Assembly (NCBI GenBank): GCA_025058515.1
Contig: JANXDW010000005.1
Coordinates: forward strand, 1 to 54,457
Source: Aigarchaeota archaeon
GTDB lineage: Archaea > Thermoproteota > Nitrososphaeria_A > Caldarchaeales > Wolframiiraptoraceae
Direction: 5' to 3'
DNA: 54,457 nucleotides
Shown here one piece after another: positions 1 through 54,457 of this stretch (within the stretch, counting starts at the first letter, position 1; each line of letters opens with the position of its first letter). Below the pieces are notes generated by a model that ran no database searches, had not been told where the DNA came from, and saw only the letters and a program-made list of their open reading frames with translations. The position numbers and the translations under genes are program-made.

Positions 1-405
1 ATAGAGAGAATTGAAAGTTGTATTTATTTTAAACATTGAGTTTAGAAGTTTTCTCGTGAATCTCATAGAGAGAATTGAAAGTCATACGGACTTTCTGACA
101 TCTGTCCGCATATTGGACGAATCTCATAGAGAGAATTGAAAGAGCATACTATACCTTGCCTCGGCAATGCATCACATGGTATCGAATCTCATAGAGAGAA
201 TTGAAAGGAGAGTTCTGGCGCTCCCAACGCTCGACCAGCACGTTGTAGAAATCTCATAGAGAGAATTGAAAGACAAAAACGGCAGTATCATGTTCATCGG
301 AACGGTACGCCAGAATCTTATAGAGAGAATTGAAAGTTATGGTGGCATTTGTATTGAATGTGATTGAATGCAAAGCCATAGGAATCTCTTAGAGGGGGTT
401 GAGAG
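1..405 (+). CRISPR. CRISPR array, trailing end (7 repeats, first one cut by window edge)
   Basis: A 24-base repeat beginning GAATCTCATAGAG and ending AATTGAAAG recurs at 1-17 (partial), 58-81, 119-142, 184-207, 249-272 (first base A), 313-336 (C to T at repeat base 7) and 382-405. The last copy is decayed, with five mismatches (bases 8, 14, 16, 17 and 22). Spacers are 40, 37, 41, 41, 40 and 45 bases and are all different. A repeat ending in ATTGAAAG and a degenerate copy at the right end both indicate that the leader lies to the left, outside the window, and that crRNA is transcribed rightwards. No cas gene is present in the window, so the subtype cannot be assigned. The short repeat with roughly 40-base spacers resembles crenarchaeal type I/III arrays. 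Confidence 0.97.
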
Positions 406-445
406 GTCCTAGAGGTCAAGTATTCAGATGTCATAGGCGCTCATA

Positions 446-466
446 GAATCTTATTAAAGGGTTTTT
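446..466 (+). other. possible decayed repeat relic followed by a T-run
   Basis: Downstream of the last recognisable CRISPR repeat, bases 446-459 read GAATCTTATTAAAG, which matches the start and end of the array repeat with its middle missing. It is preceded by CTCATAG and followed by a run of five T at 462-466. This may be a further decayed repeat, or a T-rich transcription end for the array. The match is short and could be chance. Confidence 0.3.
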
Positions 467-578
467 AATCAGGGTTGGTCATCTATCTTTACGTTAGTTA
501 GATGTTTCTATTTTTAGAATGATCTTTAGTTTCTAGGTTAAATACTGGTTGATAACCTATTCTGTAGGTATATTTAGC

Positions 579-1025
579 ATGGCTAGAATGCATGCTAGGC
601 GTAGAGGAAGATCAGGATCCAAGAGACCTATTAGTAGACTCCCTCCATCATGGTTAAAGATAACCCCTGAAGAAGTTGAAGCCCTCATCGTAAAATATGC
701 TAAAGAAGGATATCCACCAAGTTTAATTGGAGTGATCTTAAGAGACCGGCACGGCGTCCCACTAGTTAAACAATTAACAGGAAAGACTATCAAAAAAATA
801 CTTGAAGAAAATAATGTTAAACCTCAGATACCGGAAGACTTGATGAATCTACTTGAGAGAGCTAGAAAGATGAGGATACACTTAGAGAGAAATAAGTCTG
901 ATAAATACAATCGGCATAGACTTCAACTAGTTGAAGCAAAGATTCATAGATTAGTAAAGTATTATAAGAGGATAGGTGAACTACCAAGCGATTGGGAGCC
1001 TAAGCTCGCCTATGCTTATAGATAA
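579..1025 (+). CDS. rps15: 30S ribosomal protein uS15 (archaeal S15P)
   Basis: A 148-residue ribosomal small-subunit protein that binds 16S rRNA. The N-terminus [17 protein letters not shown] is the typical archaeal/eukaryotic uS15 start, followed by the [22 protein letters not shown] segment and the basic, helical C-terminal S15 domain (around residues 70-145) that contacts rRNA. I place the start at ATG 579; a longer frame opens at a TTG 30 bases upstream, but its ten extra residues have no counterpart in the family. A TATA-like GTTAAATA lies near 537-544, which would give a very short leader. It is followed after 54 bases by the RecJ-like gene, a neighbourhood seen in other archaea. Confidence 0.97.
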
Positions 1026-1079
1026 GACCAACCACCTCTATAAACTCGGTTTAAAGACCTCCCTTAAGAGGGGTAGAGC

Positions 1080-2501
1080 ATGGGATACAGAGAATTCCTA
1101 AACACAATCGATAAATCTATTGATAAGATAAGAGAATTCATCGATAAAGGAAAGAACTTCAACGTATTCTGCCATATAGATGCTGACGGCCTCTCTTCAG
1201 GAGCCATAACCTCAGTCATGCTACTAAGAGCCAATACAAGATTCATCACTAGATCAGTAAGAAATATCGAAGAGATAATCGAGGCTATCCCAAATCTTCC
1301 ACCCGACTCAATAATAATCTTAACAGATATAGGAAGCGGCTACCTAAACATCTTAAGAGAGAAATTCAGAGAAAAATCACTCATTATACTAGACCATCAT
1401 CAACCAGATGGAGAAGTAGAAGAAGGATGGATCCACATAAACCCACATCTATACAATATAGATGGCGCAAGAGAGATAAGTAGTTCAGGAGTAGCCTACC
1501 TAGTAGCTAAAGCTCTTTCAGAAGAGAATGTTACCTTATCACCTATCGCTGTTGTTGGAGCTCTAGGAGACCTACAAGATAAATCATCAGAGAAGAGAGA
1601 ACTAGATGGATTAAACAAGATGATAGTTGAAGATGCTGTTAAAGCTGGTTTAATAAAAGTTTCAGACGATCTCCTCTTCTATGGTAGAAGCTATAGACCA
1701 CTCCACCTAGCATTGGCCTCAACCACCAGCCCATACATCCCAACAATATCTGGAAGCGAAGCACATGCTGTAAGCTTCTTAAACTCTCTAAAGATAAAAC
1801 TCAAAGAAGATGATAGATGGAGAGTCTTCGCTGAACTAGATGAAGAAGAGAAGAAGACGATATACAATGGCTTGATGAAGTATCTGTCTTCAATAAACTT
1901 CCCCCCAAGTATTGTAAAAGAATTGGTTGGGAAAGTTTACGAACTTACAAAAGAAGAAGATTGGACACCTTTAAAAGATGCTAGAGAGTTCTCATCATTA
2001 TTGAATGCATGTGGAAAGACTGGAAATGAGTGGATAGGTATAGCTGTGGCCATGGGATCAAGAGGAGAGCTACTCCTACAAGCACAGAAGATCTTAGAAG
2101 AATATAGGAAGAAGCTTTCAGAAATAATGGAATACTTAGTTAAGAGAGATACTTGGCAAGAACTAAAATACATAATTGCTATAGATGTTGGAACAGCTAT
2201 CGATGATAGAATGGTAAGCTCAGCTTCTTCAATACTATCCTCTTCTGAACTCTTACCAGAAGATAAACCACTGATAATGTTAGCTACAAGAGACGACAAG
2301 GTCAAGGTATCTGCAAGAGCTTCAAGAAAACTAGTAGCTAAAGGTCTAAACTTAGGATTTGTAATGAAGAAGGCTGCTGAGAGAACAGGTGGGGTGGGAG
2401 GAGGACATGATGTGGCCGCAGGTGCAGAGATTCCTCTAGGTAAGAAGACCATGTTCTTAGCAGAGGCTGATTCAATTGTTGGAGAATTCCTCAAAAGTTA
2501 A
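1080..2501 (+). CDS. DHH/DHHA1 phosphoesterase, archaeal RecJ-like
   Basis: A 473-residue protein of the DHH superfamily, in archaea the RecJ/GAN group of metal-dependent single-strand nucleases or nanoRNases linked to replication and repair. DHH motifs are clear: HIDADGL (32-38), TDIGSG (82-87) and the name-giving DHH (105-107). A C-terminal DHHA1 substrate-binding domain carries GGVGGGHDVAAG at about 437-448. The ATG start is preceded by an AGAGGGGT ribosome binding site. The gene lies between uS15 and Pcc1 and overlaps Pcc1 by 26 bases, so the three are probably co-transcribed. The family includes several biochemical activities (5'-3' DNA exonuclease, RNA degradation, GINS partner), and sequence alone does not decide between them. 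Confidence 0.92.
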   Translation: MGYREFLNTIDKSIDKIREFIDKGKNFNVFCHIDADGLSSGAITSVMLLRANTRFITRSVRNIEEIIEAIPNLPPDSIIILTDIGSGYLNILREKFREKSLIILDHHQPDGEVEEGWIHINPHLYNIDGAREISSSGVAYLVAKALSEENVTLSPIAVVGALGDLQDKSSEKRELDGLNKMIVEDAVKAGLIKVSDDLLFYGRSYRPLHLALASTTSPYIPTISGSEAHAVSFLNSLKIKLKEDDRWRVFAELDEEEKKTIYNGLMKYLSSINFPPSIVKELVGKVYELTKEEDWTPLKDAREFSSLLNACGKTGNEWIGIAVAMGSRGELLLQAQKILEEYRKKLSEIMEYLVKRDTWQELKYIIAIDVGTAIDDRMVSSASSILSSSELLPEDKPLIMLATRDDKVKVSARASRKLVAKGLNLGFVMKKAAERTGGVGGGHDVAAGAEIPLGKKTMFLAEADSIVGEFLKS

Positions 2502-2751
2502 AGCATCCGCAACATTAATACTAAGATTCGAGAATGCAGAGATAGCTGAGATAGCTCTTAAATCTATCCAACCTGATAATTATCCCCTACCTAGAGACCT
2601 CTTAATAAAGATGGATATCAAAGATTGTGAAGTATATATCTACGTAGAATCTGATAGAACTGTACTATCTCTCTTAACAACTCTAGACGATATCTTATCG
2701 ATGATGAATCTTGCTCTAAAATCTACCGAGACCTTAATTCATGAGAACTAG
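2476..2751 (+). CDS. pcc1: KEOPS complex subunit Pcc1
   Basis: A 91-residue protein matching the Pcc1/CTAG family: a strand with the ATLILRF pattern, a helix AEIAEIALKSIQPDN carrying the characteristic 'A..al.PdN', then D-C-EVYIYVES strands and a C-terminal helix. Pcc1 is the dimerisation platform of KEOPS, which with a Sua5/YrdC enzyme makes the t6A37 modification of ANN-decoding tRNAs; a Sua5 gene is present at 46751-47857. The start is TTG 2476 (TTG 2479 is an alternative), inside the end of the upstream RecJ-like gene with AGAGG in front. The stop codon shares a CTAG tetramer with the stop of the convergent regulator gene. Confidence 0.85.
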   Translation: MLENSSKVKASATLILRFENAEIAEIALKSIQPDNYPLPRDLLIKMDIKDCEVYIYVESDRTVLSLLTTLDDILSMMNLALKSTETLIHEN

Positions 2752-3200
2752 ATACTACATACTGGATACTCTTTTAACCTCTTACTAGACGACCTATCTG
2801 GAAGCTTTAAACCACATGGACATTCATAAGGTCTACCGAGATTCTCCCAAATCTCTTCCACCACCTCTGTAGAGAATACATTCTCAATCTTCCAACTAAT
2901 CCTACATGAATCTTTTAAAGACGTCCCGAGAGAATATAATGCATTCTCCAAGACACCGTGCTTCCACAGCTTCTCAGCAATTACCTTCTCACCCTTATCA
3001 GTTAATCTAAGTCTTCTACCAGTACTCACTACTAAACCCATATCCGATAGCTTCTTGATCATAAGCGAGGCAGTAGACTTCGATACCTTAAGCTCTTCAA
3101 CCACATGCTTATTCCTAGTATATCCTTTCTCTCTACACTTCCTAAAGACTGTTAAGAGGTACTCTACCTCTCTCACACTAAGCTCACGAACGTCTTCCAT
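2748..3200 (-). CDS. DtxR/MntR-family metal-dependent transcriptional regulator
   Basis: A 150-residue winged-helix repressor. Residues 8-75 form the N-terminal HTH (VVEELKVSKSTASLMIKKLSDMGLV with a basic wing). They are followed by KHGVLENALYSLG and SCRISWKIENVFSTEVVEEIWENLG, which is the layout of the DtxR/MntR dimerisation and metal-binding domain, ending with a PYECPCG segment. It has no SH3-like third domain, as in short MntR types. It is the last gene of the metal ABC transporter operon, overlapping the permease end by 17 bases, with GGTGA six bases before ATG 3200. The inferred role is autoregulated control of metal uptake through the palindrome at 5802-5822. The metal (Mn, Fe or Zn) cannot be assigned. 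Confidence 0.85.
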   Translation of the reverse strand: MEDVRELSVREVEYLLTVFRKCREKGYTRNKHVVEELKVSKSTASLMIKKLSDMGLVVSTGRRLRLTDKGEKVIAEKLWKHGVLENALYSLGTSLKDSCRISWKIENVFSTEVVEEIWENLGRPYECPCGLKLPDRSSSKRLKEYPVCSI

Positions 3201-3990
3201 AAACGGTCACCCCTAATACTGTTAAGATCGATGTTAATCCAACCCCACCACTTGGAGAGATAGATAATAAGCTGGCAAGATAGTATCCTACCAGCATTAT
3301 GACCACTCCTATTAGATATGAGAAAGCTATATTATATCTTTTAAAGAATTTTATATAGATTATTCCTGGGACAGATAGTACAACATGGGTTGCTAAGATA
3401 CCTATAGTCGAAGATAGGATAGAAGCTGATAATGCTGCTAAGCTATAGAATACATATCTGTAGAATCTAATGTTTAAACCTAGAGCCTTCGCACCATCTT
3501 CATCAAAAGCTATATACTTAAACTCTTTAAAGAGTAAATGTACTATCGGTAAAACAATGAATAGCGTGAGCGTTAGTTTTGCTAAATCTTCGATAGAGCT
3601 TATAGAAGATGTTCCAGCAATATATGTCCAAGCTTTTGTGATAGCTAAGCTTGAGACTTGACTGGCTAAGTATCCAAAGATTATAGTCATGGTAGTTGCG
3701 ATAGAGACTGAGAAGGCTATAGCCATATCTTCAGAAAGACCTCTCTCTATAAGCTCTCCTACTATGATCGATAAGGCAATAGCTGTTAAAGTAGAAACTA
3801 GAGGTATGGGGATGGTGAGATTGTAGAGAGAGCTCAAGTAGACTCCTAGAAGATTCCCTCCTAAGATTGAGTGGAGTAATGTTAATCCAAAGGTTATGCT
3901 CCTTGAGGTAGTAAGGGTAACGCTTATAGACCCTACCAGAAGCCCACTTAAAGCAGCCACGACATAATTTATTAATAGTAGTTCAAGCAT
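3184..3990 (-). CDS. metal ABC transporter permease (ABC-3/ZnuB-MntB family)
   Basis: A very hydrophobic protein of 268 residues with about eight predicted membrane segments, matching ABC-3 family permeases for zinc, manganese or iron. Typical features are the loop ALGLNIRFYRYVFYSLAALSAS, which couples to the ATPase, and GILATHVVLSVPG near the C-terminus. I choose ATG 3990 because GGTGA lies five bases upstream and the ATG overlaps the stop of the ATPase gene; GTG 3999 is possible and adds three residues. The gene sits between the ATPase and the DtxR-type regulator in one minus-strand operon. Confidence 0.9.
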   Translation of the reverse strand: MLELLLINYVVAALSGLLVGSISVTLTTSRSITFGLTLLHSILGGNLLGVYLSSLYNLTIPIPLVSTLTAIALSIIVGELIERGLSEDMAIAFSVSIATTMTIIFGYLASQVSSLAITKAWTYIAGTSSISSIEDLAKLTLTLFIVLPIVHLLFKEFKYIAFDEDGAKALGLNIRFYRYVFYSLAALSASILSSTIGILATHVVLSVPGIIYIKFFKRYNIAFSYLIGVVIMLVGYYLASLLSISPSGGVGLTSILTVLGVTVYGRRS

Positions 3991-4750
3991 GATCTTCACC
4001 TATTATGAATCCCTGAGGTATCTCGGTTATCCCTGGGTAAGCTCTCTTCAAGATCTCTAATCTTAAAACTTCACCAGCTCTTCCTACCGCATATACTTTC
4101 TTATTGAGTAATATTACTTGTGGGTTATACGCTATACATGGACTAAGTTCATGAGCAACCAAGAGTATATCAATGTTCATTCTATAATGGATCCTATCAA
4201 GTAGTTTAGCTATCTCACATTTTATATCAAAGTCTAGCATCGAGAATGGTTCATCTAAGAGTAATAGTTTAGCCCCCTTAACCATAGCTCTAGCTATCAG
4301 TACTCTCTGCCTCTCACCACCACTCAATTCTGTAAACCATTTTCTAGAATACCTCTCCAGCTCAACTAATCTAAGAACTTCTTCTACTTCTTCTTCAATC
4401 TCTTTATTCATTATTCTCGGAGGAATAGACTTACTGTAAATACCCATTGCGATGACTTCTCTAACAGTTATAGGAACATGTATATTGATATTTACAACTT
4501 GTGGTACATAACTAACTATCTGTCTAATTTTATTAGCTTCTCTAAAAGGGTCAAGACCATATACTCTAATCATCCCTAAACTAGGCTTAACCAAGCCTAG
4601 AATACTTTTAAGTAGAGTTGTCTTACCCGCTCCATTAGGACCCATAACAACGGTAAAGAAGGGTGAATCTAATCTAAATGAAATATTGTCCAACGCCTTA
4701 TAATCATTAAACTTCACAGTTAAACCTTCAACTACTAAATCGCTTACCAC
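3983..4750 (-). CDS. metal ABC transporter ATP-binding protein (ZnuC/MntA type)
   Basis: A 255-residue ABC ATPase. Visible motifs are Walker A GPNGAGKTT (about 38-46), a Q-loop VPQVV, signature LSGGERQ (about 143-149), Walker B LLLLDEP, and the H-loop VAHEL. The length and domain pattern fit the manganese/zinc/iron importer subfamily. The start is GTG 4750, supported by AAGGGG seven bases upstream, and it overlaps the end of the binding-protein gene by 23 bases. Together with the binding protein and permease it completes a three-part importer. Confidence 0.93.
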   Translation of the reverse strand: MVSDLVVEGLTVKFNDYKALDNISFRLDSPFFTVVMGPNGAGKTTLLKSILGLVKPSLGMIRVYGLDPFREANKIRQIVSYVPQVVNINIHVPITVREVIAMGIYSKSIPPRIMNKEIEEEVEEVLRLVELERYSRKWFTELSGGERQRVLIARAMVKGAKLLLLDEPFSMLDFDIKCEIAKLLDRIHYRMNIDILLVAHELSPCIAYNPQVILLNKKVYAVGRAGEVLRLEILKRAYPGITEIPQGFIIGEDHA

Positions 4751-5789
4751 TCTTCTTCCCCTTGATAACTAGAAAGATCACGATTATAGATAATACAATA
4801 TTAACAGTAATAGATAACAAGAGTAGAGTCAAATATTCAGATGAAGATCTCTCTCCCATAATTACAGAAGCTTGAGAAGATATTTGAAGTGCTATGGATA
4901 AAGAGGCTAGCTCAGGCATATTAGAGACCTTATTCAATGGTACAGTGAAGTATTTTAAGTTCTCTTTAGAAAATAGGTCGACCAGCTTTGGATTTTTTAA
5001 TGCTTCTTCATCAGATAGTAAGATAAAATCAGCTTCTCCATTCTTTAACTTACTCAACATTCTTAAAACATCTCTCTCAGATGCTTCTACATTATACTCA
5101 CTAACGACCACATCTACTAAATCTAGATCTAACTCTTTCACTAAATACTGGAGGACTGGAGTATAAATGATGACTCTGTAACGTCTATCTATTAGAGAAT
5201 CAACACTATTCTCTATATTGTCGATATACTCAAAGTACTTCATCAATCTATTATAATAATAATCTAGATTATCTTTATCGATCTCAGAAAGATGTGAAGC
5301 AATAGTAGAAGCTATTGCTCGTAGACCATTTATAGAATAATGGAAACCATGAAAATTTATATCATCCGTCTTCGGATTTCTCAACAATCTCAATCCGTGC
5401 TCTAAGTATTCTTCATAACCAATCACTCTAACGTTTATTAAACCTTCTTCAATTAATTGATATATCTTCTCTTCTACTATGTAGTGATGTTGAGCAGTGA
5501 CTACTAACAATCTTGCTTCAGAAAGAGTACTGAGAAGAGTATTCATAGGAGGTTCATATTCATGTGGATCTACATTTGCTGGAATTATAGTTACGACCTT
5601 CACCTTCTCTCCACCTATATACTTAACAACAGAGGCTAAAGGTTCTGTTATTACGGCAACTACTATCTTATCATGGTTTGAGCCTTCAATTGAGGGAAAA
5701 CATATAAAACCTTGAGAGAAGAATATCAATACAATCAAAATTGCTGAATTTAATAATAATCTACGGTTACGTGCTAAATGTTTAATCAT
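4728..5789 (-). CDS. metal ABC transporter substrate-binding protein (ZnuA/TroA family), membrane-anchored
   Basis: A 353-residue cluster A-I metal-binding protein. A hydrophobic N-terminal segment (about 11-31) is a signal or anchor. Candidate metal ligands are H76 in DPHEYEP, H101/H102 and the FHGFHYS histidines (147 and 150), followed by a long connecting helix. The C-terminus has a second hydrophobic stretch, LLLLSITVNIVLSIIVIFLVI, ahead of a basic tail. The protein is therefore probably tethered to the membrane at its C-terminus, as expected for an archaeon without an outer membrane. It is the first gene of the operon, immediately downstream of the palindrome at 5802-5822. Confidence 0.9.
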   Translation of the reverse strand: MIKHLARNRRLLLNSAILIVLIFFSQGFICFPSIEGSNHDKIVVAVITEPLASVVKYIGGEKVKVVTIIPANVDPHEYEPPMNTLLSTLSEARLLVVTAQHHYIVEEKIYQLIEEGLINVRVIGYEEYLEHGLRLLRNPKTDDINFHGFHYSINGLRAIASTIASHLSEIDKDNLDYYYNRLMKYFEYIDNIENSVDSLIDRRYRVIIYTPVLQYLVKELDLDLVDVVVSEYNVEASERDVLRMLSKLKNGEADFILLSDEEALKNPKLVDLFSKENLKYFTVPLNKVSNMPELASLSIALQISSQASVIMGERSSSEYLTLLLLSITVNIVLSIIVIFLVIKGKKSGKRFSS

Positions 5790-5801
5790 TTATGTTCTCA
5801 C

Positions 5802-5822
5802 AAGTTTTATTCAATAAAACTT
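5802..5822. promoter_or_regulatory. 9-3-9 palindrome, putative DtxR/MntR-type operator
   Basis: AAGTTTTAT at 5802-5810 and its exact reverse complement ATAAAACTT at 5814-5822 are separated by TCA. The 21-bp size is typical of DtxR/MntR-family operators. It starts 12 bases upstream of the metal-binding-protein ATG (minus strand) and lies between a TATA-like TTTAAATAAAA (minus strand, about 5822-5833) and the expected transcription start. The operon it would control encodes a DtxR-type regulator. Binding is inferred, not shown. Confidence 0.6.
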
Positions 5823-5965
5823 TTATTTAAACATGTCGTGAAATACCATCATCCTACAAAAAACTTTCAGAGATGGAAACTTTGGAGAGAGTTACAAAGA
5901 TTATGATAAACCTTAATATTCATAAGGAATTCCATTTCATCTATCTATTGATCAAGGGTGTTGTT

Positions 5966-7339
5966 ATGAGCCATCCATATTTAGGGTTAACTCAGGAAGA
6001 GATCAATTCGATGTTAATGGAGATGGGAATAGAGAAGATAGAAGAACTCTACAGAGATATTCCATCTAAATTCTTCTTGAAGAGACCACTTCAATACTCT
6101 CAACCGATGAGTGAAGAAGAAGTAAGACAACATATAAAGAAAATTCTATCAAAGAATAAGGTAGCTAATCAGATTAAATTATTTATAGGTGGTGGAGCTT
6201 GGTTTCATCTCATACCATCTGCTGTTAAAGAGATAGTTAGAAGAAGCGAGTTCCTAACATCTTATACCCCCTACCAACCTGAGGTTTCACAAGGTATGCT
6301 TCAAGCTCTTTTTGAATATCAAAGTCTTATGGCTGAGCTTCTAGATATAGAAGTCGTTAATTCTTCCATGTACGATTGGGCTACCGCTCTAGGAGAAGCA
6401 TTTAGAATGGTTAGCAGAGTTACCAAACGATCCAAGATACTTTATCCTCAATATATTTCTCCTGAAAGATTAAAAGTTGCAGAAACCTATACTGAGCCAA
6501 CGAATATAATGATGGTCGAGTATATTCAGAATAGGATTGACGGTTCAGTGGATCTTGAAGACTTGAAGAAAAAGATAGATCAAGATACTGCGGCTGTCTA
6601 TATAGAGTATCCATCCTATCTAGGATTTATTCCTCTTAATATTCGTGAAGTTGGAGAGATAGCACACGATCATAAAGCGTTATTCATAATAGGTGTAGAT
6701 CCTACTGCACTAGGAGTATTTGAGTCACCTGGAAAACTTGGTGCAGACATAGTAGTGGGAGAAGGTCAGCCTCTAGGAATGCCTGTAAATTTTGGAGGAC
6801 CACTCTTAGGAATTATGGGATGTAGAATGGAAAGAGAGTTAGTCCATCAGCTTCCAGGTAGGCTTATCGGGATGACGGTCACCCATAAAGGAGAGAGAGC
6901 ATATACAATGATCTTACAAGCTAGAGAGCAGCATATAAAGAGGGAAAAGGCAACTAGTAATATCTGCACTAACCAAGCTCTATGCGCTCTTACAGCTGCG
7001 GTATATCTTTCTCTACTAGGAAAGAATGGTATACGGATCTTAGGAGAACAGATACTGGCTAGAACCAAGTACTTGATAAGTAGGCTGTCAAAGATCGTGG
7101 AAGTTGAAGCTCCACTCTTTAAGTCTATCCACTTTAAAGAGTTTACATATAGAGTTGTTAATAAACAATCTAGAGAAGTATTAAGAAGATTGTTCGAGAA
7201 GAATATTGTAGGAGGTATCAGTATAGATGGAATGTTTAGAGATGTTGGTGACGCGATCTTAACATGCGTTACAGAGATACATTCAAAAGAAGATCTAGAC
7301 TATTATGTAGATTCTCTAAAAGAGGTTGTAGAGAGATGA
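5966..7339 (+). CDS. gcvPA: glycine dehydrogenase (decarboxylating) subunit 1
   Basis: A 457-residue N-terminal half of the split glycine cleavage P-protein, a PLP-dependent decarboxylase that transfers the aminomethyl group of glycine to lipoyl-GcvH. The start MSHPYLGLTQEEINSMLMEMG and the internal FIGGGAWFHLIPSAVKEIVRRSEFLTSYTPYQPEVSQGMLQ-type block (split here: FIGGGAWFH, then SYTPYQPEVSQG) are diagnostic. ATG 5966 is preceded by AAGGGTG; a frame opening at 5873 adds 31 residues without family support. It overlaps gcvPB by ATGA, so translation is coupled. Transcription is divergent from the metal transporter operon across a 176-base gap. Confidence 0.95.
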   Translation: MSHPYLGLTQEEINSMLMEMGIEKIEELYRDIPSKFFLKRPLQYSQPMSEEEVRQHIKKILSKNKVANQIKLFIGGGAWFHLIPSAVKEIVRRSEFLTSYTPYQPEVSQGMLQALFEYQSLMAELLDIEVVNSSMYDWATALGEAFRMVSRVTKRSKILYPQYISPERLKVAETYTEPTNIMMVEYIQNRIDGSVDLEDLKKKIDQDTAAVYIEYPSYLGFIPLNIREVGEIAHDHKALFIIGVDPTALGVFESPGKLGADIVVGEGQPLGMPVNFGGPLLGIMGCRMERELVHQLPGRLIGMTVTHKGERAYTMILQAREQHIKREKATSNICTNQALCALTAAVYLSLLGKNGIRILGEQILARTKYLISRLSKIVEVEAPLFKSIHFKEFTYRVVNKQSREVLRRLFEKNIVGGISIDGMFRDVGDAILTCVTEIHSKEDLDYYVDSLKEVVER

Positions 7340-8865
7340 GTTACAGGCAGGCTAAATGGTCTGAACCTACTGTCTTTGAATTAGCTAGGCATGGAGCAGT
7401 AGGTGTAGATTTCCCAGAGCTAGATGAAGAGCTTAAGCAAGCTCTAGATGAAGTATTGAATGAGATACCTGAACAGCTGAAGAGAAGAGAATTAAACTTT
7501 CTAGAACTCTCAGAACTAGATGTAGTAAGACACTATACTAGATTGAGCCAGATGAACTTTGGAGTATTTTCAGGAATGTATCCACTTGGAAGCTGTACTA
7601 TGAAGTATAATCCAACCATAAGCGAAGAGGTGGTGAGCTATGAAGAGATATACAATTGCCATCCTCTACAACCTGTAGAGACAGTACAAGGATGTTTAGA
7701 GATAATCTGGAGACTTGAACAGATTCTTAAAGAAATCACTGGGATGAGCAGATTCAGCTTCCAGCCTGCTGCAGGCGCTCAAGGAGAATTCTTGGGATGC
7801 CTCATTATAAGAGCTTACCATAAAGATAAAGGATTAGATTATAAGAATGTTATGATAGTTCCTGACTCTGCTCATGGGACAAATCCTGCTAGTGCGACTA
7901 TGGCTGGATATGAAGTAAAAGTTGTTAAGAGTGATGAAGATGGATGTGTTAATATAAGTGAGTTGGAGAAGATAGTTGATAAAAGAGTTGCAGGGATAAT
8001 GTTAACAAATCCAAATACTTTAGGTTTATTTGAGAAGAATATAGAGAAGATAGTTGATATAATCCACAGCGTCGATGGATTACTATATTATGATGGCGCA
8101 AATCTAAACGCTCTACTAGGTAAGGTTAGACCAGCGGACATGGGTTTCGACATCGTACACTTGAATCTCCATAAAACATTTTCAACACCTCATGGAGGTG
8201 GTGGTCCAGGCTCTGGACCTGTAGGAGTAATTGATAAGCTCGTTGACTATCTACCATCTCCCTTGATCAACTACGATGAATCAAGAAACTTCTATTATCT
8301 AGATTATGATAGACCTAAGAGTATTGGAAGGATGAAGATGTTTTATGGAAACTTCACTGTCCTAGTTAAAGCCTACGTATACTTATTGAGGATGGGTGGC
8401 GAGGGTTTGAGAAAAGTTGCGGAATCAAGTGTGTTATCTTCAAACTATCTACTTCATAAAGTTAAGAAGCTTCAAGGAGTCACGTTACCGTACGCTCCAG
8501 AATCTTATAGAAAACATGAATTTGTTGTAAGCTTGTCTAAGCTTTATAAGGAGACTGGTGTATCGGCGAGAGATGTAGCTAAGAGGCTCTTAGACTATGG
8601 ATTCCATGCACCTACAATCTACTTTCCACTTATAGTTGATGAAGCATTCATGATAGAGCCGACGGAGTCTGAGTCGAAGAGAGAGATAGATGCATTCTAC
8701 GATGCTCTATCCAGTGTAATTAATGAATCATATAAAGATCCTGAGAAGGTTAAGACCGCTCCCCATAATACGTCTATAGGTAGGATAGATGAAGTAAGAG
8801 CTTCTCATCCTAAAACCATGATCCCTTCATGGAGAGTATACGTTACTCGGAGAGAAAGATTGTGA
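7336..8865 (+). CDS. gcvPB: glycine dehydrogenase (decarboxylating) subunit 2
   Basis: A 509-residue C-terminal half of the split P-protein, carrying the PLP lysine (K280 in NLHKTFSTPHGGGGPG) and the glycine-rich GGGGPGSGP loop. Other family blocks are MYPLGSCTMKYNP (81-93), QPAAGAQGE (143-151) and DSAHGTNPASATMAG (177-191). It forms a heterotetramer with GcvPA. The start ATG 7336 overlaps the gcvPA stop. The gene ends in a GTGA overlap with gcvT, giving a tightly coupled three-gene operon. Confidence 0.96.
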   Translation: MSYRQAKWSEPTVFELARHGAVGVDFPELDEELKQALDEVLNEIPEQLKRRELNFLELSELDVVRHYTRLSQMNFGVFSGMYPLGSCTMKYNPTISEEVVSYEEIYNCHPLQPVETVQGCLEIIWRLEQILKEITGMSRFSFQPAAGAQGEFLGCLIIRAYHKDKGLDYKNVMIVPDSAHGTNPASATMAGYEVKVVKSDEDGCVNISELEKIVDKRVAGIMLTNPNTLGLFEKNIEKIVDIIHSVDGLLYYDGANLNALLGKVRPADMGFDIVHLNLHKTFSTPHGGGGPGSGPVGVIDKLVDYLPSPLINYDESRNFYYLDYDRPKSIGRMKMFYGNFTVLVKAYVYLLRMGGEGLRKVAESSVLSSNYLLHKVKKLQGVTLPYAPESYRKHEFVVSLSKLYKETGVSARDVAKRLLDYGFHAPTIYFPLIVDEAFMIEPTESESKREIDAFYDALSSVINESYKDPEKVKTAPHNTSIGRIDEVRASHPKTMIPSWRVYVTRRERL

Positions 8866-9971
8866 AGAGAGTACCTCTATTACAATATTACTCTGAGATC
8901 GGCGCGGAGATTGGAGAGTTCGCTGGATGGATAACTCCTCTCTGGTTTACGAGTAATAAAGAAGAGCATCTAGCGGTAAGATCTAGTGTAGGCATATTCG
9001 ATATAACTCACATGACTAGGATAGCTGTAAGAGGAGAGCATTCTGAGAAACTACTACAACAAGTTTTGACTATAGATGTTGAGAAGCTTAAACCAGGGAA
9101 GATGAAGTACTGTTTGATGTGTAGTGAAGAAGGAAAAATAATAGATGACTTAACAGTCTTTAGACATCCTACTGATAGAAGATCATTCATAATAGTTTGC
9201 AATGCCATAACTCATGATAAAGTATTGAGAATACTAGATCAATTATCTCAAAACATGGATGTAGAGATAACAGATTTAACATTTGAGACCAGTCTATATG
9301 CTGTTCAAGGACCGAGATCTTTAGAACTTATATCTAGATTCTGTGAAATGGACTTAAGCATTCTAAAATGGTTCACTGGAGTTGAGACTAAGATAGATGA
9401 TGTTAACACCTTGATTACTCGGAGTGGGTATACTGGAGAGAATGGTTATGAGCTTATGCTATGGAGCTGGGAGCTGGAGAATTTGAGAAAGATCTGGAAT
9501 AAGATAGTTAAGCTAGGTTCTACTCCATGTGGATTAGCTGCAAGAGATAGTCTTAGACTTGAAGCAGGATATCCACTCTATGGACAAGATATAGATGAAA
9601 ATGTTAGTCCAGTAGAGGCAAGATTAACCTTTGCAATAGATTTTTCTAAAGAATATTTTATAGGTAAAGAAGCTATAGAGAGAGCTATCAGTGAAGGTAA
9701 GCCTAGGAGACTTTTAGTAGGTTTTAAGGCTATAGAGAAGATTATTCCTAGAAGAGGTTATCGTATAGTAGATAAAGATAATCAAGTAGTTGGAGAGGTA
9801 ACTAGTGGAGGGTTCTCGTTTACCTTAGGTGTAGGGATAGGGCTTGGATACGTTAACTCAGAGTATGCTAATGAAGGAGAAAGATTAAAACTCGAAGTTA
9901 AAGATAAGTATAGAGAGGTAGAGGTGACGTTAGAGCCGATAGTATCACATAAGATGAAGCATCCTCACTAA
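8862..9971 (+). CDS. gcvT: aminomethyltransferase (glycine cleavage T-protein)
   Basis: About 369 residues. GcvT releases ammonia from the aminomethyl-lipoyl group on GcvH and passes the C1 unit to a tetrahydropterin. Family blocks are IGEFAGWITPLWF near the N-terminus, VGIFDITHMTRIAVRG, IIDDLTVFR, TRSGYTGENGYEL and GLAARDSLRLEAGYPLYGQDID. The C-terminal barrel has TSGGFSFTLGVGIGLGYV. I prefer GTG 8862 because it overlaps the gcvPB stop as GTGA and leaves a normal N-terminus; ATG 8829 would add 11 residues. No gcvH or lipoate gene is present nearby, so GcvH must be encoded elsewhere. Confidence 0.94.
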   Translation: MKRVPLLQYYSEIGAEIGEFAGWITPLWFTSNKEEHLAVRSSVGIFDITHMTRIAVRGEHSEKLLQQVLTIDVEKLKPGKMKYCLMCSEEGKIIDDLTVFRHPTDRRSFIIVCNAITHDKVLRILDQLSQNMDVEITDLTFETSLYAVQGPRSLELISRFCEMDLSILKWFTGVETKIDDVNTLITRSGYTGENGYELMLWSWELENLRKIWNKIVKLGSTPCGLAARDSLRLEAGYPLYGQDIDENVSPVEARLTFAIDFSKEYFIGKEAIERAISEGKPRRLLVGFKAIEKIIPRRGYRIVDKDNQVVGEVTSGGFSFTLGVGIGLGYVNSEYANEGERLKLEVKDKYREVEVTLEPIVSHKMKHPH

Positions 9972-10060
9972 TTCTACTACCTCAACAAGCTTAGATGGGA
10001 AAACTACATATTTAGCTTTTTAAGATCCATCTGAGAACATAGCAGAAGGGTGATCGTGGA

Positions 10061-10960
10061 ATGAGCATACTTAAAGTTCTTCTTCTCGCTACACGCCCAT
10101 GGTCATTCCTCATGACGATCGTTTCCCCATCCCTCGGCCTAATTTTAGCAATACACAATGGGTCACCTGACCTTATACTTTTCCCACTGGTCTTGATCGG
10201 GCTTATCTCTGCTCATGCTGCAGCAAATATGGTTAACGATCTATATGATGTAAAGCATGAAGTTGATAATCCATCTTCTCCGACTGCAAAGTATAGAAGA
10301 CACTATCTACTAACAGGTGAATTGAGTACAAGTAAATTCATTTTAGAGATAGTCTTCTTCTACGCACTGGCAATCTCGACCGCTATATATCTCACTATTA
10401 TTAAAGGATGGATCGTCTTATTCTTCACTCTTGCAGGAGCATTCCTTACCTATGCCTATACCGCCGACCCAGTTAAGCTTAAACACTTAGCATTAGGTGA
10501 GATAGCCGTATTCTTAGCTTGGGGACCCTTGATGACTACGGGAACATACTATGTTTTAACTGGTAGACTCAGCTTCACTCCTGTATATGCATCTATACCT
10601 GTAGGATTGTTCGTTGCACTAGTTTTATTCGCTAATAATCTTAGAGATATCGAGTATGATAAGTCTGCAGGAGTTAAGACACTTGCTAACATCCTTGGAC
10701 GTGAAAAAGCATTGGCATTTTACAAGTATACTCTAATCTCAATATATGTATCTCTCGGAATACTTGTAGCTTTGAGAGTATTTTCAATCTATGCCTTACT
10801 CGCATATCTAACAATTCCAAAAGCAGTTAGACTTGTAAAGACATTCTATGAGAAGATACCTGATGCTTCTGACCCTATGACCGCTCAATTATCATTCAAC
10901 TTTGGTCTCCTAATCATAATAGGAGAGATAATAAACTGGCTAATACAACTTATAATTTAA
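10061..10960 (+). CDS. UbiA-family prenyltransferase (MenA-like)
   Basis: A 299-residue integral membrane enzyme with about eight to nine hydrophobic helices. The first Asp-rich motif NDLYDVKHEVD and the second DIEYDKSAGVKT bind Mg2+-prenyl diphosphate. The N-terminal RPWSFLMTIVSPSLG and the overall layout resemble MenA (1,4-dihydroxy-2-naphthoate polyprenyltransferase) more than the archaeal digeranylgeranylglyceryl phosphate synthase, but this is a similarity judgement. The product could be a quinone precursor or another prenylated compound. The ATG is preceded by AAGGGTGAT. It stands alone between the glycine cleavage operon and the sugar region, with no men genes beside it. Confidence 0.8.
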   Translation: MSILKVLLLATRPWSFLMTIVSPSLGLILAIHNGSPDLILFPLVLIGLISAHAAANMVNDLYDVKHEVDNPSSPTAKYRRHYLLTGELSTSKFILEIVFFYALAISTAIYLTIIKGWIVLFFTLAGAFLTYAYTADPVKLKHLALGEIAVFLAWGPLMTTGTYYVLTGRLSFTPVYASIPVGLFVALVLFANNLRDIEYDKSAGVKTLANILGREKALAFYKYTLISIYVSLGILVALRVFSIYALLAYLTIPKAVRLVKTFYEKIPDASDPMTAQLSFNFGLLIIIGEIINWLIQLII

Positions 10961-11044
10961 CCAACTCTCTTTTCCCCATATTTCTCGGTAACCATACTTC
11001 ACGAAAAATGGTAAAGTTAATAAGCAGATTGTATAAATATCTAC

Positions 11045-11170
11045 ATGATTCCTTCTACAATCTTTCCATCAGATATAGAGATGTTGATTAAGGAGATCCA
11101 GATGTTAAAAGCAGAGATAGCTAAGATTAAAGAAGCATTGAAGAAGCATGGTATCGAGCTAGATTGCTAA
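11045..11170 (+). CDS. small coiled-coil protein, function unknown
   Basis: An open frame of 41 residues starting MIPSTIFPSDIEMLIKEIQ. Its second half, KAEIAKIKEALKKHGIELD, has a heptad-like spacing of I/L residues and alternating K/E charges, predicting an amphipathic helix or short coiled coil. It occupies the 362-base space between the UbiA gene and the Gfo/Idh gene, otherwise empty apart from promoter-like AT-rich sequence (TATAAATAT at 11032-11040). A purine-rich ribosome binding site is not evident, so translation would be leaderless. The charged heptad pattern favours a real gene, but the shortness leaves doubt. Confidence 0.45.
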   Translation: MIPSTIFPSDIEMLIKEIQMLKAEIAKIKEALKKHGIELDC

Positions 11171-11322
11171 GATGAAGAACATCGTATTGATCCATGTCTC
11201 TGAGTCTTAAGATAGCCTACTATATCTAATCAACCTTATATCTTTAGATTTATTTAGATACTTCTAGCTACATGGAGAGTGCTTAAGAATATTTTTATAG
11301 AAACTGTACATTGAGGTAATAC

Positions 11323-12348
11323 ATGGTTAGACGTGTTAAAGTATGTGTTATTGGAGCTGGTCGTGCAGGAGAAGTCCATGCTTTAAATCTTGTTAAAAGA
11401 ATTACCATAGCAGAGCTTGTAGCAATAGTAGATACCGACCTCGCTTTAGCTAAACAACTTTCAGAAAAAGTTGGTGGAGTCAACTGTTACCGGACATTAA
11501 GTGAGGCATTGAAGAATAAAGAGATTGAAGCAGTCTTTATAACTACTCCTACTTTCACCCATTCCCAATTAACGATCGAAGCTGCAGAAGCAGGCGTTCA
11601 CGTTTTCTGCGAGAAGCCTATGGCTTTAAGTTTAGAGGAAGCAGACAAAATGATTTCAGTAGCTAAGAAGAATAATGTAAAGTTGCAGATTGGTTTCATG
11701 AGAAGGTTTGACCCAGAGATAAGAAAAGTCAAATCTCTTATAGTTGATGGAGTTATAGGGAGACCTGTACTAGTTAAGAGTCTTACAAGGGGGCCTGGTT
11801 TACCGCCTAGATGGGCTTTAGACCCGAAAACAGGTATTGGCATGATAGCAGAAGTAAGTAGTCATGATTTTGATTCAGTTAGATGGTTGATGGGAAGTGA
11901 GCCTAAGACTGTTTACAGCGAGGCAGATGCATTGATAAATCCAGATTTCAAGAAAGAATATGAAACCTACCACGATGTTTATGTAAGTATTATCAGGTTC
12001 GAGAATAATGGTATAGGAGTCGTAGACGGAGGATGTCCAGTAGGCTATGGTTATGATGCAAGATTAGAAATACTTGGAACAGAAGGTCTAATAATAGTGG
12101 GAGATGTTAAAGGCGGTTCTCTCATGCTATGTAAAAGTGATAAGAAGGCTGTAACAGAAACATTTCCAAGTTGGAGGAACAGGTTCAGCGAGGGATATAT
12201 TGGCGAGGCGGAGAGCTTTCTAAGAGCAATAATAGAGGACAAGAACCCAGAAGTAACTGGAGAAGATGGAAGAAAAGCTCTAGAAATAGTATTAGCCGCT
12301 TTAGAATCAATGCGAACTAATAGACCAGTAACACTACCTTTAAGATAG
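11323..12348 (+). CDS. Gfo/Idh/MocA-family NAD(P)-dependent dehydrogenase (inositol/sugar dehydrogenase-like)
   Basis: A 341-residue oxidoreductase. The Rossmann motif GAGRAG is at 11-16 and the family EKP motif at 97-99 (FCEKPMAL). The second domain has the SSHDFDSVRWLM block, with H181 in the position of the family's catalytic histidine; the usual nearby Asp appears to be E177. Family members oxidise myo-inositol, scyllo-inositol, glucose, xylose or amino-sugars, and sequence alone does not define the substrate. It is the first gene of the sugar region, followed after 111 bases by a zinc alcohol dehydrogenase. An ABC sugar importer and an aldolase lie further downstream. Confidence 0.88.
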   Translation: MVRRVKVCVIGAGRAGEVHALNLVKRITIAELVAIVDTDLALAKQLSEKVGGVNCYRTLSEALKNKEIEAVFITTPTFTHSQLTIEAAEAGVHVFCEKPMALSLEEADKMISVAKKNNVKLQIGFMRRFDPEIRKVKSLIVDGVIGRPVLVKSLTRGPGLPPRWALDPKTGIGMIAEVSSHDFDSVRWLMGSEPKTVYSEADALINPDFKKEYETYHDVYVSIIRFENNGIGVVDGGCPVGYGYDARLEILGTEGLIIVGDVKGGSLMLCKSDKKAVTETFPSWRNRFSEGYIGEAESFLRAIIEDKNPEVTGEDGRKALEIVLAALESMRTNRPVTLPLR

Positions 12349-12377
12349 AGTAATCATAGCAAATTTTCATCTTTGAG

Positions 12378-12400
12378 ATCTCTCGAGAGCATCGAGAGAT
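12378..12400. repeat. perfect 9-bp inverted repeat (hairpin or operator)
   Basis: ATCTCTCGA (12378-12386) and TCGAGAGAT (12392-12400) form an exact inverted repeat with a five-base loop GAGCA. It lies 30 bases after the stop of the Gfo/Idh gene and 60 bases before the start of the zinc alcohol dehydrogenase gene. It could be an RNA hairpin at the transcript end or a regulator-binding site upstream of the next gene. No long T-run follows, which argues against a standard terminator. Confidence 0.5.
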
Positions 12401-12459
12401 AAAATCATGTAGTTTAGTAATAGTTAATAATTTACACAATCAATACTTTATAGAAGGAT

Positions 12460-13491
12460 ATGTTAGCTTTAAGATTATATGGTAAAGAAGACCTGAGGTT
12501 GGAGGATGTTTCTGAGCCTAAACTAGATGGAGCTGGAGCCATCTTGAAGGTTAGAGCTACATCCATCTGTGCAACAGATGTTAAAGCTTATTCAACTGGT
12601 GCTCGAACAAAGATCCCTATAATCCTAGGTCACGAATTCTCAGGAGATATAATTGAAGCAAGTAACGAGTTTGTAGATTATCTTGGAAAGAAAGTTATTG
12701 TAAATCCTAACATATTCTGTGGTAGATGCGAGTACTGTCTTTCCGGAGAACATGTTCTATGTCCAAACAGGTACGCTATTGGAATAGATGTTGATGGATC
12801 TTTTGCAGAGTACGTTAAGATACCTGCTCAAGCATTCCATATAGGCGGAGTACTTGAGATTCCACCTCATTTAAGTTATGAAGAAGCATCACTAATAGAG
12901 CCGTTAGCTGCATGTTTTAGAGGACAACTAAAACTAGGCATCCATCCAGGTGATGTAGTAACGATTTTAGGTGCAGGTCCTATAGGTTTACTACATTTTT
13001 TGCTTGCAAGAGCATTCGGAGCATCAAAGATAATCATAAGTGAAGTAGACGAGAGGAGGAAAGAAGTAGCTAGAAGGCTAGGTGTGGAATATGTGGTTGA
13101 CCCATTGAGAGAAGATATTGAGAAGAGTATTCTATCTCTAACGAATGGGAAGGGTAGTGATGTAGTTATAGTTGCGGTAGGATCTCCACAAGCTCAGAGA
13201 GATGCTTTGAAGATTATACGTAAAGGCGGTAGGATAAATTTCTTCGCTGGGCTTCCAGCTGGAGTAGAAGAAGTCTCGATAAATACGAATATTATACATT
13301 ATAAACAGATAATCGTGCTTGGAACATCTATGCAGACACCTATGGAATTTAAGAAGACGTTAGAGCTTGTAGCCTCTAGATTAATAGATGTTAAACCACT
13401 TCTAACTCATAGGTATAGTTTGAAAGATGGGTTAGAAGCTTTTAGTAAAACTCTAAAAGCAGAAGGATTAAAAGTAGTAATTAATCCATAA
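12460..13491 (+). CDS. zinc-dependent alcohol/polyol dehydrogenase (MDR superfamily)
   Basis: A 343-residue medium-chain dehydrogenase. Catalytic zinc ligands are C37 and H58-E59 (GHEFSGD). Structural zinc ligands are C87, C90, C93 and C101 (CGRCEYCLSGEHVLC). The nucleotide-binding domain has ILGAGPIGLLHFLLA around 170. The overall pattern is that of sorbitol/threonine/galactitol dehydrogenases, which oxidise secondary alcohols of polyols with NAD(P). It follows the Gfo/Idh gene on the same strand and is probably part of the same catabolic route. A second paralog lies at 20590-21627. The ATG start is the first in frame, preceded by GAAGGAT. Confidence 0.9.
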   Translation: MLALRLYGKEDLRLEDVSEPKLDGAGAILKVRATSICATDVKAYSTGARTKIPIILGHEFSGDIIEASNEFVDYLGKKVIVNPNIFCGRCEYCLSGEHVLCPNRYAIGIDVDGSFAEYVKIPAQAFHIGGVLEIPPHLSYEEASLIEPLAACFRGQLKLGIHPGDVVTILGAGPIGLLHFLLARAFGASKIIISEVDERRKEVARRLGVEYVVDPLREDIEKSILSLTNGKGSDVVIVAVGSPQAQRDALKIIRKGGRINFFAGLPAGVEEVSINTNIIHYKQIIVLGTSMQTPMEFKKTLELVASRLIDVKPLLTHRYSLKDGLEAFSKTLKAEGLKVVINP

Positions 13492-13493
13492 AG

Positions 13494-13505
13494 CTCGAAT
13501 TCGAG
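13494..13505. terminator. 12-bp perfect palindrome between convergent genes
   Basis: CTCGAATTCGAG is an exact 12-base palindrome beginning three bases after the stop of the zinc alcohol dehydrogenase gene, in the 31-base gap before the 3' end of the convergent cupin gene. Its position suggests a shared transcription-end element. No T-run is obvious, so this is a weak call. Confidence 0.3.
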
Positions 13506-13522
13506 TAGAATTTACAATGTTT

Positions 13523-14110
13523 TCAGTCAGATGTTCCACGGTATCTTGGATTATCTATTATCTTCAAAGACTTCCCTTCTTCAATAACGATCTTTGAAAA
13601 TCCTTTCTCTTTAACAATCATGTAATCATGTCCAGCGTCTGAAGGATAAGCGAAAAAGAATACAAACTTACCTCTTCCTATGTTTATCGTTCTATGCCCC
13701 CAACCTACTGGAACATATCCTATAGAACCAGGTTCAAGCTCTATTGTAACAGCTTTCCCTTCTTTATTCTGCATTAGTAGAATACCCCTACCTTTTAGAC
13801 AGAGATAGAGCTCAGCTCCATCTTTCTCATGGAAATGACCTTTAGTCATATAGTATTCTTTCCCAATCTTTCCTGGATATATCACTGTCAATCCAAAGTT
13901 GATGTTTCCAGACGTTTCCGTCGGCCCGTACTCATAATACTCATAAATAATGGGATCTCTACCTTCAGATAGTATCTTCTCTGCAGCTTCAGGGTAAGCA
14001 CAGTAATCTTTTAATTCACTTAGTTTAACTTGCTTCTTCCGAGTATACGGTTTTACAATTATTTTCTTGAAATCTAATATTACCTTCGTGGGCTCAATTA
14101 TTGCAGACAT
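13523..14110 (-). CDS. pgi: cupin-type glucose-6-phosphate isomerase (archaeal cPGI)
   Basis: A 195-residue protein matching the archaeal cupin PGI family, which interconverts glucose-6-phosphate and fructose-6-phosphate with a metal ion. The metal-binding cupin motif is present: GHFHEKDGAELY gives H92, H94 and E100, and GWGHRTINIG gives H139. Other family blocks are YPGKIGKEYYMTKGH and AYPSDAGHDY. It is the third gene of a minus-strand set (FGGY kinase, aldehyde:ferredoxin oxidoreductase, cPGI), 16 bases after the oxidoreductase stop. In this context it may serve gluconeogenesis or the interconversion of a sugar phosphate from the kinase. Confidence 0.9.
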   Translation of the reverse strand: MSAIIEPTKVILDFKKIIVKPYTRKKQVKLSELKDYCAYPEAAEKILSEGRDPIIYEYYEYGPTETSGNINFGLTVIYPGKIGKEYYMTKGHFHEKDGAELYLCLKGRGILLMQNKEGKAVTIELEPGSIGYVPVGWGHRTINIGRGKFVFFFAYPSDAGHDYMIVKEKGFSKIVIEEGKSLKIIDNPRYRGTSD

Positions 14111-14126
14111 GACCTATCCCACTTGT

Positions 14127-15977
14127 TTAAGGTATGTTTAAAGCAAGTTTTATACTTTGAGATACTATGCCATCTCTAGTCCATCCCCTAGCATCATAAT
14201 ATTCATCAAGCATAGTGTTGAAGATCTCTGGTGAGAGTACGTGTCCTTTTGCCGGACCATCTGGTATAGGTTCACTCATAAGTCTCTTTGGCAGCATATC
14301 GTCTTTACGTGTTATCCCTTCTCTATTCAGTATCAATCTCTCGAGACAGTATACTCTCTCACCGATAGTAACTAGATCTTCTTTCAACTCCATCCCTATA
14401 ACATATTTTAATACGTCTGGCTTCGGAGCGTCTGTGAAGTTTAAGGATCTTCTTGGTATAGTACAGAGTCCTATTGAGTCAATGTAACCTCTAACATCTT
14501 GTGTAGTCTTTACCAGTATCCCCTTCCCTTTTACTGCATATCTATCGATCTTGGGCTTCAGCAACTCATCTCTAATCGTCCATCCACCAACGTTGTGGCA
14601 AGCTCCTCTAGAAGATGTTGCAAATGCTAAACCCATACCGTAAAACGCTCTAGGCTCATAAGCTGTAAGCTCCATACCTTTCACATGTATTGCATAGTAT
14701 TCCGCTCCTCTACCAATGGCTTGAGCAGCTCTCACAACCCCTTCAGCTAAGATATTCCCAAAATTTTTTCTTTCTCCAATCTCCTCCGTCAACTCTACTA
14801 CTGCCTCACCATTACCGAATCTTAACTCTAAACCATCGAGATCATCTTTACCGATTATACCTTTCTCATATAATTCCATGCTAAATCCAATTACGTAGCC
14901 AGCTGATATACCATCTAAACCATAGTCATCTGCTAAGTGATTTGCAGCAACGATTATATCGTAATCGAATACGCTGCAATGTGGACCAAAAGACCAGATG
15001 GTTTCATACTCTGGCTTACTTGCAAGGTTTACGTAATCATCTTTACGAGGTTTTGCATATTTACCACATGCGACTGGACATCTAAAGCACGCTACATCTC
15101 TAACTACAAATTCTTCTCTAAAGACTCTTGATGAAAGTCTCGCCATAAGGTCGCCTTCTACACGTGTCCTGGTAAAATTCATCAACGGATAAGCACCTAA
15201 CTCATAAAGTGAATCTACATACTGCGCGGTCCCATATTTTGTATGGAGCCCAGTAGTTTCCTTCAATAAGCTAATATTCATTCTAAGGTATTCTGTTAAT
15301 TTATCAGGATCAGCTATCTCGACTTCTTTAGATCCGTAGGCTACAATACCTTTAAGATTCTTTGAACCCATAACTGCTCCAACACCACCCCTACCGAAAC
15401 TCCCACCTCTCCTCACACCTGGAAAATCTACCTGAACACTAGCTATCCTTGAAAGCTTCTCTCCAGCTGGTCCGATGCAAGCGACAGTAGCTTTCTCTTC
15501 ACCTACTTCTTCTAAGAATGCTCTCTGAGCTTCACTAACCTTTAAACCCCACAAGCTTTCAGCATCTCTAACCGTAACCTCTCCATCTATTATCGAGATA
15601 TAGCTAGGCTTATCTGCTCTACCCTCTATTATCAATCCATCATAGCCTGCTCTCTTAACATTCGCTCCAAAATCTCCTCCAGCGTTAGATACAGTATAGA
15701 TGTTTGTTAACGGTGATTTCGTAACGATGTGAGCTTTAGAGGAGCCCCAAACTTTTGCACCCGTAAGTGGACCCGTCATGATGAACAGTTTATTCTCTGG
15801 AGAGAATGGTTGTATTTCTGGGCCTACTTCTTCATAATAATATCTTGCAGCTAATCCACGGCCTCCTAGATACTTCATTAACCATGGTCTCGGGACCTCT
15901 TCAATTACAGTCTTCTTCTTAGATAGGTTGATGCGAATTATCTTGCCATTGTATCCGTACAACTTCTCTGAGCTCAT
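14127..15977 (-). CDS. tungsten-containing aldehyde:ferredoxin oxidoreductase family
   Basis: About 616 residues, close to the length of the AOR family. These enzymes oxidise aldehydes to acids and reduce ferredoxin using a tungsto-bispterin and one [4Fe-4S] cluster. Cluster cysteines are C297, C300, C304 (CFRCPVAC) and C505 (DSIGLC), with spacing like Pyrococcus AOR. Pterin-binding segments include WGSSKAHIVTKSP, VSNAGGDFGANVKRAGYDG and RRGGSFGRGGVGAVMGSKNLKG. I choose ATG 15977 (MSSEKLYGYNGKIIRINLS) over a 20-residue longer frame. The substrate may be glyceraldehyde, a sugar aldehyde or an amino-acid-derived aldehyde. MoaD and MoaE for the pterin are encoded at 30046-30780. Confidence 0.93.
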   Translation of the reverse strand: MSSEKLYGYNGKIIRINLSKKKTVIEEVPRPWLMKYLGGRGLAARYYYEEVGPEIQPFSPENKLFIMTGPLTGAKVWGSSKAHIVTKSPLTNIYTVSNAGGDFGANVKRAGYDGLIIEGRADKPSYISIIDGEVTVRDAESLWGLKVSEAQRAFLEEVGEEKATVACIGPAGEKLSRIASVQVDFPGVRRGGSFGRGGVGAVMGSKNLKGIVAYGSKEVEIADPDKLTEYLRMNISLLKETTGLHTKYGTAQYVDSLYELGAYPLMNFTRTRVEGDLMARLSSRVFREEFVVRDVACFRCPVACGKYAKPRKDDYVNLASKPEYETIWSFGPHCSVFDYDIIVAANHLADDYGLDGISAGYVIGFSMELYEKGIIGKDDLDGLELRFGNGEAVVELTEEIGERKNFGNILAEGVVRAAQAIGRGAEYYAIHVKGMELTAYEPRAFYGMGLAFATSSRGACHNVGGWTIRDELLKPKIDRYAVKGKGILVKTTQDVRGYIDSIGLCTIPRRSLNFTDAPKPDVLKYVIGMELKEDLVTIGERVYCLERLILNREGITRKDDMLPKRLMSEPIPDGPAKGHVLSPEIFNTMLDEYYDARGWTRDGIVSQSIKLALNIP

Positions 15978-16057
15978 ATCATCTTTACCAAGAAAAATAC
16001 AATATATTAGGATTACTAACCGACTTAGACAAGTCAAGTTAATAAATTGATAGACAA

Positions 16058-17605
16058 TTATTGGATTAGAGTTTCATGTCCTTCCATTATGTAATCTATC
16101 CGGCTGAGTAATTTCTCATAGAATTCAGAATATATCTTATACTTTTCATGTACTTCTTTATTTGGTTGTATTCTCTTAAGTGGTTTAACCCACTCATTAA
16201 TAGTCTTTACAAAATCTTTCAATACTTTGACACCATATCCACTTATAGCTGCCAACGCTGTTACAGCGTATTCTTCTCTATTTAGTAAAACATATGGTAT
16301 ACCGAGTATGTCTGCTTTTATCTGATTCCATAACTTACTCTTACTCCCACCACCTATTCCTCTAACTTCATCTATTCTTACATCTTTCAGTAATTCTCTA
16401 AGTATCTTGAGATAATGATTGTATTCAAATGCTATTGCTTCAAGTATAGATCTAAAAAGATGACCAACTGTATGCTTCCAAGTAAATCCAACCCAAATAC
16501 CTCTAATCCGTGGATTATATGGATAAGCTCTACCTCCAAGATGTGGTACAAACACTACCCCCTCACTTCCAGGAGGAATCATAGAAGCTTCTTCATCAAG
16601 GACTTCATATGGATCTTTGTCTAGATCTTTTGCTTTCTTCTTCTCTTCCTTTGCAATCTCATCTCTAAACCACCTTAAACACAATCCACCTCCATTTATG
16701 TAGGCGCCGACACACCATAACTCAGGCACTACGGATTTTAGATATAATAGAGTTCTATGCTTTGTGTCTGGAACTACCTTGTCTATTGATACGTAGAATG
16801 CTGATGCGGTACCAGCTATATCTAAACATAATCCAGATTTTGTTAATCCTGCACCGAAAGTACATGCCATGCCATCTCCAGCTCCAGCGATTATTGGGAT
16901 ACCTTTCCTCAACCCCATCTTTTCAGCTTCCTCTGAAGAGAGTTCTCCAATAATCTCCCAAGGTTTAACTACTCTCGGCATCTTATCTAATGGTAGTTTG
17001 AATGTTTCTGCAAGTTCTTCTGACCAGTCCATCTTATGAACGTCAAAAAGCCCTGTAAAGGTTACATAAGTATAATCGTAAAAAGCATCTTCACCTTTAA
17101 GTTTAGCTAGTTTACCAGCGACGTAGACAGCTGGAACAGTGAATTTGTAAATCTTATCAAATACTTCAGGTCTCTCTTTCATCCACCAGATCATTTTTGG
17201 AAGATGATCAACTGTTGGAGGAACCCCAGTCTTCTCTATGAGAAGTTCTTCGTACTCTGCTTTTAAGAAATCTATGTAATTCTTACATCTAATGTCTAAC
17301 CAAGAGTCATAGGGTATGACGGGTTTCCAATCTCTATCTATGGCGAGTATACCTGCCATCTGACCGCTAAATGCGATTGAGGCCACCTCAATAGGATTTA
17401 TACCAGATTTCTTTACAATCTCTCTAATAGTATTTATAGCAGAGGTGTAGAAATCTTCAGGTTCTTGTTCAACCCAACCAACTCTCGGATAATATAGCTT
17501 TGATTCTTCATAAGCTACAGCTAGCTGATTCCCTTCTACATCGAATATAGCAGCTTTAGTTCCAGCAGTTCCAATATCAACACCAATCAAGTAGCTAGAG
17601 TACAT
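16058..17605 (-). CDS. FGGY-family carbohydrate kinase (xylulokinase-like)
   Basis: A 515-residue sugar kinase of the actin/hexokinase fold. The N-terminal phosphate loop GVDIGTAGTKAAIFD and the block VGWVEQEPEDFY are typical. The central IAGAGDGMACTFGAGL and C-terminal GGGSKSKLWNQIKADILGIPY complete the two FGGY domains. The closest character is xylulokinase or related pentulose/polyol kinases; the exact substrate is open. It is probably the first gene of the minus-strand set leading to the AOR-family enzyme, with an 80-base gap between them. The natural substrate is likely a keto-sugar produced by the nearby dehydrogenases. Confidence 0.9.
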   Translation of the reverse strand: MYSSYLIGVDIGTAGTKAAIFDVEGNQLAVAYEESKLYYPRVGWVEQEPEDFYTSAINTIREIVKKSGINPIEVASIAFSGQMAGILAIDRDWKPVIPYDSWLDIRCKNYIDFLKAEYEELLIEKTGVPPTVDHLPKMIWWMKERPEVFDKIYKFTVPAVYVAGKLAKLKGEDAFYDYTYVTFTGLFDVHKMDWSEELAETFKLPLDKMPRVVKPWEIIGELSSEEAEKMGLRKGIPIIAGAGDGMACTFGAGLTKSGLCLDIAGTASAFYVSIDKVVPDTKHRTLLYLKSVVPELWCVGAYINGGGLCLRWFRDEIAKEEKKKAKDLDKDPYEVLDEEASMIPPGSEGVVFVPHLGGRAYPYNPRIRGIWVGFTWKHTVGHLFRSILEAIAFEYNHYLKILRELLKDVRIDEVRGIGGGSKSKLWNQIKADILGIPYVLLNREEYAVTALAAISGYGVKVLKDFVKTINEWVKPLKRIQPNKEVHEKYKIYSEFYEKLLSRIDYIMEGHETLIQ

Positions 17606-17680
17606 TGTATCTCAATAAATCTTTTAGCTTAACGTAGGTAATATGTTTTATTATAGAAAAAATATCTTGTTCAGATTCAG

Positions 17681-19312
17681 CTACTGTCCACCAAGTTCTC
17701 CTTCATGTCTCTTAGCATATCTTCTATCAACTACTTCATCTACCCTTAACAACATAGTGGCTACCTCGAATGATGTTTTTAAGACTTGTTCTTTCACCTT
17801 GTATGACTCGATTATTCCAAGTTCAAATGTATCAACTATCCTTCCAGAATATGCATCAAAGCCATATCGACTATGACCGTCTACATGTTTAGATCTCAAC
17901 TCAGTTATTAAATCAGTTGGGTCGTATCCAGAATTTCTTACTAGAAGTATTGGTATAGTTTCAAGAGAGTTTGCAAAAGCATGCATCGCAATCTGTTCCT
18001 TACCACTATACTTTAATGATTCATTTCTTATAGCTACTGCTAGAGCTTCTTCTACAGCACCTCCACCAGGAAGATAAGCAGGATCTTCCAATAGTGATGA
18101 GATACATCTTAATGCATCTTTTATAGCATGCTCAGTTTCATCTAGTATTCTTTCTGATCCCGCTCTTAACAATAAGGTTACTCCACCACGATCTCCACAT
18201 CCTTCAAATACTATTACTCTATCTTCTCCTATCTTCTCCTCCTTGATAATTTTAGCTCTTCCAAGATCTTCTTCTCTGAGATCATTGAGGTCTGAGACTA
18301 TGTTTGCTCCGGTAATTTTCGCAACAGTTGTGAATGCCTCTTCATTAAGTAGTCTGCTTATGCCCAGCACGCCCGCTTCTGCTAATAGCTGTTTAGCGAT
18401 TTTGCCTATTCTCTTCCTACAGACAACTACATTAGCACCTACGGATAAAATCTTATTGACCATCTCTCTAGCAATATTCTCTTCTTCTTCTAAGAATTGA
18501 TTGATAAGATGAGGTGCTTTTATATCTATCTGATATTTATATGGTTGGAGATGTCTGAATTCATCTATCTTTAAGGCCATGTTAAGAACAGCTATCTTAC
18601 CATTCTTCACAGCTCGAGGCATAGAAGGGTGAGCAATCTTTTTATCAATAATCACCCCATCGATTAATCTGCTATCTCTTATGCTTTCTCCCAGCTTCTT
18701 CACGATCTTTACAGCATCTCTTTCTAGAATGATCTTCCCATCTCTTTCTTTAATAGCATTAAGTATAGATTGAGATGTTAACTCTGTGAGGTATTCTGCA
18801 TGATCAACTCCCCTACTCATAAATAATGTTGATATGAGGTTTCTCAGAATTTTCTTATCGAGAATATTGAAAGCTATACTTATTTCTCTTAAACGTTTTA
18901 AAGCAATACTGTATGCGAGCATGTACCCATCAATGATTTTATTAACCTTGATCTTATGAGCTATTAAGCCTTCAGCTCTCTTTAACAGTTCCCCGACTAA
19001 TATAATCGTAGTCTTCGTCCCATCGCCTACAAAATCTTCAACGGTTTTTGCAACTTCTCTAAGAACCTTTGCTACTGGATGATGAAGATCCATCTTCTCC
19101 AAAATTATGGCTCCATCACTCGTAATAGCAGTTTCATCAAATTTATCTAAGACGAGTTTAAGCATTCCTTTAGGACCTAAACATGGTTTTAAAACTTCAG
19201 CAATATATTTAGTCACAGAAACATTGTCTTTCCACGTATTAAGTCCTCTACTCTTTATTACACCTTCTCTATGTAATGCGAGAGGATCACGGATAACAAA
19301 CTTCCTAGACAT
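17681..19312 (-). CDS. thermosome subunit (group II chaperonin), divergent
   Basis: About 543 residues from ATG 19312 (ATG 19339 would add nine). It is an ATP-driven double-ring folding machine subunit. Conserved elements are LGPKGM, the nucleotide-binding SDGAIILEKMDLHHPVAK, the P-loop VGDGTKTT, and LPGGGAVEEALA. It departs from the usual archaeal pattern: LKPCLGPKGM in place of the common ST-LGP-GM, a hydrophilic C-terminus RYAKRHEGELGGQ without GGM repeats, and relaxed helical segments (IAFNILDKKILRNLIST). It may be a specialised extra subunit rather than the housekeeping one. It stands between sugar genes with about 75 and 150 bases on either side. Confidence 0.93.
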   Translation of the reverse strand: MSRKFVIRDPLALHREGVIKSRGLNTWKDNVSVTKYIAEVLKPCLGPKGMLKLVLDKFDETAITSDGAIILEKMDLHHPVAKVLREVAKTVEDFVGDGTKTTIILVGELLKRAEGLIAHKIKVNKIIDGYMLAYSIALKRLREISIAFNILDKKILRNLISTLFMSRGVDHAEYLTELTSQSILNAIKERDGKIILERDAVKIVKKLGESIRDSRLIDGVIIDKKIAHPSMPRAVKNGKIAVLNMALKIDEFRHLQPYKYQIDIKAPHLINQFLEEEENIAREMVNKILSVGANVVVCRKRIGKIAKQLLAEAGVLGISRLLNEEAFTTVAKITGANIVSDLNDLREEDLGRAKIIKEEKIGEDRVIVFEGCGDRGGVTLLLRAGSERILDETEHAIKDALRCISSLLEDPAYLPGGGAVEEALAVAIRNESLKYSGKEQIAMHAFANSLETIPILLVRNSGYDPTDLITELRSKHVDGHSRYGFDAYSGRIVDTFELGIIESYKVKEQVLKTSFEVATMLLRVDEVVDRRYAKRHEGELGGQ

Positions 19313-19459
19313 GATAAGACTATCTCCGAAACTATTCATCGATATCTAACTTATTAATCTTGTTTAAGAAGAAAAAAGTAAGTCCAAGGTTTTGTATAAT
19401 TTAGATCTTAGCAAAATTAAAGTAGAAGTTGTTGTTAAGATTAGGTTGTATTAGGAAGA

Positions 19460-20233
19460 TTATATCCTCTCAACAGCAGCTATCGTCATCCCACCATCTA
19501 CTGACAATCTCTGCCCAGTTACATATGCTGAATCATCGCTAGCGAAATATAGAGCTGCTGACGCAATATCTTCCGGCTTCGCCAATCTCTTCAAAGGTGC
19601 TCTCTCCGACATCCGTTTCCTATCCTCTTCTGTAGTAGCAGAGTATAGTAGATCAGTCTCAGTCGGCCCAGGGCAGATAGCATTCACTCTTATCTTATAA
19701 GGTGCTAGGTCTACCGCCATCGCTAATGTTAGTGAGAGGATCGCTCCTTTCAGTGAACTATATGCTGCGTGTCCAGGCTCTCCTGTAATTGCTGCTTTCG
19801 AGGAGATGTTAACTATTGATCCTCCACCTGCTTTTATCATATGGGGAACAACTAGTTGAGAAGGTATAACGGTTCCTAGAACATTTATCTTAAACTGTTT
19901 CTCCCAGTACTCTAATGGTTCTTCATGAAATGGTTTTCCTAAATGTATCGCAGCATTATTTACTAGTATGTCTATCTTTCCAAATTTCTTTACAACCTGT
20001 TCTACACCTTTCTTAACTGAATCAAAATCACTTACATCTACTTGTAGAGCGATAACCTCAGCCTCCTCTACTTCTTCCTTAATCTTTCTAACAGCTTCTT
20101 CAGCCTTGAAAATATCTATATCGAAGATTGCTACTTTCGCTTGTTCTTTAGCAAACCTAGAAGATATTGCGAAACCTATCCCTCTCGCACCACCAGTAAC
20201 TATCGCAACCTTTCCTTTAAGCTTCATGAGCAT
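19460..20233 (-). CDS. short-chain dehydrogenase/reductase
   Basis: A 257-residue classical SDR. The cofactor motif TGGARGIG lies at about 14-21, NNAA at about 90, the catalytic Ser in IVNISSKAA, and Y-x-x-x-K in AAYSSLKG. The PGP-TETDLL and VTGQRLSVDGG blocks near the C-terminus are standard. An acidic residue after the second strand (IFDID) suggests NAD(H) preference. ATG 20233 is preceded by AAGGAG at 12 bases; ATG 20227 is an alternative. Probable role: oxidation of a sugar, polyol or sugar acid in the surrounding catabolic region. A second SDR of similar type is at 27097-27843. Confidence 0.9.
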   Translation of the reverse strand: MLMKLKGKVAIVTGGARGIGFAISSRFAKEQAKVAIFDIDIFKAEEAVRKIKEEVEEAEVIALQVDVSDFDSVKKGVEQVVKKFGKIDILVNNAAIHLGKPFHEEPLEYWEKQFKINVLGTVIPSQLVVPHMIKAGGGSIVNISSKAAITGEPGHAAYSSLKGAILSLTLAMAVDLAPYKIRVNAICPGPTETDLLYSATTEEDRKRMSERAPLKRLAKPEDIASAALYFASDDSAYVTGQRLSVDGGMTIAAVERI

Positions 20234-20589
20234 CTCATATGCAAACTCCTTAAAATATTTTATAAAGAAAAATTTAACAAATTTTGAAAACTTAGAAGAT
20301 TCAAGAAAACTCGAGATATAAGTATATTAAAGTTTTACCGGTAGGATGAAAAGATTAAAATGTCTAGGTACAGGGTCTAAGAATTTTTTATATAATCTCG
20401 AGAAGCTGAAGACATTAGAGTTATCTAGAATAAGATTTTAAAGGATGTTTAATGAATTAAGATTAAACTTCAGCAAAGAGGAGTTGAACATTGAATGGAT
20501 AGTAAACATTAGAGAAAGATATTCTCGTCTAGTATGATATGAAATCTTTATCTCTTTCTTTAATTTATAATATCTCTCAATTTCCTCAA
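20234..20589. other. 356-base gap between SDR and alcohol dehydrogenase genes
   Basis: AT-rich sequence without a confident intact gene. On the minus strand near 20234-20290 it holds the promoter region of the SDR gene. Its centre holds the possible broken plus-strand frame described at 20346-20537. The right part (20538-20589) is T-rich on the plus strand and lies downstream of the minus-strand alcohol dehydrogenase gene. I see no RNA gene or repeat. Confidence 0.6.
20346..20537 (+). pseudogene. possible decayed small gene (two in-frame pieces split by one stop)
   Basis: ATG 20346 opens a 31-residue frame (MKRLKCLGTGSKNFLYNLE...) ending at TAA 20439-20441. In the same frame, one codon later, ATG 20445 opens a 30-residue frame (MFNELRLNFSKEELNIEWI...NIRERYS) ending at 20537. 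Reading through the single TAA gives one continuous protein-like segment rich in charged and aliphatic residues, which suggests a remnant of a longer gene. I do not recognise the family; a piece of a mobile-element or ATPase gene is possible. It may also be chance. Confidence 0.3.
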
Positions 20590-21627
20590 TTATTCTTCAT
20601 GCGGTTTAACGATCGTTTTTAATCCTTTTCTATTTATTGCTAAGTTAAATCCTTGATTTATCTTCTCAAGTGGTACCACGTTGGATATTAATGGCTTCAC
20701 CTTGATGATTTTCTTCTCGATTAGATTTAGAGATTGAGTAAATTGTCTCGGTGTATGTTCTGATGCTCCTATTATCGAGAACTCTGAGTAGTGTATGAGG
20801 TTGGGATTGATACTAAGAGCAGTTTCTGGATAAGTTCCCGCGAAAATTATTATCTTACCGTTTTTACATACTAGTTTTAGAGCTGAGTCTATAGCTTCAG
20901 CACCTTGAACAGCAACTATCACAGAATCAGCACCACGTCCATCTGTTATCTTCTTAACCTCCTCAAAAACATCTACTTCTCTTGAATTTAATGTATAATC
21001 TACACCAAGCTTTTCAGCAACACTTAACCTTTCATTATGATGTCCTATCATCACTACTTCCGCACCTCTCAACTTAGCAAGCTGTGAATGCAGTATCCCT
21101 ATAACTCCATCACCTATTACAACTAAAATATCACTAAAGGATGGTGATGCTTTCTCGATTGAGTTTATGCAGCTGGATAATGGTTCAACGAAACATGCTT
21201 CTTCAAATGATAACTTCTCTGAAAGTTTTAGTATAGTTGGAGCATATGCTAGACCATACTCTGCAAATCCTCTAAGATAGTATCTCTTCTCTATACAGTG
21301 ATTTGTTTGACCTCTCCTACAATATCTACATTTACCGCAGTAAGCTATATGGTCTATTACCACTCTATCATCTATCATGAGGTCTTCAACATCTTCACCT
21401 AACTCTACAACTACTCCAGACCATTCATGACCTGTTAAACCATAACTCTCTTCACCATATGGTATAGGTCCACCATATCCGAGAAGATATCTAACATCAG
21501 TAGGGCAAATTCCACAAGCCATTATCTTTACAATAATCTCTCTTCTAGAAGGTTTAATCATATCTCTATACTTTAAATACAATTCTCTAGAGTGGTTTAC
21601 ATAAGCTGCAAGCATACTTCTAGACAT
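20590..21627 (-). CDS. zinc-dependent alcohol/polyol dehydrogenase (MDR superfamily), second paralog
   Basis: A 345-residue zinc dehydrogenase. Catalytic ligands are C41 and H67-E68 (GHEWSG), and structural cysteines are C97, C100, C103 and C111 (CGKCRYCRRGQTNHC). The Rossmann segment VVIGDGVIGILHSQLAK follows. It resembles threonine/sorbitol dehydrogenases and differs clearly from the paralog at 12460-13491, so the two probably act on different intermediates. ATG 21627 is used; ATG 21615 is also possible. It is transcribed divergently from the ABC sugar-binding protein gene across a 218-base promoter region, consistent with shared control. Confidence 0.9.
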   Translation of the reverse strand: MSRSMLAAYVNHSRELYLKYRDMIKPSRREIIVKIMACGICPTDVRYLLGYGGPIPYGEESYGLTGHEWSGVVVELGEDVEDLMIDDRVVIDHIAYCGKCRYCRRGQTNHCIEKRYYLRGFAEYGLAYAPTILKLSEKLSFEEACFVEPLSSCINSIEKASPSFSDILVVIGDGVIGILHSQLAKLRGAEVVMIGHHNERLSVAEKLGVDYTLNSREVDVFEEVKKITDGRGADSVIVAVQGAEAIDSALKLVCKNGKIIIFAGTYPETALSINPNLIHYSEFSIIGASEHTPRQFTQSLNLIEKKIIKVKPLISNVVPLEKINQGFNLAINRKGLKTIVKPHEE

Positions 21628-21845
21628 AGTTTAGCATCTCTAGGATTGATTAGTTAGATACTCTTTATTTATATATTAAGACCTGGAGGCTAGTATGGGT
21701 AAGGGGTTAAACAGAAATGCATATACAAAAAATTAATTAACCCAAATGTTGTTACATCAAGTTATATCCTGAACTCCTTGAAGGCCAAAAAATTTACTAG
21801 AAAAACTTTATCTTTCTGTACACTTATTATTTACTCGAGAAAAAT

Positions 21846-23450
21846 ATGAATGAGGAAAACATTTTGAATAAAAAAATTTCTAGAAGAGCTGCTGTTGGGA
21901 CTGCTGCTAAGCTTACTGGTGCTGCAGTAGCCGGGCTCGTTGTAGGAGGAGTTGCAGGGTATTTTGCAGGCTCAGCAGCAGCACCAGCTGTTGAGAAGAC
22001 TGTTACGGTCCCTACAACAGTAAGAGAGACAGTTTTGACAACAGTTAGGGAGACCGTGACAGCACCAGCAGCAGTGGCTCCGGGACTTGCTGAGCTTAGA
22101 AGAGAATTAGCACGAAAGTATGCTACAGGTAAGCCGAGAGATAAATTCCTCGTAGGATACGTTACTTGGACTCTAGCTCAGGAAGCACCGAAATATGATT
22201 ATCAAGGTGCTGATCAAGCATGTAAACAGCTTGGTTTAGATTTTAAGGGTATAGAGATTGGAGCTGAAGCATTAAAAGCTGTTGAAGCTACAGATTCATT
22301 AATTGCTGCTGGAGCTAAAGGCGTAGTTTACTGGGCTCCAGCTCTAGCTGCTATGGAAGAGATAGTTAGATTATGTGAAGCAAATAAGGTATTTGCAGCA
22401 ACTGCTTGGTGTAGGGATCCAGCACTATTGCCTGGAGATAGAGGGCCACACTGGTTCCTAGAATTTAGCACAATGTCAGATGAGATGAGCTTTCACTGTA
22501 TGACATTACTATATGAAAAAATGAGAAAGTATGGTAAGAGCAAAGTTCTACACGTACAATCTTCAAAGACAATCGCTCCAGACTCTACAGCATTAATCAA
22601 CCAAGGTATCGCAATCTCTTGGAGAAGATATCCATTCATACAGTTGCTAGGTCACTATTGGGGTGAATGGGCTTACCCAGGAGGTAGAAAAGCTGGAGAA
22701 GATGCTTTAGCTGTTAGAACAGATTATGAAGCAGTCTGGGGTCATAACGATGATCAAGCAATGGGAACAGTCTCAGTCTTTAAAGAGAGGGGAATCAATA
22801 TCGGACCATTCGCAGCAGCGAGAGATGCTATAGTTGCATGTACAGACTTAGTCGCTAAAGGAGAGTGGTTTATAACTTCTCTTACAGAGTTCCAGTACTT
22901 TGGAGGAAAACGTGTTGCAGAGACCTACGATGCAGTTACAGGATATTCATACCCGCTTAGAGATGAAATGGTACAATCGCCATGGGTTACAACAGTTATA
23001 AACTTATCGACACCTAAGATCAAAGAAGAGAATGAAGAGCTAATTAAGAGTTCTGGATTATGGTGGCATCCAAACTTCGTCGCTGTAGATGCTGCTAAGC
23101 TATTAGACTTCTTAAAGATCAGCGAAGTCTATCCAGCCCAGACCTATCCATATGATTTCAGAACACTATCTGTAGGTAAGTGTCAAGAACTTGGTCTCAC
23201 ATATGATAGACATGCAAAGAACTATCTAACAGCTAATGACTTCTATTATGTGCCGATGATGAAGAGGATGAAAGTCACAGAAGATAGAACGAAGGGTCAG
23301 AATCTTGAATCATTCAGAAAACAATTCGGATTAACGATGAAATACTTCCTCGAGCTCAATTGGGATACATGGTCAGACAATGAAGCCAAGATAAAGGCTG
23401 CTGAAGCAGAAGGATTAAAGCTCGAGCCAGTCTGGGGTGCCTTAGAGTAA
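21846..23450 (+). CDS. sugar ABC transporter substrate-binding protein (CUT2/periplasmic-binding-like), Tat-type signal
   Basis: A 534-residue secreted binding protein. The N-terminus has a twin arginine (ISRRAAVGTAAK) followed by the hydrophobic stretch AAVAGLVVGGVAGYFAG, consistent with Tat export or a membrane anchor. A Thr/Val-rich stalk follows with the repeat TTVRETV twice. From about residue 95 the fold resembles type I sugar-binding proteins (FLVGYVTWTLAQEAPKYDYQGAD, SLIAAGAKGVVYWAP, VWGHNDDQAMG). It is longer than usual ribose-type proteins because of the stalk and a C-terminal extension (about 390-534). It heads the importer operon. T-rich sequence immediately after the gene may limit read-through, as is common when a binding protein is needed in excess. 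Confidence 0.87.
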   Translation: MNEENILNKKISRRAAVGTAAKLTGAAVAGLVVGGVAGYFAGSAAAPAVEKTVTVPTTVRETVLTTVRETVTAPAAVAPGLAELRRELARKYATGKPRDKFLVGYVTWTLAQEAPKYDYQGADQACKQLGLDFKGIEIGAEALKAVEATDSLIAAGAKGVVYWAPALAAMEEIVRLCEANKVFAATAWCRDPALLPGDRGPHWFLEFSTMSDEMSFHCMTLLYEKMRKYGKSKVLHVQSSKTIAPDSTALINQGIAISWRRYPFIQLLGHYWGEWAYPGGRKAGEDALAVRTDYEAVWGHNDDQAMGTVSVFKERGINIGPFAAARDAIVACTDLVAKGEWFITSLTEFQYFGGKRVAETYDAVTGYSYPLRDEMVQSPWVTTVINLSTPKIKEENEELIKSSGLWWHPNFVAVDAAKLLDFLKISEVYPAQTYPYDFRTLSVGKCQELGLTYDRHAKNYLTANDFYYVPMMKRMKVTEDRTKGQNLESFRKQFGLTMKYFLELNWDTWSDNEAKIKAAEAEGLKLEPVWGALE

Positions 23451-23470
23451 ACCAACTACCTAATGAAATA

Positions 23471-23496
23471 TTTTTTAACCTCAAATCTTATTTTTT
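23471..23496 (+). terminator. two T6 runs between binding-protein and ATPase genes
   Basis: TTTTTT occurs at 23471-23476 and again at 23491-23496 in the 57 bases after the sugar-binding-protein stop. Archaeal RNA polymerase terminates at T-rich non-template sequence, so this is a plausible partial terminator lowering expression of the downstream ATPase and permeases relative to the binding protein. Confidence 0.5.
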
Positions 23497-23519
23497 AATC
23501 GGGCTAGGTGAATGATTTA

Positions 23520-25073
23520 ATGGAAGGAGCTAAACCTCTATTAGAAGTTAGGAATGTTACAAAAACTTTCGATAAGGTCGTTAAAGCTCTTGATAATGTA
23601 AGTATAGAGGTAGGAAAGAATGAGATAGTTAGTGTTGTCGGCGAGAATGGTGCAGGCAAATCTACGTTTATGAAGATAATGGTAGGAGTCCACCAGCCAG
23701 ATAGTGGAAAAATGTACTACATGGGTCAAGAAGTACCTTTCCCAAAAAATCCTCTAGATGCTTTAAAGAGGGGGATATCGATAGTATACCAAGAAAAAGG
23801 AGTTATACCACATCTAAAAGTATATCAATTCTTGTTTCTAGGGCTTGAGGAAAAATTTACTAAACTCGGGAGATTACAATTAGAAAAGATAATTAGTTTA
23901 GCTAGATCGGTCTTTGAAGAACTTGGAATAAAATGTGATCTAGTTAGTAGCATGTATGAGCTCCCTCTCTCTACACAAAAGATGGTTGAAATAGCGAGAG
24001 CTATTCTAAGCATCAAGTTAGTAGTAGGAGAAGAATCTAAAATCACTCCAATCATAATACTAGATGAACCTACAGCACCATTATCAATAGAAGAAAGAGA
24101 TGAATTATTTAGTTATCTCTTAAGCTTGAAGAAGTCGAACTCATTCATATTTGTCTCTCACATAATTCCAGAAGTAATGAAGTTCAGCGATAGTATATAC
24201 GTTCTAAGAGATGGTAAGCTTATTGCACACCATAATGTGAAACTTGAGAAGCTTTCTGAAGAACAGCTGTTTAAAGAAATAGTAGGAAGAGAATCTTACC
24301 ATGAGGTATATGCTAAATATGAATCTGCAAAAATAAAAGATATTGATAAAAGATTAGTTGTACTCTCTATAAGAGAGCTTACCAAGAAAGGATATTACGA
24401 GAACATATCTTTTGATCTACATGAAGGAGAATGTATAGGACTTTTTGGACCAGCTGGATGTGGTAAAAGCGAGATTGCTAGATCACTCTATGGAGATATC
24501 GTGGCCGATAGCGGTAAGATAATAGTAGATAATAAAGTGCTAAAGCTTAAAGGTGAACCACATACAAGAGTGAAAGCAGGTATAGGATACTTCTCAGGTG
24601 AGACCGGGAAGGAACTACTCTTATCATGGCCAATAAGAAAGAACATATCACTTGTGAACTTTGAGAAAGTTACAAAAACTCCCCTAAAGATAATATCTGT
24701 AATAAGTTTTAAGGCTGAGAAGTCTTTAGCTGAGAAGATTATGAATAAGCTTAGAATTAAGGCTCCTAGTGTAGAAACAGAATGTTACTCATTGAGTGGA
24801 GGAAATAAGCAGAAGGTATCTGTAGGTAAGTGGCTTGAAAGAAGTCCAAGGATAATGATACTAGAAGATCCAACTATCGGTATAGATGTTGGAGCGAGAG
24901 AAGATATCTATGAAGCTTTGCTCGAGATGAAGAAAAACGGGATCTCAATGATTTTGGTGAGTGATGATCCTAAGGAGTACGCAATCCTTTGTGATAGGAT
25001 AATATCTATTAAGGATGGAGTAATACAGACAACATATACGAATGAAGATTTTAGAAAGGTGATAGAACTGTGA
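23520..25073 (+). CDS. sugar ABC transporter ATP-binding protein (double ATPase, RbsA/MglA type)
   Basis: About 517 residues with two fused ABC ATPase domains. Domain 1 has Walker A GENGAGKST (41-49), a weak signature LSTQKM and Walker B IIILDEPTAPL. Domain 2 has a modified Walker A FGPAGCGKSE, a full signature LSGGNKQK and Walker B IMILEDPTIGIDVG. This layout is that of the CUT2 class that serves ribose, galactose, inositol and similar substrates. ATG 23520 is favoured by AGGTGA eight bases upstream; GTG 23508 would add four residues. The gene overlaps the first permease by GTGA. Confidence 0.92.
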   Translation: MEGAKPLLEVRNVTKTFDKVVKALDNVSIEVGKNEIVSVVGENGAGKSTFMKIMVGVHQPDSGKMYYMGQEVPFPKNPLDALKRGISIVYQEKGVIPHLKVYQFLFLGLEEKFTKLGRLQLEKIISLARSVFEELGIKCDLVSSMYELPLSTQKMVEIARAILSIKLVVGEESKITPIIILDEPTAPLSIEERDELFSYLLSLKKSNSFIFVSHIIPEVMKFSDSIYVLRDGKLIAHHNVKLEKLSEEQLFKEIVGRESYHEVYAKYESAKIKDIDKRLVVLSIRELTKKGYYENISFDLHEGECIGLFGPAGCGKSEIARSLYGDIVADSGKIIVDNKVLKLKGEPHTRVKAGIGYFSGETGKELLLSWPIRKNISLVNFEKVTKTPLKIISVISFKAEKSLAEKIMNKLRIKAPSVETECYSLSGGNKQKVSVGKWLERSPRIMILEDPTIGIDVGAREDIYEALLEMKKNGISMILVSDDPKEYAILCDRIISIKDGVIQTTYTNEDFRKVIEL

Positions 25074-26062
25074 AAAACAATTTAGAGAAAGCTAGGATAG
25101 GTTCTCCAGTAATCACATCGACGCTGAGACTTATAAAAGGAAATCCTGCTATATGGGCTATCTTTGGATTAATAATGATTTTCTCAGTGATCGTTCCTGA
25201 AAAATTCTTATCAACAGGTAATTTGATTGCTATCTTGAAGAATTTTGCAGTTACATCTATGTTGGCTGTAGGACCTACATTTGTTATACTACTTGGATCT
25301 ATAGATGTATCATATATGGGTATATGGATGTTCGGAGGAGCACTAGTATGGTTACTCTACCCATATCTTGGATTAGCATCTATATTGATATATCCGATAT
25401 TTGGGCTAATGATAGGATTATTTAACGGGGTAATTCACGTTAAAGCAAAGATTCCTTCATTTATATTAACACTTGCTGTAACAGCAGTATTTGCTTTCTT
25501 GACAACCTATGTAAGGAACATCTCAGGAGTATTAACATTAACAGTTCCTGCTTACAACTTCTTAAGAGAATCTCCTATACCATATCTCCCTTCACCATTC
25601 CTACTAGCCTTGCCAGTAATTCTAATAGCATTATTCTTAATGTTTTTCACAAAACTTGGAACATATCTCTGCGCAATAGGATCGAATGAAGAAGGTTCAA
25701 AATTGGCTGGTATTAACGTTGAGAAATACAAGATCTTAGCATTTACTATCAGCGGTTTACTGACAGGATTAGGTTCTATTGCAATCTTCGTACATTTAGG
25801 ATGCCAGACAAGAGTAGACTTCGACCCTAGTGAGTTAGTTAGAGGGCTTGCAGCTATAGTTCTTGGAGGAACACCTCTTGCAGGAGGTATGGGTGGACCG
25901 CATAGAACGCTACTCGGAGCATTGGTATACGTATTGATATTTAATGGACTTTTCCTCTTACCAGGAGTAGATCCAAATCATCTTAAACTATACATAGGCA
26001 CATTATTACTTGGAGCTGTTGTTGTTGCTTCTAAAGCTCTTAAAGGTGCTCTAATCGCGTAG
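25070..26062 (+). CDS. sugar ABC transporter permease 1 (RbsC-like)
   Basis: A 330-residue membrane protein with about eight to ten hydrophobic helices of the branched-chain/ribose permease family (BPD_transp_2). It carries the coupling loop YLCAIGSNEEGSKLAGINVEKYKILAFTISGLLTGLGSI and the conserved glycine-rich AAIVLGGTPLAGGMGGPHRTLLGA; shorter cores of these are AIGSNEEGSKLAGINV and LGGTPLAGGMGG. The start is GTG 25070 overlapping the ATPase stop. It pairs with the second permease to form a heterodimeric channel. Confidence 0.92.
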   Translation: MKNNLEKARIGSPVITSTLRLIKGNPAIWAIFGLIMIFSVIVPEKFLSTGNLIAILKNFAVTSMLAVGPTFVILLGSIDVSYMGIWMFGGALVWLLYPYLGLASILIYPIFGLMIGLFNGVIHVKAKIPSFILTLAVTAVFAFLTTYVRNISGVLTLTVPAYNFLRESPIPYLPSPFLLALPVILIALFLMFFTKLGTYLCAIGSNEEGSKLAGINVEKYKILAFTISGLLTGLGSIAIFVHLGCQTRVDFDPSELVRGLAAIVLGGTPLAGGMGGPHRTLLGALVYVLIFNGLFLLPGVDPNHLKLYIGTLLLGAVVVASKALKGALIA

Positions 26063-26074
26063 GAGGTGTAATGG

Positions 26075-27037
26075 ATGACTCAGATAGGGTTATCTCGTGA
26101 ATGGGTTCAAAGAAATCTCAATACAATAATACCTATCTCTGGATTACTAGTCTTGATAATAGCGCTTAGAATTGCTAATCCCTATTTCTTAGCTAGTTGG
26201 GATAGTGTAATAACCTTAGTTTATGGAATGTCCTGGTTCTTGATAGCAGCCTGTGGATTAACTCTAGTAATCTTAATGGGTTCTTTCGATTTCTCAGTAC
26301 CAAGCGTTCTAAAATTATCTGCAATGATATTTGCTGTTCTATATCCATCACTAGGCTTCTTCTCTATCTTAGTATCATTGATCGTCGGACTTGTTTTCGG
26401 TCTCACTAATGGAATATTGCTTGCGAGATTTAATATACCATCATTTATGGCGACGTTAGCTACTTCTATGGTAGCTGAAGGCTTAGCACAAGTAATCTCA
26501 GGAGGTTATACAAGAATGATCACGGACCCAGCGTTCCGAGCGATCTCTACTACAATGTTTCTCGGATTACCATCGATATTCTACTGGGCTATACTAGTTT
26601 GGCTCCTATCTATATTTATGACCTTCACTACACCTTTTGGAAGAACAATCTACGCTATAGGTGGAAACATAATTGGAACACGTTTAGCAGGTATAAACGT
26701 AAAGAAAGTTAGAATCTTGGTCTTCATGCTATGTTCTCTATTAGCAAGCTTATCTGGAATACTATATGCTGCACAGATCCAAGGAGCACATATGCAGGTA
26801 GGGGTATTAGATATGATACCATTATTTGCAAGCGTAGTAGTTGGAGGTACAGCATTGACTGGAGGAGTTGGTGGAGTTCATAGAACTCTTCTAGGAGTAT
26901 TGATAATTAGATGGTTAGACTCAGGGCTAAGTATGGTTGCAATAGATCTAAATGTTAGGATGATAGTATTCGGAGCAATAGCAATAATCATGGCCATTCT
27001 AACCATAGATAGAAGAAGGATAAAGATAATGAAGTAG
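26075..27037 (+). CDS. sugar ABC transporter permease 2 (RbsC-like)
   Basis: A 320-residue paralog of permease 1 with the same two signature regions: AIGGNIIGTRLAGINVKKVR and VVGGTALTGGVGGVHRTLLG. ATG 26075 is preceded by a strong AGGAGGTG at seven bases; an ATG four bases earlier is out of frame and stops after nine codons. It is the last gene of the importer operon. The next gene (SDR) is convergent, with a 59-base gap. Confidence 0.92.
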   Translation: MTQIGLSREWVQRNLNTIIPISGLLVLIIALRIANPYFLASWDSVITLVYGMSWFLIAACGLTLVILMGSFDFSVPSVLKLSAMIFAVLYPSLGFFSILVSLIVGLVFGLTNGILLARFNIPSFMATLATSMVAEGLAQVISGGYTRMITDPAFRAISTTMFLGLPSIFYWAILVWLLSIFMTFTTPFGRTIYAIGGNIIGTRLAGINVKKVRILVFMLCSLLASLSGILYAAQIQGAHMQVGVLDMIPLFASVVVGGTALTGGVGGVHRTLLGVLIIRWLDSGLSMVAIDLNVRMIVFGAIAIIMAILTIDRRRIKIMK

Positions 27038-27096
27038 ACAATGATCACATAAAAGATAATACCATTATCATAGATTTATCTTCAAATTTTAATACT

Positions 27097-27843
27097 TTAA
27101 CAATATCCACCTATAACAAGTACTTCACCAGTTATGTATGAAGATTCTTCTGAAGCTAAGAATAATATTGCTTGAGCCACTTCTTCTGGTCTACCTAATC
27201 TACCGAAAAGATATCTTTCCATCTTCTTCTTTAATTCTTCTTCACTTCTGTAAGCTCTAAACATCTCTGTATCTATTGCTCTAGGAGCTACAGCGTTAAC
27301 TCTAATATTATAAGGCATCAAGTCTTCTGCTAGTGCTTTGGTAAACCCTATTAATCCAGCTTTAGATGTAGCATAAGCTATGATCTTGTCTCCACCTCTT
27401 AATCCAAGTATAGAGGCTACATTAACAATAGATCCAGACCTATTCTTTATCATATGTGGAATGATGAACTTACAACATAAGAAAGCAGATCTAAGATTAA
27501 TCTTCATTACTTTATCCCAAGTAGCTATATCTGTATCGAGAATTGTTCCTATAGGCTGTATGGCCGCATTATTAACTAAGATATCTATCCTTCCATACTT
27601 TCTCACTATTACATCACTCATATCTTTTACATCATCTACTTCTGAAACATCTGCTCTAATGAATAGTGCTCTATCTTCACCTATATTCTTGTTAATCTGA
27701 TCACATGTTTCTTTACCTTCTTTTTCAAGAATATCAACTATCACTACTTTCGCTCCTTCTCTTGCAAATAGTAGTGCAGTAGCTCTTCCAATACCTCTAG
27801 CAGCACCAGTTATAACCGCTACCTTATCCTTCAATCTTTCCAA
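27097..27843 (-). CDS. short-chain dehydrogenase/reductase, second paralog
   Basis: A 248-residue classical SDR: TGAARGIG (about 13-20), NNAAIQPIG, catalytic Ser in IVNVASILG, Y-x-x-x-K in AYATSKAG, and SSYITGEVLVIGGYC at the end. D37 in VIVDI suggests NAD(H) preference. The start codon is TTG 27843 (MERLKDKVAVITG), as no ATG or GTG lies in a suitable position. It is divergent from the KDPG-type aldolase gene with a 127-base spacer, so the two may share control. Probable role is oxidation of a sugar acid or polyol, possibly to the 2-keto-3-deoxy acid substrate class of the aldolase. Confidence 0.9.
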   Translation of the reverse strand: MERLKDKVAVITGAARGIGRATALLFAREGAKVVIVDILEKEGKETCDQINKNIGEDRALFIRADVSEVDDVKDMSDVIVRKYGRIDILVNNAAIQPIGTILDTDIATWDKVMKINLRSAFLCCKFIIPHMIKNRSGSIVNVASILGLRGGDKIIAYATSKAGLIGFTKALAEDLMPYNIRVNAVAPRAIDTEMFRAYRSEEELKKKMERYLFGRLGRPEEVAQAILFLASEESSYITGEVLVIGGYC

Positions 27844-27970
27844 AATTAAACCTAAAACATTAGAAGACTTGCCATATTTAATTCTTATTTCTCTAAATAT
27901 TTATATGGTCGTTCTTTATAACAAATAGAATATTCATAAGAAACTTAACTATTATTTTGTGTGATCTTCT

Positions 27971-28660
27971 ATGGGGCTGTATGAGAAACATGAGGTTGTT
28001 GCAAAAGTTATAGAGGTAGGACTGATTCCAATATTCTATCATGGAGATGTAGAGGTTGCCAAAAAGGTTTCTACTACTGTTGCTGAAGCTGGTTCAAAAT
28101 TATTAGAATTTACCAATAGGGGAGCACGCGCATTCATGGTTTTCGCAGAGCTTGCTAAGTGGAGAGATTCTGAAAGACCTGACCTAATATTAGGAGCTGG
28201 AACAATACTTGACCCAGCAACTGCAGCATTGTACATAAATCTAGGAGCAGACTTCATCGTTGGACCAAGTTTCAATCCAGAGGTTGCGAAGATATGTAAT
28301 AGGAGACATGTACCATATGTTCCAGGATGTAGTACTCCAACAGAGATAGCTTATGCTGAAGAACTTGGTGCAGATATCTTCAAGATCTTTCCAGCAGAAG
28401 TCTTGACACCAAAGTTTATCAGGAACTTGCTCGGTCCATGTCCATGGTTGAAGCTTATGCCTTCAGGTGGGTTGGAGCCTAAGAAAGAGATGATTAAAGA
28501 ATGGATCGGGGCAGGAGCTGTTGCCTTAAATATGGGTACATCTCTACTAAAACCAGAATTGATTAAAGCAGGCGATTATGAATCTTTGAAAAAGCTAGTG
28601 CAAGAATGCTTAACATATATTCAAGAAGCAAAAGCTGAATTGAAAACAAAGAAGAAATAA
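27971..28660 (+). CDS. 2-keto-3-deoxy-(phospho)gluconate / 4-hydroxy-2-oxoglutarate aldolase family (KDPG aldolase-like)
   Basis: A 229-residue class I aldolase. The catalytic glutamate lies in LEFTNRG (E46) and the Schiff-base lysine in ADIFKIFPAE (K138); LGAGTILDP, GPSFNPEVA and PGCSTPTEI are family blocks and LMPSGGL binds phosphate or carboxylate. KDPG-type aldolases cleave 2-keto-3-deoxy sugar acids to pyruvate plus an aldehyde. The domain is the bacterial-type Eda family, unlike the KdgA (DapA-fold) enzyme common in Sulfolobales. It begins with GTGATC ahead of ATG 27971. In context it is the likely carbon-splitting step of the sugar region. Confidence 0.9.
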   Translation: MGLYEKHEVVAKVIEVGLIPIFYHGDVEVAKKVSTTVAEAGSKLLEFTNRGARAFMVFAELAKWRDSERPDLILGAGTILDPATAALYINLGADFIVGPSFNPEVAKICNRRHVPYVPGCSTPTEIAYAEELGADIFKIFPAEVLTPKFIRNLLGPCPWLKLMPSGGLEPKKEMIKEWIGAGAVALNMGTSLLKPELIKAGDYESLKKLVQECLTYIQEAKAELKTKKK

Positions 28661-28830
28661 AAGAAGGATCGATGATAACCCTCTTACAAACTATCATAAG
28701 ATCTTCAACAATTTTTTAAATAATCTATATAATAGAAAAGTATTATTAAGTAGCTTTAAAGTATATTCCCATAGCCTTAATTACATAATGTATCAATTCT
28801 TAAATATGGGCAATCTGTTAAGTGATCATA

Positions 28831-29832
28831 ATGACGAAGTATAAGATTTTAATAACATCGAGGTCTTACGGTAGATACTTCCCCGAACATTTAGAAGCAT
28901 TGAGAAAAATTGGAGAACCTGTATACGCTGAGAAGGTTCCTATGAAGGAAGACCAGTTAGCTGATATCATAAAAGAATACGATGCATTACTTGCTGGAGT
29001 AGATGAAGTATCTTCTAAAGTGATTAAGAAAGCAGAGAATCTAAAGATTATTGCTAGACATGGTGTCGGGGTTGATACTGTTGATCTTAAAGCTGCTACC
29101 GAGAACGGAGTTGTAGTTACATATACTCCAGGTGCAAATACAAATGCTGTAGCAGAACATGCACTAGCATTAATGTTGGCAATAATAAGAGATATTCCAA
29201 ATGCGCATTCACGTGTTAAGGAGCTCAAATGGGGTGGAGGAAAACTTACCATAGAGCTCAGTGGAAAAGTTCTTGGAATAATAGGTCTTGGAAATATAGG
29301 TCGGAGATTAGCAACTATCTGTAAATGTTTAGGTATGGATGTTATATCTTATAGTCCTAGAGCTAGACCTGAAGATGCTGCAAAAATAGGTGTCAAGCTT
29401 GTATCCTTAGAAGAACTCTTAACAAGATCAGATGTTGTTGCAGTAACTACATCATATTCTCCTGAGAAATATCATTTAATAAATGAAGAGAGATTGAAGA
29501 TGATGAAGAAGAATAGTTACATAGTTAATGTTGCACGTGGTGAGTTAATCGATGAGAAAGCTTTAGCTAAAGCTTTGAAAGAAAACTGGATAGCTGGAGC
29601 AGCGTTGGATGTTATGGAGAAAGAGCCGCCTTCCCCTGATAATGAGTTACTCCAACTTAGCAATATTGTTATCACTCATCATACTGCATCTCATACATTA
29701 GAAGCCTTAAAGAATATGGGAGATATAGTTACTGAAGATATACTACTAGCTCTAGGAGGGAAGTTGCCAAAGAATATCGCTAACCCAGAAGTTCTAGATA
29801 ATCCAAACCTTAGGATAAAACTATCAAGATAA
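28831..29832 (+). CDS. D-isomer-specific 2-hydroxyacid dehydrogenase (phosphoglycerate dehydrogenase-like)
   Basis: About 333 residues. The Rossmann motif GLGNIG is at 152-157, the family signature LKMMKKNSYIVNVARGELID includes catalytic R236, an acidic residue lies in DVMEKEPP, and the catalytic His is in ITHHTASHT (283/284). The family covers SerA, glyoxylate/hydroxypyruvate reductase and related enzymes. No ACT or other regulatory domain is present, so feedback by serine is unlikely. ATG 28831 is favoured (GTGATC six bases upstream); GTG 28822 is the alternative. Next to the aldolase, it could reduce or oxidise a short hydroxy/keto acid formed by sugar-acid cleavage. Confidence 0.85.
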   Translation: MTKYKILITSRSYGRYFPEHLEALRKIGEPVYAEKVPMKEDQLADIIKEYDALLAGVDEVSSKVIKKAENLKIIARHGVGVDTVDLKAATENGVVVTYTPGANTNAVAEHALALMLAIIRDIPNAHSRVKELKWGGGKLTIELSGKVLGIIGLGNIGRRLATICKCLGMDVISYSPRARPEDAAKIGVKLVSLEELLTRSDVVAVTTSYSPEKYHLINEERLKMMKKNSYIVNVARGELIDEKALAKALKENWIAGAALDVMEKEPPSPDNELLQLSNIVITHHTASHTLEALKNMGDIVTEDILLALGGKLPKNIANPEVLDNPNLRIKLSR

Positions 29833-29854
29833 TGTGAAAACTCTCTGCTCATTA

Positions 29855-29860
29855 TTTTTT
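29855..29860 (+). terminator. T6 run after the hydroxyacid dehydrogenase gene
   Basis: ATTATTTTTT about 20 bases after the stop is a plausible archaeal T-rich terminator. The remaining sequence up to the MoaD start (30046) is AT-rich, with no gene or repeat that I can support. Confidence 0.4.
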
Positions 29861-30045
29861 ATCATGAAAAACTTTCTTTGAGTTATATCAATTAATAATG
29901 CTTCTCCCGATAACGATTTATTTAATTCTCTTCAAGACCTAATTATACTAGATGAAAAATAATGTAAATTCTTGATAAATTGCTAAACCTACTTCTCTGT
30001 ATCAAGATTAAAGTTAATATCTTCTAAATATCTATATTTACTAGT

Positions 30046-30342
30046 ATGCCTAAGGTTAGGAGTAGATATCTTGCATTCTTGAGAGAAGAAACTAAGAAGT
30101 TGGAGGAAGAGATTGAGCTTTCATCTAATTCAACTATTAATGATTATATCAATGAGTTGTTTAGAAGATATAATGGGTTAAGGAGGTATCTTCTAGATGG
30201 TCAGGGTAATCTTCGAGATGGGATAAACGTTGCAGTGAATGGAGATGTAATCCGTAGAAGCGAGTATGGAAACACTATTCTGAAAGATGGGGATGAGGTA
30301 GTCGTGATACCGCCTATAGCTGGTGGATCCTCATTCTTCTAA
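30046..30342 (+). CDS. moaD: MoaD-like molybdopterin synthase small subunit (ubiquitin-fold)
   Basis: A 98-residue beta-grasp sulfur carrier. The C-terminal part NVAVNGDVIRRSEYGNTILKDGDEVVVIPPIAGG is the typical MoaD pattern (core DGDEVVVIPPIAGG). An N-terminal helix precedes it (FLREETKKLEEEIEL), followed by NDYINELFRRYNGLRRYL. MoaD thiocarboxylate donates sulfur to precursor Z on MoaE to make molybdopterin. Unusually, the diglycine is not terminal: four residues SSFF follow, so processing would be needed before adenylation. The gene overlaps the convergent MoaE gene by 12 bases, which encode these extra residues. The pterin is probably used by the tungsten enzyme at 14127-15977. Confidence 0.88.
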   Translation: MPKVRSRYLAFLREETKKLEEEIELSSNSTINDYINELFRRYNGLRRYLLDGQGNLRDGINVAVNGDVIRRSEYGNTILKDGDEVVVIPPIAGGSSFF

Positions 30343-30780
30343 CCAACTGTAGCTCCCATCTATGTACACTTCTTTCTTAAATAGTGGAGGCTCTTTTTTA
30401 TATCTTTCAACTAATTCTCTCAAAGCATTGAAGACTTCTTCTCTACTTCTTCCAGCAGCAAGAACTACTACCAATGGTTCACCTACTTCAAATCTCCCTA
30501 TAAGATGCCAGATCCCTGCATAAGATAGACTATACTTCTCTTTTACTTCTCTACAGATATTAGAGATAGTTCTATCTGCGTATTCTTTGTATGCTTCTAT
30601 TTCTAGATGTGATACTTTTACGTTCTCCTTACTCAAACTCTTAACTCTTCCAATGAAGATGAGTGTAGCTCCAACTTCTCCATTAAAACTCTGATTAAGA
30701 AATTCTTGAAAGAGGGTACTTAAATCTAGCTCATCTTTCTCATATACCCCTACTTTGTATTTGAAGCTTCTAACCTCCAT
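30331..30780 (-). CDS. moaE: molybdopterin synthase catalytic subunit MoaE
   Basis: A 149-residue protein with the MoaE core: GATLIFIGRVKSLS, a helix after LEIEAYKEYAD, GIWHLIGRFEVGEPLVVVLAAGRSREEVF, and the C-terminal PPLFKKEVY that carries the conserved catalytic lysines. It converts precursor Z to molybdopterin with MoaD thiocarboxylate. An N-terminal extension of about 30 residues precedes the core. It is transcribed opposite to moaD with overlapping 3' ends, which is less usual than a co-directional moaD-moaE order. Confidence 0.92.
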   Translation of the reverse strand: MEVRSFKYKVGVYEKDELDLSTLFQEFLNQSFNGEVGATLIFIGRVKSLSKENVKVSHLEIEAYKEYADRTISNICREVKEKYSLSYAGIWHLIGRFEVGEPLVVVLAAGRSREEVFNALRELVERYKKEPPLFKKEVYIDGSYSWLEE

Positions 30781-30931
30781 ACCCTAACACCTTAATCTCC
30801 TCAGTATTTTGTAAACGTTATGTTTAGGTATCTTCCTCTATAAATCTCTTATAAATTCTCAATTTATTAAGTAGAAGCCTATTACCCAGTACACAATATT
30901 CTAGAGAGATATTTTTATCTTAAAGATGGTT

Positions 30932-31840
30932 TTAGAGTTTTTTGATCTTTTCAAGTATCTCGTTAGCTCTCTCAATGAGGTTTTTCTTAAAGTTGATTGA
31001 TAGGATAGAGTTAACTCCATAATCTTCTATTGAGATTGATGCTGCTGAAGCTCCTATTGAAGATGCCCAAGCCAAGTCCCTTGTTTTTAAGAATTCTACG
31101 AGGAATGCTCCTCCTAAAACATCTCCTGCACCTGTAGGGTCGATCACCTTGATGTTCTGGTATGGTGGTATGAAGTATCTCTTCTCTCTGTTCATCGTTA
31201 TCAATCCTCTCGAGCCCATGCTAAGAACTACATTCTCTACTCCAAGCTTCAATAATCTTTCACATGCTTCAACTGGGTTAACTGAATCTGTTAGTATCTC
31301 AGATTCTTCTTGAGAGAGCCTTAGAAGCCATATCTTACTTAAGATGTTAACATCAATCTTCTTCTCTAACTTTATCCTTCCACAATCATCTATTGATCTT
31401 AATATTCCCTGAGGATCTAGAACGGTCTTAAATTTTCTGCTAAGATCTATAATATCATCTTCAATTAATTCTCCAGCAACGGGTCCTAAGTATAGTGCAT
31501 CTGAATCTTCTACTGCTTTAACTTCTATTCTAGGAGCTCTATGTAGAAGACGCATCTCTCTAAAATCATCTCTATACTTTATACTATATCTTGTTGTTCT
31601 GCACTCTACATCTTTGATGACTTCGCAAATATCTACTCTATTCTTTGAGAGTTCTTCTAAATACTCATCTGGATAATCTCCACCTACTATAGAGTATATC
31701 TTCGTAAAAGAGCCTAGGATAGATGATGTTATAGAGGTGTAGAATGTAGTACCTCCTGGAGCTATCCTTGTATTACCATCGGTAAACTCTATCTCATCTA
31801 TTGTTAGATGTCCAATTACCGAGATTCTCAGTTTGTTCAT
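30932..31840 (-). CDS. PfkB-family carbohydrate/nucleoside kinase
   Basis: A 302-residue ribokinase-fold enzyme. The N-terminal glycine pair signature is APGGTTFYTS (about 27-36), and the C-terminal anion hole and catalytic base are in DPTGAGDVLGGAF (D about 236, with GAGD). The family phosphorylates sugars, nucleosides or inositol; I cannot assign the substrate. The chain lacks the longer lid of typical ribokinases near residues 10-40. Its neighbours (CBS-domain protein downstream of a 46-base gap, MoaE) do not define a pathway. ATG 31840 is the first start in frame. Confidence 0.85.
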   Translation of the reverse strand: MNKLRISVIGHLTIDEIEFTDGNTRIAPGGTTFYTSITSSILGSFTKIYSIVGGDYPDEYLEELSKNRVDICEVIKDVECRTTRYSIKYRDDFREMRLLHRAPRIEVKAVEDSDALYLGPVAGELIEDDIIDLSRKFKTVLDPQGILRSIDDCGRIKLEKKIDVNILSKIWLLRLSQEESEILTDSVNPVEACERLLKLGVENVVLSMGSRGLITMNREKRYFIPPYQNIKVIDPTGAGDVLGGAFLVEFLKTRDLAWASSIGASAASISIEDYGVNSILSINFKKNLIERANEILEKIKKL

Positions 31841-31886
31841 CTCTTAAATCAAGATAGCTATAAAGATCTTTCTCATCTTTCCTAGT

Positions 31887-32447
31887 TTATTCTCTTCGTA
31901 ATGCTACTCCTTCGAGGAGGCCTGCGCCAATATGTACTCTATCTATATGTTTTGATAGTTCTTCACGTGTCTGGAAAACTGAACCACAGTAAGGACATTT
32001 TAATCCTTCATGAACTTCTATGTCTGGAAGTGTTATAGATTTCTCGACTACATCTCCAACTATCGCTCTAAGAACAAATACTCCTAATACCATGTCTGAT
32101 TTTATTACTGGTAATCTCCGAATATCTTCTTCTACCATTAGTTTAATTGCATCACCAACCTTTGTCTCAGGGTCAACTGAGATCAGTGGTCTAGAGATTA
32201 ATTCTTTTAATCTGGTTTTCCTAGGGTCTTTTCCTTCTGCAACAACTTTGTAGACAATGTCTTTTAGCGTTAGCATCCCCATAGGTTTCTTATCTTCTAC
32301 GATAATTATACACTCATGTCTCTTTTCTTTCATCAACCGAGCAGCATCAACGACATTACTGTTAGAATCTAGTATTAGATAATCTTTTACTATGTATTTC
32401 ACGACCGGCTGATCTAGAAGATTTTTATCAATTATTGCTTTAGACAT
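31887..32447 (-). CDS. CBS-domain pair with C-terminal C2H2-type zinc finger
   Basis: A 186-residue protein. Two CBS motifs (about 20-75 and 85-140: VVDAARLMKEKRHECIIIVE, MLTLKDIV; and VGDAIKLMVEEDIRRLPVI) form a Bateman module that normally binds an adenosyl ligand. The last 35 residues carry CPYCGSVFQTREELSKHIDRVH, a C-x2-C-x12-H-x4-H pattern of a classical zinc finger (CPYC then HIDRVH). CBS-zinc-finger fusions are seen in archaea and are thought to link nucleotide sensing to nucleic-acid or protein contacts; the target here is unknown. Confidence 0.85.
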   Translation of the reverse strand: MSKAIIDKNLLDQPVVKYIVKDYLILDSNSNVVDAARLMKEKRHECIIIVEDKKPMGMLTLKDIVYKVVAEGKDPRKTRLKELISRPLISVDPETKVGDAIKLMVEEDIRRLPVIKSDMVLGVFVLRAIVGDVVEKSITLPDIEVHEGLKCPYCGSVFQTREELSKHIDRVHIGAGLLEGVALRRE

Positions 32448-32554
32448 CCAATATTATTGGGAAGGTCTATAATATAGGTTTACGGTAATCTCCTCTAGTA
32501 TCTTTTCTCAGATATTGTTAAGATTATTTAAAAGGATAAACTAAAAATATTTGT

Positions 32555-32986
32555 TTAATCTTGCTCATTAGGGCTCTGTAAGTTCTTTGTTCCTGGAAGA
32601 GCTTTATAGTATGTATATCGTCTAGGTGTTCCTTCTCTTACTAATGCTCTCTCTCTTACAAGATCAAGTAAAGAATGGGAGACAGCTGTAGAATCATAAT
32701 TATATCCTCTTCTGGCCAATTCTTGAACAGTCTCTGAGAGCGTTCTAGGTTTATCAAACCAGCCTTCATCCATTAAATTCTTGAGCAATATTGAACATGT
32801 TGGAAGACTCTTGGCTTTACCTTCTTTAATAGAAGGTTTCTCTTCTAATCTTAATTGAGGTAATAATGATTTTAAAGCTGATATTACATTTATTAAAGCT
32901 TCTTCCAATTTATCTGGAGAAGCTTCTATTCTAACGGTTGCCGGTCCTACCGTTACTTCTACTTTAACTTTTTCTTGATCGCTCAT
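32555..32986 (-). CDS. archaeal protein with C-terminal winged-helix-like domain, function unknown
   Basis: A 143-residue protein without a family I can name. The N-terminal 45 residues (VKVEVTVGPATVRIEASPDKLEEALINVISALKSL) look like a small alpha/beta unit, followed by a linker with several lysines. Residues 65-130 resemble a winged helix: CSILLKNLMDEGWFDKPRTLSETVQELARRGYNYDSTAVSHSLLDLVRERALVREG, then RRYTYYKA as a wing. It could be a DNA-binding protein or a partner of one. It lies upstream of and divergent from nurA-herA, separated by 71 bases that include the promoter-like TTTATAAG. Confidence 0.6.
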   Translation of the reverse strand: MSDQEKVKVEVTVGPATVRIEASPDKLEEALINVISALKSLLPQLRLEEKPSIKEGKAKSLPTCSILLKNLMDEGWFDKPRTLSETVQELARRGYNYDSTAVSHSLLDLVRERALVREGTPRRYTYYKALPGTKNLQSPNEQD

Positions 32987-33057
32987 TCTTCATCATGCTC
33001 AAATTGAGCAACATTTATAAGCACATCAATAATATTAATTATGGGGGCAGATGAGGT

Positions 33058-34095
33058 GTGGAGCATCTTCAACACCATATAGATCTAGATGAAGGGTTTT
33101 TTAAGGCTTTCTCTGAAGTTGGTAGGCAAACCTTTGCCTCACTAGATAGTCTAAGAATGTATAATTGTTCTCGGGAAGATCTTGTTAGAGAGTATCTAGA
33201 TGAAGTCTATATTGGATTCAATTCTACTCTAGATGAATACTTCTTCGAAGTTCAGGAGGTTGAGATAGGTAGAGAGCCGAGAAAGGTAATCGCTATAGAT
33301 ACATCATCTATAAAGATAGCGGAATCAGCTAGAGGTGTAGTTATATCTGTTAAGGGAGCTATAGTCATAAGAGATTTAGATAAATCTACAATAGTAAAGA
33401 CTGTAGGACCTTTCATATTCTATATCACTAGAAAAAATTCTAAGAAAGTTTTTGGAGAATACTCTGAATTACTGAAGTCCACTAATAGATATGATTTTTA
33501 CCTTTATGCTCAAAAGATCTTAACTGAACTTTTAGAAAAGAGACTGCAAGAATATACTGTAGAAAAATATAAAGATTCTATTATTTTATTCGATGGATCT
33601 CTAACCACTACGACTTTCAATTGTTTTCTAGATAGCATAGAAAAGATCTTGAAGAAGACTTTAGAGAATAAGAATGAGATACTTGCTTTTTCTAAGACTA
33701 GTTTCCTCCAGATCTCTGGAGAGCCTCTCCAAATAATTCACAGTGAGAAGAATCCTCCATACATAATAGATTTAACGAAGGCCTTAGAATATTCTAATCT
33801 AGGTAGAATTAGAGTATATGGAAGAGTATACCTAGCTCGTTTAGTAGAAGGTTCTCTAGGATATAGGGTAGATGCTTATCTACAGAATGAGGCATCAACT
33901 GTTTTCGGACTCCTCCTTAAGAATGATCCTCTAATATACGGTTATCCTGAAACACTAATATTAGCTCATGATTACTCTACTTTTACTAAACTAGATACAA
34001 TAACTCTTCAGACGATGTTGAAGAAGATGAATGTAGAATTACTTTACCCAGAATCTGTGAGAGACATTCTCTTCAACCCTTTAGATGGAGGATAA
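33058..34095 (+). CDS. nurA: NurA 5'-3' nuclease
   Basis: A 345-residue NurA-domain nuclease with the catalytic acidic residues D81 in VIAIDTSS and D179 in IILFDGS, and the C-terminal ALAHDYSTFTKLD-like block (LAHDYSTFTK). NurA degrades DNA from 5' ends with HerA during double-strand break end resection. The start is GTG 33058, with GATGAGGT immediately before; an ATG at 33041 is out of frame and stops after 13 codons. herA follows after three bases on the same strand, so the pair is co-transcribed. mre11 and rad50 are not in the window. Confidence 0.9.
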   Translation: MEHLQHHIDLDEGFFKAFSEVGRQTFASLDSLRMYNCSREDLVREYLDEVYIGFNSTLDEYFFEVQEVEIGREPRKVIAIDTSSIKIAESARGVVISVKGAIVIRDLDKSTIVKTVGPFIFYITRKNSKKVFGEYSELLKSTNRYDFYLYAQKILTELLEKRLQEYTVEKYKDSIILFDGSLTTTTFNCFLDSIEKILKKTLENKNEILAFSKTSFLQISGEPLQIIHSEKNPPYIIDLTKALEYSNLGRIRVYGRVYLARLVEGSLGYRVDAYLQNEASTVFGLLLKNDPLIYGYPETLILAHDYSTFTKLDTITLQTMLKKMNVELLYPESVRDILFNPLDGG

Positions 34096-34098
34096 AAT

Positions 34099-35544
34099 GT
34101 GAAGATCTTATCTAAGAATAATGATACTATCGAGCTTCTAGCATCTCCTGATGAAGAACTACTTGAGCGTGGAGACTACTTAGTAATAGAAGATAATGGT
34201 AGAAAACTTCTAGTCCAGGTAATCGATATCGAGTATGCAGATCTACCGGGAATTCTTGAAGATACTCTTAGAGAGCTTTCAAGTGAAGATGTTAAGAAGA
34301 TCTCTATGATCGATCCATATTCTGTTGGTTCATTATTAGCTAAGCTTAGAGAAGCTAGACTGATAATCGCTAAGTTTAGAGGTGTATTGATTAACGGTGA
34401 GCTTAGAAATGATGTACTCTGGCTTCCATCAAGGCTAAATTCAAGAATCTATAAAGCTTCACCATCTTTGATAGTAGAGTTATCAAAAAGTTGTGGAAGA
34501 AGGGTTATATTAATGGGCGAGTTCATGGGTGACTGGTTCACTATCAATGCAGAATCTTTAGACGGTAGGTTAACGATAATAACGGGGAAGAAGGAGATGG
34601 GTAAATCACATCTTGCAAAATTATTAGTTACAAGTCTTGTAGAATACGGTGCTAGAGTAGTAGTCTTTGATATAAATGGCGAGTATAAGGGATTATCTTT
34701 GAAGATAGATGGCTCTGAGAGTGAGTTATCTGAAAGACTAATGGTATTAGTTCCCGGAGAGAACTTCAAGGTATCTATAGAAGAAGCAAGTCTAAAAACC
34801 CTCCTCGATATACTTCGATACGTCTATGATACTCCTTCATCTAGTCTTAGAGAATTCAGTAGGATATGGTATCTCGTGGAGAGAACATATAAAAAAGTAA
34901 CTCTTAAAGGATTGATAGAAGCAGTTTCTAAAACTCAGATGAATGAATCTATTAGAGAAGCATTATTGAGTAGGCTATTATCTTTAGAGAGTTTAGAATT
35001 CTTCGATGATGGAGAACCGGTTAGCTTAGAAGAACTTTTTAGAGATTTAGAGTATGGTGGTGCGTTAATCATAGACCTCTCTAGAAGTCTACCTCATGGT
35101 AGGAGGGTGGTAGTAGAGTACGTATTGAGTAGATTATCATCAATGCTAAAAAACAGTCTACCAGTATTCTTACTAGCTGAAGAAGCCCATCTATATCTAA
35201 GAGATACATATTGGGATGACCTAGTAACGAGGATGAGACATATAGGCATCTTCCCAATATTTGTTACCAATCAACCTGATATGATACCGGATTCCGTATA
35301 TAGACAGGCAGATAACATATTCCTCTTTAATTTTACGAACGATTCAGACCTCGATTATCTAGCTAAAGCTTCGAGAGTAGATGCTGAGACAGTAAAGAGG
35401 ATCGTAAAAGCATTACCTCAGAGGAAATGCCTTGTAATCGGTAGAGTTGTAAACGATCTACCCATTGTTGTGAAGGTTAGAGAACTCATGTTGAAGACCA
35501 TGGGTGAGACAAAGCTATTCTTTACATCTATTAGAGAACAGTGA
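34099..35544 (+). CDS. herA: HerA hexameric DNA helicase/translocase
   Basis: A 481-residue protein of the HerA/FtsK class. An N-terminal beta-barrel (HAS-like, about 1-110) is followed by the ATPase domain with Walker A GKKEMGKS (163-170) and Walker B VFLLAEEAHLYL; DNIFLFNFTNDSDLDYLAK belongs to the C-terminal helicase core. It forms a hexamer that pumps DNA to NurA. The start is GTG 34099 with GGAGG upstream. Its 3' end overlaps the convergent glmS by 14 bases. Confidence 0.92.
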   Translation: MKILSKNNDTIELLASPDEELLERGDYLVIEDNGRKLLVQVIDIEYADLPGILEDTLRELSSEDVKKISMIDPYSVGSLLAKLREARLIIAKFRGVLINGELRNDVLWLPSRLNSRIYKASPSLIVELSKSCGRRVILMGEFMGDWFTINAESLDGRLTIITGKKEMGKSHLAKLLVTSLVEYGARVVVFDINGEYKGLSLKIDGSESELSERLMVLVPGENFKVSIEEASLKTLLDILRYVYDTPSSSLREFSRIWYLVERTYKKVTLKGLIEAVSKTQMNESIREALLSRLLSLESLEFFDDGEPVSLEELFRDLEYGGALIIDLSRSLPHGRRVVVEYVLSRLSSMLKNSLPVFLLAEEAHLYLRDTYWDDLVTRMRHIGIFPIFVTNQPDMIPDSVYRQADNIFLFNFTNDSDLDYLAKASRVDAETVKRIVKALPQRKCLVIGRVVNDLPIVVKVRELMLKTMGETKLFFTSIREQ

Positions 35545-37351
35545 CACTTTTAGCTAAGTTTCTAGGTTTATCAGGGTCAAGCCCTTTCTCGATCGTCATA
35601 TAGTATGCCAATAACTGGAAAGGTATAACGTATATTATTGGAGAAAGCAGTTCATGTACAGATGGTAAACCGAGATACCAATCTGAAAGCTCTCTTAATT
35701 CTCTATCTCCCTCATCTCCTAGACAGTATATCTTTGCTCCACGTGCCTTCATCTCCATCACATTTCCTATCACATGTTTTCTCGTATTATCGTTTGGTGC
35801 AATAAAGAATACTGGATATCCTTCTTCTATAACGCTTATTGGACCATGCTTACTTTCTCCAGCTGGATAAGCTATACAAGGTATATAGCTCAACTCCATA
35901 ACTTTTAGTCTTGCTTCTAGTGCAGTAGCATAACTTATACCTCTTCCTAGGAAGAAGATGCTGGAAAATCTTGCCGCTTCTTTTGAAAGCTCTGCAATAG
36001 GTTTCTCCGACAACTTTATTACATTTTCAACTAGATTTGGAAGACGTCTTAACTCATCTTGGAATTCATCCATTTCATTTTGTGAGATCTTCCCTCTCTT
36101 ACGGGCAAGTCTTAAAGCTAATAATGCTAGAACAGTTAACTGAGATGTAAAAGTTTTTGTTGCCGCGACACCTATCTCAGGTCCAGCATTCTGTAAAATG
36201 TACGCTCTAGCAATCCTAGTTAGCGTTGAGCCAAGAACATTTGTTAAACCTATTATTGTGGCCGCTCTATATCTTGCATAATCCAATGCTGTTAATACAT
36301 CTGCAGTCTCACCCGATTGACTTAGAGCGAAGATAACAGTATCTATACCTATCGAGCTACCATAGTTCTCTATAAATTCAGAAGCTATAACTGGATAGGT
36401 TGTAAGTCTAGCGAGTTTCGAGAACATATAAGATCCAACGATGCATGCATTATGAGATGTCCCAGAAGCAACTAAGAATATCTCTCGACCTCTATCTAGA
36501 AACTCAGTTAAAAGATCTAGATACTTCTCTTGAATTCTTAATGCTTCTCTAATTGTATGTGGTTGTTCGTATATCTCTTTTAGTAAGAAATGTGGGAACC
36601 CACTCTTAGTAGCCATATCTAATGTCCAGTTAAGCTCCATACTCTTTCTATCAATTTTAATCCCTGTATCTATCTGAATTATCTCAACTTTCTCTGGAGT
36701 TACAATAGATAGATCTCTATTCTGGAGAAAGATGACCTCCTTAGTATATTCAATCAATGCTGCTACATCGCTCGCTATCAACTTCATATCTTTAGCTAGA
36801 CCTATAACTAAAGGTGATTCATTTCTTGCAACAACTATCTTATCTGGTTCACCTGTATAGATTACAGCTATAGCAAAACTTCCTCTAAGTTTTCTAACAG
36901 ATTCTAATACTGCTTCAGATAGATTCTTACCTATCTTTAAGTATTCTTCTATGAGGTGAGCTATAACCTCTGTATCAGTTTTAGACCTGAAGATGTGCTT
37001 CCGTGCTTCAAGTTCTTGTCTTAGCTCTAAGAAATTCTCTAATACTCCATTATGAACTACAGCTATCTTCTCTTCACAATCTAAGTGAGGGTGAGCATTC
37101 ACTTTAGATGGTGCACCATGGGTTGCCCATCTAGTATGAGCTATACCCAGGTTCCCACGCATATCTAAGAAATTCAGCTTAGAGTGTATCTCATCTATCT
37201 TACCTACATCTTTCTTTACTATCAGTTTATTATCGTATATTGTTGAGATTCCCGCTGAATCATATCCTCTATACTCTAATCTCTTGAGAGAGTTATAAAG
37301 TATATTGGCCACATCGCCTTCTCTAACTATACATCCAGTTATTCCACACAT
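35531..37351 (-). CDS. glmS: glutamine--fructose-6-phosphate aminotransferase (isomerizing)
   Basis: A 606-residue enzyme making glucosamine-6-phosphate, the entry to UDP-GlcNAc. The N-terminal glutaminase domain starts with nucleophile C2 (MCGITGCI) and has LEYRGYDSAG, GIAHTRWATHG and SKTDTEVIAH. Two SIS domains follow: ASGTSHNAC and ALSQSGETADV in the first, and LGRGISYATALEARLK and ESKHGPIS in the second. The C-terminal DPDKPRNLAKSVTVL is the family's final block. The ATG start is clear. It overlaps the 3' end of herA. Confidence 0.97.
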   Translation of the reverse strand: MCGITGCIVREGDVANILYNSLKRLEYRGYDSAGISTIYDNKLIVKKDVGKIDEIHSKLNFLDMRGNLGIAHTRWATHGAPSKVNAHPHLDCEEKIAVVHNGVLENFLELRQELEARKHIFRSKTDTEVIAHLIEEYLKIGKNLSEAVLESVRKLRGSFAIAVIYTGEPDKIVVARNESPLVIGLAKDMKLIASDVAALIEYTKEVIFLQNRDLSIVTPEKVEIIQIDTGIKIDRKSMELNWTLDMATKSGFPHFLLKEIYEQPHTIREALRIQEKYLDLLTEFLDRGREIFLVASGTSHNACIVGSYMFSKLARLTTYPVIASEFIENYGSSIGIDTVIFALSQSGETADVLTALDYARYRAATIIGLTNVLGSTLTRIARAYILQNAGPEIGVAATKTFTSQLTVLALLALRLARKRGKISQNEMDEFQDELRRLPNLVENVIKLSEKPIAELSKEAARFSSIFFLGRGISYATALEARLKVMELSYIPCIAYPAGESKHGPISVIEEGYPVFFIAPNDNTRKHVIGNVMEMKARGAKIYCLGDEGDRELRELSDWYLGLPSVHELLSPIIYVIPFQLLAYYMTIEKGLDPDKPRNLAKSVTVL

Positions 37352-37551
37352 ATTCAGTCTAAATATTGTTTTAAATAGCAGATTTTAGAGATTGCTTTTC
37401 TAGAATATTAAAGGCTCTAATTCTGATCTTTAGAATTTTTCATGGCCAATCACTCAATATATACTCAGTATTTTCTAAGTATTCTTCTTAGAATCTATCT
37501 TGACTTAACTATGAGTAAGGGATAAAATACAGTTAAGATGTGGCCTCGTAG

Positions 37552-38280
37552 ATGGATGGAATGAATAGAGATTTAATAGACGAGGAGGTTAGAGCAGAGT
37601 TTAGGAGCAGGCTGGAGAATTTCCTCAGTATACTGAATGCTCAGATTGAGAGGCTTAGGCTTAGATATGTTGAGATGGAGTCGAGAGGTAGAGAATACTT
37701 TGAGAAAGTTGTAGAATGTTTAGTAAACATGGATGAAGATAGAGCGAAGATCTATGCTGAAGAGATAGCTGAGATAAAGAAGTTAGCTGAGATGGTTAAG
37801 AAGAGTCAGCTCCTCTTATTACAAGTAAAGATTAGAGTGGAAACTATAGTGGAGATAACAGAGGTAATTGGCTTGATAATTCCAATAACCTCTCTACTAA
37901 CTGAGATAGAAGATGAACTTAAGACAATTGCACCAGAAGTAGTTCAAAACCTACACGATCTCTCAATCTGCATAGAAGAATTCACTTCTACTACACTTTA
38001 TAATAAGTTTGAGCCAGTAAAATATGAAGAATTAAGCAGAGAAGCAGAGAAAATCTTGATAGAAGCTCAGAAACATGCTGTAGAGATAGTTAAAGATAAA
38101 TTCCCCGATATACCAAAACTAGATGAAAATGAGAAAAGAGTTTATACATACCTCTCTAAGAATAGTAGTGAGATAGATTTAGAAAAGTGTTCTAAAGAAT
38201 TGAAGATGGATATAAGAGAAGTAAAGAACATACTAGCATCACTTGAAGAGAAAGGATTGATAGAAGTAGAAGGAGAATAG
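37552..38280 (+). CDS. cdvB: ESCRT-III-like protein, CdvB family, with C-terminal winged helix
   Basis: A 242-residue protein. Residues 10-150 form long charged helices in the Snf7/CdvB pattern: a basic helix (LENFLSILNAQIERLRLRY), an acidic/charged segment RAKIYAEEIAEIKKLAEMVKKS, then LQVKIRVETIVEI and helices leading to TIAPEVVQNLHDL. A proline-containing KFPDIPKL (183-190) resembles the MIM2 motif by which CdvB binds the MIT domain of the CdvC/Vps4 ATPase. Residues 193-240 are a small winged helix (VYTYLSKNSSEIDLEKCSKELKMD, then LEEKGLIEVEGE). Its likely role is membrane remodelling in cell division or vesicle formation. cdvA and cdvC are not adjacent, so it may be CdvB itself or a paralog. 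Confidence 0.72.
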   Translation: MDGMNRDLIDEEVRAEFRSRLENFLSILNAQIERLRLRYVEMESRGREYFEKVVECLVNMDEDRAKIYAEEIAEIKKLAEMVKKSQLLLLQVKIRVETIVEITEVIGLIIPITSLLTEIEDELKTIAPEVVQNLHDLSICIEEFTSTTLYNKFEPVKYEELSREAEKILIEAQKHAVEIVKDKFPDIPKLDENEKRVYTYLSKNSSEIDLEKCSKELKMDIREVKNILASLEEKGLIEVEGE

Positions 38281-38584
38281 CAATGAACATTAATGAGTAT
38301 CTAAAAATTACTTAATAACAAAACCTAATCTTTTAAATTCTCTGAACAAAATTTCTTACCAAAAATAGACTTACCATAATATTCTCCATCATCAACGGTT
38401 CTCACTATTTTCTACATCTTACTCAACTATGAGATATGTTGAAAAATTTAAAACCCACACATTAAGAAATTATTAACTTATTTTTAAAAAATAATTTTCT
38501 TACTGAAAAAATGTTACACTCAAATGAATGTGAATTCGAAAATTTTAATTATGAATAGGTCATAAATATAGTTTGAGAACGAGA
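38281..38584. other. 304-base AT-rich gap with the HisB-like gene promoter
   Basis: No gene is supported. The stretch is strongly AT-rich with many A/T runs (for example TTTTTAAAAAATAATTTT near 38481-38500). TATA-like candidates near the right end are TTTTAATT (about 38543) and CATAAATATA (38561-38570) ahead of the HisB-like gene. There are no repeated origin-recognition boxes and no adjacent Orc1/Cdc6 gene. Confidence 0.6.
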
Positions 38585-39295
38585 ATGTCAAAAAGAAATA
38601 CATTAGCATCTAAAGATTATGTTGGTGATACTACTGCTACTATTGAGGTTCCAAGACAGAGAGAAGCAATAAAGATTATTGAATCTAATCCTGATTTAGT
38701 AAGAATACTTAGAGATTTTGGAGATGTTGTTTTTGATTGTAAAATTTCTAAAGGAGCTAGAGAACTCTGGAAGATTGACACTGGGATAAAACTACTAGAT
38801 AAACTAATCTACTTGATCTCACATTATTCTCGATTTAATATTGAGATGCTCGTTAAATATAAGTCTGAGAGACCTAGTTACAGGATTGTCGAGTACTCTG
38901 GTAGAGTTTTAGGAGAAGCATTTAAAATTTTAGCTAAAGAGCGGGTGAGAAAATACGGTATTCATGGACATGGATATAGTCAGGGAATCTTTAAAGAAGC
39001 ATTCTCTGAAGCAAGGTTATCTCTTAAGTCTGGATTTGGATTCTGGATTAGTAGAGGTAGCTCATTAAAGATTTTTGGAAGAGTGGGAGAATTACCAGAA
39101 GAAACTATTAAATTGTTCTTTGAAGAATTTGCAAGAGGAATTAATGGAACCATTCATTTAGACTTAGTTAGGTCTGAGAGTCCATATAATTTATGGATTT
39201 CCGCTTTCATCGCATTTGGTGAAGCTCTAGGGCAGACATTTGCAGAAGATGAATGGTTTAAGGAAGAGAGTAGTATGGAGGAAGCTCTCGCATAA
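38585..39295 (+). CDS. HisB-fold (imidazoleglycerol-phosphate dehydratase-like) protein lacking most metal ligands
   Basis: A 236-residue protein from ATG 38585 (TTG 38573 would add four). Several blocks align with HisB in order: IDTGIKLLDKLIYLISHYSRF (64-84) with the HisB 'DTGIGFLDHML...H' region, VEYSGRVLGEAF with 'VEDVGIALGQAL', VRKYG with 'IRRYG', and VGELPEETIKLFFEEFA (167-183) with 'VGdf.telveeFF.alA'. TIHLDLVRSESPYNLWISAFIAFGEALG then matches 'tLHi.ll.G.NaHHi.EA.FKA.aRAL'. The metal-binding HHTVED is YRIVEY here (99-104; only the Glu kept), and HH..E near the end is YN..S (201-206). No his genes are nearby. I infer a protein that kept the fold but not dehydratase activity; the function is unknown. 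Confidence 0.65.
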   Translation: MSKRNTLASKDYVGDTTATIEVPRQREAIKIIESNPDLVRILRDFGDVVFDCKISKGARELWKIDTGIKLLDKLIYLISHYSRFNIEMLVKYKSERPSYRIVEYSGRVLGEAFKILAKERVRKYGIHGHGYSQGIFKEAFSEARLSLKSGFGFWISRGSSLKIFGRVGELPEETIKLFFEEFARGINGTIHLDLVRSESPYNLWISAFIAFGEALGQTFAEDEWFKEESSMEEALA

Positions 39296-39334
39296 GTATT
39301 CAAAATAATCTTGAAACATACAGATTAAAACTGT

Positions 39335-41485
39335 TTAACCCTTCTCTCTTTTGTTAAGAAGACCCCTAACATCAACAGCATAGAATTTATCATCTTTAGC
39401 TATTAGCGGGTTTATCTCAAGCTGTTTTATAGATGAGTTCTCAAAGATTATTGATGAGAAGCTTGTAATTGCATTAGCTAGTTTCTTTAGATCAACACGA
39501 GGTGAACCTCTATACCCCTCAAGCATCTTCTTCATCTTTAATTCATTGATCATTTCTTCAGCTTCATAAGGTTCTATAGGTGCGACACGTACTGAGAAGT
39601 CTCTTATAATCTCTGTATAGATTCCTCCTAAACCTATAGTGACTACTGGACCGAAGATAGCATCCCAGCTTGAGCCTAGAATTAATTCTACTCCTCTAAC
39701 CATCTCTTGAACAGTTGCTCCTTCCCACTCTACTCCAAGATCGCCAACTCTCTTCTTAAGTAATCTAAATCCTTCTACTAGTTCTTCTAATGTATTTATC
39801 CCTAATAAGACACCTCCTACATCTGTCTTATGAGTAATCTTACTAGAGGAGATCTTCAAGACGAGTGGAGGGGAAAGATGCTCCATAATTTTCTCTAATT
39901 CTATCTCTTCCATAATTCTAAAAGTCTTGGGAGCTTCTATATTATACTCTTTTAATATCTTGATTGCACTGTCTTCTGATAGTGGACCATCGGGTAAACT
40001 ATCTATCCATCTAAGTCTATTTTCCTTTATAGGATATTTGAAAGATCTTTCAATAGGTCTTTTATAAGATGTGAGAGCTGAGAGAGCTTTTACAGCTCTT
40101 CTAATATCTGTGTATGAAGGTATCCCAAGCTTATCTGATCTTTCTCTAATCAGCCTAGACCATTCAGATTCTCCATATTCACAAACTACCATAGGAACAT
40201 TATACTTTCTGGCAACGCTTGATAATCTATCAACAACTGTATCATCTAATGATGGGGGTTGATGGCTAGGCATCACTAGGTAGAGATCATATAAGCTACT
40301 TGAAGCTACTATTCGAAATACTTGCTCAAATGATTCAGATGATCCTTGTGCAGTTAAGTCTAGAGGGTTTTGGACTACGGCTATCTGAGGTATCAATCCA
40401 TGTTTCTTCAATTCTTCGAGATCTTCTTTCACCTTGACCGGCATATCGGGTATTGCTAAACCATATTGTAAAGCTAGATCAGAAGAGAGTACGGCTAGAC
40501 CGCCTGCATTAGTTAATACAAATAGTTTATTTCCTCTCACAGGATTCAACATACTGAAAGCTTTAACTACGTCAACCATCTCCTCCATATCTTCCACCTC
40601 TACTACTCCAGCCTGCTTGAACGCTCCTCTGTATACTTGGATACTGCCAACCATACTCGCAGTATGAGTATATGCAGCTCTACTAGCTACCTCTGTCTTA
40701 CCAGCCTTCATTACTACTACAGGCTTCTTACTAGAAGCTTCTATCAAGGCATTTAAGAATCTCCTACCATCTCTTACGCCTTCTAGATATACGGCAATAA
40801 CCTTTGTTGATTCATCATATGCAAAATATCTTAGAAAGTCTTCAGTGCTTAGGTCGATCTGGTTTCCTACGCAGACTATAGTTCTAATACCTACTCCTCC
40901 AGCCTTAAGACAATCCATCAGTATTTCGCTTAATGCACCACTCTGAGAGATTACCGCTACATTTCCAAGTATAGCTTCTGGAAGATTCTCAGCCATTCTC
41001 CCATTTGATAAAGGCTTCTGGTGAGGTAGGAAGAATGTATCAACTCCTGAGATTAAGTCGAGCACTCCTAGAGTATTTGGTCCAAGTACTCGTATACTTG
41101 ACTCTGAGATCGCTCTCCTCAATTCTTCATCTAGATCTTTCCTACCAGTTTCAGCGAATCCTCCACTAATAATGATAGCGGTTTTAACCTCGTTTTCACC
41201 AGCTTCTCTTACAATATCTACAACTACTTCTGCTGGAACAGCTATTACCACTAAGTCTATGCTCTCACCTATCTCCGATATTTTAGAATATACTCTTGCT
41301 CCATCAAGATCTCTTATTCTCGGATTGACGGGATATACTTCTGCTTTAAGTATTCCCAGAGTCTTATTTCTCATAAGTTTATGATAGATTATGCTACCTA
41401 GTTTTAGCGGATCTCTTGATACTCCTACTACAGCGATAGACCTCGGGTTGAACAAGAACTTCAAACTTTCTATATCTCTCTTCAT
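39335..41485 (-). CDS. acyl-CoA synthetase (ADP/NDP-forming), fused alpha-beta
   Basis: About 716 residues. The N-terminal CoA-binding domain starts LFNPRSIAVVGVSRDP, followed by ligase-CoA domains with the phospho-histidine region YTHTASMVGS. The C-terminal ATP-grasp part begins near LKEYNIEAPKTF and includes LKISSSKITHKTDVGGVLLG and LGLGGIYTEIIRDFSVRVAP-type sequence (core IGLGGIYTE). Such enzymes convert acetyl- or acyl-CoA plus ADP and phosphate to acid plus ATP, the main energy-conserving step in sugar and peptide fermentation of many archaea. The start is ATG 41485; ATG 41506 would add seven residues. Many species encode alpha and beta separately; here they are one chain. Confidence 0.92.
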   Translation of the reverse strand: MKRDIESLKFLFNPRSIAVVGVSRDPLKLGSIIYHKLMRNKTLGILKAEVYPVNPRIRDLDGARVYSKISEIGESIDLVVIAVPAEVVVDIVREAGENEVKTAIIISGGFAETGRKDLDEELRRAISESSIRVLGPNTLGVLDLISGVDTFFLPHQKPLSNGRMAENLPEAILGNVAVISQSGALSEILMDCLKAGGVGIRTIVCVGNQIDLSTEDFLRYFAYDESTKVIAVYLEGVRDGRRFLNALIEASSKKPVVVMKAGKTEVASRAAYTHTASMVGSIQVYRGAFKQAGVVEVEDMEEMVDVVKAFSMLNPVRGNKLFVLTNAGGLAVLSSDLALQYGLAIPDMPVKVKEDLEELKKHGLIPQIAVVQNPLDLTAQGSSESFEQVFRIVASSSLYDLYLVMPSHQPPSLDDTVVDRLSSVARKYNVPMVVCEYGESEWSRLIRERSDKLGIPSYTDIRRAVKALSALTSYKRPIERSFKYPIKENRLRWIDSLPDGPLSEDSAIKILKEYNIEAPKTFRIMEEIELEKIMEHLSPPLVLKISSSKITHKTDVGGVLLGINTLEELVEGFRLLKKRVGDLGVEWEGATVQEMVRGVELILGSSWDAIFGPVVTIGLGGIYTEIIRDFSVRVAPIEPYEAEEMINELKMKKMLEGYRGSPRVDLKKLANAITSFSSIIFENSSIKQLEINPLIAKDDKFYAVDVRGLLNKREKG

Positions 41486-41571
41486 ATACCCCGATCCCAT
41501 ATACATAAGGGACGTAATGAACTTTCTTAATCCACTATCTTGGCTTATTTATTTAATCTGTTTACCGGTTC

Positions 41572-42921
41572 TCACTCTTCTATAGTTGGTTTGATATCTC
41601 TCCCTAATGCTTTCTTTGAAGTAATCTCACCTTCTTCAACTATCTTTACTCCACGAAGTATAGTATACTTTATCTTTCCACGTAATCTCCAGCCATCATA
41701 AGGAGTTATCTTATGTTTACTATGAAGTTTCTCAGCTTGAATTACATGCTCTCCTTCTGGATCAACTATTACCAAATCTCCCTCTGCTCCAATACTCAGA
41801 GAACCCTTCTTAGGATATATTCCAAAGATCTTAGCTGGATTCTCGGAAAGAATAAGAGGTATCTTTTCTAAAGGTAGCACTCCTCTTAAAGCAGCGTCGA
41901 GCATAAGTGGGAAAAGAGTCTCTACGCCAATAAACCCTGAAGCGGCTTCCCAGATATTTTTCGTCTTCTCCTCAACCGTGTGGGGAGCGTGATCAGAAGC
42001 TACGCAATCTAGTATATTATTCTTTATCCCATTCCATAGACTTTTTTGATCTTTTCTGCTTCTTAGAGGTGGATTGATCTTTACGAGTGAACCGTATTTG
42101 AGATGATCTTCACTAGTCATGAATAGATATTGAGGACAAGTCTCTCCAAATACATGAACTCCTCTAATCTTAGCTTTAGCTAGAAGTTTTACAGACTCAC
42201 TAGTACTCATGTGAACTATCAATGCTCTTCCCCTTGTTTTCTTTGTGTAGATGAGTATTCTAGATACCGCTTCTTCTTCACATATATTCGGTCTAGCATC
42301 TGAATGTACGAGTGGATCGTTTCTACCACTATTCTTCACTTTCTCAGAATAGTACTTAACGAGCTCATAGTTCTCTGCGTGGAAAGCTAATGTAAAACCA
42401 TTTCTACAGCTCTTCTCTAAAGCTTCGATGATAATTTTATCAGGAGGAGAAGGTATATCCCCCGTCGTTGGACCCATGAATACCTTGAATCCTATAGCTC
42501 CTTCAAACCACATATCTTCTATCTCATCTATATTCGAGTCGTGGAGGACGCCGTACAATCCATAATCTACATATGCTTTACCCTTTAGGATCTCTTTCTT
42601 CTCTCTTAATCTTGAAGATGAATCTACAGGTGGGATAGTATTAGGCATCTCTAAAACTGTTGTTACACCACCCACAGCTGCTGCAGTAGTCCCCGTCTCG
42701 AAATCTTCTTTGTAAGTTAACCCCGGCTCTCTCATATGTACATGTTCATCAACAACTCCTGGAAAGATTAGAAAACCTTTAGCATCTAAGACTTCTACAC
42801 CCGAATACTTAAGGTCTCTACCTATTGCTTCTATCACTCCATCAACTATGAGGATGTCGAGCTCTCTTATTCCACTAGAAGATACTAGTTTACCATTTTT
42901 TACAAGTAAACTTCCACTCAA
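41572..42921 (-). CDS. pyrC: dihydroorotase
   Basis: A 449-residue amidohydrolase of pyrimidine synthesis, converting carbamoyl aspartate to dihydroorotate. Metal ligands are in VDEHVHMREPG, H234-like IVHMSTS and the ASDHAPH motif; TAAAVGGVTTVLEMPNT is family-typical. The start is TTG 42921, supported by AGGAG seven bases upstream. A carboxylated lysine is expected in GFKVFMGP. The gene is divergent from the nucleotidyltransferase at 43113 across 191 bases of AT-rich promoter sequence. pyrB is close by at 43980. I cannot exclude a related hydantoinase/allantoinase, but the pyrB neighbour favours PyrC. Confidence 0.88.
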   Translation of the reverse strand: MSGSLLVKNGKLVSSSGIRELDILIVDGVIEAIGRDLKYSGVEVLDAKGFLIFPGVVDEHVHMREPGLTYKEDFETGTTAAAVGGVTTVLEMPNTIPPVDSSSRLREKKEILKGKAYVDYGLYGVLHDSNIDEIEDMWFEGAIGFKVFMGPTTGDIPSPPDKIIIEALEKSCRNGFTLAFHAENYELVKYYSEKVKNSGRNDPLVHSDARPNICEEEAVSRILIYTKKTRGRALIVHMSTSESVKLLAKAKIRGVHVFGETCPQYLFMTSEDHLKYGSLVKINPPLRSRKDQKSLWNGIKNNILDCVASDHAPHTVEEKTKNIWEAASGFIGVETLFPLMLDAALRGVLPLEKIPLILSENPAKIFGIYPKKGSLSIGAEGDLVIVDPEGEHVIQAEKLHSKHKITPYDGWRLRGKIKYTILRGVKIVEEGEITSKKALGRDIKPTIEE

Positions 42922-43112
42922 CCTCTTTCTCCTACGAAATATTTAGATGAGCTTTATTCTTTATACTTATCTCTCCTTAACCTTTTTCATCATTTTATCA
43001 CTAGACACCTCATCCTTGATCCGTAGTCTATCGAGACCAGCATCTTATATCAGATAAGTTGAAAAGTTTAGGATAATATTTATTATCGAAGAGATAAACT
43101 ATCAGTAAAGGT

Positions 43113-43868
43113 ATGAGCTCTAAAAATATAGCTGTGATCTTGGCAGGTGGAGAAGGTAGTAGGCTTAGACCTTTAACCTATTACTTTCAGAAATGCATGA
43201 TCCCTATTGGTCCTAGACAGAAACCATTACTTGAGTATATTATACTAAATCTTAGAAAACATTCACTGAATGATATCTTGATCTCGGTTGGATATAAGGC
43301 AGAGCAGATAGTCAACTACTTTAAGGATGGGAGATGGTATGGTGTGAATATAAAATATGTATACGATAAGATAGATTTGAAGGGTACGGGTGGATCGTTA
43401 CTGAACATCTTCAGAGAAGGATATCTTCAAGATAAGCAGACTATATTTATTCATTATGGAGATATACTCTCAAATATCGATTTATCAGATATACTTAGAA
43501 GATATGAAGAAAGTGGTGCAGATGTTATGATCGCATTGTCTTCAAGCTATCAGCTTCCCGTTGGCGTAGCGGAAGTAGATAGAGAAGGTAAGATAATATC
43601 TTTTGTAGAGAAACCTTTAATAAAAATATATGTAAGTGTAGGCATCTTAGTATTATGTTCTAGTGTTTTACATGAATTAGATAAACTAGCTATTGAGGGG
43701 AAAAGCTTAGACATAATGTCAGACTTTATCCCATACTTGATCAAAATTGGGAAAACGGTTAAAGCATACATAACGGACGCTTTCTGGTACGATGTAGGAT
43801 CGATAGAGAAGTATGAAAAACTAACAAATGAGATGGTTGAGAAGTATCTATCTGACCTAGAGACCTAG
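43113..43868 (+). CDS. sugar-phosphate nucleotidyltransferase (GlmU/RmlA/ManC-like)
   Basis: A 251-residue nucleotidyltransferase with the signature LAGGEGSRLRPLT and the lysine-bearing QKCMIPIGPRQKPLLEYII. IFIHYGDILSNIDL is the metal-binding block and ISFVEKP the sugar-binding block, followed by DAFWYDVGSIEKY. There is no C-terminal hexapeptide repeat domain, so it is a stand-alone NTP-transferase. It makes an NDP-sugar, perhaps NDP-glucose, NDP-mannose or UDP-GlcNAc; GlmS lies at 35531-37351. It lies between pyrC (divergent) and pyrB. Confidence 0.88.
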   Translation: MSSKNIAVILAGGEGSRLRPLTYYFQKCMIPIGPRQKPLLEYIILNLRKHSLNDILISVGYKAEQIVNYFKDGRWYGVNIKYVYDKIDLKGTGGSLLNIFREGYLQDKQTIFIHYGDILSNIDLSDILRRYEESGADVMIALSSSYQLPVGVAEVDREGKIISFVEKPLIKIYVSVGILVLCSSVLHELDKLAIEGKSLDIMSDFIPYLIKIGKTVKAYITDAFWYDVGSIEKYEKLTNEMVEKYLSDLET

Positions 43869-43979
43869 TTAAGAACGTTATACGTAGTTAGAAGCATCTT
43901 CATCTAAAATTCCATCCAAGTATTCGACCAAAGAAGTTAAAAAATAAGAATAAGCATAATTATCTTTTAAAGAGTGAGT

Positions 43980-44915
43980 ATGGGATTGAGCCAATTATAT
44001 CGTAAAGATATAATCTCCGCTCTTGACTTTACTAGAGAGATAATGGATTCTCTATTTCAAGAAGCAGACAATATTAGAAGAGAACTTAAAGATAGAAAAT
44101 TTCTAGATTACTGTAGAGATAAAGTCATGGTAACAGTTTTTCTTGAACCGAGTACGCGGACGAGGTTAAGCTTCCACTTTGCAATGATTAGGCTTGGAGG
44201 TCATGTTGTAGACTTTGGATTAGAGCAAGCTGCAAGTATTGCTAAGGGAGAAAGCTTTGAAGATACTATCAAGATGGTCGATGGATACAATCCAGATATA
44301 ATAGTTCTTAGACATAGAGAGCCTGGATCAGCAGCTAAAGCTGCTGAGATATCTTCAGCACCCATCATCAATGCTGGAGATGGATGGAATGAGCACCCTA
44401 CTCAAGCATTACTAGACTTGTACACTATAAAGAGAGAGCTTGGAAAGATAGATGGTGTAGTAATCGGTATTATGGGAGACCTGAAATATGGGAGGACTCC
44501 AAGTAGTTTAAGTTATGCTCTCTCAAAATATAGAGATGTTAAGATATTCTATATAGCTCCTAAAGAACTACAAGTTCGTCGAGAAGTAATAGAGAGGATA
44601 GAAGGATTGGTTGAATGGAGTATGGTTGAGAGGGTTGAAGAAGTTATAGAAGAACTTGATATATTGTATGTAACACGACTCCAGAGAGAACGCTTCTCTA
44701 ACCCTGCAGAATACGAGAGGTTGAGGGGAAGTTATATCATAACGAGTAGCTTGCTAATGAAGTTTAAGAAGATACCTCTAATAATGCATCCTCTCCCTAG
44801 AGTTGACGAACTCTCAAAAGATGTTGACGTTCTTCCAACTGCACGATACTTTACACAAGCAGAGAATGGAGTATACATAAGAGCTGCATTAGTAAAAAAC
44901 ATATTAGGTGTTTAA
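43980..44915 (+). CDS. pyrB: aspartate carbamoyltransferase catalytic subunit
   Basis: About 311 residues. The carbamoyl-phosphate-binding STRTR motif is in FLEPSTRTRLSFHFAM, with HRxP-like HREPGSA, NAGDGWNEHPTQALLDLYT and MHPLPRVDELS completing the active site. It catalyses the first committed pyrimidine step. ATG 43980 is used; GTG 43974 is possible. The regulatory subunit PyrI, which in most archaea is encoded immediately downstream, is absent here. The next gene is a PhoU-like protein. Confidence 0.95.
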   Translation: MGLSQLYRKDIISALDFTREIMDSLFQEADNIRRELKDRKFLDYCRDKVMVTVFLEPSTRTRLSFHFAMIRLGGHVVDFGLEQAASIAKGESFEDTIKMVDGYNPDIIVLRHREPGSAAKAAEISSAPIINAGDGWNEHPTQALLDLYTIKRELGKIDGVVIGIMGDLKYGRTPSSLSYALSKYRDVKIFYIAPKELQVRREVIERIEGLVEWSMVERVEEVIEELDILYVTRLQRERFSNPAEYERLRGSYIITSSLLMKFKKIPLIMHPLPRVDELSKDVDVLPTARYFTQAENGVYIRAALVKNILGV

Positions 44916-44996
44916 GACATTCATCATTACCGAGCTGTTCTATAATAGTGACCACATTAAGACAAGTTAATCAAATTGGAGATGTAAGTAGAGGTC

Positions 44997-45674
44997 ATGG
45001 ATCTGAGGTTTAGGTCAATCTTCTATAGAAGAGAGAAGAAGACTATAGATTCTATCGAGGAGTATATTGAGAAGGTCGTAGAGACTGTAAAATATCTTAG
45101 AATGTTTGCTGATGCGGTTAAAAATGGAGAGATGGGAGAGATAGGGCAACTCTATAATACTATACACTCCTTGGAGAGTGAAGCAGATAATATGCGGAGG
45201 AGAATATCGGAAGAGCTATGTAGAGGAGTATTCTTCGCTCATCTTAGAGAAGATCTATTAAATTTTGTTGAAGAGATAGATAACATAGCAGACTTTACTA
45301 AAGATGCTGTAAAGCTTATAGTAGAAACTACCCCTAGCTGGGATCTACTATACTTCACCTTCAACATCCCGGAGATGGATAGGTATATCCAGTTATGCAT
45401 CTCGGCTTCAGAGAAGCTGTACCAGTCTTTCAGAGTATTTAAAGAAGATGTAGAGAAGGCGAAACCATTAATTCGAGAGATAGAAAATATTGAAGAAGAA
45501 GCTGACGAGCTTAAGACGATCGTGATCAAGACTATTTTCAGAGAAGCCGATAATTATAGAATAATAGATTTAATCTTAGTTAAGGAGATGATAACAATGT
45601 TAGATAATATCTGTGATTCAGCTGAAGATTCCTCAGACATATTAATCCAGATTATAGCAGAAGGATATGGGTAG
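44997..45674 (+). CDS. PhoU-like DUF47 protein
   Basis: A 225-residue all-helical protein of the DUF47/PhoU-like family. It has repeated E/D-rich helices of the type HSLESEADNMRRRI and IENIEEEADELKTIV, each with the E-x3-D pattern that binds metal in PhoU proteins, and LVEEIDNIADFTKDA-like segments. DUF47 proteins are usually encoded beside PiT phosphate transporters and are thought to modulate them. That arrangement is present here: the PiT-like gene follows after 32 bases on the same strand. Confidence 0.9.
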   Translation: MDLRFRSIFYRREKKTIDSIEEYIEKVVETVKYLRMFADAVKNGEMGEIGQLYNTIHSLESEADNMRRRISEELCRGVFFAHLREDLLNFVEEIDNIADFTKDAVKLIVETTPSWDLLYFTFNIPEMDRYIQLCISASEKLYQSFRVFKEDVEKAKPLIREIENIEEEADELKTIVIKTIFREADNYRIIDLILVKEMITMLDNICDSAEDSSDILIQIIAEGYG

Positions 45675-45706
45675 AATATTTCAATAACCAGTTTATTGAA
45701 AACGTC

Positions 45707-46615
45707 ATGGAAGGTATTTTGATTTTTACTTTAATCTTCTTTACTTCATTATTGTTTACTTGGAATAGTAGCTCTCTATTTATAAGTGGGTTAACAAGTT
45801 CAAGTATTGCCAAGTTTAAGGTTGCGGGATCGTTTACAGCGCTATCTATGATCTTAGGATTAATTGTTGAAGGGTGGAAGATGGAGCCCGAGAACCTTGT
45901 AGTAGAAGATGCATTCTATCCATCGCTCTTGACAATCTTGATCATTCTATCTATATCTAACTTTTTGAGTATCCCAATAAGTGTATCAAGCATCTCTGTA
46001 GCATCTCTAATAGGAGCATCAATCTCATTGAGTACTCAGGTTAATCTCATCTTTCTCATTACAACAGTTTTGGCCTGGTTTGTAGCACCACTATCATCTA
46101 TACTTCTAACATCTATCTTATATAATGTGATGAGAAATGTGCTCAAACTTCTTAGCCTCGGTCTTCTCAGTCTACTTAATAAGATTATAGCTTATACCGC
46201 TACCTTCTATGCTGCTTACGTCTTATCAGCAAATAATCTCGGATTCTTGTTGTCTATGTTGGATAAAGGTTCTGGACCATCATATTTAATAGCTTTAATG
46301 GGGATAGTTTTTGGATCTCTCTTCTTCTCAGAGAGGATCTCTTACATTATTGGAGAAAGATTAGCAATACTTAGTCCCGTTAAATTATCTTCAAGCCTTC
46401 TCTCATCATCTATTATCTTATGGATCCTTACACAGTTCAGCATACCTTCTGCAATTACACAGATAATTCTAGGAGGATTAATAGGGACTGCTGTATCCTC
46501 ACCTTCATCTACGATCAATATCAAGCTCTTCAAGAAATTGATAATATCTTGGATCATAACAACATTTTTAGCTATCCCATCATCCTATATACTAAGCATC
46601 ATCACGCTAAGATAA
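45707..46615 (+). CDS. PiT-family-like phosphate/anion permease, divergent
   Basis: A 302-residue membrane protein with eight or more hydrophobic segments. Weak but ordered similarity to PiT permeases is visible: FTWNSSSLFISGLTSSSIA (in place of the family's GANDVAN), SISNFLSIPISVSSISVASLIGAS (like the repeat with P-S-S), LSANNLGFLLSM in the second half, and KLIISWIITTFLAIPSS near the end. The usual Asp and second Asn of the signature are missing, and the chain is short for the family. The upstream DUF47 gene makes phosphate transport the best guess, but the ion is uncertain. Confidence 0.65.
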   Translation: MEGILIFTLIFFTSLLFTWNSSSLFISGLTSSSIAKFKVAGSFTALSMILGLIVEGWKMEPENLVVEDAFYPSLLTILIILSISNFLSIPISVSSISVASLIGASISLSTQVNLIFLITTVLAWFVAPLSSILLTSILYNVMRNVLKLLSLGLLSLLNKIIAYTATFYAAYVLSANNLGFLLSMLDKGSGPSYLIALMGIVFGSLFFSERISYIIGERLAILSPVKLSSSLLSSSIILWILTQFSIPSAITQIILGGLIGTAVSSPSSTINIKLFKKLIISWIITTFLAIPSSYILSIITLR

Positions 46616-46750
46616 CTACAAATCTTCTCAACATTCTCCAAACTCTTCAACTATTACAACCGACACTTAAAAATACCTTGTATCAACGTATAGTTTAAAG
46701 TTCAGAGATATCTCATCGATATTAGAGCGAAGATTTTAAAGATTAGATTG

Positions 46751-47857
46751 ATGAAGATACTTGTAGAGTGTATGCATAGAGTAAGAGAGACGAAAGTACT
46801 TGTAGTCGACCCATCTAATCTCAACCTAGACCATCTTAGAGAAGTTGCTAAAGTAATTAGAGAAGGTGGTTTAGTAGTTTTTCCTACAGAGACTGTGTAC
46901 GGTCTTGGAGCAGATGCATTTAATAGAGAAGCTGTAAAAAGAGTGTACCATGTTAAAGGTAGACCAGCAGACAACCCATTAATAGTGCACATATCAAACA
47001 TCGGTCAACTTGAGCATGTCGCAGAGACTGATTATTTAACAAATGATATCTACAAGATAATAGAGAAGTTCTGGCCAGGTCCATTAACACTTATAATTCC
47101 TAAGTCGAGAAGAATACCATATGAAGTTACTGCAGGTCTAAATGTAGTTGCAGTTAGGATGCCTGCGCATCCTGTGGCCATTAATTTAATAGAATTGTGC
47201 GAGACCCCGATAGTAGGTCCAAGCGCTAACCCAGCTGGTAAACCTTCTCCAACTAGTGGAGAACATGTTAAGAGAGATATGATGGGTAAGGTAGATGTAA
47301 TAATAGATTCTGGAGAGACATTATATGGTGTTGAGTCAACAATCATCGATTTTACTAGAGAGTTTCCAGTACTTCTTAGACCTGGAGCAATCCCAGTAGA
47401 AGAAGTTGAGAGACATCTCCAGAAGAAGATAGTTATTCCAGATTCTGCTAGAGGGCTTATCGAAGCATCTGAAGCATTATCCCCAGGTATGAAGTATCGA
47501 CATTATGCACCTGATACTCCGTTAATAATCCTTGAGTCTAAAGACTACTCTGACCTAAAGAGTTATAGTGAGAAAGTTTTAGAATATGTGAAAAATTTAA
47601 AGAGATCAGGGAAGAAGATTATAGTACTAGCTTCTAGAGAGACAAGAGACTATTATGGAGAAATAGATATTTTATTGTTAGGTTCTAGAAAGAACTTATT
47701 CGAGGTTGCGAGAAATCTATTCTCAGTTTTGAGAATTATTGATGAACTTGATGTAGATTTAGCAGTAGCTGAAGGATTTGAGGAGAGAGGATTAGGGTTA
47801 ACTATAATGAATAGGTTGCGGAAAGCAAGTGGTTATAATATCGTAAAGATAGATTAG
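46751..47857 (+). CDS. sua5: L-threonylcarbamoyladenylate synthase (Sua5)
   Basis: About 368 residues, the long Sua5 form: a YrdC domain (about 1-215) with FPTETVYGLGADAF, VKGRPADNPLIVHI and GPSANPAGKPSPT (SxN motif), then a C-terminal Sua5 domain from about 225. It makes threonylcarbamoyl-AMP from threonine, bicarbonate and ATP, the substrate for KEOPS (Pcc1 at 2476-2751). Candidate starts are TTG 46748, ATG 46751 and ATG 46772; the family N-terminus near ETKVLVVDP would also fit 46772. No obvious ribosome binding site separates them. Confidence 0.93.
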   Translation: MKILVECMHRVRETKVLVVDPSNLNLDHLREVAKVIREGGLVVFPTETVYGLGADAFNREAVKRVYHVKGRPADNPLIVHISNIGQLEHVAETDYLTNDIYKIIEKFWPGPLTLIIPKSRRIPYEVTAGLNVVAVRMPAHPVAINLIELCETPIVGPSANPAGKPSPTSGEHVKRDMMGKVDVIIDSGETLYGVESTIIDFTREFPVLLRPGAIPVEEVERHLQKKIVIPDSARGLIEASEALSPGMKYRHYAPDTPLIILESKDYSDLKSYSEKVLEYVKNLKRSGKKIIVLASRETRDYYGEIDILLLGSRKNLFEVARNLFSVLRIIDELDVDLAVAEGFEERGLGLTIMNRLRKASGYNIVKID

Positions 47858-47976
47858 ATCATTCTCTAGTCAAGTAACTGTGAATTATGTATAAAAGTTA
47901 ATCTTAGAAAGATCAACATCGAGAGATAAATTCTATGAGAAGCCATCATGATTCATTAGGTAAAGTTGTGGAAAAG

Positions 47977-48050
47977 CGCCCCGGCCGGGATTTGAACCCG
48001 GGTCCCGGGCTCGACAGGCCCGTATACTAACCGGACTATACTACCGGGGC
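47977..48050 (-). tRNA. tRNA-Asp (GTC anticodon)
   Basis: Read on the minus strand, the 74-base gene has a 7-bp acceptor stem GCCCCGG/CCGGGGC with discriminator G73. The anticodon arm is CGGGC-CTGTCGA-GCCCG with anticodon GTC at loop positions 3-5. The T-arm contains GGTTCAAATCC. G73 and the GTC anticodon agree with aspartate identity. There is no intron and no encoded CCA; an oligo-T stretch follows the 3' end. The stems are strongly GC-rich, which stands out from the AT-rich surroundings and fits a thermophile. Confidence 0.98.
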
Positions 48051-48072
48051 TCACTATATTTTATTCTCGGGG

Positions 48073-48080
48073 TATTTATC
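48073..48080 (-). promoter_or_regulatory. TATA box of the tRNA-Asp gene
   Basis: GATAAATA on the minus strand is centred about 26 bases upstream of the first tRNA base, the standard distance for an archaeal TATA box. The rest of the 48051-48256 gap is AT-rich, with the plus-strand promoter region of the next gene (TTTATATC near 48221). I see no other gene in it, nor in 47858-47976. Confidence 0.65.
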
Positions 48081-48256
48081 AACCTTTATTCTATTTTATA
48101 TTCATCTTCTCATGTTTAAAGTTGGTGGATTTAGAAGATTCTAGAGATCTAGTTAAATGTTCATCAAGATGTTTTAAATCTCTTTCTTTCTTATTAGATT
48201 TCTTCTAGAATATTAATCTTTATATCTGGTCTCCCTTATATTATATCGGTTGGGAA

Positions 48257-48871
48257 TTGAGAGAATCTACAGCTGTGGTTTTTGCTAATATGAAGGGGTT
48301 TAGAGGTTTTGAACGAGGTCTGGTGCCGATAGCTGGTAGACCTATGATAGAGTATGTCCTAGATGCACTCCCAGACCAAGTATCAAGTATATTGATAGCA
48401 GTAGACAGTGAAGAGAAGGCTGGAGCATATAAAGACTTAGCTGAGAAATACTGGGCTGAGATCATAATCTCAGATAATTTCTCTAAGTCTACTAGGAGGC
48501 AGATAGATTTCGCTATATCTACTGCTACGACAGAGAGCGTACTAATCTTAACATGCGATTCACCATTAGTTACAAGAGAGTTTACAAGCTTCTTAATAGA
48601 AGCTTCAGAAAAATTTTCAGCAGTTCTACCTAGGAACCAAGCACGTGAGACAGTATACACCATGGCAGCTTATCAGAGGAGACCATTGTTAGAAGCATTC
48701 GCAAAGAATCCAGATGATGAGATGGAGTCTCTAATAAAGAAGGTTCAAAAAGTCCTCTATCTCTCCAGCAATAGTTTAAAGATCTTTGATGAGAAACTAT
48801 TAATGTTTCTAAGAGTATGCAACCCATCAGATGTATATAGAGTAGAAAATATCTTGAAGAAGAGATTGTGA
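48257..48871 (+). CDS. MobA/CobY-like nucleotidyltransferase with degraded nucleotide-binding signature
   Basis: A 204-residue protein of the NTP-transferase fold. The core is recognisable: GLVPIAGRPMIEYVLDAL, ILIAVDSEEKAG, VLILTCDSPLVTREF (the metal-binding acidic motif), and a final FLRVCNPSDVYRVENIL, like 'NiNtpeDl..ae'. The usual N-terminal LAGGxSxRMG is replaced by VVFANMKGFRGFERG, with no double glycine. The best-fitting families are MobA (molybdenum cofactor guanylyltransferase) or CobY. The start is TTG 48257. Activity is uncertain given the lost loop. Confidence 0.65.
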   Translation: MRESTAVVFANMKGFRGFERGLVPIAGRPMIEYVLDALPDQVSSILIAVDSEEKAGAYKDLAEKYWAEIIISDNFSKSTRRQIDFAISTATTESVLILTCDSPLVTREFTSFLIEASEKFSAVLPRNQARETVYTMAAYQRRPLLEAFAKNPDDEMESLIKKVQKVLYLSSNSLKIFDEKLLMFLRVCNPSDVYRVENILKKRL

Positions 48872-48983
48872 AAGAACCTTCTGTATAGAGATTTAATACA
48901 TAAAGATGGTTTAGAGAACAGCTTGATCTTCTAGACCCAGTATACTCTTTAAGGAGAAGAGATGATCCCTATCATGAAGTAAT

Positions 48984-49976
48984 TTGAGGTTGAGACTTGG
49001 AAAGATCGATAGAAAATTACTTGAAGAAGTAGTTTACAAGAAACTTGGAGTAGAGAGGAAGGATATAGTTCTCGGTCCATCTTTCGGTGAAGATGCTGGA
49101 GTAATCAAGAGTAGAAGTAGATACATCGTTGCTTCATGTGATCCAATAACTGGAGCTGTTGAAAAAGTTGGATGGCTTGCAGTACATATTAACGCAAATG
49201 ATGTCGCAGTATGTGGTGGTGAGCCAAGATGGTTCTCTCCAATAATACTCTTACATGAAAAGTCGGAGAGAGAAGAGTTAGAGAAGATCGTAAATGAATT
49301 ACATAGTGCTTGTCTAGAACTCAATGTTGGGGTGTTGACAGGGCATACTGAGGTCGCTCCGGGAATTTCTCATACAGTAGTATGCGGGTTTATGATGGGG
49401 CCGCTGGTCTCAAGTAAGCCGATCAGTTCTAGTGGCGGTAGACCTGGAGATGTTTTGGTAATGTCTAAGAGTGCTGGAATCGAGGGAACAGCTATACTAG
49501 CTAGAGATTTTAGAGATAGGTTAAGAGATAAGATATCTTCTGAGATCTTGAATAGAGCTGAGAGATACTTTGAGAAGATAAGTATTGTTAAAGAAGCTCT
49601 AAGACTAGCTAGAAGAAAGATAGTATCAGCTATGCATGATCCCACAGAGGGGGGAGTACTTGGTGGAGTATATGAGATGGCTGAAGCAAGCAATACATCT
49701 TTCGTGATCTATGAAGATAAGATACCAGTATCGATAGAGACTAGATCAATATGTGAAGTACTTAGATGTGATCCTCTGAGATTAATTAGCTCGGGCGTTC
49801 TCCTAGCTGCTATTCCTAAGAAATATCTAAGAACTGCAACCGCTTACGGATTAAATGTCATTGGAGAATTGAGGAGAAAGAGTGAGGGAAATATCTTGGT
49901 AAGAGTTGATAAGAGTGAAGAGAAGATCTTGACACCTATACAAGATGAACTTTGGAGACTCTATGAAGAATCTTAA
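48984..49976 (+). CDS. AIR synthase (PurM/HypE/SelD superfamily) related protein
   Basis: A 330-residue protein of the PurM-like two-domain fold: N-terminal half with LGPSFGEDAGVIK, VASCDPITG, VHINANDVAVCGGEPRWF and LTGHTEVAPG; C-terminal half with GDVLVMSKSAGIEGTAIL, MHDPTEGGVLGGVYEMAEAS and GVLLAAIP. It is close to HypE in layout, but the C-terminal cysteine tail of HypE (ending in a PRVC-like motif) is missing; the chain ends DELWRLYEES. No hydrogenase genes are nearby. It is therefore an ATP-binding enzyme of unknown reaction. The start is TTG 48984 (TTG 48990 is an alternative). Confidence 0.8.
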   Translation: MRLRLGKIDRKLLEEVVYKKLGVERKDIVLGPSFGEDAGVIKSRSRYIVASCDPITGAVEKVGWLAVHINANDVAVCGGEPRWFSPIILLHEKSEREELEKIVNELHSACLELNVGVLTGHTEVAPGISHTVVCGFMMGPLVSSKPISSSGGRPGDVLVMSKSAGIEGTAILARDFRDRLRDKISSEILNRAERYFEKISIVKEALRLARRKIVSAMHDPTEGGVLGGVYEMAEASNTSFVIYEDKIPVSIETRSICEVLRCDPLRLISSGVLLAAIPKKYLRTATAYGLNVIGELRRKSEGNILVRVDKSEEKILTPIQDELWRLYEES

Positions 49977-50074
49977 ACACATCTTTATAGAATAAATTAT
50001 TATCGATTTATTTATGCGGATATTTAAGATGAAGTTTTATTGTAGTTTAACGATGGTTTGAAGGGTGATGAACG

Positions 50075-50773
50075 ATGCCTCTGGCTTCAAAGATCTTCGA
50101 GGTTAAACCAGATGTTCCTCTTGAAGAGATAGCTGAGAAATTGAAAGACTATAGAGTTGTTGAAGAACGTGAAGAAGAAGGTATGGCGTTTGAACTAATT
50201 ACCGAGGTTCGAGACCTAGATCTGAGAAGGAGCTTGCTAGAAGGAGTTTTTAGTAAAGATAAGATTATATTAGTACCACAGAGAGGTAAGAATATTCCAG
50301 TTATCAAGACTACTGAGGCTAGGATAATTTTTAGGAAAGAGCATGGTACAACGCTACTGACAATCGTTCAAGAGAAACATTTTGCAAATGCTGTTGCTTC
50401 TCTATTATCAAATCACTTGTTTCTCAGCTATCGTTCAATAGTTGAAGCAAGGATCTCTCCAGAGGTTATGAGAGCATTCCACGAAAAGAATCCTGAAAAT
50501 ACCAAGGTTATCTACTTCGATGATCTGGATATCCCTGAAGTTAGTAAGTTAGCTCTGTATGGTGAAAGCGTTAAGAATTCTGCTCTCTACGAAGAGTATC
50601 TTAGACATGGTAAAGTATGGTACATAGTCTACCAAGTTCCAGGTACAGCTAATGTTATGGGTCTTACGAGAAACTGTGTTGTAACTTCTTTCACAAAGAT
50701 GGATGAATCAGACTTCATTAATTATATCTACAGAGAGATACATCCACTCATCTATCAAAGTATGAGGAGATGA
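50075..50773 (+). CDS. conserved-looking archaeal protein, function unknown
   Basis: A 232-residue soluble protein that I cannot assign to a named family. It starts MPLASKIFEVKPDVPLEEIAEKL and contains EKHFANAVASLLSNHLFLSYRSIVEARISPEVM, which looks helical. A mixed alpha/beta region follows (KVIYFDDLDIPEVSKLALYGESVKNSALYEEYLRHGKVWYIVYQVPGT, split here as VIYFDDLDIPEVSKL and KVWYIVYQVPGT). No catalytic motif, signal or membrane segment is apparent. GGTGATGAACG precedes ATG 50075. It lies between the PurM-like gene and mevalonate kinase on the same strand. Confidence 0.75.
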   Translation: MPLASKIFEVKPDVPLEEIAEKLKDYRVVEEREEEGMAFELITEVRDLDLRRSLLEGVFSKDKIILVPQRGKNIPVIKTTEARIIFRKEHGTTLLTIVQEKHFANAVASLLSNHLFLSYRSIVEARISPEVMRAFHEKNPENTKVIYFDDLDIPEVSKLALYGESVKNSALYEEYLRHGKVWYIVYQVPGTANVMGLTRNCVVTSFTKMDESDFINYIYREIHPLIYQSMRR

Positions 50774-50883
50774 GGGTAGAGAATAAATATATCTTCAAAA
50801 GTATTTTAAGATTAGAGCTAGCGTGTGTATGATGTATAAACTATCTAATGGAGATAAGATATTTCTTGGAGGTGTCGTTTAAG

Positions 50884-51795
50884 ATGGAGAAGGCGGCTGC
50901 ATCTGCACCTGGTAAGGTAATCTTATTCGGAGAACATTTTGTAGTTTATGATAATCCTGCTATAGTCTCTGCAATAAATCTAAGAGCTCGGGTAGAAGTA
51001 TCTACATATGATAGAAGAGGGGTCTGGCTAAGAGATAGAAAAGTGGTCAATCATCCAGCTGTTAGAGCTGCTGAATACATCATCCAGAATAAGGGTTTTA
51101 GTAAAGGTTTAAACATCAACATCTTCTCAGACATTCCTCCTAAAGTAGGTCTTGGGTCATCGGCTTCTGTATCAATTGCATCAGCAGCAGCTGCATCTTT
51201 AATCATTCAAGGTAGAATCGATCGAGAATTAATCGCGGCAGCGGGATTTGAAGGTGAAAGGATCGTACACCATAATCCTTCTGGGATAGATACTTGTATA
51301 GCATTAAATGGAGGTGTAGGGATCTATAGACGTTCAAAAGGTTTTACAAAGATACACATACCCTTAGAGACTATTCTAATAATTGATACTGGTAGGATGC
51401 GTAATACGGGTGAAATGGTTAAGAAGGTTAGAGAATACATGGAGAATAATAGAGAGAGGTTTAATGAGATCTTAGTAGATGCAGAGGAATTGGTAAATAT
51501 CGTGTTAGACATGTTTAAGAATGGGGATCTCGAAGGGGTTGGGAAGCTTATGTTGAGGAATCAAGCACTTCTGAGAGAGGTTGGCGTATCATCAGATGAG
51601 ATCGAGGAAGCTGTAAGACTTGCTTTAAAATCAGGTGCATATGGGGCCAAGCTTACTGGAGCTGGTGGTGGAGGATGTGTAATCTGTCTAGTCGATGAAG
51701 ACAAAATTGAAAGAGTGTACTTGAATATCTCAAATAGATTCAAAGTGTACACAGTAAGATTATCGGCTGAAGGTGTAAAGGAGGAAGAAATTTGA
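50884..51795 (+). CDS. mvk: mevalonate kinase
   Basis: About 303 residues of the GHMP kinase family. The N-terminal SAPGKVILFGEHFVVY is diagnostic for mevalonate kinase, the phosphate loop is PPKVGLGSSASVSIA, and GAKLTGAGGGGCVI is the C-terminal GHMP block. It phosphorylates mevalonate in the archaeal route to isoprenoid lipids. ATG 50884 is preceded by GGAGGTG at nine bases; a longer frame from 50848 lacks family support. It overlaps the isopentenyl phosphate kinase gene by four bases. Confidence 0.96.
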   Translation: MEKAAASAPGKVILFGEHFVVYDNPAIVSAINLRARVEVSTYDRRGVWLRDRKVVNHPAVRAAEYIIQNKGFSKGLNINIFSDIPPKVGLGSSASVSIASAAAASLIIQGRIDRELIAAAGFEGERIVHHNPSGIDTCIALNGGVGIYRRSKGFTKIHIPLETILIIDTGRMRNTGEMVKKVREYMENNRERFNEILVDAEELVNIVLDMFKNGDLEGVGKLMLRNQALLREVGVSSDEIEEAVRLALKSGAYGAKLTGAGGGGCVICLVDEDKIERVYLNISNRFKVYTVRLSAEGVKEEEI

Positions 51796-52568
51796 AAGAG
51801 CTAGTTATTTTAAAACTTGGAGGTTCTTTAATAACTGAGAAAGATAAACCATTCTCTCTTAGAAGAGAAGTTATAGAAGGTATTGGTAGAGAGTTGAAGG
51901 AAGTTTCATCTAGTTCACTAATAATAGTTCATGGTGGAGGGTCTTATGCTCATCCAGTAGCTAAACGCTACAAGGTATTTGAAGGTCATAGATCTCTAGA
52001 ACATCTTAAGGGATTCATAGAGACTGCTAAAGTAGTCCGTCAACTAAATAATGAAGTTGTTGAGATCTTAGTAAGTTCTGGCTTTCCATGTATCGGCATC
52101 CCTGCATCAACCTTCATCATAACGAAGGGTGGGAGAATAGTTACATGCAATCTAGACCCTTTCTTCTCTGCACTAGAGTTAGGGGTTACTCCAGTAACAT
52201 GCGGAGATGCAGTATTTGATAGAGAGATGAAGTTTACAATCCTATCAGGAGACACTATAGCATCGTATTTATCGATTAGGCTTAAAGCGAGAAGATTAAT
52301 CTATGCTTTAGATGTTGATGGCGTATACATAAGGGATAGAGTAAGTGGAGAGATTAAGTTAGCTGAAAGACTTACTCCTGGTATGCCTATTGAGTTATTC
52401 AAGACATTTGAAGAAGATGTTACAGGAGGAATTATTAGAAAGATTGAAGAAGGATTTACAGCTGTAGAGAACGGTGTTGAAGTAATATTAATTAATGGTC
52501 TAGATAGAGGTAAGATTAGATCAGCTATTCTCGGAGAAGAGGTTATAGGTACTAGACTAGTATTCTAG
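51792..52568 (+). CDS. ipk: isopentenyl phosphate kinase
   Basis: A 258-residue amino-acid-kinase-fold enzyme that turns isopentenyl phosphate into IPP in the modified archaeal mevalonate pathway. Motifs are VILKLGGSLITEKDKPFS at the N-terminus, IIVHGGGSYAHPVAKRY with the conserved histidine, GDTIASYLSIRLKARRLIYALDVDGVY, and DVTGGIIRKI. The start is TTG 51792, overlapping the mvk stop (TTTGA) with AGGAGG upstream. Its stop codon TAG lies in the same CTAG tetramer as the stop of the convergent uS2 gene. Confidence 0.95.
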   Translation: MKELVILKLGGSLITEKDKPFSLRREVIEGIGRELKEVSSSSLIIVHGGGSYAHPVAKRYKVFEGHRSLEHLKGFIETAKVVRQLNNEVVEILVSSGFPCIGIPASTFIITKGGRIVTCNLDPFFSALELGVTPVTCGDAVFDREMKFTILSGDTIASYLSIRLKARRLIYALDVDGVYIRDRVSGEIKLAERLTPGMPIELFKTFEEDVTGGIIRKIEEGFTAVENGVEVILINGLDRGKIRSAILGEEVIGTRLVF

Positions 52569-53191
52569 ACTTCTGCAACTTGCTCTGCAATAAATTCTTC
52601 AAGCTTTATATTATCAGCTAATTCTTCAGTGATTATTCCTCTCTCTATTAAAACTCTCTGAGCTAGATACCAGAAAGCACATGGAAGAGCCATTCTTCCA
52701 CGATTATTCATTGGTATCACTAAATCTATATCATTAGTAGTATTATCTGTACTGCACATTGCTATTACAGGTATCCTAGCGATCTTGGCCTCGAAGACTG
52801 CTTGAGTATCGTATCTAGGATCTGAGACGAGTACTAGCTCAGGCTCCATATATGTTTTAAGCATGGGGTTTGTAAAGATTCCAGGCTCAAATCTCTCTGT
52901 TATCGGTTTGCATCCTGTTAGGTCGCAGAACTTCTTAACTGGTCTAACCCCATAAACGTGAGTTGAGACTACTACTACTTTCTCAGGAGGATAGAATGAG
53001 ATGAATCTAGCCGCTATATTCAGTCTCTCAATAGTTTTACTCAAATCTATTAAGTAGACTCCATCTGGTCTAAGCTTGAAGATGAATCTCTCCATATGCC
53101 TAACTTTTATCTGAGAACCGATGTGTAGACTACTCTTAACCAGTAGCTCTTTTATCTCTTCAGCTTTTAAAGATTTACTATCTCCTGACAT
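52565..53191 (-). CDS. rps2: 30S ribosomal protein uS2 (archaeal S2P)
   Basis: A 208-residue small-subunit ribosomal protein with the archaeal pattern: SSLHIGSQIKVRHMERFIFKLRPDGVYLIDL (core FIFKLRPDGVYLIDL), VVVVSTHVYGVRPVKKF, ERFEPGIFTNP, ELVLVSDPRYDTQAV, PVIAMCSTDNTTNDIDLVIPMNNRG. It is needed for translation initiation on the small subunit. It is encoded three bases after the enolase stop on the same strand. The eno-rps2 order is shared by many archaea. Confidence 0.97.
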   Translation of the reverse strand: MSGDSKSLKAEEIKELLVKSSLHIGSQIKVRHMERFIFKLRPDGVYLIDLSKTIERLNIAARFISFYPPEKVVVVSTHVYGVRPVKKFCDLTGCKPITERFEPGIFTNPMLKTYMEPELVLVSDPRYDTQAVFEAKIARIPVIAMCSTDNTTNDIDLVIPMNNRGRMALPCAFWYLAQRVLIERGIITEELADNIKLEEFIAEQVAEV

Positions 53192-53194
53192 GAT

Positions 53195-54442
53195 CTACAT
53201 CCTCATTACCTTGTTTACTCCTATCTCTTCTCCAACTCTTATCAATTCATTTGCTTTAGCAACTCTCTCTCCACCCATAATACCTGCTTTAAGAACTTTC
53301 CCACCCCAAGCGATAGCAAGATGGGCTAGATACCCTTCTGGAGGCTCTCCAGATCTATGAGATACAACTGGTATTATCTTCTCTTTATGGGCTATCTTCA
53401 CAGTCTCCATCGCTGTAGTTAAGAAGCCTACTTGATTAGGTTTAACTATTAATGCTGAAACAGCTTTCTTCACAATAGCTTCTTTAAGTATTTCAGGGTT
53501 TGTAACTATTAAGTCATCTCCACATATGAGTGCTTTTCCTGAAAGTTGTTTATTTAATTCTGCAAAACCATCCATATCATCTTCCTCTAGAGGGTCTTCA
53601 ACATAAACAATATTGAAACGTTCAACCCAGTCGATAACTCTATCTATCTGTTCTCTTCTAGTAAGCATTTTACCTTCATTACTGTATACGTACATTCTCC
53701 TCTTACTATCCCATAGGCTTGATGCAGCTACATCAACTCCTAACCCTATCTTAAACCCGAGCTCATCAGAGACATAATCTATAGCTTCACGTAAAACTTC
53801 TAATCCTTTTTCTGTTCTGATAGGAGGAGCATAAGCTCCTTCATCTCCTTTACCTAGAGTAAATCCTCCGAGAACTTTATCTAATAGCTTACCCGTATAC
53901 TCATGAACTATGAAATTTGCTCTTATAGCAGAATAGATATCAGGTGCTCCAAGTGGAATGGTTAATAGTTCTTGCCAATCTGGCGCCCCTCTCCCAGCAT
54001 GTCTTCCACCTCCAATTACGTTCCCTAAAGGTAAAGGTAAGTAGAAGTCATCAACTATCTTCAAGTATTTGTATAGAGGTATCCCGAGGCTGCTTGATAC
54101 AGCTAGAGAAGTTGCTAGAGAGAGAGCGTAAACAGTATTTCCACCAATCTTACTCAAATTCTTAGAATCATCGTATTTTTTTAAGACCTCTTCAAAATTC
54201 TTGATATCGGAAGCATCCACCCCCTTCAATCTACTCGACAATTCATCATTCACTATTCTTACAGCTTCCCTTACACTATCCTTAGGATAGTATACTACTT
54301 CTTTACCTCCTTTACTCTTACCCGCAGGTGCCGCAGCTCTTCCAAGACTCTTACCAACTATAACATCGACCTCGATCGTTTCCTCTCCTCTACTATTGTA
54401 TACAAGACGCCCTCTTAAATCTCTGATAATCGTCTCTGACAT
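53195..54442 (-). CDS. eno: enolase (phosphopyruvate hydratase)
   Basis: A 415-residue glycolytic/gluconeogenic enzyme interconverting 2-phosphoglycerate and phosphoenolpyruvate. Active-site residues are H148 (NVIGGGRHAG), E201 in GDEGAYAP, metal ligands D237, E282 and D309 (VGLDVAAS-type, VEDPLEEDD, GDDL), K334 in VKPNQVG and K385 in KVLKAGI. The mobile loop that is SGASTG in most enolases reads AAPAGKSKGG here, keeping the metal-side serine (S43) but changing its neighbours. The gene is complete in the window, starting at ATG 54442. Confidence 0.95.
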   Translation of the reverse strand: MSETIIRDLRGRLVYNSRGEETIEVDVIVGKSLGRAAAPAGKSKGGKEVVYYPKDSVREAVRIVNDELSSRLKGVDASDIKNFEEVLKKYDDSKNLSKIGGNTVYALSLATSLAVSSSLGIPLYKYLKIVDDFYLPLPLGNVIGGGRHAGRGAPDWQELLTIPLGAPDIYSAIRANFIVHEYTGKLLDKVLGGFTLGKGDEGAYAPPIRTEKGLEVLREAIDYVSDELGFKIGLGVDVAASSLWDSKRRMYVYSNEGKMLTRREQIDRVIDWVERFNIVYVEDPLEEDDMDGFAELNKQLSGKALICGDDLIVTNPEILKEAIVKKAVSALIVKPNQVGFLTTAMETVKIAHKEKIIPVVSHRSGEPPEGYLAHLAIAWGGKVLKAGIMGGERVAKANELIRVGEEIGVNKVMRM

Positions 54443-54457
54443 CTTGAGAATTACTTT

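Follow-up and report, generated by a model that had tools for sequence, protein, structure and literature searches.

A palindrome kept before a metal-import operon of thermophilic archaea is a probable operator for the DtxR-type regulator encoded in that operon

The window analyzed here, a 54,457-nt stretch of an Aigarchaeota contig, carries on its minus strand four overlapping genes that form an operon: a ZnuA-like binding protein, an ATPase, a permease and a DtxR-type regulator, which we call REG (Table 1). All three profiles of a ZnuA/TroA-type importer (PF01297, PF00950 and PF00005) score above their cut-offs, and the importer gene set is thus complete in one operon. The assignment of the last gene to the DtxR/MntR family, made earlier in a sequence-only reading of this DNA, was confirmed by two profiles, PF01325 (43.3 bits, cut-off 26) and PF02742 (42.6 bits, cut-off 27). 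In front of the operon lies an exact palindrome, the 21-mer AAGTTTTATTCAATAAAACTT at 5802-5822. A TATA-like element recognized by eye lies directly upstream of it and the operon start codon 12 nt downstream, which places the 21-mer between the TATA box and the expected transcription start, as had been proposed. The spacing between TATA and start codon suits an archaeal promoter; with the usual archaeal spacing and a start near 5801, the 21-mer would cover approximately positions -21 to -1.

Table 1. Features of the metal operon and its upstream region (window coordinates)
Feature	Position	Strand	Evidence and remarks
Candidate operator AAGTTTTATT-C-AATAAAACTT	5802..5822	.	Exact palindrome, unique in genome, core kept in relatives
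TATA-like TTTAAATA, promoter of metal operon	5831-5824	minus	By eye; abuts site upstream
ZnuA/TroA-type metal-binding protein, operon gene 1	5789-4728	minus	PF01297, 83.1 bits
ABC transporter ATPase	4750-3983	minus	PF00005, 100.5 bits
ABC-3 family metal permease	3999-3184	minus	PF00950, 59.7 bits
REG, DtxR-type without SH3 domain, last operon gene	3200-2748	minus	PF01325, PF02742

On the opposite side of the site, gcvPA begins with a conserved start (MSHPYLGLT) at 5966, and its possible TATA element, again read by eye, is about 90 bp from the 21-mer. The suggestion that the site could also touch gcvPA control found no support: at a threshold of E 1e-6, gcvPA was matched in none of the stretches (5-16 kb each) of 12 relatives, while the site is kept there.

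The arms of the palindrome are 10 nt long and flank one central base (10-1-10). Thus, the exact inverted repeat described in the sequence-only reading stands, whereas its 9-3-9 geometry undercounts the arms by one pair. The core GTTTTAY-NNN-RTAAAAC sits at 5804-5820, and since this 7-3-7 core is the part kept perfectly across relatives, the 9-3-9 description is nevertheless close to the functional form. First-order Markov copies of the window (n=100) give an expectation of 0.10 palindromes of the 10-1-10 type and 0.42 of the 9-3-9 type per 54-kb window; in 176 bp at intergenic composition the expectation is 0.0004 for 10-1-10 and 0.007 for any gap of 1-8. Taken alone, the palindrome is weak, suggestive evidence; its conservation between genomes exceeds chance.

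We sought REG homologues in 101 genomes. A close REG is present in 13 genomes of the family including this one, with 43-60 % identity in the other 12. All 12 relatives combine the ATPase, permease and REG genes with DHH and Pcc1, which lie beyond REG, and the binding-protein gene was matched in the stretches of 10 of them. The pattern AAGTTTTAY-NNN-RTAAAACTT precedes the binding-protein gene, with 0-2 mismatches, in every readable locus of a first set (11/11; 10 relatives and the window). It was fixed at this point and then applied to seven further readable REG-bearing loci (G014, G006, L086, L087, L088, L155 and L156), all of which contain it at no more than 3 mismatches. In two of these, G014 and G006, the binding-protein gene is on a separate contig with the site before it, exact in the former and with 3 mismatches and a perfect core in the latter. 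The remaining five are outside the family and have the operon, REG and a site with 1-3 mismatches and a perfect core; L086, L087 and L088 come from MAGs labelled Thermoproteales or Desulfurococcales archaeon. The five represent three lineages, because L087/L088 and L155/L156 are near-identical pairs.

Overall, all 18 readable REG-bearing loci have a perfect core, a count in which the loci are related and so are not 18 independent cases, and for which the core consensus was derived from the same sequences. L153 and L086 (G287) are one stretch and were counted once. Two loci lie outside the 18: L154 (G291) has REG, but its contig ends before the binding-protein gene, and G020, a small contig of a 76 % complete genome, has the site and a partial binding protein with no REG found. 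When each promoter was compared with 300 Markov copies of itself, no copy matched the pattern as well in 14 of the 15 site-bearing rows. The exception was L086 (6 mismatches), where the tblastn start falls inside the site and the core is present on re-reading. Columns of the site carry 1.48 bits each and the flanks about 0.2, in rows that were selected by the core and include G020. The distance from the site to the start codon is 27-35 nt in most relatives and 11-24 nt in the five outer loci; start codons are ambiguous in L157 (2 or 29 nt), L041 (11 or 29 nt) and L042 (11 or 29 nt). In most relatives the right arm of the site runs into the BRE/TATA region, promoter elements being read by eye. 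In one genome the operon is preceded by two cores, 27 bp from each other, that flank the likely TATA (L032, G004:C38:114970-115013).

To how many places in a genome the motif belongs was addressed by searching the exact core in 22 genomes: nine with REG, five of the family without REG and eight others. The core is confined to the metal operon in all nine REG-bearing genomes, which were searched whole (in G004 both copies are there), and is absent from all five family genomes without REG. Three of the eight others (G023, G026 and G029; no close REG) have single cores, located inside stop-to-stop frames. Four REG-bearing family genomes outside the core search (G014, G016, G018 and G021) were searched for the 21-mer only. 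One extra 21-mer hit with 2 mismatches was seen in each of G016, G018 and G001; such hits mean little because control patterns give similar numbers in many genomes. A motif common at random sites, which the sequence-only reading had named as the observation that would speak against it, is not what we found: the 21-mer occurs once in the 1.47-Mb genome, even allowing 3 mismatches, and the core is operon-only in 9/9. The scan proposed there for the motif before other metal genes revealed no second target among the nine REG-bearing genomes searched for the core. With the core only at the metal operon in these nine genomes, REG looks like a putative one-operon repressor.

The reverse case is provided by two genomes of genus g5 (G008 and G011; 88 and 80 % completeness), which have retained the three transporter genes at the corresponding position with REG absent; the distance from permease to Pcc1 is now 9-11 bp. 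Their operon stretches have no site at up to 4 mismatches, the best matches in the 200 bp upstream of the operons having 5 and 6, and REG has no match at E 1e-5 in either genome. Elsewhere in these genomes, a search at 3 mismatches gives 3 and 2 hits, respectively (4 and 0 for control patterns), none with a full core. A tree of the ATPase and permease (n=19) nests g5 within the REG-bearing group, as the sister of g2 (support 1.0). Because the genomes with neither site nor REG branch inside this group, the pattern reads as a loss of site and REG together in one event, seen in two genomes. In the same tree L086 (G287), from another family, groups with G006 at support 0.90, which may reflect either transfer of the operon with REG and operator or weak tree resolution.

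More distant DtxR-type proteins, at about 30 % identity to REG, also adjoin ABC genes. Of 15 genomes with such regulators, ten have a different palindrome, AATTTAGG-N5-CCTAAATT, at no more than 2 mismatches; it lies before the operons at L018, L020, L022, L024, L026-L029, L163 and L168, and is doubled, with copies 16-17 bp apart, in eight of the ten. The GTTTTAY core was found in none of the 15 at 1 mismatch (for ten of them in 3-kb stretches only), and five of the 15 operons have neither palindrome at the cut-offs used. The recognition helix of these distant regulators reads SCATASE in the seven of the ten genomes with the other palindrome in which it was read. The corresponding helix of REG is K[SP]T[AV]SLM in 13/13 family proteins and in L086-L088, and KPTVTLM in L155 and L156. 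A different helix paired with a different operator favours REG as the binder of the GTTTTAY site. In six genomes of g4 the operon is a divergent one, no site was found in the stretches at 4 mismatches, and in all five that were translated their own DtxR-like gene precedes the binding protein. These g4 genes (L114-L117 and L119), directly before the divergent operon copy, are of a third DtxR-like kind, ending in CCH, not CPCG.

The structure model of REG (pLDDT 87.7) has a DtxR fold: the best 50 matches listed are all DtxR-family chains (Z 11.8-18.5), and the best among those listed is 2x4h (Z 18.5, rmsd 1.6, 129 aligned, 27 % identity). IdeR and DtxR follow at about Z 14-15. REG falls short of the MntR equivalog cut-offs of NCBIfam, its best score being 39.4 bits, under the cut-off of 138. 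By sequence alignment to the primary metal site of DtxR/IdeR (Met10, Cys102, Glu105 and His106), REG has W103 for Cys102, and its E106 and N107 are not conserved in the family; an acidic residue (E/D13) is kept at the first position of the site. Thus, the primary metal site of classical DtxR proteins appears to be mostly unconserved in REG. At the positions of the ancillary site (His79, Glu83, His98 and SH3 residues), REG keeps H81 and E85 and has Cys99 near the His98 position; it has no SH3 domain. All 13 family REG proteins carry H81, E85 and C99, as do the six outer sequences that were read. CPCG (127-130) and a C-terminal Cys are also found in 13/13 family proteins; outer REG proteins carry CPLG, CPHG or CCHD in place of CPCG, so C129 is not universal.

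A second DtxR-type protein, L184 (G000:C14:13916-14689), has a FeoA-like C-terminus and adjoins a FeoB-like gene, as judged by eye; it is probably the iron regulator of this genome, and a likelier one than REG. In the binding protein encoded by the operon, H76, H102, H147 and D260 are invariant (19/19 aligned). Among the ligands by which Zn and Mn importers are told apart, H76 and H147 match the first two, and Thr occupies the position of the third His in 2ov1. These binding proteins, without the usual third His and with the extra invariant H102 (19/19), possibly have an unusual metal site.

Several known systems resemble the one described here. DtxR and IdeR share its fold family, a palindromic operator at the promoter and uptake genes as target (PMC10317159). 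The IdeR box TTAGGTTAGSCTAACCTAA consists of CCTAA repeats arranged as a palindrome of 19 bp (PMC10317159), whereas the 21-mer has no CCTAA/TTAGG repeat and is built on its own core. REG also differs from these regulators in the missing SH3 domain, in a primary metal site that is mostly not conserved and in having a single target operon where these have a regulon. DR2539 of Deinococcus, an MntR-type protein, controls a metal importer and requires an inverted repeat at the promoter (PMC3327659). REG is similar to it in having a metal-importer operon, a promoter inverted repeat and the fold (Z 17.3). The acidic residue 13 of REG is at the position of MntR D8; unlike MntR, REG has Trp for the Glu/Cys ligand, Asn for His at the next ligand, invariant Cys residues and a different operator. 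SSO2273 of Sulfolobus solfataricus (2x4h), for which we know of no function, has the His, Glu and Cys99 positions in common with REG and carries CPHG, whereas its Sulfolobales-like relatives are not beside this operon and lack the core in the stretches examined. Leyn and Rodionov reportedly described archaeal DtxR regulons by comparative genomics in 2015 (doi 10.1128/JB.02386-14), which, judged from the title, is the same kind of inference. In a search of the open-licence literature, which did not extend to the main archaeal DtxR regulon paper, neither the GTTTTAY motif nor this clade was named; either may already be in print. Geocrenenecus has been placed within Wolframiiraptoraceae, and the words "dtxr" and "zinc" do not occur in the main text of that paper (PMC9246946).

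Because site and REG accompany each other in related archaea and one branch lacks both, the 21-mer is very probably a docking site for the operon's own metal-sensing repressor. Co-occurrence in 18/18 loci and joint absence in two genomes also support the main claim of the sequence-only reading, and we consider it likely, with good confidence, that 5802-5822 is the operator of REG and that metal-loaded REG shuts its own importer operon. From these comparisons we infer REG as the binder, repression as the outcome and metal as the co-repressor. When the cell has enough of the transported metal, metal-loaded REG dimers would bind the GTTTTAY-NNN-RTAAAAC core and, in this genome, occupy the stretch from the TATA box to the transcription start, blocking promoter assembly or polymerase. 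When metal is scarce, REG would be released, and the importer and REG itself would be made. Since REG would be made from its own operon, this would amount to a self-limiting loop for a single operon. The placements of the site in this genome, in the relatives and in the outer five would all suit a repressor.

Other explanations fit the data less well. If REG bound the site and activated the operon, it would resemble those archaeal activators whose binding sites directly precede the BRE; in most relatives the palindrome lies on the likely BRE/TATA or immediately upstream of it, 27-35 nt from the start codon. Such activation is improbable, given that no more than 11-24 nt separate site and start codon in this genome and the five outer loci, that here the site is downstream of TATA and over the start region, and that the second core in G004 is 27 bp further downstream; moreover, uptake regulators of the DtxR type chiefly repress with metal (PMC10317159). 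Binding by another regulator instead of REG, such as the Feo-linked DtxR-type protein that this genome encodes on contig C14, is also improbable: other REG-bearing family genomes have the site and no match to a second DtxR protein, the site disappears together with REG, and the core is restricted to the metal operon.

That the palindrome is a basal promoter element, RNA hairpin or terminator is very unlikely. Its right arm is BRE-like and continues into TATA-like sequence in most relatives, but the palindrome is single-copy per genome, g5 keeps the operon without it, and its shifting placement relative to the promoter argues against its being the basal promoter itself. As an RNA hairpin it folds weakly (-4.6 kcal/mol, z -1.47, 13/200 shuffles equally good) and was rejected, and no terminator-like site was found. 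A chance palindrome in AT-rich DNA, for which the numbers expected per window (0.10 for 10-1-10 or 0.42 for 9-3-9) leave some room, has a negligible probability and is refuted in practice by the site being kept in 18/18 readable REG-bearing loci.

Returning to REG as the cognate repressor, we favour zinc over manganese or iron as its metal because of the REG ligand set, the separate Feo-linked DtxR protein and the residues of the binding protein; Zn(II) is a best guess. Tentatively, and with rather less than even confidence, we propose that REG may be a DtxR-fold Zn(II) sensor that has a remodelled ancillary site (H81, E85, C99, and in the family C127, C129 and the C-terminal Cys), has mostly given up the primary site and reads its own GTTTTAY-NNN-RTAAAAC code at one operon. 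It would then be a small, dedicated zinc switch that has moved and been lost among thermophilic archaeal lineages together with its operator.

Wolframiiraptor gerlachensis has been brought into culture (PMC9246946), and G016 carries the operon, REG and site; with a cultivated relative that has all three, the prediction may be testable in cells. The analysis pairs a regulator with a predicted site in little-studied thermophilic archaea as an exact, one-target prediction, and it is this exactness and testability that make the REG-operator pair valuable. The altered metal site and operator, set beside the other helix and palindrome of the sister group, would offer a clean comparison of how the metal and DNA specificity of DtxR-type regulators changes.
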